33,491 bases of DNA from NCBI GenBank assembly GCA_025351455.1, contig JANXVW010000014.1, positions 1-33,491 on the forward strand, given 5' to 3'. Positions within the stretch are counted from its first letter, which is position 1; every line of letters starts with the position of its first letter. Source of the stretch: Betaproteobacteria bacterium. GTDB lineage: Bacteria; Pseudomonadota; Gammaproteobacteria; Burkholderiales; JACQAP01. Below are positions 1-33,491 of this stretch, in pieces. The notes under the pieces are model-generated. The model had not been told where the DNA came from. It did not search any database and saw nothing but the letters and a program-made list of their open reading frames with translations. Both the position numbers and the translations under genes were made by a program.

Positions 1-37
1 GGCCGACCACCCACTCTGCCGAGCCCCTACCCTGAAC

Positions 38-883
38 ATGTTCGACCACTACCTGACCCCAAGCCATGACGAGATTGCGCGATATTGGCAATTGACGGAC
101 GCGCAGATGCGCCACTCGCCCGCGCAGCCGTTCAAGGCTTCGCCCGCCGCCACGGCGCCGGTGATTCGCCTGGCCGAAAGCGGTGTTGCACAACTGGTCG
201 CGGCGCGCTGGGGACTGATTCCGATGTGGTGGAAAGAACAGAAGCCGCCAGCGGACGCTTTCGTCGCCCCTTCGGAGGACGCCACTGCCCGACCGATCTG
301 GAAAATCCCCGCCAGCAAGTCGCGTTGCCTGGTCCCCGCGACTGCATGGTATGAATGGCACAAAGTCGAACGGCGCAACCCCGCCACCGGCGAACTCATG
401 ATGATGGACCAACCGTGCCTTATCCGGTTGCCCGACCGGCAACCGTTCGCGTTCGCTGGCCTGATATCGCGACGGTCCGTCGATGGGATTCAGCCGGAAT
501 TCAGTTTCACGATTCTGACGCGCGAAGCAACCGGGCCTTCTGCGCAAATTTGTGCCCGGATACCGATCGTCCTTCCGAGAAATGCGCACGCGGCCTGGCT
601 CTGTCGCGAATTGACCGACGCCGCCATTGCGGTCGATTTCGCACGGGAGCAAGCCTTGACCGAGTTTATCCACCACACGATCGACTTGCCTCACGAAAAT
701 GACCGCGACAGGAACGCAGCTTTGATTTCGGGCGGATTGGACATCCAGGCCGGCAATGCACCGTTTGTACTCGACTACGGCAGGGCGCATGAAGCCGTGA
801 ATGTCGTGAATGTCGTGAATGTCGTGAATGCCGTGAATATCGTGAATGTCGCAAGGCCCGTTACTGAGGCGACCGGCAATTAG
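38..883 (+). CDS. SRAP (YedK/HMCES-like) family protein, probably catalytically degenerate
   Basis: The SRAP fold is recognisable from ARWGLIP (about residues 56-62), RCLVPATAWYEW and IPIVLP. SRAP proteins normally crosslink to abasic sites in single-stranded DNA through Cys2, helped by an Asn, a Glu and a His. By eye this protein starts MFDHY where relatives start MCxxY, so Cys2 is Phe. The usual NAR(S/A)E reads VAPSE, losing the Asn. The usual IHxRMP reads ICARIP, losing the His. The Glu of WYEW is kept. The frame is open upstream to the window edge with no other Met. The C-terminus carries about 55 extra residues ending in (VNV)n, encoded by a 9-bp tandem repeat. The fold is fairly secure; loss of activity is inferred from an alignment done by memory. 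Confidence 0.75.
   Translation: MFDHYLTPSHDEIARYWQLTDAQMRHSPAQPFKASPAATAPVIRLAESGVAQLVAARWGLIPMWWKEQKPPADAFVAPSEDATARPIWKIPASKSRCLVPATAWYEWHKVERRNPATGELMMMDQPCLIRLPDRQPFAFAGLISRRSVDGIQPEFSFTILTREATGPSAQICARIPIVLPRNAHAAWLCRELTDAAIAVDFAREQALTEFIHHTIDLPHENDRDRNAALISGGLDIQAGNAPFVLDYGRAHEAVNVVNVVNVVNAVNIVNVARPVTEATGN
797..850 (+). repeat. Six tandem copies of a 9-bp unit (GTGAATGTC)
   Basis: Six consecutive 9-mers, GTGAATGTC or one- to two-base variants (GTGAATGCC at 824, GTGAATATC at 833). The unit is a multiple of three, so it stays in frame and encodes VNV/VNI/VNA at the end of the SRAP-like protein. Reverse complements of the unit recur at 978-1013. Confidence 0.95.
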
Positions 884-962
884 CGACTCCGTTCCGCCCG
901 TTGCCCGGGAATGCCGCAAGGCCTCTTAGTGAGGCGCCCGGCAATCAGCGACGCCGTTGCGC
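851..962 (+). repeat. Imperfect direct repeat of about 47 bp (851-897 and 916-962)
   Basis: GCAAGGCC(C/T), TGAGGCG, CCGGCAAT(T/C)AGCGAC and CCGTT(C/G)CGC occur in the same order in both copies. The first copy includes the stop codon of the SRAP-like gene. The second copy contains a small hairpin, GCCTC-TTAGT-GAGGC. The pair sits between the two opposed 9-mer arrays. Confidence 0.85.
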
Positions 963-977
963 GCTTTGGCGTTTTAC

Positions 978-1013
978 GACATTCACAATATTCACGACAT
1001 TCACAACATTCAC
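978..1013 (-). repeat. Four inverted copies of the 9-bp unit (GACATTCAC)
   Basis: GACATTCAC, AATATTCAC, GACATTCAC and AACATTCAC lie in tandem. They are the reverse complements of the unit at 797-850. Together the two arrays can form a long stem enclosing the 47-bp direct repeats. The location is the convergent gap between the SRAP-like gene and the TfoX-like gene. Confidence 0.93.
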
Positions 1014-1030
1014 GGCCCTACCGTTCCGCT

Positions 1031-1375
1031 CTACTTTCCCCGGCCGGTTTTCACGAACTCGAGCGAAGTCCGGAACAGCGCGAGATGTTTCTCGTAGTCG
1101 GCCGCCTCGGCGCAGTTGATCTGGATCCATTCGCGGGTGCTGGCGATTCCGCCGGGCTGGAACGCGACGACATCGTTGCGTGAGAACTGCAATTCGGTCG
1201 CGGTGGCAACCGGCAGGCGCAGGCCGATGCCGTCGCCGCTGATACAGGCGAACATCTTGTCGCTGACGAAATAGGCGTCGAGGCCGTTTATTTTCCGGGC
1301 GCTGGCGCCCGGGAGGGTGAGCAGGAGCGCATCGATCTGGGCCTTGCGCTCGGATTTCGGGGTTTCGGTAGTCAA
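1031..1375 (-). CDS. TfoX/Sxy N-terminal-domain (YjbR-like fold) protein
   Basis: A 114-residue protein matching the small TfoX_N fold: an N-terminal helix, then KINGLDAYFVSDKMFACISGD-like strands around residues 27-48, a GLRLP strand, and REWIQIN in the place of the usual gWvyv strand. Stand-alone TfoX_N proteins are common in proteobacteria and their role is mostly unknown; there is no TfoX C-terminal domain here. The only in-frame start is TTG at 1375, which overlaps the stop of a short upstream reading frame as TTGA, so translation may be coupled. The TTG start has no strong Shine-Dalgarno of its own. Confidence 0.65.
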   Translation of the reverse strand: MTTETPKSERKAQIDALLLTLPGASARKINGLDAYFVSDKMFACISGDGIGLRLPVATATELQFSRNDVVAFQPGGIASTREWIQINCAEAADYEKHLALFRTSLEFVKTGRGK

Positions 1376-1398
1376 TGGATTTCCGTCTGGGTTGTCAT
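1372..1398 (-). CDS. Candidate 8-residue leader ORF coupled to the TfoX-like gene
   Basis: ATG at 1398 is preceded by AAGGAG (1413 to 1408, nine-base spacer) and encodes MTTQTEIH before TGA. The TGA overlaps the TTG start of the next gene. The leader and the beginning of that gene look like a tandem duplication (MTTQTE against MTTETP). It may be a coupling leader or the trace of a frameshifted start. Expression is not shown by the sequence. Confidence 0.35.
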   Translation of the reverse strand: MTTQTEIH

Positions 1399-1463
1399 GG
1401 GTTCAGTCTCCTTTTGGCATTGCAGTCATTCAGATCATGTTGCCTCCGGCGTTGCGCAATCCG

Positions 1464-1967
1464 TCACCGGTACGGAAAGGAAAACAGCCATTCGCAGTTG
1501 GCAATGACGTTCCAGTCGCCCGGAACATCGTGCGCTTTGTACTTGCATTGGCCGCTGACGCCGGCAAAGCGGCCCGTCCCGCCGGTCAGATGCAATGCGC
1601 CTTCGCCTGACGTGCCGATATCGCTCGACTTGCGTTCGAACACGAGCAGCAGGGTATCGTCCGGCGAGAATGTCGCCACGCCATCCGCTTCAAGCTCGAG
1701 GCCGGAGGGCGTGTCCTTCGCGAAGCTGGCATAGCGAACCGGCGCACTCGCGCCTTCGACGAATGGGCGGCCGCTGCTGTGAACAAACGTCAGCGTGCCG
1801 TCGCCGCCGCTGGCCGTGACCATCGTGTCCCCCATCTGGATGGCGTATACGTTCGGCTTCGCCGACAGGACAATATCGACCGTGCCGCTTTCCGCGTGGC
1901 CGGACACCGGCGCGATGGCAAAAAGCCCAACCGCGACGAAATTCGCGAATCCTTTATTTTTCTTCAT
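1464..1967 (-). CDS. Small secreted protein of unknown function
   Basis: Starting at ATG 1967, preceded by GGGGGAACTC, the protein is 167 residues. It has a Sec signal peptide (lysines 2, 3 and 5, a hydrophobic stretch 8-20, cleavage after HA about residue 25). The rest is rich in beta-strand patterns and ends with GTGRFAGVSG, a motif seen in small secreted barrel proteins of allene-oxide-cyclase/dirigent-like type, and has two cysteines (GQCKY, NCEW) that may pair. The longer frame to 2192 overlaps the regulator upstream and is rejected. It follows the SARP regulator by 46 bases on the same strand and could be cotranscribed. The function is not recognised. Confidence 0.65.
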   Translation of the reverse strand: MKKNKGFANFVAVGLFAIAPVSGHAESGTVDIVLSAKPNVYAIQMGDTMVTASGGDGTLTFVHSSGRPFVEGASAPVRYASFAKDTPSGLELEADGVATFSPDDTLLLVFERKSSDIGTSGEGALHLTGGTGRFAGVSGQCKYKAHDVPGDWNVIANCEWLFSFPYR

Positions 1968-2013
1968 GAGTTCCCCCAGCCTGGTCTCGAACGATGCGTG
2001 GTTGCCGCGGCCC

Positions 2014-4074
2014 TCACGACGCCATGCCGATGAGCCCGGCACCCTTGCGGAATAATGCCACGCCGTCCGGATCAAATCGAAACGCATCGAAGAAATCCGC
2101 GACGCTGTATCGCGGCAGCGTCCGGCGGATTGTGGTCGCATAGGCGTGCGCTTGGTCGAGCGAGCCGGCCAATGCCAGACTATAAGCCGCAATCGCGAGG
2201 ATGTGTGGATGCGCGTTCGGTCGCGCAGCGGCCTTGACGGCCCAGTGGGCGGCTTCCTCGAACCGGCCTAGGCGCACCAGCGCCATGGCGCGTGCGCCGA
2301 GCATGCCGAAGAGCAGTGGATCGAAAGGGCTCAACTGGCGCGAGTGATCGGACGATGAGATCGCGGCCTGCGGATCGCCGGCCTGCGAGTGGACGAACGC
2401 GAGCGTGTAATGGCCCATGGCGAAGTTCGGGCTCAAGTCGATGGCCTGTTCCAGTTCGATGACGGACTGGTCATGTTGTCCGCGCAGCCAGAGCGCGCGA
2501 CCCATGGCCCAGTGCGCGGCAGGATCGCGATCGTCGACCATCAGGCTCTTGGCGGCGGCCTCGTAGGCCCGGTCGGTCTCCGGCTCGCGCTGCGCCCAGC
2601 CCTGGAAAGCGTTCTGGAAATGCGCGAAAGACAGGCCGGCGTAGGCACGGGCAAAGGTCGGATCGAGCCGCACCGCCGTGGCAAAAAAATGCCGCGCCTG
2701 CTCGTTGTCGGCCTTGTTGAACAAATACATGTGCCAGAGGCCGCGATGGTGGGCTTCCCATGCATCGAGCGAGTTCGGCGGCTTCAGGATGGCACGGTTG
2801 CGCTCGATCGTCTCGATCTCGTTGGTTACGGACGCGACGATGCGGTTGCCGATCTCTTCGAGGACGAGGAAGGCATCGTTCGGTTTGCAATTGAAGATTT
2901 CCGCCCAACCGATGCGCGCGGTGCGCGTTTCGACAAGCTCGACCGCCACCGTGAGGCGCTTGTCGTCGCGCAGCACGGACCCGCTGACGACGTAGTCGAC
3001 GTTCAGCATGCCGCCGGCCTCTTGCGCACCGATGTGCCGCTCGTTCAGCGCGAATACCGACCCTTGTGCGATGACGAACAGGCTGCGCATTTTTGCGAGC
3101 CGGGTGATGACGTCGTGGGCAAGCGCATCGGCAATGCCGCCGCGCACACCTGACGCGCTCGACGAATCGACGAACGGCATCACGGCGATCGACGCGCGGC
3201 GGGCTGCGTCCATCACGGCATCGCCGCGGACACCGTCGGGTTGCGCCGAAAATGAAGCAGCAGTGGTTTCCACGAACGACGGACTGGCTGCACGCGCCCG
3301 CGCTGTTCGCCACGCCTCGCGGATTGGAATGAAATCGAGGCCCTCCGCTTCGAATTGCGCGGCGGTCGCCGCCAGATGCTCCTCCCCTTCGCGAATCTGC
3401 CCGCGCCGAGCGAGCACAGCCAACAGCATCTCGTGGACATGCCGGTCGAAGGGCGCGAGCTGCATCCACTTTTCCAGATAACCGAACGCTTCTTCGCCCG
3501 GAACGCCCCTGACAAGATGCTCCAGCAAGGCGGCGTGGCAGCCGCGGAATCGCCGCCGCTGCGCGATCAGCCAGCCGTTGAAGGCCGGATTGCGGTCGAT
3601 TTCCAGGCCCTCGAGAAAATCGCCGTTGAACAGCATCGCCAGCGTTCGCTGACATTCCAGTGTGAGCGCCTGTACGCCCTGGTCAATCGCGCGGGCGATC
3701 TCGATCGCATCGACGAAACAATTTGTCAGATCGAGGCTGACCATGTCGCCGCTGGTCTGGACGCGCTGGCGGCCGCCGTCGTCGACGACGCTGCGGATCT
3801 TGCTCAAGCACCAGCGCAGTTCTCCGCGCGGATCGTTGGGGACGTCCCATAGCAGTTCGCAAAGCTGGCTCCTCGATACGGCGTGCGGGGCCAGGGCGAG
3901 ATAGGCGAACAGCGCGCGCACCTTTCGCGAAGGCGGCAGTGCCAGCGTGACGCCGTCACGGCCGATCGTCATGGGGCCGAGCATGCTCACCTGAATCCCA
4001 GGCCCGCCCTCCCGCCCGTCCGGCTCCCCGGATTCCACACGCACTCCCACGGCCACTACCACGCTCGTCTCCAC
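2014..4074 (-). CDS. SARP/BTAD transcriptional regulator with TolB-like and TPR domains
   Basis: A 686-residue multidomain regulator. Residues about 30-105 form an OmpR/SARP-type winged helix (VSMLGPMTI, SRKVRALFAYLAL, SRSQLCELLW, LRWCLSKIR). Residues about 115-260 match the bacterial transcriptional activation domain that follows it in DnrI-like proteins. Residues about 290-430 match the TolB-like segment found in CadC- and adenylate-cyclase-like regulators (ASIAVMPF, IADALAHDVITRLAK, VDYVVSGSV). The rest is TPR repeats (HWAMGRALWLRG, AMGHYTLAFVHSQAG). There is no membrane segment, so it is probably cytoplasmic. It is divergent from a methyltransferase, which is a plausible target. ATG 4074 is used; a later start near MLGPM is possible. 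Confidence 0.85.
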   Translation of the reverse strand: METSVVVAVGVRVESGEPDGREGGPGIQVSMLGPMTIGRDGVTLALPPSRKVRALFAYLALAPHAVSRSQLCELLWDVPNDPRGELRWCLSKIRSVVDDGGRQRVQTSGDMVSLDLTNCFVDAIEIARAIDQGVQALTLECQRTLAMLFNGDFLEGLEIDRNPAFNGWLIAQRRRFRGCHAALLEHLVRGVPGEEAFGYLEKWMQLAPFDRHVHEMLLAVLARRGQIREGEEHLAATAAQFEAEGLDFIPIREAWRTARARAASPSFVETTAASFSAQPDGVRGDAVMDAARRASIAVMPFVDSSSASGVRGGIADALAHDVITRLAKMRSLFVIAQGSVFALNERHIGAQEAGGMLNVDYVVSGSVLRDDKRLTVAVELVETRTARIGWAEIFNCKPNDAFLVLEEIGNRIVASVTNEIETIERNRAILKPPNSLDAWEAHHRGLWHMYLFNKADNEQARHFFATAVRLDPTFARAYAGLSFAHFQNAFQGWAQREPETDRAYEAAAKSLMVDDRDPAAHWAMGRALWLRGQHDQSVIELEQAIDLSPNFAMGHYTLAFVHSQAGDPQAAISSSDHSRQLSPFDPLLFGMLGARAMALVRLGRFEEAAHWAVKAAARPNAHPHILAIAAYSLALAGSLDQAHAYATTIRRTLPRYSVADFFDAFRFDPDGVALFRKGAGLIGMAS

Positions 4075-4196
4075 GTTGGGCTGTTACGGTTGAATTCGAA
4101 GGTCGCGACGCACCTGTGGCTCCCGGCCTGAACATCGCCACTGCGCTCGCGCGTGACGATCGATCGAAGGACTCATCATCAGAATGGAGGCGAGAA

Positions 4197-5033
4197 ATGG
4201 ATACGGTCACCACCAGTCAGAAGTCCCCCGGCCAGGCCGACCTCAAGGCCCTCAAGCTGCGCCAACAGGCAGCCTGGTCCTCCGGCGATTATGCCCTCAT
4301 CGGCACCAGGCTGCAGATTGTCGGCGAGCAATTGTGCGAGACGCTAGACGTCCATTCGGGACACAGGGTACTCGACGTCGCCGCGGGCAACGGCAATGCC
4401 TCCCTCGCGGCGGCGCGGCGCTGGTGCAACGTGGTCGCCACGGATTATGTGCCCGCGCTGCTTGAGCGGGGGCGCGAACGCGCCGCAGCCGAACGCCTCG
4501 ACATCGAATTTCGCGAGGCCGACGCGGAAGCCCTGCCCTTTCCGGACGACAGCTTCGACGCGGTCGTCTCGACGTTCGGCGTCATGTTCACCCCCGACCA
4601 GGACCGCGCCGCGGCCGAGATGACTCGCGTCTGCAAGCGCGGCGGCAAGATCGGGCTCGCAAACTGGACGCCCGAAGGTTTCATCGGCCAGGTGTTCAAG
4701 ACCATCGGGAAGCATGTCCCGCCCGCGACAGGCGCGAAGTCGCCCGCGCTATGGGGCACCCAGGCACGCATCGAGGAACTGTTCGGATCGAATGCGACAA
4801 TCAGCACGGCGCCGCGCAACTTCGTGTTTCGTTACCGTTCGCCGGAGCATTGGCTGGAAGTCTTCAAAACCTTCTACGGCCCGGTACTCAAGACCTTCGC
4901 GGCGCTCCCGCCCGACGCGCAGGCAGCCCTCCGGCATGACCTCCTGGCATTGATCGAGGGCTTCAACCGCGCGGCCGACGGCACCATGGCCGTCCCCAGC
5001 GAGTACCTCGAGATCGTGATCCTCCGACATTAA
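4197..5033 (+). CDS. Class I SAM-dependent methyltransferase
   Basis: A 278-residue protein with the Rossmann methyltransferase signature: motif I VLDVAAGNGN (about residues 58-67), acidic post-I region ATDYVP, motif II-like ADAEALPFPDDSFD, and the VCKRGGKIGLANW region. It belongs to the Methyltransf_11/UbiE-like group, whose substrates vary widely and cannot be read from sequence. The start is ATG 4197 because GGAGG at 4186-4190 lies six bases ahead; an upstream in-frame ATG lacks such a site. It is divergent from the SARP regulator and followed by a strong hairpin. Confidence 0.85.
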   Translation: MDTVTTSQKSPGQADLKALKLRQQAAWSSGDYALIGTRLQIVGEQLCETLDVHSGHRVLDVAAGNGNASLAAARRWCNVVATDYVPALLERGRERAAAERLDIEFREADAEALPFPDDSFDAVVSTFGVMFTPDQDRAAAEMTRVCKRGGKIGLANWTPEGFIGQVFKTIGKHVPPATGAKSPALWGTQARIEELFGSNATISTAPRNFVFRYRSPEHWLEVFKTFYGPVLKTFAALPPDAQAALRHDLLALIEGFNRAADGTMAVPSEYLEIVILRH

Positions 5034-5042
5034 CGGCGTAAG

Positions 5043-5075
5043 ACACATGCCCGCCATCGCCCGGCGGGCATGTGT
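5043..5075. terminator. Bidirectional hairpin terminator candidate between convergent genes
   Basis: A perfect 13-bp stem, ACACATGCCCGCC (5043-5055) and its complement (5063-5075), with a seven-base loop. It lies just after the methyltransferase stop and before the convergent Hsp20 operon ends. There is no clear T-run on either strand, so intrinsic termination is likely but not certain. Confidence 0.6.
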
Positions 5076-5142
5076 GCGTCAGAAAAACTCCGAGCAACGC
5101 ACACTTCTCCGACGCACGCCGCCCGAAGGCTGCCGCCAGGCG

Positions 5143-5529
5143 TCAGCCGGCCTTGATCTCTATGCGGCGCGGCTTGGCTTCCTCTGCCTTGGGAATGCGC
5201 AGCTTCAATACCCCATCCTTGAGATTAGCCTCGATTTTGGACGCATCGAGTTCCCGGCTCAGGGTGAAGCTGCGCCGGTAGCTTGAAGCAAGCATCTCGG
5301 CATACAGCAACTCCATTTCCTGCGGCGCGGGAACGGATACGTCGCCTTCGATCAGGAGATTGTCGCCGTTGACCTTGACCCCCAATCGTTCTTTCGACAC
5401 GCCGGGAAGGTCCGCGGTCAGCGTAATGCCGGTTTCATCTTCGAAGACGTCGACCGGCGGCAACAATGCGCCGAAATTTTCCTGGTCGAGCTCGGTTTCA
5501 CTGGCAGTGGTCCGGGTATTTGCATTCAT
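5143..5529 (-). CDS. Small heat shock protein, Hsp20 family (second gene of pair)
   Basis: A 128-residue alpha-crystallin-domain chaperone. The domain runs from about residue 25 to the end: LPPVDVFEDETGITLTADLPGV opens it and the conserved LKDGVLKLRIPK strand closes it. Such proteins form oligomers that hold unfolding proteins for ATP-dependent refolding in the cytoplasm. The start is ATG 5529, six bases after GGAGG; ATG 5535 would touch that site. Eleven bases separate it from the preceding Hsp20 gene, so they form an operon. Paired sHsps of class A/B type often co-assemble. Confidence 0.92.
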   Translation of the reverse strand: MNANTRTTASETELDQENFGALLPPVDVFEDETGITLTADLPGVSKERLGVKVNGDNLLIEGDVSVPAPQEMELLYAEMLASSYRRSFTLSRELDASKIEANLKDGVLKLRIPKAEEAKPRRIEIKAG

Positions 5530-5540
5530 TGCCATCCTCC

Positions 5541-5990
5541 TCAAGACTGAACTTCGATACGACGCGGTTTGGACGATTCGCGTTTGCCGACGCTCACCCG
5601 CAGGAATCCGTCACGATAAGTCGCGTTTACGCGGCTGGGGTCGGCGTCCTCCGGCAGACTGACGACACGCCGGAACTGGCCCGCTACGCGTTCCTGCGCA
5701 TACACGATGACGCGATTGTTGCCTTCCGGCTGGTCGTTTCTGCGTTCTCCTGCCAGGATGAGCAATCCCTTGTCGATCGAGAGCTCAACGGATTTGGGGT
5801 CGATGCCCGGTGCAAAAACGACGATCTCGATGGTATCGGGCGTACTGCCGATGTTTATTGCAGGGAAATCACGCGCCGTCGCGCGAATGCTGCCGGCCGA
5901 ATACGCACGGGGAAAAGCACCGCGCAGTTGCTGTTGAAGCCGGTCAAACTCGGCGAGCATATCCCTTGGAATTCTCAGGGAACCATTCAT
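5541..5990 (-). CDS. Small heat shock protein, Hsp20 family (first gene of pair)
   Basis: A 149-residue sHsp with a helical N-terminal arm (residues 1-35, EFDRLQQQLRGAFP), then an alpha-crystallin domain from about residue 43: FPAINIGSTPDTIEIVVFAPG, and YRDGFLRVSVGKRES near the end. FAPGIDPKSVEL replaces the more usual DLPGV motif. The start is ATG 5990, preceded by AAAGGAGGG at a proper distance. It leads an operon with a second, clearly different Hsp20 gene. Upstream are a sigma32-like promoter and inverted repeats in the leader that may control translation. Confidence 0.92.
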   Translation of the reverse strand: MNGSLRIPRDMLAEFDRLQQQLRGAFPRAYSAGSIRATARDFPAINIGSTPDTIEIVVFAPGIDPKSVELSIDKGLLILAGERRNDQPEGNNRVIVYAQERVAGQFRRVVSLPEDADPSRVNATYRDGFLRVSVGKRESSKPRRIEVQS

Positions 5991-6005
5991 GATCTATAAC
6001 CCTCC

Positions 6006-6056
6006 TTTCACAAAATTGTCGAAAGGCGGACAGACGCACGGTTATCCCTGTCCGCC
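6006..6056 (-). promoter_or_regulatory. Structured 5' leader of the Hsp20 operon; RNA-thermometer candidate
   Basis: Two inverted repeats lie between the predicted transcription start and the Shine-Dalgarno of the first Hsp20 gene. The distal one is an 8-bp perfect stem, GGCGGACA/TGTCCGCC (6049-6056 with 6025-6032). The proximal one pairs TTTC(G)ACAA with TTGTGAAA (6016-6024 with 6006-6013), overlapping the bases that lead into GGAGG. A weak hairpin next to the ribosome site of an sHsp gene is typical of RNA thermometers; that role is inferred. Confidence 0.4.
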
Positions 6057-6080
6057 GGGCGACTGCCCTGTGCATTGCCG

Positions 6081-6108
6081 AAATAGGGTCGCCGGATTCG
6101 ATTTCAAG
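6081..6108 (-). promoter_or_regulatory. Sigma32-like heat-shock promoter of the Hsp20 operon
   Basis: On the minus strand CTTGAA (6108-6103), 14 bases, then CCCTATTT (6088-6081). This closely fits the RpoH consensus CTTGAA-N13/15-CCCCATnT. Transcription would start near 6074, giving a leader of about 84 bases before the Hsp20 ATG at 5990. Confidence 0.65.
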
Positions 6109-6380
6109 CCCGCCGAAAAGGCGATTCCGCAGCGGCAGGAAGCGCAAGGGTTCGGGTGGAGGGCTCCGATCGGCGACTCTGGATCGGCGGGTCGCCGAAA
6201 CCCGATTAATCCAGTCGGAATTGCGCCGCGAGCCGTTGCGGCGGCGTGCCGCCGGGTTTGCGGAACACGGTGTCGATTCCGGAATCGTCGCGGGGCAAGA
6301 CGATTCGATCACCGCATCGAAGCAAGGTCAGGATTGCTACACTATTGCTCCAGCCCATTACCCGAAGACATGACCATCCC
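6109..6380. other. Divergent intergenic region between the Hsp20 operon and the GST-like gene
   Basis: The whole gap between the two start codons is 390 bases. The Hsp20 side holds the promoter and leader listed separately. In the remaining 270 bases there is no convincing ORF or RNA gene; a promoter for the GST-like gene is expected, but no clear -35/-10 pair was found. Confidence 0.6.
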
Positions 6381-7310
6381 ATGCCCGAAATCATCCTGCA
6401 TCACTACGCGGAATCCCCGTTCGCGGAAAAAATCCGCCTGATCCTCGGATTCAAACGACTGGGTTACCGATCGGTATCGGTGCCGATGATGTTGCCCAAG
6501 CCCGATGTGATCGCGCTCACCGGCGGCTACCGGCGCGCGCCCACCATGCAGATCGGCAGTGATATTTATTGCGATACGGCGCTGATCGCGGAGGTGCTGG
6601 AGCGCATCCGCCCGGAGCCGTCGCTCTACCCGCAGACGCATGCCGCGACCGCCCGCATACTCGCGGCCTGGGCGGACCAGCATTGGTTTGCGGCGGGCGT
6701 GGGCTTCGCGATGCAACCCGAAGGATTTTCCAGCATGTTCGGACATTATTCCGCCGAGCACCGTGCTGCATTCGTCGAGGATCGCAAGGCGTTCCGCAAA
6801 GGTGCGCCGCGCATGGCCCTGCACGTCGCGACCGGCCTCCTGTCCGATCACCTCGGCCAATTCGAGCGGCAGTTTTCCGACAGACGACCGTTTCTGCTTG
6901 GGTCCGGCGCGACGATTGCGGATTTTTCGTTCTTCCATCCGCTCTGGTTCATCCAGCGCGCAACCGCTGTGGCAGGGTTCCTGTCCGCCTGGCCGAGCGT
7001 GGGGCAATGGATGCAACGCGTTGCCGCCTTTGGCCATGGGGCGCCGACCCCGCTCGAAAGCAGCGAAGCGATCGCGATTGCGCGAAAGGGCGCAACGGAA
7101 GCGCTGGCAGCGGAATCGAATCGGGCGCCGGGGCCCTGTCCCGTGGGCTCCAGCGTCACGGTGGCGCCGACCGACTATGGCATCGACCCTGTGGCCGGCG
7201 AACTCGTGGCCGAACTTACGAATGAATGGGTCGTCAGGCGCACCGATTCGCGTGCCGGCACCGTGCACGTGCATTTTCCGCGTACCGGGTATCGGATCGA
7301 CAGCGCTTGA
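6381..7310 (+). CDS. Glutathione S-transferase family protein with C-terminal extension
   Basis: A 309-residue protein. Residues 1-78 are a thioredoxin-like GST N-terminal domain: LHHYAESPFAEKIRLIL carries the SPFxxKxR helix, RRAPTMQIG is the cis-Pro (T/V)P-like turn, and YCDTALIAEVLE is the glutathione-binding D-(S/T) region. Residues about 90-225 form the helical C-terminal domain (LGSGATIADFSFFHPLWF). A further 85 residues extend past a usual GST of 200-220 residues, ending in beta-like segments (GTVHVHFPRTGYRI). The start is ATG 6381; the longer frame to 6246 has no support. Substrate unknown. It is transcribed alone. Confidence 0.82.
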   Translation: MPEIILHHYAESPFAEKIRLILGFKRLGYRSVSVPMMLPKPDVIALTGGYRRAPTMQIGSDIYCDTALIAEVLERIRPEPSLYPQTHAATARILAAWADQHWFAAGVGFAMQPEGFSSMFGHYSAEHRAAFVEDRKAFRKGAPRMALHVATGLLSDHLGQFERQFSDRRPFLLGSGATIADFSFFHPLWFIQRATAVAGFLSAWPSVGQWMQRVAAFGHGAPTPLESSEAIAIARKGATEALAAESNRAPGPCPVGSSVTVAPTDYGIDPVAGELVAELTNEWVVRRTDSRAGTVHVHFPRTGYRIDSA

Positions 7311-7350
7311 GGCGCGGTAAGCGTCTCAAGCCGGATTCAGAAAAGTCCGA

Positions 7351-7608
7351 TCAGGTCGTGGGGAATCGTCCAGCCCTGCCTTGCGTCTGCAATGGCTGAT
7401 CGTCGGCTTCGGGCGTGTCATCCAATACGCTTTGCCCGGTTGCCTGCAACTCCTGCAAGACCTGGATGTACTCGCTTCGCCCCGGCTGCCGTAAAGATTC
7501 CGGCAGCTTCTCGTTTTCATCGGCGCGCCGTCGCGCCACTTCGCGCGCAGCCCGCATCTTCAGGACGGCTGCGGACAATTTCAGGTAGATTTCTTCAGCG
7601 CGACTCAT
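7351..7608 (-). CDS. Small helical protein of unknown function
   Basis: An 85-residue product from ATG 7608. The first 45 residues are strongly helical and charged (SRAEEIYLKLSAAVLKMRAAREVARRRADENEKL), followed by SEYIQVLQELQATGQ and a polar tail. No family is recognised. The frame is open to 7773, but the extra 55 codons read as non-coding DNA. No good Shine-Dalgarno precedes ATG 7608. It converges with the GST-like gene, 40 bases apart. Confidence 0.5.
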   Translation of the reverse strand: MSRAEEIYLKLSAAVLKMRAAREVARRRADENEKLPESLRQPGRSEYIQVLQELQATGQSVLDDTPEADDQPLQTQGRAGRFPTT

Positions 7609-7871
7609 TGTCAGGAATCTTGTAGAAATATCGTTTTCATTGCACTCTCCGGCGGGCTTGACAGGGATTGGCGGCAATCCATCGAAGAATAAACCCGGAC
7701 CGCGCGCGTTAATCGCCGCTTTCGGGTCGGCGTTCGAGGCCATCCTCGGTAAGGGAGGACGAACAAAAATCACCTGGCCGAATCTTCGGCGTTTGGGCTG
7801 GCGTATTCTGTTCGTTGACGCACATAGGGAGAAATTCGGGCTGCGGCCTGCATACAGCGCGTTGCAAGCGT

Positions 7872-8618
7872 TTAATTCTGAAGCAGCACTGGCAGGGTCG
7901 TGCCGATAGATTCGCGGAACACGGCATCCGCTGTCTCGTCGAAAGGCGTCGGTTCGGCATTTAGGATGACGATCCTCGCGCCGGCAGCTTTCGCGACCTC
8001 CACCGCACCTGCGATCGGATAGACCTGCAAGCTCGTGCCGATCGCAAGGAACACATCCGCTGCCATGGCGGCGCGCATCGCGCGCGCGATCACTTCAGGC
8101 ACCAACTGCTGGCCGAAGGAAATGGTGGCGCTCTTGAGTATCCCGCCGCAGTCGCGACATGGCGGGTCTTCCTCGCCGGCGCGCACGCGGTCCAGCGCCT
8201 TCTGCATCGGCGCGGTCATGCCGCAAGCCATGCAAATCACTTTGCGCACAGTGCCGTGGACCTCGATCACTCTCTCCGGCGAATTGCCCGCCATCTGGTG
8301 CAACTCGTCGATGTTCTGCGTGATCAACGCGTGCAGCTTGCCGCGCTGTTCCAGCGCCGCGAGCGCGAGATGGCCGGCGTTGGGTTTCGCGTTCCAGGCA
8401 GGATGTTCAAGTCGTGATTTCCATGCGGCCTTGCGCACATCCGCGTCGGCCATGTAGTAGTGGATGTTGGAGAGCTTCTCGGCCTGCGGATTTTTTGTCC
8501 ACACGCCCTGTGGACCGCGAAAATCCGGAATGCCCGATTCGGTCGAGATGCCCGCCCCTGTGAGCACCACCACCCGCTCCGCTTGATCCACCCAGCTTCG
8601 CACTTCGTCTGTGTGCAT
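7872..8618 (-). CDS. cobB: NAD-dependent protein deacylase, Sir2 family
   Basis: A 248-residue sirtuin that removes acyl groups from lysines using NAD. Visible hallmarks in order: GAGIS (21-25) and PDFRG of the NAD pocket, TQNIDELH (100-107), catalytic His121 in VHG, four zinc cysteines (C129, C132, C154, C157), FGQQL, GTSLQVYP (194-201) and NAEPTPFD near the C-terminus. The length and motif set are those of bacterial cytoplasmic sirtuins. FGQQL differs from the FGE seen in CobB, so the acyl preference is open. ATG 8618 has no strong Shine-Dalgarno. It is transcribed alone. Confidence 0.93.
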   Translation of the reverse strand: MHTDEVRSWVDQAERVVVLTGAGISTESGIPDFRGPQGVWTKNPQAEKLSNIHYYMADADVRKAAWKSRLEHPAWNAKPNAGHLALAALEQRGKLHALITQNIDELHQMAGNSPERVIEVHGTVRKVICMACGMTAPMQKALDRVRAGEEDPPCRDCGGILKSATISFGQQLVPEVIARAMRAAMAADVFLAIGTSLQVYPIAGAVEVAKAAGARIVILNAEPTPFDETADAVFRESIGTTLPVLLQN

Positions 8619-8682
8619 GCTTATCGCTCTTCGAGTCTAACTCTGACTACATCAAGATCAGCGCTCACCGCCTTGAGACTCC

Positions 8683-8872
8683 CTCTCACCGCGGAGGACG
8701 CAGAGGAAAAACAGGAGGAAGGACCATAACGGGTAGATGAAGAGGATTGGCGTGCCACGTTCTCCGCCTATCGTGAAAACCCGGTGCATCTACCACTATG
8801 GGAATTTCTCTCGAATTTTCTTATCCCCCTCTTGTTTTTCCTCCGCGTCCTCTGCGTCCTCTGCGGTGAGAG
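8683..8872. repeat. Inverted pair of a GCGTCCTCTGCG-type dispersed repeat
   Basis: A left arm at 8683-8720 (CTCTCACCGCGGAGGACG, then CAGAGGAAAAACAGGAGG) and a right arm at 8828-8872, which is nearly its reverse complement with one extra GTCCTCTGC unit. The arms are about 107 bases apart and fill the gap upstream of the Sir2 gene. Repeats of this type are widely scattered in intergenic regions of many proteobacteria. A weaker relative lies near 26340-26385. Confidence 0.8.
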
Positions 8873-8905
8873 CTGATCGAGGCAGCAGATCTGTTACTGC
8901 GAAGC

Positions 8906-10030
8906 CTATTGCTCCTTGACGTGTTTGACGAATTGCCGCGGCCCGACTTCTGCACCATACACATTGCCTTTCGCATCCACCGCCAGCCCTTCCGCGGCAC
9001 TGGTTCCTTCCAGCTCGAGCGGATCGGGAATGCGGTAGAGGACTTCGCCGGTTTTCAGGTTGCCGATGCGGATGCCCCTCTTCCATCCTGGGTGGACGGC
9101 GAACGGCAGTCCGTTCGATTCCGAGTCCGCGACATAGATCATGTCGTCGCGCAGGTAGACACCGCTCGGGCGGCCAAACTGCAGCCAGTCGGCGATGAAG
9201 CCGCCGTCCTGATCGAGGATCTGGATGCGCATGTTCCCGCGGTCCGCGACGAACAGCCGTCCCTGGGAATCCAGTGCGATGTCGTGCGGCGTCTTGAATT
9301 CGCCCGGCGCCGATCCCCAGCGGCCGAAGGACTTGACGAACTTGCCGTCCTTGGTGAACTTCGAAATGCGCCCGACGCTGTCCGGACCTTGCCCTGGGTA
9401 TTGCCCGGCGTGGCCTTCCGCGATGAAGATATCGCCATTGGGTGCGGTCACGACGCTGCACGGTTCAGTCAAGGCCCGTGGCGGATTGCCTGCAACGCCC
9501 GCGGTGCCGATGGTCAGTAGCACCTTTCCTTCCGGACTGAACTTGACCACGACATGGCCCTTCGGCTTTTCATCCGGGTATTTCTTGCGCTCCCTGGGAT
9601 TGAGACTCCTGCCGTCGACGACCCAGATATTGTTGTCCGCATCCACGTAGATCTTGTGCGGGAACACGAACATGCCGGCGCCAAAGCTCTTCAGGCGTTT
9701 TCCGGATGAATCGAATTTCATGACCGGCGCCACGCTGGAACCCGCACAACTGTCGTAGGTGAACGGCGACTCACCGGACGGAATATCGGGATTCGCGCCG
9801 CAGCGATTCGCCACCCAGACGGATTGCCCGTCGTTGTCGATCGCGACCGCGCTTAGCGCTCCCCATGTCCTCCCCTCAGAAAGATCTCCCCATGGCGCGA
9901 TAGTTTTTGGGTGTGAGTTGGGAAGATCGTTCGTCGGCGGGAGATCGCTCTGCGCGTGCGCGCTGGCGCTGCACAGCATGATCGCGGTGACGATCGCGAA
10001 CAGTGATATCGATCTTTCCCTGGCTGGCAT
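8906..10030 (-). CDS. Secreted NHL-repeat six-bladed beta-propeller protein
   Basis: A 374-residue protein from ATG 10030, supported by AAGGAG seven bases ahead. A Sec signal peptide covers residues 1-26 (cleavage at AHA-Q). The rest has repeated NHL-type strands: PHKIYVDADNNIWVVDG, PCSVVTAPNGDIFIAEGH, PHDIALDSQGRLFVADRGNMRIQILD and AEGLAVDAKGNVYGAEV. It resembles the propeller group that includes peptidylglycine lyase-like proteins, but an enzymatic role is not shown. It acts in the periplasm or outside. A DUF3185 gene lies 26 bases upstream and may be cotranscribed. Confidence 0.8.
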   Translation of the reverse strand: MPARERSISLFAIVTAIMLCSASAHAQSDLPPTNDLPNSHPKTIAPWGDLSEGRTWGALSAVAIDNDGQSVWVANRCGANPDIPSGESPFTYDSCAGSSVAPVMKFDSSGKRLKSFGAGMFVFPHKIYVDADNNIWVVDGRSLNPRERKKYPDEKPKGHVVVKFSPEGKVLLTIGTAGVAGNPPRALTEPCSVVTAPNGDIFIAEGHAGQYPGQGPDSVGRISKFTKDGKFVKSFGRWGSAPGEFKTPHDIALDSQGRLFVADRGNMRIQILDQDGGFIADWLQFGRPSGVYLRDDMIYVADSESNGLPFAVHPGWKRGIRIGNLKTGEVLYRIPDPLELEGTSAAEGLAVDAKGNVYGAEVGPRQFVKHVKEQ

Positions 10031-10056
10031 GAAACGACTCCTTTTCTTTCCCGCCG

Positions 10057-10257
10057 TTATTTCGATCCGCGCGCGAGCCCCACCAGCCCGGCGACGGTGG
10101 CGACTACACCCCCGACCAGCATCCATATCGCCCTGTCGGTAGGTGAACCGGTGAAAAATCGGGAAACGTCGGAACCGAATGAATTCGACGCATTGACGCC
10201 AAAGATAATCAGCAAAATGCCGCCGGCAAGCAGTGCGAGGCAGAGTGGTTTATTCAT
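10057..10257 (-). CDS. DUF3185 family small membrane protein
   Basis: A 66-residue protein with two predicted membrane helices (about 5-22 and 44-62) separated by SNSFGSDVSRFFTGSPTDR, the hallmark of DUF3185. The family is common in betaproteobacteria and its function is unknown. The gene is complete with ATG 10257. It lies upstream of the NHL-repeat gene on the same strand with a 26-base gap. Confidence 0.8.
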   Translation of the reverse strand: MNKPLCLALLAGGILLIIFGVNASNSFGSDVSRFFTGSPTDRAIWMLVGGVVATVAGLVGLARGSK

Positions 10258-10580
10258 GTTTTACCTGGTTGAGTTGAATTGCGCTGCTCCAAAAAAATAA
10301 AATCCGGGTCCGTCCCGGTATGCCGAAAGAATTATGCACCATACGGAGCCGGACTCGCCTCGCGCGGTTGCTGTTTCCGATCGGTGAAAACAATTCGGCT
10401 GCCGCGGTTCGGCGCCATCGTCGCCTGCGAGTGACAGTCGGCATACCCTGATTAAGGCCTAAGTCCCTGTTTTGGGACACCGGTCGGCGGATGGCATGAT
10501 CGGTGCGAGATTGCATGCCGATACGAAGGCACTTTTCCCCCTGATGCCGCGCTTCGGTAATTGACCCCAATACTCGAGCA
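10258..10580. other. Divergent intergenic region with inverted repeats
   Basis: 323 bases between the DUF3185 and ParA-like start codons hold no credible ORF. A perfect 10-bp inverted repeat, GGTATGCCGA (10317-10326) and TCGGCATACC (10438-10447), spans 131 bases. A short hairpin, GTCCC-TGTTTT-GGGAC, lies at 10463-10478. Either could be an operator; neither matches a site I can name. Confidence 0.5.
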
Positions 10581-11321
10581 ATGATCATGCGAATGAACTG
10601 CACCCTGGTGATTAACCCGAAGGGCGGATCGGGCAAGACGACCGTCACGACCAGTCTGGCCAGCTATTTTGCCGCCAGGTCGGTGCCCGTAACGGTGATG
10701 GATTACGACCCGCAGGGATCGAGCCTCAATTGGTTGCGTCTGCGCGAGCCGTTTCGGAACAAGATCTACGCCGCCAATGCCGCGCCGCAGAAAGGCAACC
10801 GGTTGCGCGGGATCGAGATGCACGTGCCACCCGACACGCGGCAGCTCATCATCGACGCGCCTGCTGGCGCTTCCGGACTTTTGCTCCAGGAGATGCTTGC
10901 CCGCGCGGATTGCATCGTGATCCCGGTTGCACCGTCGGCAATCGATATTCATGCCACGGCGAACTTCATCCGCGATCTGCTGCTTACGGGCCGCATCCGC
11001 ATGCGCAATATCCGCCTGGGCGTGGTTGCCAACAAGGTGCGCAATTCCATGCCGACCTACGAACCGCTCGAGCGCTTTCTCAAATCCCTGAATTTGCCGC
11101 TGCTGAGCCGCCTGCGCGATTCCGACGTCTATCTCCAGGCGGTGGAATCCGGATTGGGGCTTTTCGAAATGGACCATGCAATGACGGAATCCGAGCGCGA
11201 GCAATTCCGGCCCGTGGCCGAATGGGCGGAAGGTCCGCAGTCTGAACTGATCGGGGTCGACCGGAAAATCGTCCAATTGCCAGGGCGAGCGCGCCTGTTT
11301 GCCGGCGCGGGATCGAATTGA
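10581..11321 (+). CDS. Orphan ParA/MinD-family ATPase
   Basis: A 246-residue P-loop ATPase. Deviant Walker A NPKGGSGKTT is at residues 12-21, with the ParA signature lysine in KGG. The A' motif MDYDPQGS is at 40-47, and LIIDAPAG (about residue 92) is the Walker B region. ParA-type ATPases position plasmids, chromosomes or protein complexes by dimerising on DNA or membrane. There is no ParB gene or parS-like site nearby, so this is an orphan whose cargo is unknown. Three close ATG codons (10581, 10587, 10593) could start it; none has a strong Shine-Dalgarno. It converges with the dehydrogenase gene. Confidence 0.85.
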   Translation: MIMRMNCTLVINPKGGSGKTTVTTSLASYFAARSVPVTVMDYDPQGSSLNWLRLREPFRNKIYAANAAPQKGNRLRGIEMHVPPDTRQLIIDAPAGASGLLLQEMLARADCIVIPVAPSAIDIHATANFIRDLLLTGRIRMRNIRLGVVANKVRNSMPTYEPLERFLKSLNLPLLSRLRDSDVYLQAVESGLGLFEMDHAMTESEREQFRPVAEWAEGPQSELIGVDRKIVQLPGRARLFAGAGSN

Positions 11322-11363
11322 ACTCGAATTCTGCGTTCCGCAACAAATTGCTCTGGCCTACGT

Positions 11364-12194
11364 TTATTTTTCAAACCGCTCCATCGCGCGAATTGCCGCG
11401 AGCAATGCGGCGTCGAACTCATCGGGCCCGGCGCGATCCGCTGCGGTCATTGCATCCAGGCCGGAGCGAATGTCTTTCTCCAGAATTCCGATCGTATTGT
11501 TGGCTTCATAGCCTTCCCGCGACCAGTCGATCTCGTGGAAATTGTCGCCGAACCAGGTCGCTCCGGAACTGGCCTTCATGACGGATCGCAGCGCTTCAAG
11601 ATCCACGCCCAGCTCGCGGGCGCGCGCGTAGACACGACGCACTGCCACGACGGAGGCGCTGGCCACGTAATTATTGAGCACCTTTGCCGTCATACCCGCG
11701 CCGAGCGCCCCCAGCCTGAATACAGGCTGCCCCATGGCCTGAAATAGCGGCATCAACCGGTCCAGCGCCGCATCGGACCCACCCAGCATGAAGCTCAACT
11801 TGCGCAGACGCGCCGCATGCGGCGCGCCGGACATCGGCGCGTCGACAAGGGTAACGTCGCCAGGAAGCCGGCTGCGCAATTCCGGAATGAATCGTGGCGA
11901 CAAAGTCGAGCTCACGATGAGCGTCTTCGGATACGGCGCGCGCGTGAACAAGGCCTGACGATCGAAACACAGCGCCAGGGTCTGCGTCACATCCCGGACC
12001 ACCGAGATGACGACCTGCACGCGGCGGGCGAATTCCGCGGGATCCTCGATCATGCGCGACTGGAAAGAACCGAACTCATTGGTGGGACGAACGTCGAGCC
12101 CCCAGACTTCATAGCCTGCGTCCTGCAACGCCTGGGCCATCGGCAAACCCATCGAGCCGCAGCCTGCGACACCCACTACCGGGCCTTTGCTCAT
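11364..12194 (-). CDS. NAD(P)-dependent beta-hydroxyacid dehydrogenase (3-hydroxyisobutyrate dehydrogenase family)
   Basis: A 276-residue Rossmann oxidoreductase. GVAGCGSMGLPMA at 8-20 binds the dinucleotide, DAPMSG at 118-123 is the substrate signature, and the catalytic Lys171 lies in GAGMTAKVLNN with Asn174. The family oxidises 3-hydroxyisobutyrate, tartronate semialdehyde and related acids in the cytoplasm. The substrate cannot be assigned from sequence, and no valine- or glyoxylate-pathway genes are adjacent. The length is slightly below the usual 290-300 residues. GGGGAG lies 12 bases before the ATG, rather far. Confidence 0.85.
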   Translation of the reverse strand: MSKGPVVGVAGCGSMGLPMAQALQDAGYEVWGLDVRPTNEFGSFQSRMIEDPAEFARRVQVVISVVRDVTQTLALCFDRQALFTRAPYPKTLIVSSTLSPRFIPELRSRLPGDVTLVDAPMSGAPHAARLRKLSFMLGGSDAALDRLMPLFQAMGQPVFRLGALGAGMTAKVLNNYVASASVVAVRRVYARARELGVDLEALRSVMKASSGATWFGDNFHEIDWSREGYEANNTIGILEKDIRSGLDAMTAADRAGPDEFDAALLAAIRAMERFEK

Positions 12195-12349
12195 GTCGAA
12201 CCAGTGCTCCCCCTAGATCGGTACGGCCATTGTACGGGGCACGCGCAGAAGGTCCCAAAAGCTATGCCGATCGGCTTTCTTGACAATCGCATTAGCGGGT
12301 TTCAAGCTCAAACCCTGCGTTCGCCGAGCGCACACCTTGGGGAGACACC

Positions 12350-13351
12350 GTGGACAGACTGAACATTCGTTTCATCGCACCGATCGCCACCGTCTTCGCG
12401 TTTGTTGGCGCGATCGGACTTGCAGTTGCGCCAGAAGAAGCATCGGCGCAGATCGCCAAGAACGTGGCGGCACAAAGCCCGTGGGGTCCGGCTGACGAGA
12501 TCGGCACCCTTAACATGATGACCGACGACTCCAGATTCGGCATTCTCAAGCAGGTTGCCGGCGGCAAGGTTTACGATCTCGGTGTGGACTTGTTTGGCGG
12601 GATGCCAATCTGCTGCGGCGCCTTTGGCGATCCGACCTTCCAGATATTCCTCACGCACGCGCCCTCTCGCGGCGACCCTGCCAAGGAATTACTCTCATAC
12701 TCGGGCGACGGCGTCACCATGTATACCCATACCGGCACGCACATCGACGCCCTCAATCATTTCGGACTGCACGGGAAGATCTGGAATGAAGTGAGCGCCG
12801 CGGACGATCTCGGCGTTCGCGGATGGACCAAGTCCGGGGTGGACAAATATCCGCCGATCGTTGCGCGCGGCGTTCTCATCGACGTGGCGAAGTCGAAAAG
12901 CATGGTCCACCTGCCTTCGTCCTACGCCATCACGGTGGCGGACCTGAAGGACGCGCTGAAAAAGCAGGCAACGACGCTGCAACCGGGCGATGTTGTCCTG
13001 ATAAGGACCGGACTCATGACACTCTGGCCCGATCAGTCCAAGTACAAGCTCCTGGATGAGGCCGGTCTGAGCCTCGAGGCGGCGCAGTGGCTGGTTGAAG
13101 GGCAAAAGGCAATGCTACTTGGCGGCGACAATCTCGGCGTCGAGAGCCTTCCCTCCCCGAATCCCGACAACTTTGTTCCAGTGCACAGCTACCTGCTCGT
13201 CGAGAAAGGCGTCTCCATCATGGAAGCGATGTGGCTCGAAGACCTGTCGAAGGATCAGGTGTACGAGTTCCTGTTCATTGCTTCGCCGCTGAAGTTCCGC
13301 GGCGGCACCGCGTCACCGATCCGCCCGCTGGCAATTTCGATTCGCAAGTAG
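12350..13351 (+). CDS. Exported cyclase-family (kynurenine formamidase-like) metal hydrolase
   Basis: A 333-residue protein starting at GTG 12350, placed by GGGGAG five bases ahead. A signal peptide covers about 1-33 (ASA-Q). The metal-binding hallmark HTGTHIDALNHF runs from His127 (H127, H131, D133, H137), and GDVVLIRTGL and GGDNLGVE further on are typical of the Cyclase family (PF04199), which includes arylformamidases, isatin hydrolase and polyketide cyclases. Periplasmic members of this larger type act on unknown amides or lactones. It is divergent from the dehydrogenase gene and followed by a secreted TPR protein on the same strand. Confidence 0.87.
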   Translation: MDRLNIRFIAPIATVFAFVGAIGLAVAPEEASAQIAKNVAAQSPWGPADEIGTLNMMTDDSRFGILKQVAGGKVYDLGVDLFGGMPICCGAFGDPTFQIFLTHAPSRGDPAKELLSYSGDGVTMYTHTGTHIDALNHFGLHGKIWNEVSAADDLGVRGWTKSGVDKYPPIVARGVLIDVAKSKSMVHLPSSYAITVADLKDALKKQATTLQPGDVVLIRTGLMTLWPDQSKYKLLDEAGLSLEAAQWLVEGQKAMLLGGDNLGVESLPSPNPDNFVPVHSYLLVEKGVSIMEAMWLEDLSKDQVYEFLFIASPLKFRGGTASPIRPLAISIRK

Positions 13352-13459
13352 CGCGTCGAGCATGAATGGCGTGCGGGTGTATCCTAATTCGAAGTCCGCT
13401 GCATCGGGACCAGTCGAGCTTGACCGGCATCCCTTTTCATAGCGCGAAGGAGGGCATCC

Positions 13460-15064
13460 ATGAAGGTTTCCCGGATCTCTATCGTTGTCCCTTTTCTCTT
13501 CTTGCTCGTTCAGCCCGCATGGCCACACGAAGACGAGACGCCCCCGGGAGGGATTCCGGAGCGGCTCGGCCAGGTGAATTTTCCAGTTTCGTGCAGCGAC
13601 GCCGCACAGGAGGAGTTCAATCGGTCCGTCGCCCTTCTGCATTCCTTCTACTACTCCGCGGCAGTCAAAGCGTTCACGCACGTAACAGAAACCGACCCCG
13701 GGTGCGCGATGGGGTACTGGGGAATCGCGATGAGCTGGTGGTACCCGTTGTGGTATCCCCCGACCGCCGCGTCGCTCGGCCAGGGCAAAGCTGCCGCCGA
13801 CAAGGCGCGAAGCGTAGGCGGGAAAACCGAACGCGAGCGCGGGTACATCGAGGCGATTGGCGCGTTCTACCAGGACATCGACAGGAAAAGCCATCAGACG
13901 CGGGCGCTGGCTTACGAAATGGCAATGCAGCCAGTGCACGAGCAGTTCGCCGAAGATCGTGAAGCTTCCGCGTTCTATGCGCTTGCGATGCAGGCCGCCG
14001 TTGACCCCAACGACCAGACCTATGCGAAGCAACTGAAGAGCGCAGCCTTGTTGGAGCCTCTTTTTGCAGAGCAGCCCAATCATCCGGGGCTGGCCCATTA
14101 CATCATCCATGCGTATGACTATCCAGGGTTGGCCCCGCGAGCATTGGTCGCGGCACGCAGTTACGGCGAGATCGCCCCGTCAGTGCCCCACGCCCTGCAT
14201 ATGCCGGCACACACCTTCACGTATATGGGGCTCTGGCAGGAAGCCATCCGCGCCGATACCGCTGCGGCGGCCACCGCGAGGAAGCAGGGGGACACAAACT
14301 CCGAACTGCACTCGATGGACTATCTGGTGTACGCGTACTTGCAGAGCGGCGAAGAGCAAGCCGCGAAGACCGTCCTGCATGATCTAAACGCAGTGAGCCT
14401 GGAGAACAAGGAGCGAACGATCGCCATCGATTACACGCTCGCCGCTGCGCCCGCGCGATACGCGATCGAGCTGCGGCGGTGGTCCGACGCTGCCGCATTG
14501 ACGCCCAGGCCCAGCCGTTTTCCAGCCACGGAAGCGCTCACACACTACGCTCGCGCCCTCGGTGCGGCGCACACCGGAAATATCCCGCTGGCTCGCGAAG
14601 ATGTCCAGAGACTGGCGGCGTTGCGAGATGGCCTCTTGATTTCAAAGAACGACTACTGGGCAAAGCAAGTCGAAATGCAGCGCCTGACCGCCGCCGCCTG
14701 GCTCGCGTGGGCCGAGGGCGATATCGAAAAGGCCCTGACACAGATGCGGGCCGCAGCGGAGTTGGAAGACTCGACGTACAAACACCCGGTGACACCGGGG
14801 CAACTCGCGCCCGCGCGTGAATTACTGGGCGACTTGCTCTTCGAGATTCAGCGTCCCGCTGAAGCGCTGGCCGAATACGAGGCCGCCTTGCGCGTGACGC
14901 CAAATCGGTTCAACGGCGTGTACGGCGCCGCGCACTCGGCAGAGTTTGCGGGAGATTCCGCAAAGGCGAAAGCCTACTACGCGCAACTGCTGGCGCTTTG
15001 CGTCAAGGGCAGTAGCGCGCGACCGGAACTCCAGCGAGCACGGATGAGGATGGCTCAGAAGTGA
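13460..15064 (+). CDS. Secreted TPR-repeat protein with conserved histidine cluster
   Basis: A 534-residue protein from ATG 13460, seven bases after AAGGAGG. A signal peptide covers about 1-22 (WPH-E). Helical TPR-like pairs run throughout (AAVKAFTHVTETDPGCAMGYWGIAMS; AEALAEYEAALRVTPNRFNGVYGAA). The middle carries a histidine-rich block, HYIIHAYD (H213, H217) and VPHALHMPAHTF (H244, H247, H251), which recalls metal sites and recurs in large secreted TPR proteins of environmental bacteria as I remember them. No catalytic role is established. It lies 108 bases after the cyclase gene, possibly in one unit. Confidence 0.75.
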   Translation: MKVSRISIVVPFLFLLVQPAWPHEDETPPGGIPERLGQVNFPVSCSDAAQEEFNRSVALLHSFYYSAAVKAFTHVTETDPGCAMGYWGIAMSWWYPLWYPPTAASLGQGKAAADKARSVGGKTERERGYIEAIGAFYQDIDRKSHQTRALAYEMAMQPVHEQFAEDREASAFYALAMQAAVDPNDQTYAKQLKSAALLEPLFAEQPNHPGLAHYIIHAYDYPGLAPRALVAARSYGEIAPSVPHALHMPAHTFTYMGLWQEAIRADTAAAATARKQGDTNSELHSMDYLVYAYLQSGEEQAAKTVLHDLNAVSLENKERTIAIDYTLAAAPARYAIELRRWSDAAALTPRPSRFPATEALTHYARALGAAHTGNIPLAREDVQRLAALRDGLLISKNDYWAKQVEMQRLTAAAWLAWAEGDIEKALTQMRAAAELEDSTYKHPVTPGQLAPARELLGDLLFEIQRPAEALAEYEAALRVTPNRFNGVYGAAHSAEFAGDSAKAKAYYAQLLALCVKGSSARPELQRARMRMAQK

Positions 15065-15107
15065 ATGGAGCTGACTGACGTAGGTTAGGCCAGCGGATCG
15101 TATTCGC

Positions 15108-15953
15108 TCAGATCGCGTACGCGTCCGCAAGTCCGTCCAGGGATCGCACGGCAAAATCCACCGGTACGGTGGGTGAGAGTTCGCCAGTGTTCGGTCCGAA
15201 TTCATCGGCACTTACCACGTGCGCGGTGCGCAGGCCGACCGACGCGGCCGCCTTCAGGTCGTTGCTGTGCGCGGCGACCATCATGCATTGCTCGGGCGCC
15301 AGGCTGAGCGCCTCGGCGGCCGCGAGGTAGACGCGCGGCTTGGGCTTGTAGTCACCAGCCACCTCGGCGCCGAGGATGGCATCCCAGCGAATATCGTTGC
15401 GCCGCGCAAGATCGACCATCAGTGAGATGTTCCCGTTGGAACACGGGGCAAGCAGGAAGCGGCGCCGCAATCGGTACAGCCCCACCGGCACCCCCTTCCA
15501 CGCGTCGAGGCGATGCCAGACCAGGTTCAAAGCCTGCAGCGCCGGTTCGTCGAGCTTCTCGAGACCGAAACGGGGTCGAATGCGTTCAAGCATCCGGCGA
15601 TGGATGACATCCAGTTTGGAAAACGGCACGGCACCGGAGCGGACCTCCTCCATTCCCGGCTGGTACTCCGCACGCCACGCGTCCGCGAATGCAATCCAGT
15701 CAAGCGAGTAGCCGAGCGGCTTCAGGATCGCGGCTGACTCGCGCGCGACACCGGTACGCCAGTCGACCAGCGTACCGAAAACGTCGAAGAACAATGCTTT
15801 CACCCCATCGACCGATTTTGCGGCCGAGGTCTGCGACCAGGCATCCCGCGATGCCAGAAGTCCCGTGCCGGAAAATGTAGCGGCGATGCCCAACAAGCCG
15901 GAGTTACGCAGAAAGTTGCGACGTCCAGAGACGTCGGGATTTGAGCGATGCAT
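15108..15953 (-). CDS. Tat-exported haloacid dehalogenase type II (HAD superfamily)
   Basis: A 281-residue protein. Residues 1-42 are a Tat-type signal (GRRNFLRNSG, hydrophobic stretch, then a polar end near WSQ). The HAD core follows: FFDVFGTLVDW with nucleophile Asp57 and Thr61, APCSNGN (motif II), YKPKPRVY (motif III lysine) and MMVAAHSNDLKAA (motif IV aspartate). This layout is that of L-2-haloacid dehalogenases, which hydrolyse 2-haloacids to 2-hydroxyacids. Family members are normally cytoplasmic, so the twin-arginine leader is unusual. The substrate may not be a halogenated acid. It has AAGGGG ahead of ATG 15953 and converges with the TPR gene. Confidence 0.85.
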   Translation of the reverse strand: MHRSNPDVSGRRNFLRNSGLLGIAATFSGTGLLASRDAWSQTSAAKSVDGVKALFFDVFGTLVDWRTGVARESAAILKPLGYSLDWIAFADAWRAEYQPGMEEVRSGAVPFSKLDVIHRRMLERIRPRFGLEKLDEPALQALNLVWHRLDAWKGVPVGLYRLRRRFLLAPCSNGNISLMVDLARRNDIRWDAILGAEVAGDYKPKPRVYLAAAEALSLAPEQCMMVAAHSNDLKAAASVGLRTAHVVSADEFGPNTGELSPTVPVDFAVRSLDGLADAYAI

Positions 15954-16326
15954 TATTTTTTCCCCTTTATTTAAGCAAAGATCCGAGTCAGGTTTGGAGT
16001 TTAACGCGATTCCCCATGGAGGTCAGCCAGGGGCAGGGTACTGTGCGTTGCGCGCACATCCCACGTTATCGCGGAGGCGGGCCGCCTGCACACAACTCAC
16101 GACCTGGCCCCAGAAATCTCGCCGAGCTGCTTATCACACCCCTCGTAACCAGCGCGAGGACGCCCCGTCTTATAGGCCTTACGGCCCATAGTGACCATCT
16201 CAGAGTAACCGATGGGTAAAACTCGTCGTGCGCATAATCGGTACTTTATGCGAAACATATTCGCGCTGCGATCGCAAGCGATTGGAACGCTCGGTAATGG
16301 ATCAGGACTTTGTGGATTGACTCAGG
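15954..16326. other. Intergenic region without recognised gene
   Basis: 373 bases between the divergent HAD and galactose-oxidase genes. Short frames here have no coding character or ribosome sites. No tRNA, terminator or named operator is seen. It must contain both promoters. Confidence 0.55.
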
Positions 16327-18240
16327 ATGAGAAGCGAACAAGCATTGAAAAAAGCGACGAAGCGGGTGCTCGATGTGTTGTTCGGAGTCTTGGCGAGGCA
16401 GCGGCTCGCTGCGGCCTGCCTCGCGTGCGCTGTCATCGGTTGTAAGGGTTCGCCGTCCGGCGATCCTGGCCCGACAGGCACCGCGGGCCCGGCGCCTGCC
16501 GTGGCATATGTTTGCGCCAACGATTTCGACCTCCAGAATCGCAGTCCCACCGCGCTGACTGTGCACTTTGCAGTGGCTGGCACTACGGAGCAGGGCGAGT
16601 TGCTCCTTCCTCCGCGGTCCGCCAGTAGCACCCCCAGCACAACCCGCCTGACCACATTGTCCTCCGGCGCGTTGCAGGTCTCGTACCTCAACGCGACGAT
16701 CCCGCCAGTCGACAATGCAGGCACCGCCTGCGCACCGAGTCCCCGGCAGGAACCTCAGGCCAGTTCGGGGGAGTGGGCCGCTCCAATTGATTGGCCTGTC
16801 GTGGCGGTACACCTTCACCTCCTGCCGTCTGGTCAGGTGCTCTCCTGGGGGCGAATTGGGGATCCCTGGATGTGGGATCCGGCAACCGGTGTGTTCACCA
16901 CTTTCCCCGCCCCGAGCAACGTGTTCTGTAGCGGACACACTTTCTTACCAGACGGTCGTCTCCTCGTCGCCGGCGGCCACATCACCGATAACCATGGGTT
17001 GCCGGACGCAAACCTCTTCGATGCGGCGACTCGGGCGTGGACCGCAGTGGCACCGATGAGCAAGGGACGTTGGTACCCCACCAGCACGACATTGCCCAAC
17101 GGCGAGGTCGTTACCGTGGCCGGGGATGATCAAGCCGGTATCGAAGCCAGCATTCCCGAGGTGTGGACTGGCAGCCGCTGGCGTGCGCTCCCCGGCGCCG
17201 ATCGGGCGTTCGGGTATTATCCGCGCCTGTTCGTCGCCCCAAACGGGTTGGTATTTTTAGCCGGACAACTGCAAAACTCCTTCTACCTCGATCCCGCAGG
17301 GCCCGGTTCCTGGACACCGGTTGCAACGACCAATTACGGCCAACGTGAGTACGGGTCCGCCGTGATGTATCGCCCGGGCAAAGTGTTGATCGTGGGCGGA
17401 AGCAATCTGTCCTCGGGCCCCCCCACAAATACGGCCGAGGTGATCGACCTCGGCGAGGCAGTTCCGGCGTGGCAATACACGGGGTCGATGGCGCAGGCGC
17501 GACGTCAGCTCAATGCGACCCTTTTGCCGGACGGCCGCGTCCTCGCCACGGGCGGAACCAGCAGTCCCGGGTTCACGGATCCAGCCGGCGCCGTACACGC
17601 CGCGGAGGTATGGGATCCCGACAGCGGCAACTGGACCATCTGGGCTAGCAATCAGGTGACGCGGGTGTATCACTCGGCCACGCTCCTTTTGCCCGACGCC
17701 CGGATTTTGCACGCCGGCAGCGGGGATGATGGTGGGGAAATTCCCCGCGAGCTGAATGCCGAGATCTTCTCGCCTCCCTATCTCTTTCGTGGCGCCAGGC
17801 CTTCTATCACCAGCGCGCCGGGCGCTGTTGGCTACAGCGAGCGGTTTTTCGTAGCGACTCCTGATGCCGGACAGATCGTTCGGGCTACTCTAGTCCGGCC
17901 GGCTTCGGTTACCCATAGCTTCGATCAGAACCAGCGGTTCGTGGAGCTCGCGCTGGTGAAGGTCTCCGGGGGGCTCGAACTTGCCGCCCCGGAAAGCGGC
18001 AATATTGCGCCCCCCGGAAATTACATGCTGTTCATTGTGAACAGCGCGGGGGTTCCTTCGGTGTCCCGGCTGGTGCGACTGGACCAACCGAATCAGCTTC
18101 TGCAGGCATCCTTATATTCGCCAGCCGCGATGCCAGCGAAAGTCATTGCCTGGGCGATGCTTGCCAAAAAAGGCGCTTGGGCGAACGCCGTGAAGGATAG
18201 TTTTTGCAGAGCTCCGTCGAACGGGAATCCAATATTCTGA
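16327..18240 (+). CDS. Galactose/glyoxal oxidase-like copper radical oxidase, lipoprotein
   Basis: A 637-residue protein of the AA5 family. All five copper-radical ligands can be placed: Cys201 in VFCSGH (thioether partner), Tyr250 in RWYPT, Tyr448 and His449 in RVYHS, and His530 in VTHSFD, in the same order as C228, Y272, Y495, H496 and H581 of fungal galactose oxidase. Kelch-type propeller strands (FLPDGRLLVAGGH, LLPDGRVLATGGT) lie between them, and the last 120 residues form the Ig-like DUF1929 domain. The N-terminus has a lipobox VIGC with Cys39, then a short GDPGPTGTAGP collagen-like linker. The enzyme should oxidise an alcohol or aldehyde and release hydrogen peroxide at the cell surface or in the periplasm. 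ATG 16327 is assumed. Confidence 0.88.
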   Translation: MRSEQALKKATKRVLDVLFGVLARQRLAAACLACAVIGCKGSPSGDPGPTGTAGPAPAVAYVCANDFDLQNRSPTALTVHFAVAGTTEQGELLLPPRSASSTPSTTRLTTLSSGALQVSYLNATIPPVDNAGTACAPSPRQEPQASSGEWAAPIDWPVVAVHLHLLPSGQVLSWGRIGDPWMWDPATGVFTTFPAPSNVFCSGHTFLPDGRLLVAGGHITDNHGLPDANLFDAATRAWTAVAPMSKGRWYPTSTTLPNGEVVTVAGDDQAGIEASIPEVWTGSRWRALPGADRAFGYYPRLFVAPNGLVFLAGQLQNSFYLDPAGPGSWTPVATTNYGQREYGSAVMYRPGKVLIVGGSNLSSGPPTNTAEVIDLGEAVPAWQYTGSMAQARRQLNATLLPDGRVLATGGTSSPGFTDPAGAVHAAEVWDPDSGNWTIWASNQVTRVYHSATLLLPDARILHAGSGDDGGEIPRELNAEIFSPPYLFRGARPSITSAPGAVGYSERFFVATPDAGQIVRATLVRPASVTHSFDQNQRFVELALVKVSGGLELAAPESGNIAPPGNYMLFIVNSAGVPSVSRLVRLDQPNQLLQASLYSPAAMPAKVIAWAMLAKKGAWANAVKDSFCRAPSNGNPIF

Positions 18241-18463
18241 TGACAAGCGAATCGCCCGTTGAGTACTTCAGAATAATCGACTCTGCCTGATTCATCTTTG
18301 ACATGGCAGAAATGGCGGGAATCAGGCCTTGCCCCGCTGTCGCGCGCTGCGCTCAAATGTAAATCGTGTTCACCTTTCTACAATTCCGCAGGCCTCTCTC
18401 GGCAGTCGCGCTCGCTGCTGCGTAATTCACTACATAAACTAGTGGCTTACGTAACGCGATTTC

Positions 18464-18490
18464 TTGGCATAAGCATTGCGTGCTTATGAT
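18464..18490 (+). promoter_or_regulatory. Promoter candidate with embedded inverted repeat
   Basis: TTGGCA (18464-18469), 15 bases, then TATGAT (18485-18490). An 8-bp perfect inverted repeat, CATAAGCA (18468-18475) and TGCTTATG (18481-18488), lies across the spacer and could be an operator. The start codon of the next gene is 47 bases downstream. Confidence 0.45.
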
Positions 18491-18536
18491 CTCCGACGGC
18501 CACATGCGCCGCCCCATTGAAAAACGAGGAGATGCG

Positions 18537-19007
18537 ATGAACAAGCTGCCAATAGCACTATTGATGAGCGCAATGGCGATGAGTACCTGTGTCCTGGCTG
18601 CCCCGGATGACAGTCAACCTTCAAAGGTGAATCCGCAGGATTGCTCCAAACTCAGCGGCAAAGAAAAGGATAAATGCGTTCAGGCAACGCCGGCGGGTCC
18701 GGTAGATATGCAAACCGGCGCGCAAAAGAAGGGAAAGAGCGAAATAGCAAAAGACCGGGACAGCGCGAACGAAGAGAATCAAGCCGGGGCAAATGCGCCG
18801 GCTCAAGGCAATGACGCTGTCGGTCAACCCGCGGAGCGATCGACTACCGGCGAGGCGCAAACTGGCGCCAGAGACAGCACGTCATCCGGCAAGCCCTCTC
18901 CGGAACAGAGTAAAGATACGGTGGGACAGCCCGACAAGCGAAGGACGACGGGTGAGGCGCAATCTGGGCAAGAGCCTGGCCAGGACGTTGCCAGGAAAAC
19001 GCAATAG
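18537..19007 (+). CDS. Small secreted hydrophilic protein with internal repeat
   Basis: A 156-residue protein from ATG 18537, five bases after GAGGAG. A signal peptide covers 1-21 (VLAA-PDD). The mature part is highly polar and low in complexity. CSKLSGKEKDKC has two cysteines that could pair. The second half has two copies of a motif of about 16 residues, (A/T)VGQPxxRxTTGEAQ(T/S)G, encoded near 18815-18865 and 18918-18968. The composition suggests a disordered periplasmic protein. No family is recognised. It has its own promoter candidate and a hairpin after the stop. Confidence 0.7.
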   Translation: MNKLPIALLMSAMAMSTCVLAAPDDSQPSKVNPQDCSKLSGKEKDKCVQATPAGPVDMQTGAQKKGKSEIAKDRDSANEENQAGANAPAQGNDAVGQPAERSTTGEAQTGARDSTSSGKPSPEQSKDTVGQPDKRRTTGEAQSGQEPGQDVARKTQ

Positions 19008-19029
19008 TTAGATCAAGCCCGGACAGGAA

Positions 19030-19055
19030 AGGCCCGGCATTCCTCGGCCGGGCCT
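19030..19055. terminator. Hairpin terminator candidate
   Basis: AGGCCCGGC (19030-19038) pairs perfectly with GCCGGGCCT (19047-19055) around an eight-base loop, 22 bases after the stop of the small secreted protein and before the convergent Hsp20 gene. There is no T-run on the plus strand. Confidence 0.55.
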
Positions 19056-19119
19056 GAATGAATTCACTTCCAATTACTGCGGCGCGCGCTTAACTTCGCT
19101 CCACCGGCCCCGGATCGGA

Positions 19120-19593
19120 TCACCGAAAGGGCAGTTGTCTGGGCGGAATCGGTTCTGTCTTCGCCAGGATCACAGTGAGAATGCCATCCTTGTACGAAAC
19201 TTCCGCCGGCGCGTCATCAATATTCTGAGGCAAAGAAACGGTGCGCTCGAAACGGCCATAGGCGCGCTCCATGAGGTGATACGTTCTCTCATGCAGATTG
19301 CCTTCAGAACGCTTTTCGCCGCGGATGCGCAGTGTGCTGCCGTGGAGTGATACATCGAAATCCTCCTTTTCCATCCCCGGCACTTCGATGCGGACGATGA
19401 TAGCGCCCGCGGTTTCCCAGGTCTCCGCGGCGAGCAGGCTCCACTGCGGGAAGTCGGGATCGGATTGCTGACCCGCTTTTTTTCGGGCGTCAGCAACAAA
19501 GTGAGTGAGGGCATCACTGTTTCTGCTCAGTAGTTGGCGCCAGCCCTCCGTAAGCTCTTCCCAGGCCCGCGCTATGAATTTAAGGGGATCCAT
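19120..19593 (-). CDS. Small heat shock protein, Hsp20 family (third copy)
   Basis: A 157-residue sHsp. The start is ATG 19593, five bases after GGAGG; the longer frame to 19944 is non-coding. The N-terminal arm (MDPLKFIARAWEELTEGWRQLLSRN) is amphipathic. The alpha-crystallin domain starts near residue 55 (ETAGAIIVRIEVPGMEKEDF) and includes LRIRGEKR, YGRFERTVSLP and YKDGILTVILAK. It is clearly divergent from the two Hsp20 proteins at 5.1-6.0 kb, so the copies are not recent duplicates. It lies among other stress-type genes and is divergent from a small ORF and yfdX. Confidence 0.92.
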   Translation of the reverse strand: MDPLKFIARAWEELTEGWRQLLSRNSDALTHFVADARKKAGQQSDPDFPQWSLLAAETWETAGAIIVRIEVPGMEKEDFDVSLHGSTLRIRGEKRSEGNLHERTYHLMERAYGRFERTVSLPQNIDDAPAEVSYKDGILTVILAKTEPIPPRQLPFR

Positions 19594-20216
19594 GCCAGCC
19601 TCCGCTATGAAATGGGCGCCATGCCACGCCAAAATAATGGCCGCGCGCCAATAACTCAAGGCACCCTTCGGTGAACTAAAAAAAACAAGGGCTTGGCCGC
19701 CGGCCGGATCCGTGATCGCACGGGTCCAAGAATGCGCGGGCCGGCTCTTGAAACTAAAACTGCAGACCTTAGTTTTGACCCCGCAGGCGGTGATGCCCGC
19801 CGAATATTTAACTTCTACTATTGGAGGAATCAACATGGCAAATATCATCCTTCGCCAGGATCCCTTCGCTGGTGGGATAGCCTCTCCCGTAAGGGTCAAG
19901 AATCCGCTCGATTTTATTGCTCCTCTGTTCTGAGCGTTTTCCATCGGTCATCAATGACGAAGCACTCAATAGAAGTGCAGTCGTCGCTTCCCTAGTCATT
20001 CGGGTTGGTTGCGCTCGAACCAAATCCCCCTTGCATGGGTCCCCCTCATCGTAAGGCAAGCCTCTCAACGGGACCTCACCCAAAAAATGAATATCGGCAT
20101 CTGGTGGCCACGCCACGTCAGGGTATTGAAATTTTGTCGGTCGACCAAAAATTTGTCGCTGAATACGCCATGGCGCAAGCCGTGGTGATGGACCCAATTT
20201 TTAAAGGAGATACAAA
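19594..20216. other. Long, AT-richer divergent intergenic region in the stress segment
   Basis: 623 bases between the Hsp20 and yfdX starts. A plus-strand sigma32-like candidate, CTTGAA (19747-19752) and CCTTAGTT (19767-19774), overlaps a 7-bp inverted repeat AAACTAA/TTAGTTT (19751-19757, 19769-19775). A small ORF at 19834 is listed separately. An imperfect palindrome around 20129-20154 (AAATTTTGTCGG, then CGACCAAAAATTT) precedes yfdX. No RNA gene is recognised. Confidence 0.45.
19834..19932 (+). CDS. Possible 32-residue peptide gene
   Basis: ATG 19834 has GGAGG seven bases ahead, one of the better ribosome sites in the segment. It encodes a 32-residue peptide beginning MANIILRQDPFAG. The start faintly resembles N-termini of Hsp20 proteins (MANxxRxDPF), so it could be a stub of a lost sHsp gene; no alpha-crystallin domain follows in any frame. 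It could also be a leader for yfdX, 284 bases downstream. Confidence 0.35.
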
Positions 20217-21113
20217 ATGCGTCACATAGGACTGAAAACCCTCCGTGCCGCTTCGATGTGCATGGGAATGATACTTTCAGCTTCTGGCATTGCCGCGGAC
20301 TCTGCGCCGCCGGTCCCAGGTCAAGCGCAATCCGCACCCGGCAAAGGGGCGCAGGCGCAAGTGGACAAACAGACCGCAGAGAAGCGCAAAAAACTGGTTG
20401 CCGATGCAACTGCCGCAATCGTTGACACGGAATTAGCGCTCAAGGCGCTGGAAGACAAGAAGAACGACGAGGCGCTGAAGGCGCTTGCCAGCGTCACGGG
20501 CAAAATCGAACTCATCGTCGCACGTGATCCCAAACTCGCACTGGCGCCGGTGCGCACGGACGTCGTGACATACGACTTATTCGCGAGCCTTGACACCATC
20601 AAGGCCTCGATCCGGGAAGCCAGGAAGGCTCTTGGCGATGGCGAAATTCTGAAAGCCCGTCCGCTGGTTGCCGGTCTCGCCAGTGAGATCCAGTTCCGTA
20701 CGACCAACATCCCGCTGGCAACTTATCCGGAAGCGATCAAGGCCATCACACCGCTCATCGATGCAGGCAAAATCGACGAGGCCAAGGCGCAATTGCAAGC
20801 CGCGCTCAATACCCTGGTGATCACCACCGAAATGGTTCCGCTGCCCAAGTTGAGGGCGGAAAACCTGCTCAATGAGGCGCAAATCCTGGCGGAAAAAAAG
20901 GATCGCAGCCAGGATGAGAACGACGAGCTCGCCAGGCATTTCGCGTCCGCTCGCGAGCAATTGCAAATGGCCGAGCTGCTGGGTTATGGAAAGAAAAAAG
21001 AATACAAATCCATTTATACGCAGCTTGCCAAAATCGAGCGGGAATCCGGTGGTGGTAAAAGCGTCAACGGTGGATTTGACAAGATCAAGAAGCAACTATC
21101 TGAGTTGTTTTAA
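20217..21113 (+). CDS. yfdX: YfdX family periplasmic protein
   Basis: A 298-residue protein with AAAGGAG ahead of ATG 20217. A signal peptide covers about 1-27 (GIAAD). The mature part is mostly helical, with the YfdX pattern: KKLVADATAAIVDTELALKALED near residue 60, then VRTDVVTYDLFASLDTIK, PLATYPEAIKAITPLID, and ENLLNEAQILAEKK. YfdX is EvgA-controlled in E. coli and is a recurring cargo of transmissible heat/stress-tolerance loci, where it sits with sHsp20 genes, as here. A chaperone-like or acid-stress role has been proposed for the family. It is followed by a strong terminator, so it is transcribed alone. Confidence 0.87.
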   Translation: MRHIGLKTLRAASMCMGMILSASGIAADSAPPVPGQAQSAPGKGAQAQVDKQTAEKRKKLVADATAAIVDTELALKALEDKKNDEALKALASVTGKIELIVARDPKLALAPVRTDVVTYDLFASLDTIKASIREARKALGDGEILKARPLVAGLASEIQFRTTNIPLATYPEAIKAITPLIDAGKIDEAKAQLQAALNTLVITTEMVPLPKLRAENLLNEAQILAEKKDRSQDENDELARHFASAREQLQMAELLGYGKKKEYKSIYTQLAKIERESGGGKSVNGGFDKIKKQLSELF

Positions 21114-21124
21114 TCTCGGAGGGT

Positions 21125-21154
21125 GCGCGGCGGCAGGGTCCGCCGCGCGTTTTG
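21125..21154 (+). terminator. Intrinsic terminator of yfdX
   Basis: GCGCGGCGG (21125-21133) pairs with CCGCCGCGC (21140-21148) around a six-base loop and is followed by GTTTTG, 11 bases after the yfdX stop. This is a classical rho-independent terminator. Confidence 0.8.
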
Positions 21155-21317
21155 TCGCATGGGAAATCGATGCGGCATCTGGAGATAAAGATAGGACAGG
21201 CGTGAACTGCGATTCTTCCGAGCTATGGCACGAGCAGATGCGCCGTCGCGAGTAGCGCTAACGCATTGCAGAAGCCGGGCAGAAATATTGATTTTTTGCG
21301 ATGGGGAGGAGACTCGA

Positions 21318-21980
21318 ATGCCAAGTCAGTTACGTGGGATTTGTATGCCGATCGCCTTCTCGACCAACAAACCAGCGCCTCGAAAGGGACCGGACGACGG
21401 TGATGTACCTTCACACGACAAGATAGCCGCCCGCGGCTATCTTGAACTGTTTTTTTCCCAACTGCCTATCAAAGTTCCCGATGATATTGATTTGCTGGAA
21501 CCTGGGAACGTATTCGTGAAAGAAATGCGCCTCTATCGACAACATAACATCCATGGCGAACATCAATACCTGATTCCCGTCCACCAGGAAAAAATTGAAC
21601 AATATGAAGCGCCGCACAACATGCGCTTTCTCTTCAACCAGATTGGTACGGATCCCACGACTGCCGCGTATCGAGAAGCGCTTCAGCTCATACCGTGCGC
21701 ACGACACAATCTCGATCTGTTCTTAGCCAAGCTACAAACTCTGCCGTTTTTTATCGAGATACTCTCGGAGCAACCCTGGCTTGAGGCTTTCGACGAGCGG
21801 TACTTTTGGCTCTATGTTCGGGCAATGGACAATCAATACCACCGGATTCCCTGCCAGCGTTATAGTCCGCGCTGCTGGCATGGCTTCGCCCACCCAGTGG
21901 TGACCCTTCATTTTTCCGACCATAGGGCCCAGCCAATCCACACCTTTAAAGAAGTGCCGTGGCAGGACTTGGCGCCCTGA
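21318..21980 (+). CDS. Protein of unknown function
   Basis: A 220-residue protein from ATG 21318, preceded by GGGGAGGAGAC; the frame upstream to 21225 reads as non-coding. There is no signal peptide or membrane segment, so it is likely cytoplasmic. It is rich in aromatic residues and histidine: RGYLELFFSQLPIKVPDDIDLLEPG near residue 50, FVKEMRLYRQHNIHGEHQYLIP, and a cysteine/histidine-rich end (RIPCQRYSPRCWHGFAHPVVTLHF). No family is recognised. Ribosome site and composition support a real gene. It converges with DUF2796. Confidence 0.6.
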   Translation: MPSQLRGICMPIAFSTNKPAPRKGPDDGDVPSHDKIAARGYLELFFSQLPIKVPDDIDLLEPGNVFVKEMRLYRQHNIHGEHQYLIPVHQEKIEQYEAPHNMRFLFNQIGTDPTTAAYREALQLIPCARHNLDLFLAKLQTLPFFIEILSEQPWLEAFDERYFWLYVRAMDNQYHRIPCQRYSPRCWHGFAHPVVTLHFSDHRAQPIHTFKEVPWQDLAP

Positions 21981-22087
21981 AAAAAAGGTTTATTGAAGGC
22001 GCTTGCCGCCGGCGCCATCGAGTAGCGGCGATAGCGAGAGGTGATAAGGTCAGGGCGACGATCGCAAGGCGCTTCCTGCGAAGCCGG

Positions 22088-22591
22088 CTAGAGCGTCACA
22101 TCGCCGTTTGCCGGCGACAGTTCCTGGGCGATTTCGCCCTTCTCCGTGGTGACCTGGAGCTTGAGCTTTTCCAGCCCTGGCAACTGATCCGACAACCGGA
22201 TGCCGAGCTTGTCGATGCGGTCCGACGTCGCCCCGTCGCAGTGGAACCGGTACATGGCCTGGATGTTCCCTTCGGCGGTGGTGGGCTTGCCCTGGGTGTC
22301 GACCGCGAAGGCATTGGCGTTTTCCACCTGGCACCTGGCCTTGTCGGGAAACACAAAGAGCTTGTTCGCTTCCTTCAGACGCGCCACGACTTCAGCCGAG
22401 GTCAGGGGCTGCTTGCTCCCGCTCGCAGTATCGCCGCGGGTCATGGGCAGGCGGAGTTGCATGCTGACGTCCGGGCCGGAAACGTCGACGGTCAAGTTGC
22501 CGGTCTTGTAGAGCGCCGCGGCGGTGCCGTCGGCATGCGCGGGCAGAATGCAGGCGAGCAGGGTCAGGGCAATGGCGGTTTTCGAATACAT
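22088..22591 (-). CDS. DUF2796 (ZrgA-like) periplasmic protein
   Basis: A 167-residue protein from ATG 22591 (a GTG at 22606 is an alternative). A signal peptide covers 1-20 (AHA-D). The body matches DUF2796 from memory: a first strand GNLTVDVSGPDVSMQLRLP, an AxxLFxFPxxAxCxxxxA block (EANKLFVFPDKARCQVENA), YRFHCDGATSDRIDKLGI, and LPGLEKLKLQVTTEKGE. ZrgA in Vibrio is part of zinc uptake and has a histidine-rich loop; this protein has only one His in its mature part, so zinc binding by such a loop is not supported. No zinc transporter genes are near. Confidence 0.7.
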   Translation of the reverse strand: MYSKTAIALTLLACILPAHADGTAAALYKTGNLTVDVSGPDVSMQLRLPMTRGDTASGSKQPLTSAEVVARLKEANKLFVFPDKARCQVENANAFAVDTQGKPTTAEGNIQAMYRFHCDGATSDRIDKLGIRLSDQLPGLEKLKLQVTTEKGEIAQELSPANGDVTL

Positions 22592-22756
22592 AGTGTTCTC
22601 GATCACAAGTTGTGGGACGGCGCGAGTTTAGCGCAACCGGTCCCAACGGATCGGAAAAATACCCCTATTTCCGAAGAGCCTGTACCGAAGTATCCGGCTT
22701 AAGCGCATGCCGTCGAAGTCATGAGCGGCGGCGGACGCTGTACAGCAGAACGCAAT

Positions 22757-24994
22757 TCAATCATCGTCATGCAGGAGCAGATCAAGTATCGGCCCTATCT
22801 CCTTTGCGTTCGCCCCTGGGCGAGGGTAATTGTGATCCAGCAATCCGTAGACCACGAGCTGATTGGAAAAAGTTGCCATGTACACCCTTCCATTGGCAAC
22901 GGTCGGTGGCGTGAATTTGGCAAAATCTCCCAGCGTCCACAATTGACTGAGCTCCTTTGCTGCCACCGCATAGTCTTGTATGAACTGACTGCCGTTTCCG
23001 GGTTGCATGAGTCCGGAGACCCGACCCTCGGGATAGGCGCGCAGGAATTTGTAGAAACCCTCGATCCGGTTGTTTAACACAGCGCCATTGGTTGTCCACA
23101 GTCGCCTGAGGGCCGAGTAGTCGGCAAAGAACCGGAGCAAGTTACTCGGGGACGAATAAAGAACTGGAAGCGCTTCCGCCCGGTAATCTGCAATGAATCT
23201 GGCAGCGCTAGCCAGGCGCAGATCTGCCGGCACTTCATCGCTGGTCCATAGCGGGCGGAGCCCTTCCGCCGAGTACGCTCGCAGCGTGCCTCGGACAACT
23301 TTATTGAGCGCGCCTATCGTCCCTAATACCGGGACCCAGGTATCGCTGGCGTCGTAAGTTGCCGCCCATATGACGCCAGACGCCAGGTCATCACCATGAG
23401 CAGTGAGGGTCAGAATTCCGCCTGGGTGTCCTTCCTGAAGGTCGGGTCCAGTCGCCACAGGCGCGCTGATGGGTATGGGCGCGGCGGGATTGACTTTGTA
23501 TGACGTCAGAAAGGAGTTTTCACCCCAGTGATACAAACGTGACCCGGTGGCGTTGTCGCGCCTTGACCAAAAGACCGGCCCGCCCATGATGTGTCCGGGA
23601 TGCGAGCTGACAATGAAGTGACCTAGGCCCACTCCGCCAGGCGTGTCCAAGCCGGTGTCCGAGTGCTCATGAGCCTCGCCGATGTCGAATTTCTGAACGA
23701 CCATAGGATCTCCGGGCGCGAAGCGCCCGAGGTTGTCGGCCCGCCAGACATGCATGACGCCCTGCTTGCCGCCTCCCACAACAAGATTGGAGTGCGGGAT
23801 GATCATCGGGCCCGAGCCGCCCAAGTCCAAATCCGTTTCATTCAAGTAAAGATGATTGTCGGGCGTGAAGTAATCCTGGACCCTGAGAAATACGGAGTCC
23901 AGCTTCAAAAAGCTGTTTCCGAAATTTGTACTCACTGGAGCAGTCATGTCGTTGCGGCCATTGCCGACGAACAGCAGCACATTTCCGTCGGCATCTATGG
24001 CGGGCGCGCGCCCCGCCATCCAGATTCCACCATGGGCACATCTGCTCGGAATATTTTTCAACGATGCGCAATCGGGACTCGGATCGCCCCCTGGCGTCGT
24101 CACAAACGCGCCAGTTTGCGTAAACGTATTGTTTTCGAATCGATAGGACATCACCCAGCCGTAATAACGCATGAGGTCCTCGTGCGCGCCCCAGGCGACG
24201 ATGATCTGGTTGTTCACCAGCGCCAGACCAGGACGCTGGTTATGGGTGACCGGATCGAATACGATTCCTGACGCGTTTGCCCTGATCTCGATCGGACTGC
24301 CCGCACGATCGTTGCCGGTAACAAGATCCAGAGCGTGAAGACGGTAGGCAGCTTGTCGAGGGGCGCCGAGTGTCCGCGCCATGACAAAAATAATGCCGCG
24401 ATTGCGGTCGATGACCGGGGTGCTCATGATCCCTACGTAGCCGTGAATATTGGGGCCCTTAAGGGAGCAATCCCAACCGGGACACCCGCCCCAATCCCAG
24501 ATCTGATCCATCGATGGAGGCATCCCCAGGCTGCGTCTCCAGATGATTCCGTCGCTGCCCGGTCTCGCGCCGTCGGCATCGAATGCATAGACCAGGTTGT
24601 TGGTCGTCGCTACAAGCACCAGGTTGACGAGCTCCTTGCCGGGTATCCGGACATTTGAGACATATAGAGGCTGGGCATAGACATGCCCGCCGGGCTGCCC
24701 GTTGAAGCTCAAGTCGTAGTGAAACAGCCGGCCGAAATCCCTGCGATTGACGTTGGCCGTATTGAGCAGCGTCTCGTCCAGATTGGCGCCCGTTCTTTCG
24801 TTGTCGTTGCGGCTCGTAAGGACATCCACAGATCGCGCCGAAACATTTTCCCCGATGCAAAGGAGCGCCAGCCCAACGGCGAGCGAGCGGGCCACACTCA
24901 ACAGAATCGCCCCCGTTTCGATGCAGATGATCTGTCTGAATCTCGAGTCGGGACAGCCGTGTCTGGTCATGTGCGGCGTCGCTCGCGCGTTCAT
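22757..24994 (-). CDS. Large exported quinoprotein-like beta-propeller protein
   Basis: From ATG 24994 this is about 745 residues; the frame is open to 25180 and starts at 25084 or 24970 are also possible. A hydrophobic export signal (GAILLSVARSLAVGLALLCIG, ending VSA-R) follows about 25 residues from the start. The mature part opens with DVLTSRNDNERTGANLDE and has propeller strands typical of PQQ-like repeat proteins (LVLVATTNNLVYAFDAD, STPVIDRNRGIIFVMAR, PAIDADGNVLLFVGNGRND, VVGGGKQGVMHVW, PPTVANGRVYMATFSNQLVVYG). Catalytic PQQ ligands were not identified. An extra helical block of about 97 residues interrupts the last blade (22937-23227). It overlaps or abuts the stop of the upstream secreted-protein gene and is probably cotranscribed. 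Confidence 0.75.
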   Translation of the reverse strand: MNARATPHMTRHGCPDSRFRQIICIETGAILLSVARSLAVGLALLCIGENVSARSVDVLTSRNDNERTGANLDETLLNTANVNRRDFGRLFHYDLSFNGQPGGHVYAQPLYVSNVRIPGKELVNLVLVATTNNLVYAFDADGARPGSDGIIWRRSLGMPPSMDQIWDWGGCPGWDCSLKGPNIHGYVGIMSTPVIDRNRGIIFVMARTLGAPRQAAYRLHALDLVTGNDRAGSPIEIRANASGIVFDPVTHNQRPGLALVNNQIIVAWGAHEDLMRYYGWVMSYRFENNTFTQTGAFVTTPGGDPSPDCASLKNIPSRCAHGGIWMAGRAPAIDADGNVLLFVGNGRNDMTAPVSTNFGNSFLKLDSVFLRVQDYFTPDNHLYLNETDLDLGGSGPMIIPHSNLVVGGGKQGVMHVWRADNLGRFAPGDPMVVQKFDIGEAHEHSDTGLDTPGGVGLGHFIVSSHPGHIMGGPVFWSRRDNATGSRLYHWGENSFLTSYKVNPAAPIPISAPVATGPDLQEGHPGGILTLTAHGDDLASGVIWAATYDASDTWVPVLGTIGALNKVVRGTLRAYSAEGLRPLWTSDEVPADLRLASAARFIADYRAEALPVLYSSPSNLLRFFADYSALRRLWTTNGAVLNNRIEGFYKFLRAYPEGRVSGLMQPGNGSQFIQDYAVAAKELSQLWTLGDFAKFTPPTVANGRVYMATFSNQLVVYGLLDHNYPRPGANAKEIGPILDLLLHDDD

Positions 24995-25088
24995 TGCGCC
25001 CGCCAGGAAAGGCCTGAACAAATCGCGCGAAAGAGTCTTAGACCGGCCTTGGACAGGCATGGGGCCACCGAACGCGACAGGCATCCGC

Positions 25089-25670
25089 TCAAGGGGGGCA
25101 GCCTGTTTCACAGGATACGCGGACTCTCCTGCATCTCGCGATAGCTGGTGTTGTTGATGCTGCCGACTCACAGGTATCAAATTTATTCGCGCATGTAGTT
25201 AAACATTGCCTGTGCGCTGCCGACGGTGGCGGAGGCTGCGGCGTTGGAGGAAGTGGAGGTGGTGGCGGCGCTGCCATGCCATCTGCCATGCTGATCGCTA
25301 ATAGTCTCCGACAATCGTTTGACTGGCAGCCAAAAGTGTTTCCGGACCCATCCACTGGCTCCATTAATGGATCGAACACAACGGTAACCACTTTGCCGCT
25401 CAGTTGCGCCGACAGGATCACACTCAACGCCCGGTTCGCAAATTTAGGCTCTAAAGTTGGCGCTGCGAAAAACAGGAACTTTCCATCAACCGGGAATTCG
25501 CATTGCACGTGAATACGATTGGCAAACACGGCTGTTTCGACAGGTTTGCACGCGGCGCTTTTTTCCTGCGCCCAAGCAGCCCCGCTTGACCAGTACAACG
25601 ACAATGCAACTGCAAGACCCAATATGCCTCGTGAGGTTATTCCAACTCCTGATTGTTCCATGTGCATCAT
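25089..25670 (-). CDS. Secreted protein with proline-rich linker and cysteine-rich tail
   Basis: A 193-residue protein; ATG 25670 or 25667 follows GGAAGGA. A signal peptide ends about residue 34 (AAWAQ-E). The middle (about 35-130) has beta-strand character with paired cysteines (ACKPVE, VQCEFP, GCQSNDC). A proline run (PPPPPLPPTPQPPPP) leads to a tail of about 45 residues with six cysteines spaced as C-x3-C, C, C, C-x3-C. No family is recognised; a disulfide-bonded surface or periplasmic protein seems likely. It precedes the propeller gene with overlapping or abutting ends. Confidence 0.68.
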   Translation of the reverse strand: MMHMEQSGVGITSRGILGLAVALSLYWSSGAAWAQEKSAACKPVETAVFANRIHVQCEFPVDGKFLFFAAPTLEPKFANRALSVILSAQLSGKVVTVVFDPLMEPVDGSGNTFGCQSNDCRRLLAISMADGMAAPPPPPLPPTPQPPPPSAAHRQCLTTCANKFDTCESAASTTPAIARCRRVRVSCETGCPP

Positions 25671-25958
25671 CGTTCCTTCCCGGAAATCAAAACGCGGCGA
25701 TCAAGGTTACCGATGCTTACAAGCTCATCCGTAGGGAAACAGAATAGAGAAAGGCTCGGCCGGACCCCGCTCGCACGGTATCACAGTCGCCATGGGAATA
25801 AATGCAATCGCATATGGCAAATAGAACTGGCTAACTTCGTTTCCACCTTGGAGTCATCCGCCTTGCGCCTTGGGGCGTGGATTCAACAGAGGTATTCTGG
25901 ACTGACGCTTGGGTATTCGTGACTTCGTAGTGAGATTCGGCCTTCGCTTCACAAATTA
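25671..25958. other. Intergenic region with no recognised feature
   Basis: About 290 bases upstream of the secreted-protein gene and downstream of the binding-protein remnant. Short frames on both strands lack ribosome sites. A promoter for the minus-strand genes is expected but not identified. Confidence 0.5.
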
Positions 25959-26085
25959 TTAATCGAACTCAATATGCTTGTTAAATGAAATCTTCCGTTG
26001 ACGTTCCTGAAGACGTTGTAACCATTCACCCCGTCCCCATTCGGATCGAAGTGGCAAGTTCCCTCCCCGCCCTCATACCGTTTTT
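25959..26085 (-). pseudogene. Decayed 3'-end copy of the branched-chain amino acid binding-protein gene
   Basis: On the minus strand GEGTCHFDPNGDGVNGYNV-FRNVNG matches GVEGTYNFDPNGDGVHGYNV-VRNVNG at the end of the binding-protein gene 450 bases upstream. DNA identity is also high over about 120 bases. After NVNG one base is lost; reading across the gap restores SFNKHIEFD then TAA, matching SFIKHLEFDQ. Only the last 40 codons remain; the remainder is replaced by the small membrane-protein gene. This is the stub of a second paralogue or a partial duplication. Confidence 0.8.
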
Positions 26086-26265
26086 CTACTGCTTCTTCTC
26101 CGAAAAATAGGCGAATACACCAACTGCAATCAGGATTGCGCCGGCGACGGCCAGGATCCAAAGAGCTCTGCCAAACCCATAGTACAAACCAAGAATCAGA
26201 ATAAGAACGGCAATCGACAGGGCCACCACCACCCCGGAAGATTTGAAAATCGAACGTTTGTTCAT
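26086..26265 (-). CDS. Small two-helix membrane protein
   Basis: A 59-residue product from ATG 26265, seven bases after AAAGGAA. A basic N-terminus (NKRSIFK) is followed by two predicted membrane helices (about 11-28 and 34-53) and a KKQ end. No family is assigned. Its stop directly abuts the binding-protein remnant, so the gene sits inside a rearranged stretch between the intact binding-protein gene and its decayed copy. Confidence 0.6.
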   Translation of the reverse strand: MNKRSIFKSSGVVVALSIAVLILILGLYYGFGRALWILAVAGAILIAVGVFAYFSEKKQ

Positions 26266-26339
26266 GGCAAATTCCTTTACGGGCAATTCCGACTACTGAC
26301 TCGATAGCACCCCCACAGAGGGCACTCCACGTCCCGCCC

Positions 26340-26385
26340 TCCTTTGCGTCACTCTTTTCCCCTTTGCGCTCTTTGTGTCAACGCT
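26340..26385. repeat. Degenerate TTTGCGCTCTTTGTGTC-type intergenic repeat
   Basis: TCCTTTGCGTCACTC, then CCCCTTTGCGCTCTTTGTGTC, resembles the scattered CCTCTGCGTCCTCTGCG repeats at 8828-8872. It lies between the small membrane-protein gene and the binding-protein gene. Confidence 0.4.
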
Positions 26386-26414
26386 ACTAAATGCCGATCT
26401 CTGATCGGCTAGCC

Positions 26415-27545
26415 CTACTGATCGAATTCAAGATGTTTGATAAACGAGACTTTTCCGTTCACGTTCCTCACCACGTTGTACCCATGCACCCCGTCCCCAT
26501 TCGGATCGAAGTTGTAAGTCCCCTCGACACCCTTTAGCCCCTTGATCGACAGCATGGCGTTGCGGATCGCCTCCGCGTCTGTGGATTTTGCTTTCTCGAT
26601 CGCGTGCTTGAGCAGGTAGACCCCGCCGTAGGCCCAGGCCGAGTACAGGTCCGGATCGGCGTTGTACTTCGCGCGATAGCGCTTTGCATAGCCGCGGCTC
26701 TCGTCGTTGGCGTCGATGGCGAAGTCGGCGACGCTGTACACGCCCCATAGCGCTTCGCCCGCGAGCTTCATCGCCGTGTCGGTTACCACCGAGGTGGAGC
26801 CGATCCATTCCGCGTTGACGCCGAGCTGACGCAGTTGCCGCGCAAAGATGCCGACGTCGGGCGAATTGGTCATGTAGCTGCCGATGATTTCCGCACCTGA
26901 GCTTTTGATCTGCAGTGCGATGGGCGTGAAGTCCTGCGAATTGCTGGTGTAGCCACCGATCATCACCGGCTCGATACCTTGCGCCTTGAGCGCGTCGACC
27001 AGCGCATTCTTGCCGCCGGTGCCGAAGGTATCGGTGGAATGGATGATCGCCCATTTCTTTTTCTTCAACTCCTTGATGCCGAACTCGGCCATCACCCGCG
27101 ACGAATACAGATCGTTCGGACGCACGCGGAAGATCCACGGATTATTCACGCGTGTCAGGCTCGGGTCGCTGCCGCCGATCATGGCCGGGATCTTCGCCTT
27201 GGCGATGGTCGGCGAGGCGGCCTGCACCTGTGTGCTGCGCAGCGGCCCGATGACGGCGACGACGCCGGACTCGGTGAGCTTGGTGTAGGCAAGTACGGTC
27301 GTGGGGTTGGTGCTGGCGTTGTCCTCGATGCGCAACTCGACCTGCCGCCCCATGATCCCGCCCGCCGCGTTGATTTCCTCAATGGCGAGCTTCACGCCCT
27401 GCGCCGTGAGCAGGCCGGCTTCGGCCTGCGGTCCGGTGACTTCGTCGACCAGTCCGAACACGATGGGATCGGCGGCGACGGCCGGTGCGGTGATCGATGC
27501 GACCAGCGAACAAGCTGCGATAAACCTGACAAATGCGGTTTTCAT
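26415..27545 (-). CDS. ABC transporter substrate-binding protein, branched-chain amino acid (LivK) type
   Basis: A 376-residue periplasmic binding protein from ATG 27545 with GGAGGAGCAGCAG ahead. A signal peptide covers 1-25 (VAA-D). PIVFGLVDEVTGPQAEAG, GVKLAIEEINAAGGIMGR, RIEDNASTNPTTVLAYTKL, VIGPLRSTQVQAASP and FRVRPND are the standard order of Peripla_BP_6 proteins. In proteobacteria these serve LIV, urea or aromatic-acid uptake; the ligand cannot be assigned. No permease or ATPase gene follows, so it is an orphan here. A truncated copy of its 3' end lies downstream. Confidence 0.9.
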   Translation of the reverse strand: MKTAFVRFIAACSLVASITAPAVAADPIVFGLVDEVTGPQAEAGLLTAQGVKLAIEEINAAGGIMGRQVELRIEDNASTNPTTVLAYTKLTESGVVAVIGPLRSTQVQAASPTIAKAKIPAMIGGSDPSLTRVNNPWIFRVRPNDLYSSRVMAEFGIKELKKKKWAIIHSTDTFGTGGKNALVDALKAQGIEPVMIGGYTSNSQDFTPIALQIKSSGAEIIGSYMTNSPDVGIFARQLRQLGVNAEWIGSTSVVTDTAMKLAGEALWGVYSVADFAIDANDESRGYAKRYRAKYNADPDLYSAWAYGGVYLLKHAIEKAKSTDAEAIRNAMLSIKGLKGVEGTYNFDPNGDGVHGYNVVRNVNGKVSFIKHLEFDQ

Positions 27546-27836
27546 CTGCTGCTCCTCCGTTCGTTTTTTTGGGCCTGTTATCCGACCGGCTTTATTGTGC
27601 CTCAATCGCCGGTGTCACGCGCCCGGCAACGGCGGACGCAACCTGCTACGCTTCATGCCCGCGTTGAATCTGTCACGGAAAGAAACGGACAGCATGCTTG
27701 CGATGCGGGAGAATATTTTGCGCGCGTTGATGCAAACCTCGGGCTGCGTTTTCGGTCTCCTATCGGCAGGCCGAAGCGCCCGACTCTTCTACGAGCCTCA
27801 TCGATAAACCAACATTACATCGACTGGATAATCAGC

Positions 27837-28532
27837 ATGCCGAAACGCCATTGGGAACGACACCGCAGTGAACGCATTGGCTGGCTTCGGGCGGCCGTGC
27901 TCGGCGCTAACGACGGCATCGTTTCGACGGCGAGCCTGGTTTTAGGTGTTGCCGCCGCGCATGCGACGCATGGCGACATTATGGTGGCGGGAGTCGCCGG
28001 GCTGGTAGCCGGCGCCATGTCGATGGCCGCCGGCGAATATGTGTCGGTCCACTCGCAGGCGGATACCGAAAAGGCCGACCTCGATCGCGAGCGCAAAGAA
28101 CTCCAAACGGACGATCCGGGCGAGCGCCGTGAACTGGCGGCGATCTATGTCGGACGAGGTCTCGATCCGGTGCTGGCGAAGAAGGTCGCCGACCAACTCA
28201 TGGCGCACGACGCACTGGGTGCGCACGCCCGCGATGAACTCGGCATTTCCGAGACGCGCATTGCGCGGCCGATTCAGGCCGCGCTTGCTTCGGCCGCCAG
28301 CTTCTCCGTGGGCGCAGCATTGCCCCTGTTGGTTACCGCGATGGCGCCGCAGGCGCACGTGATTCCGTTGGCGGGCGGCACTTCCCTGGCGTTCCTCGCG
28401 CTCCTCGGTGCAATGGCTGCACGGGCAGGAGGGGCCAGGGTAATAGTGGGCGCAGCGCGCGTCACATTCTGGGGTGCGCTGGCCATGGCGGTCACTGCCG
28501 GCATCGGGTCGTTATTCGGAACGGCTGCCTAG
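27837..28532 (+). CDS. VIT1/CCC1 family Fe2+/Mn2+ transporter
   Basis: A 231-residue membrane protein. It begins at ATG 27837 because the family starts here: HRSERIGWLRAAVLGANDGIVST (hallmark GANDGIVST at 23-31) and GAMSMAAGEYVSVHSQAD (59-76). A cytoplasmic charged segment (DTEKADLDRERKEL) matches the metal-binding helices between the second and third membrane helices, and three hydrophobic helices follow. The family moves ferrous iron or manganese out of the cytosol. The longer upstream frame is antisense to the binding-protein gene. No Shine-Dalgarno is obvious. It converges with the FTR1 gene and probably balances iron import. Confidence 0.9.
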   Translation: MPKRHWERHRSERIGWLRAAVLGANDGIVSTASLVLGVAAAHATHGDIMVAGVAGLVAGAMSMAAGEYVSVHSQADTEKADLDRERKELQTDDPGERRELAAIYVGRGLDPVLAKKVADQLMAHDALGAHARDELGISETRIARPIQAALASAASFSVGAALPLLVTAMAPQAHVIPLAGGTSLAFLALLGAMAARAGGARVIVGAARVTFWGALAMAVTAGIGSLFGTAA

Positions 28533-28569
28533 ACCCGAAGCCCGGCAAGTAACGGCTGCTGGCTGCAAT

Positions 28570-29355
28570 CTAAAAGAATTCGTATTCCAGGCGCAGAATC
28601 GCGCGGTTATCGCTTGAAACCGGCGTCTCGCCGAACAAAACCGCGGCGCTGTAGAGCAGCTTACTCGTGCCGCCGAGGCTGACCTGGCCATAAAAGGCCG
28701 GCCCTGCCCAGTGCTCCTGTCCATTCGACGGACCGAAATGATTAATGCGCCCCGGTTCGCCAAAAAACTCGACCGCGGGTTCGAATTGCGGATGCAGCAG
28801 ATACTTCAATCTTGCGGCATAGGCGAAGGTGGTACCCGACTCCGCTTCGCTGCCGACCTGGCGCTCCAGGAACAGATTCACGGTTCCCACCCAGCGATCG
28901 ACCGTCTTTTCGAAGATCGGCGCGATGGCTATCTCATTGGGGCCATGATCGGTTAATTCATATTCCGTGAGCAGGCCGAAATCCGCCCAGTATTTGCCCG
29001 GCTCCGACAATTGGAACAGGTTTTCCCATTCAAACGCGTCATGCTTCAAGGAGGCACCCGGTTCTTTCGCGTATACCGTGTAGAGCTCACTGAACCAGTA
29101 ATCGGTGAAGGCGCGCCCGATTGCGAAGACCTGCTTTTCCCCGCCGTCGATTGCATCATTTTTATCGAAGTCGTGAAAACCGCGGTACTCGATTTCATTT
29201 TCCCCCTTGACGACCCGGGGCGAGTAAATCTTGAACGGGGCGGCCTCGGCATACTGCGGCTGGGAGGCCGCAAGCAAGCCGGCAACAACTGCAATTCCCG
29301 TGGCGACGATTGCGTTAATGCGGGGCCTGGATGCCTCGCGACCTATCAATTTCAT
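28570..29355 (-). other. Putative nested product: outer-membrane barrel from an internal in-frame start
   Basis: Starting at the second of two ATG codons (29355), four bases after GGAGG, this would give a 261-residue protein in the same frame as the permease. It would begin with a typical signal peptide (basic n-region, hydrophobic core, AEA cleavage) followed by about 220 residues of beta-barrel character. The alternative is that the site is only a coincidence in the last permease helix (IIGGMM). Confidence 0.4.
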
Positions 29356-30132
29356 CATTCCTCCAATGATTAATAACGTGAGCACGTAAACAACTACCTG
29401 TATACCCGCGGGACGGGCGGTGTAACCAATCAGGGCCTGCAGCGCTTTGCCGGCGATGGAACTGTCCGCCAACAGAAAGGAGCTGTCCCATAGCGGCTCG
29501 GCAAGCGGCGGAATGAGGCCTGCCTGCATGAGAAATCCGGCGGACTGGGAAGCCAGGCCGGCCGCGAGCAGCAGGATCATGGCGCTGGTGACCGTGAAAA
29601 AATGGCGGATCGGCACACCGAGCAGTCCGAAGTACATCAACAGTCCCAGTGCCGCCCCGATCAGCATCCCGGCAGCGCCGCCAAATAACATTTGAACGGG
29701 ATTGGCACCACCGGCAGCAACGCCATAGAGGAACAGCACGACCTCTGCCCCCTCCCGCAAGACGGCAAGGGCAATGGCGCTGCCAAGGACCCATACCGGG
29801 ACGGAACCAAGTGCGACTTTTTTTCCTACGGCGCTCATTTGCGCAGCGATCTCACGCCCGTGCCGGCTCATCCAGATGTTGTGCCAGCCCAGCATCAGCA
29901 CCGCCGCGCCGAGGATGCCGGCGTTGAGGATTTCCTGGCCCATTCCGGAAGCCGATTCGGCAATTTTTCCCGCCGCCGCCGCAATAACAATGGCGCCCAG
30001 GAGTCCCGCCGAGATGCCGCCGATTGCCATCGTGCTTCTGCGCGGAATGCCTCGGCACGCCGCCATGACGATGCCGATGATCAGGGACGCTTCGAGTACT
30101 TCTCGAAATACGATGAGTGCGGTGGCAAACAT
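28570..30132 (-). CDS. FTR1-family iron permease fused to an outer-membrane barrel-like domain
   Basis: A 520-residue protein. Residues 1-258 are an FTR1/FtrC iron permease with seven membrane helices and both REXXE iron motifs (REVLE at 10-14, REGAE at 126-130); plain bacterial FTR1 permeases of this type end near residue 280. The frame continues into MMKLIGREASRPR, a hydrophobic stretch (about 273-289) and YAEA-AP, which reads as a complete Sec signal peptide. Residues about 299-520 have alternating amphipathic strands (YWFSELYTVYAKE, WVGTVNLFLERQVG, FAYAARLKYLLH, RAILRLEYEFF) and end in Phe, as outer-membrane beta-barrels do. A GGAGGA-ATG-ATG at 29364-29353 allows internal initiation. It follows a cupredoxin gene by 15 bases. 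Confidence 0.88.
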   Translation of the reverse strand: MFATALIVFREVLEASLIIGIVMAACRGIPRRSTMAIGGISAGLLGAIVIAAAAGKIAESASGMGQEILNAGILGAAVLMLGWHNIWMSRHGREIAAQMSAVGKKVALGSVPVWVLGSAIALAVLREGAEVVLFLYGVAAGGANPVQMLFGGAAGMLIGAALGLLMYFGLLGVPIRHFFTVTSAMILLLAAGLASQSAGFLMQAGLIPPLAEPLWDSSFLLADSSIAGKALQALIGYTARPAGIQVVVYVLTLLIIGGMMKLIGREASRPRINAIVATGIAVVAGLLAASQPQYAEAAPFKIYSPRVVKGENEIEYRGFHDFDKNDAIDGGEKQVFAIGRAFTDYWFSELYTVYAKEPGASLKHDAFEWENLFQLSEPGKYWADFGLLTEYELTDHGPNEIAIAPIFEKTVDRWVGTVNLFLERQVGSEAESGTTFAYAARLKYLLHPQFEPAVEFFGEPGRINHFGPSNGQEHWAGPAFYGQVSLGGTSKLLYSAAVLFGETPVSSDNRAILRLEYEFF

Positions 30133-30147
30133 GGGGTCTCGAATGAA

Positions 30148-30477
30148 TTATTTGGCGATGATCTTGCCTTGCGCGGTGGACTGGTTGAATTCGCCGAAAT
30201 ACTCATACGTGCCCGGCTTCAACGGTCCGATATAAATGGTCGCCTTCGAGTGGCCGGGGATGATCTTTTCCCGATTGAGGGTATGGCTCTCGAACTCTTC
30301 CGGGGTGGCGTCCTGATTGTCGACTGTCAGCTTGATCTTCTGTCCGGCGGGCACCTGCAATTCCGCCGGATTCATGCGGTGCTCCCTGATAACAATGAGA
30401 TAGGCTTCCTCAGCAACTGCGGGAGCGGCATTAAGGACGCAAGTCACCAGCACGGCAGATAGGGAACGAAGGTACAT
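30148..30477 (-). CDS. Periplasmic cupredoxin-domain iron-uptake protein (FtrB-like)
   Basis: A 109-residue protein from ATG 30477, eight bases after AAAGGA. A signal peptide covers about 1-22 (AVA-EE). The mature cupredoxin fold matches the partner of FTR1 permeases: HRMNPAELQVPAGQKIKLTVDNQD, PEEFESHTLNREK, GPLKPGTYEYFGEF, and TAQGKI. The mature part has no cysteine, so a classical type 1 copper site is excluded; GEFN stands where I recall GEFH in relatives. In FtrABCD-type systems such proteins bind or oxidise ferrous iron for the permease. It leads the operon with the FTR1 gene under a Fur-like promoter. Confidence 0.85.
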   Translation of the reverse strand: MYLRSLSAVLVTCVLNAAPAVAEEAYLIVIREHRMNPAELQVPAGQKIKLTVDNQDATPEEFESHTLNREKIIPGHSKATIYIGPLKPGTYEYFGEFNQSTAQGKIIAK

Positions 30478-30508
30478 AACCAATATCCTTTGTCATCGAG
30501 TAACGCGA

Positions 30509-30536
30509 ATGATAATGGTTTTCATCTACATGTCAA
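30509..30536 (-). promoter_or_regulatory. Sigma70 promoter of the iron-uptake operon
   Basis: On the minus strand TTGACA (30536-30531), 16 bases, TATCAT (30514-30509): a near-consensus promoter with a predicted start about 25 bases before the cupredoxin ATG. Confidence 0.72.
30510..30524. promoter_or_regulatory. Fur box candidate
   Basis: TGATAAT-G-GTTTTCA matches the 7-1-7 Fur consensus TGATAAT-N-ATTATCA at 12 of 14 positions. It overlaps the -10 element and spacer of the promoter, so iron-bound Fur would block transcription of the cupredoxin-FTR1 operon. Confidence 0.68.
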
Positions 30537-30612
30537 CTCCCGGCTATGCCGTTCTCCACCGCGTAGCGGACCGCGACCCAAAACACAACGGCCTTGGCCA
30601 ACGGCGGCTGGT

Positions 30613-33491
30613 TTATGAAGCCGGACGCCGTCTTCGGCGACGCAACAACAGGTAGGCAGCGGGCACGACGAACATTGAAAGCAGCGGTGCGGTGATCATG
30701 CCGCCCACCATCGGCGCCGCAATGCGCTGCATTACTTCCGAGCCGGTGCCGGCGCCAATCATGATCGGCACCAGGCCCGCGATAATCACTGCCACCGTCA
30801 TCGCCTTCGGGCGTACACGCAGCACCGCCCCTTCGCGGATCGCTTCGAGCAGGTCCGCTTCACCAGTCTTGCCCAACGCCAGCCGCGCATCCCACGCCTG
30901 CTTGAGGTACAGCAGCATGATCACGCCGAATTCCGCCGCGACACCGGCGAGCGCGATGAAGCCCACTGCGCTCGCCACCGAGAGGTTGTGCCCGAGCAGC
31001 CACAGCAGCCAGATGCCTCCTGCCAGCGCAAAGGGCAGGGTCGCCAGGATCAGGAACGCTTCATCGAAACGCTTGAAGGTGAGGTAGAGCAGCACGAAGA
31101 TAATGAGCAGCGTTGCCGGCACGACAATTTTCAGTTTCGCCGTCGCGCGCTCCAGAAACTCGAACTGGCCTGACCAGGAGATCGAATAGCCGGCGGGCAG
31201 TTTCACCTCTTTCGCGACGGCCTGCTGCATATCGCGCACCGCCGAACTCAGGTCACGTCCGCGAATGTCGATGTACACCCAGCCCGAGAGCCGGGCATTC
31301 TCGCTCTTCAACATCGGGGGGCCATCGTTGATCTGGATCTCGGCAACGTCGCCGAGACGGATCTGCGCGCCGCGATCGGTCAGTATCGATAGCTGACGCA
31401 GTTTCTCGAGAGAATCGCGAACTTCGCGCGGATAGCGGATGTTGATCGGGAAGCGTTGCAGTCCCTCGACCGTCTCGCCGATATTGTCGCCACCGATCGC
31501 CGCGGAGACGATGCCTTGCACATCGGCGATGTTCATTCCATAGCGCGCCGCCGCGTCACGATCGATCTTCACGTCTACGTAGCGGCCACCGGTCAGCCGT
31601 TCGGCCAGCGCCGACGAAACACCCGGCACTTGTTTCACCAGGCGCTCGACCTCGGCGGTGATGCGGTCGATTTCCACCAGGCTCATTCCGGCTACTTTCA
31701 CGCCGACCGGACTCTTGATGCCGGTGGCCAGCATGTCGATGCGGTTGCGGATGGGCGGCACCCAGATATTGGAGAGCCCCGGCACCTTGACGATGCGGTC
31801 CAGTTCTTCGACCAGTTTGTCTGTGGTCATGCCCGACCGCCACTGATCACGGGGCTTGAACTGGATCGTGGTCTCGAGCATTTCCAATGGCGCGGGGTCC
31901 GTGGCGGTCTCCGCGCGGCCTGCCTTTCCGAACACACTGGCGACTTCCGGCACGGTCTTGATCAGCCGGTCGGTCTGTTGCAGCACTTCCGCGACCTTGC
32001 CGGCGGATATGCCCGGCAGTGCGGAAGGCATATAGAGCAGGTCCCCTTCGTCGAGCGGCGGCATGAACTCACCGCCCAGACGGCTCATGGGCCAGACGGT
32101 GATCGCCGCTATGACGATTGCGGCGAACAAGGTTGTCCCGGGAAAGCGCAGCACGCCGTTGAGCAGGGGGCGATAGAGCGCAATCAGAAATCGATTGAGC
32201 GGATTCTTCTGCTCGGCCGGGATGCGCCCGCGGATGAGGTAACCCATCAACACCGGAATCAGCGTTACCGCGAGGCCCGCCGCGGCCGCCATGGTGTAGG
32301 TCTTGGTAAAGGCAAGCGGGGAAAACAGCCGTCCCTCCTGCGCCTCCAGCGTGAACACCGGAATGAACGACAGCACGATGATCAACAGCGAGAAGAACAG
32401 CGCCGGCCCGACTTCGGCCGCCGCGTCGCCGATTACCCGCCAGTGGGCCTCACCCTGCAGGGTCTTGCCGGGATGGGCGTGGTTCCAGGCTTCGATGTGC
32501 TTGTGGGCGTTCTCGATCATCACCACCGCCGCATCAACCATGGCACCGACTGCGATCGCGATACCGCCCAGCGACATGATGTTGGCGTTCACGCCCTGGT
32601 AATACATGACAGTGAAGGCAGCAAGGATTCCCAGGGGAAGAGAGATGATCGCGACAAAGGCGGAGCGAAAATGAAACAGGAACAGCACGCAGACGAGCGC
32701 AACGACGATGAACTCCTCGATCAGCTTTTCTTCGAGATTCTTTACCGCGCGCTTGATCAGGCTCGACCGGTCGTAGACCGCAATGATCTCCACGCCTGGC
32801 GGCAGGCCGGGCTTGAGCTTGTCCAGCTTTGCCTTCACCGCAGCGATTGTCTCCAGCGCGTTCTTGCCCGAGCGCATGACGATGACGCCGCCGGCGACTT
32901 CGCCTTCGCCATTCAACTCGGCAATGCCGCGCCGCATTTCCGGCCCGACCTGGATGCGCGCCACGTCACCCAGGCGAACGGAAACACCGGCATCGGTCGT
33001 GGTCAGCGGAATCTTGCGGAAGTCTTCCAGCGATTGCAGATACCCCGAAGCACGCACCATGTATTCCGCTTCACCCAGTTCAAGCACCGAACCGCCGGTT
33101 TCCTGATTGGCTTTGCGCACGGCCTCGACCACCTTGCCATGCGCGATGTTGTAAGCGCGCAGCTTGTCCGGGTCGAGCACAATCTGGTATTGCCGCACCA
33201 TGCCGCCGATGCTTGCCACTTCCGACACGTTCGGCACGGCTTTCAGTTCGTATTTGAGAAACCAGTCCTGCAGTGCACGCAGTTGCGACAAGTCCATTTT
33301 CCCGGAGCGATCCACCAGCGCGTACTCGTAGATCCAGCCCACACCGGTGGCATCGGGCCCCAGCGCGGTTTTGGCTTGCGTTGGCAGACGCGCCTGCACC
33401 TGGTTGAGGTATTCGAGCACGCGGGAACGCGCCCAGTAGGGGTCGGTGCCGTCTTCGAACAGAATGTAGACGAAAGAATCGCCAAAGAATG
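30613..33491 (-). CDS. cusA: CusA-type heavy-metal efflux RND transporter (5' end outside window)
   Basis: About 958 codons are visible; the frame runs off the right edge at [20 protein letters not shown], so about 110 N-terminal residues are missing by comparison with CusA. HME-RND signatures include [38 protein letters not shown], and C-terminal helices ending in RRRRRR. The three copper/silver-binding methionines of E. coli CusA appear conserved in [19 protein letters not shown] and [10 protein letters not shown]. That argues for Cu(I)/Ag(I) rather than Co/Zn/Cd export through the CusCBA complex. CusB/CusC genes would be expected beyond the window. No terminator is seen after its stop. Confidence 0.93.

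Follow-up and report, generated by a model that had tools for sequence, protein, structure and literature searches.

The window (the whole 33,491-nucleotide stretch of DNA that we analyzed) carries on its minus strand one uninterrupted reading frame, 28570..30132, which runs from an ATG at 30132 to a stop codon at 28570-28572 and encodes 520 amino acids plus the stop. Three parts follow one another in this frame: an FTR1 permease domain (residues 1-264; 29341..30132), recognized by its PF03239 match and by the helices of the structural model; a signal-peptide-like joint (residues 265-297; 29242..29340); and a predicted mature 12-stranded outer-membrane barrel (residues 298-520; 28573..29241), proposed from AlphaFold2 and from structural matches. 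A cupredoxin gene encoding 111 amino acids (30148..30483, minus strand; PF13473, E=2.9e-29) lies 15 nt upstream of the fused ORF and is itself preceded by a CusA/CzcA-type RND gene, and a convergent VIT1-family gene lies downstream of the fused ORF. Elsewhere in the window, two minus-strand ORFs of 807 residues (22757-25180) and 193 residues (25089-25670) have no Pfam match at E≤0.01.

PF03239 (FTR1) spans residues 1-275 of the fused protein with E=2e-28 and 100 bits against a cut-off of 25.3. The EfeU equivalog model NF041756 scored 130 bits (E=1.1e-37), below its cut-off of 255, and TIGR00145 scored 103.7 bits, below its cut-off of 303.8; because both scores fall short, the permease half is, by its sequence profile, a member of the FTR1 family and is not classed as EfeU itself. 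Both of the REXXE motifs that a preliminary description of this DNA had reported are present on the minus strand, the first as REVLE (residues 10-14; 30091..30105) and the second as REGAE (residues 126-130; 29743..29757), and they sit inside model helices 2-25 and 114-140, respectively. A model of the full-length protein (pLDDT 80.7, pTM 0.56) consists of the FTR1 helices, an extra helix at residues 269-286, a low-confidence stretch at 282-300, and 12 strands. FTR1 permeases end with their C-terminus in the cytoplasm. The same description had argued that an extra segment placed after such a C-in permease would export the new domain, and the loop charges of the window protein broadly agree, fitting an N-out/C-in permease followed by an outward-going segment; the exception within this pattern is the uncharged loop 168-174, with R176 lying just past it.

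The joint itself begins with a basic stretch, continues into a hydrophobic core, and ends at A295-E296-A297, after which 223 residues remain, the last of them Phe. From this sequence we infer a cut between residues 297 and 298. The signal-peptide-like character first noticed in the window extends to all of the 22 distinct fused loci described below: each encodes a 15-residue hydrophobic core (mean 1.84-2.66) preceded by net positive charge, and each has a small-residue-x-Ala site 2-4 residues ahead of the YSP-type motif at the start of the barrel, with Ala at -1 in 22/22 and A (17), T (3), V (1), or S (1) at -3. The criteria behind these counts are simple rules (charge, hydrophobicity, and the -3/-1 residues), the site search was permissive in that it took the nearest fit within 13 residues, and the counts are not independent, with 12 of the 22 loci coming from one family and many of the sequences being close kin. 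As a control, the same pattern was sought in the FTR1 regions of the fused proteins, where 233 of 5499 positions (4.2%) fit it; the figure is 11.4% when any of three successive positions may fit. When a fixed alignment column is used instead, the site scores 17/20, the highest of all columns; another column scores 15/20.

A structure prediction had been proposed as a check on the C-terminal half, which the preliminary description read as about 220 barrel-like residues ending in Phe. AlphaFold2, applied to residues 285-520 with an alignment of 16 sequences, returned 12 strands (mean pLDDT 89.6, pTM 0.83), and we therefore predict from this model that the C-terminal half is an outer-membrane barrel. 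FapF chains ranked first in a Foldseek search (E 5.6e-7 to 6.5e-6). VIA-align likewise placed FapF (Z 21.4, 2.4 Å over 206 residues, 11% identity; model residues 18-235 of 236 aligned) and the COG4313 channel of Pseudomonas putida (Z 21.3, 2.8 Å over 213 residues, 8% identity) at the top, with autotransporter barrels and KdgM/NanC porins ranking next. When PDB sequences were searched with a profile, the barrel had one irrelevant match (E=0.031) and no credible relative; given this result and the low identities, the modeled resemblance to FapF and COG4313 suggests a common fold, which implies neither kinship nor function.

Among sequence families, the window barrel has no Pfam or NCBIfam match, and a CbiN match across the joint of the window protein is at chance level (E=0.23). 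Weak OMP_b-brl matches occur in 12 of 16 members of the barrel family (best 8.6e-5), the window's own barrel having none, and DUF5777 matches occur in 3 of the 16. Across 114 barrels, a set from which truncated, broken, and weak sequences were left out, the positions of E313, E315, E370, D384, E390, and E518 hold an acidic residue in 82-96% of sequences. These positions fall in or at the edge of the predicted strands, an arrangement consistent with a cation pore.

The single open frame from FTR1 into the barrel, the starting point of the preliminary description, is a recurrent architecture: including the window, 22 distinct loci encode FTR1 and the barrel in one continuous frame. They comprise the window and a congener (genome G001, 60% identity to the window protein), one more locus from the window's order, L002, five loci from the order of L004, twelve from family f79, and L093. 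Loci that coincide in position entered the count as one, and the fused loci include L090 and L146, whose barrel is truncated by the end of a contig. In two of the four genomes of the window's genus examined (G002 and G003), neither part was found.

Separate genes for the two parts are also common. Among 21 loci in named genome contigs, 2 are fused (L002, from a Parvibaculum MAG, and L004, from a gammaproteobacterial MAG), 15 carry the two parts as split genes, and 4 encode FTR1 but no barrel. The barrel ATG lies 9-16 nt beyond the FTR1 stop in 13 of these 15 split loci; of the other two, L008 has a more distant ATG and a broken barrel frame, and the gap in L011 contains unidentified bases. The split homologues open with what appears, judged by eye, to be a signal peptide of their own. 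A stop codon between the two parts in relatives had been named beforehand as an observation that would count against the fusion. Such a stop is indeed present in 15 of the 21 loci, and the fusion nonetheless stands, because both forms persist. The short spacing of the split genes does lend some plausibility to the idea that the window's frame is a two-gene operon joined by a sequencing or assembly error, since one small error could join the genes, or that it is a recent non-functional fusion. We regard this explanation as scarcely credible in the face of 22 distinct fused loci, one of them a congener that has diverged to 60% identity, and of a tree (below) in which a branch with 100/100 support places all 19 fused rows on the same side. 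For the architecture as such, fusion in 22 distinct loci rules out both assembly error and a chance frame.

Profile searches located the barrel in 57 of 399 genomes of the window's order and in 55 of 398 of its phylum (these sets overlap), as well as in 28 of 74 genomes of family f79 and in 6 of 40 genomes from each of the two orders to which L002 and L004 belong. In 43 loci (duplicates included) the barrel occurs without FTR1, meaning that none was found on the same strand of the stretch fetched; the cupredoxin gene is present in some of these loci and absent in others. Since so many barrels have no FTR1 on the fetched stretch, the barrel could have a function independent of the permease. In 14 loci (L044, L062, L064, L084, L103, L107, L108, L110, L111, L114, L116, L117, L120, and L134), cupredoxin and barrel genes lie close together with no FTR1 on the stretch fetched, and several of these carry strong Fur-box-like sites. 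A different gene order, cupredoxin, barrel, FTR1, is found in L089. Plasmid records gave 24 matches, of which two, both from Hydrogenophaga, cover 80% or more of the query; no fusion was found among these records, both long matches being FTR1 followed by a separate, broken barrel gene. One of the Hydrogenophaga loci (L159; plasmid NZ_CP044976, typed conjugative) has an in-frame stop that breaks the barrel gene behind FTR1, and the barrel is annotated there as two hypothetical proteins. Genome G051 also has an FTR1 gene followed by a barrel gene with an in-frame stop.

Two phylogenetic trees place the fused and split forms in relation to each other. The first, of 60 FTR1 and barrel pairs (17 fused, 43 split), requires 4 state changes, 2 of which are forced by starred branches; duplicates, L007, L008, L010, L043, two broken-barrel G051 loci, FTR1-less loci, and rows with weak FTR1 were left out. 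The second, more careful tree contains 43 rows, namely 19 of the 22 fused loci (all except L080, L090, and L146) and 24 chosen split rows, and requires 3 state changes, all of them forced. In this second tree, a branch with 100/100 support has all 19 fused rows together with 9 split rows on one side. The window's pair is placed among split rows with support of 99/97. The tree is unrooted, and it is explained equally well by a single early fusion followed by re-splitting and by several fusions. At two split junctions (L087 and L115) the FTR1 stop overlaps the barrel start (ATGA and TAATG), plausibly an intermediate between separate and fused genes.

L149 (genome G801, from the order of L002) bears on the same history. 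Around positions 1350-2208 of this locus, an intact barrel ORF starts with a remnant of the FTR1 tail, about 30 residues long and including its GG-L-M stretch; an in-frame stop lies ahead of the remnant, an RND gene ends just upstream, and no further FTR1 part was found within the 700 nt searched. Here the barrel is retained without an attached permease.

Gene order around the fusion is also conserved. The cupredoxin gene lies upstream in 21 of the 22 fused loci, the remaining one (L085) being a locus without upstream DNA. Cupredoxins have been linked to FTR1 permeases before: passages of one study note a cupredoxin adjoining an FTR1 permease in Leptospirillum (PMC2631029), and EfeUOB-type systems are described, in the sections of another that deal with them, as including cupredoxin-like partners (PMC9174327).

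Upstream of the window's cupredoxin gene, a palindrome scan revealed a Fur-box-like 7-1-7 site at 30510..30524 with 12 of 14 positions matching. Taken across the whole window, a site of this quality is near chance, with 29 of 100 shuffles holding one at least as good; in the upstream stretch alone, 0 of 200 shuffles equaled it. We extended the scan to the relatives, comparing each locus with 200 Markov shuffles of its own stretch. Of 21 fused promoters tested, 20 have a Fur-box-like site of at least 11/14, perfect (14/14) in 9, and shuffle p is ≤0.01 in 17. In the remaining promoters, the sites of L154, L155, and L156 (11/14) have p values of 0.03-0.08, and L075 has no Fur-box-like site. The scan covered 86 loci, 21 of them fused; among the 84 sound rows (split rows L059 and L063 left out), 60 reach 11/14 and 48 have p≤0.01. 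Because the signal is stronger across relatives, the cupredoxin/FTR1/barrel system looks, at the level of promoter sequence, to be iron-regulated, presumably by Fur.

How the two halves of the fused ORF become two proteins, if they do, could be decided at either the translational or the post-translational level. Toward the end of the permease domain, the window contains the sequence GGAGGA ATG ATG (29353..29364, minus strand; codons for residues 256-261, ATT GGA GGA ATG ATG AAA), a Shine-Dalgarno-like site with a possible internal start at M260, both in frame. The working barrel could thus be made mainly from this start, as an ordinary precursor with a signal peptide, and the FTR1 read-through product would be a by-product. 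GGAGGA also stands ahead of in-frame ATG codons in the congener locus L024 and in L004, in each case with a plausible signal peptide after it, and GGA is a minority Gly codon in these three ORFs (12/59, 6/72, and 9/59 for the window, L024, and L004). L025 and L075 have a weaker, four-base match ahead of an ATG or GTG, and in L149 the in-frame stop means that the intact barrel must start within or after the FTR1-tail remnant. Set against this is the distribution of the site: GGAGG with an in-frame ATG occurs in 3 of the 22 fused loci and is missing from the other 19, our scan returned not even a weak match in 17 of the 22, and in L002 and L155 the GG-L-M protein motif is retained although GGAGG is absent. 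Because the 19 loci lack it, an internal start cannot be the general mechanism, and we consider it rather unlikely as the main source of the barrel, though it may add barrel in some lineages.

The length of the linking segment argues for a post-translational step. In the 22 fused proteins, 17-21 residues (6.1-7.6 nm fully extended) separate the end of the hydrophobic core from the first strand, the position of the first strand in the window model having been transferred to the other 21. Measured in the window model itself, from the helix at 269-286 to the strand at 312, the distance is 25 residues, about 9 nm. A normal periplasm is roughly 15-25 nm wide, so that the uncut tether looks too short to cross it, and a barrel destined for the outer membrane would have to be cut free.

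This geometry bears most directly on the idea of a permanent fusion, in which permease and barrel remain joined and the barrel spans the gap between the two membranes as an iron conduit across the envelope. A continuous ORF in 22 loci is what such a conduit would call for, and both the loop charges and the model put the barrel outside the cytoplasm; with so short a tether, a cleavage-type site kept in 22 of 22 proteins, and split forms on the same tree, we think it very improbable. A variant in which the joint is cut slowly or under control, leaving an uncut fraction as an inner-membrane permease with an attached outer-membrane barrel where the membranes approach each other, strikes us as similarly remote. 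If true, one polypeptide would serve both membranes and provide a trans-envelope iron route. The preliminary description had left two outcomes side by side, stable tethering and proteolytic release. Release is now favored, because of the site in 22 of 22 fused proteins, the short tether, the interleaving of fused and split forms on the trees, and the remnant in L149; tethering has become the disfavored alternative. Nothing we observed points to the sensor role that had also been suggested for the barrel.

Taking these observations together, we consider it probable that the fused ORF encodes a polyprotein from which cleavage by signal peptidase I yields two products, a permease and a dedicated pore of the outer membrane, both serving a Fur-regulated iron-uptake operon. 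The operon would comprise the cupredoxin, the FTR1 permease, and the outer-membrane barrel as one unit under Fur control. The FTR1 half would insert into the inner membrane with its last helix ending in the cytoplasm, and the hydrophobic segment that follows would act as an internal Sec signal peptide, carrying the 223 C-terminal residues into the periplasm. A cut by signal peptidase I after AEA (residue 297) would leave the permease behind in the inner membrane, and the BAM machinery would then assemble the freed 12-stranded barrel into the outer membrane, where it would serve the operon as its dedicated pore for a cation, presumably iron. In the window's genus, the internal Shine-Dalgarno sequence and ATG might supply extra barrel.

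If this polyprotein reading is right, an inner-membrane permease and an outer-membrane channel are made as one polypeptide, which would fix their ratio and link their export. The barrel, encoded beside FTR1 and cupredoxin and sometimes inside the permease gene, would be a candidate for the component that acts at the outer membrane in FTR1-type iron uptake. Comparing the fused and split forms also offers a natural way to ask why bacteria fuse or separate proteins that are destined for different membranes. Among the matches listed in the open-access literature (titles and abstract openings), there was no description of an FTR1-barrel fusion; an FTR1 permease that is apparently synthesized together with a predicted outer-membrane barrel as one polyprotein is, to judge from its sequence, a variant that we did not find described.

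Several known systems share individual features with this one. Like the EfeU/FTR1 permeases of the EfeUOB, FetMP, and P19-cFtr1 systems, the window protein matches the FTR1 profile, has two REXXE motifs, and has seven membrane helices (plus one) in its model, and like those systems it is accompanied by a cupredoxin-type partner gene and by Fur-box-like promoter sites. It differs from these permeases in its additional C-terminal signal-peptide-like segment and predicted outer-membrane barrel; in the relevant sections of PMC9174327, the parts described for the bacterial EfeUOB, FetMP, and P19-cFtr1 systems are confined to the inner membrane and the periplasm. A porin-like gene has been associated with an iron-uptake operon before, in that the passages of PMC2631029 on feoPABC of Acidithiobacillus describe FeoP together with a predicted Fur box, much as the barrel gene is associated here with Fur-box-like sites. 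As described in those passages, FeoP differs in being an OprB-type porin that is encoded by a separate gene and belongs to the Feo system rather than to an FTR1 system. FapF and the COG4313 channels are the best structural matches to the barrel, without a credible sequence-profile match in the PDB. In the organization of its ORF, the fusion resembles FbcH of Bradyrhizobium, a cytochrome b/c1 polyprotein that begins with a polytopic inner-membrane protein, continues through an internal signal peptide into a second, exported protein, and is cut by signal peptidase. Both place a polytopic membrane protein ahead of an internal signal peptide and an exported domain in one ORF, the corresponding cleavage being a probable one in our case. 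The two FbcH products both stay in one inner-membrane complex, whereas the second product of the fused ORF is predicted to be a barrel of the outer membrane.
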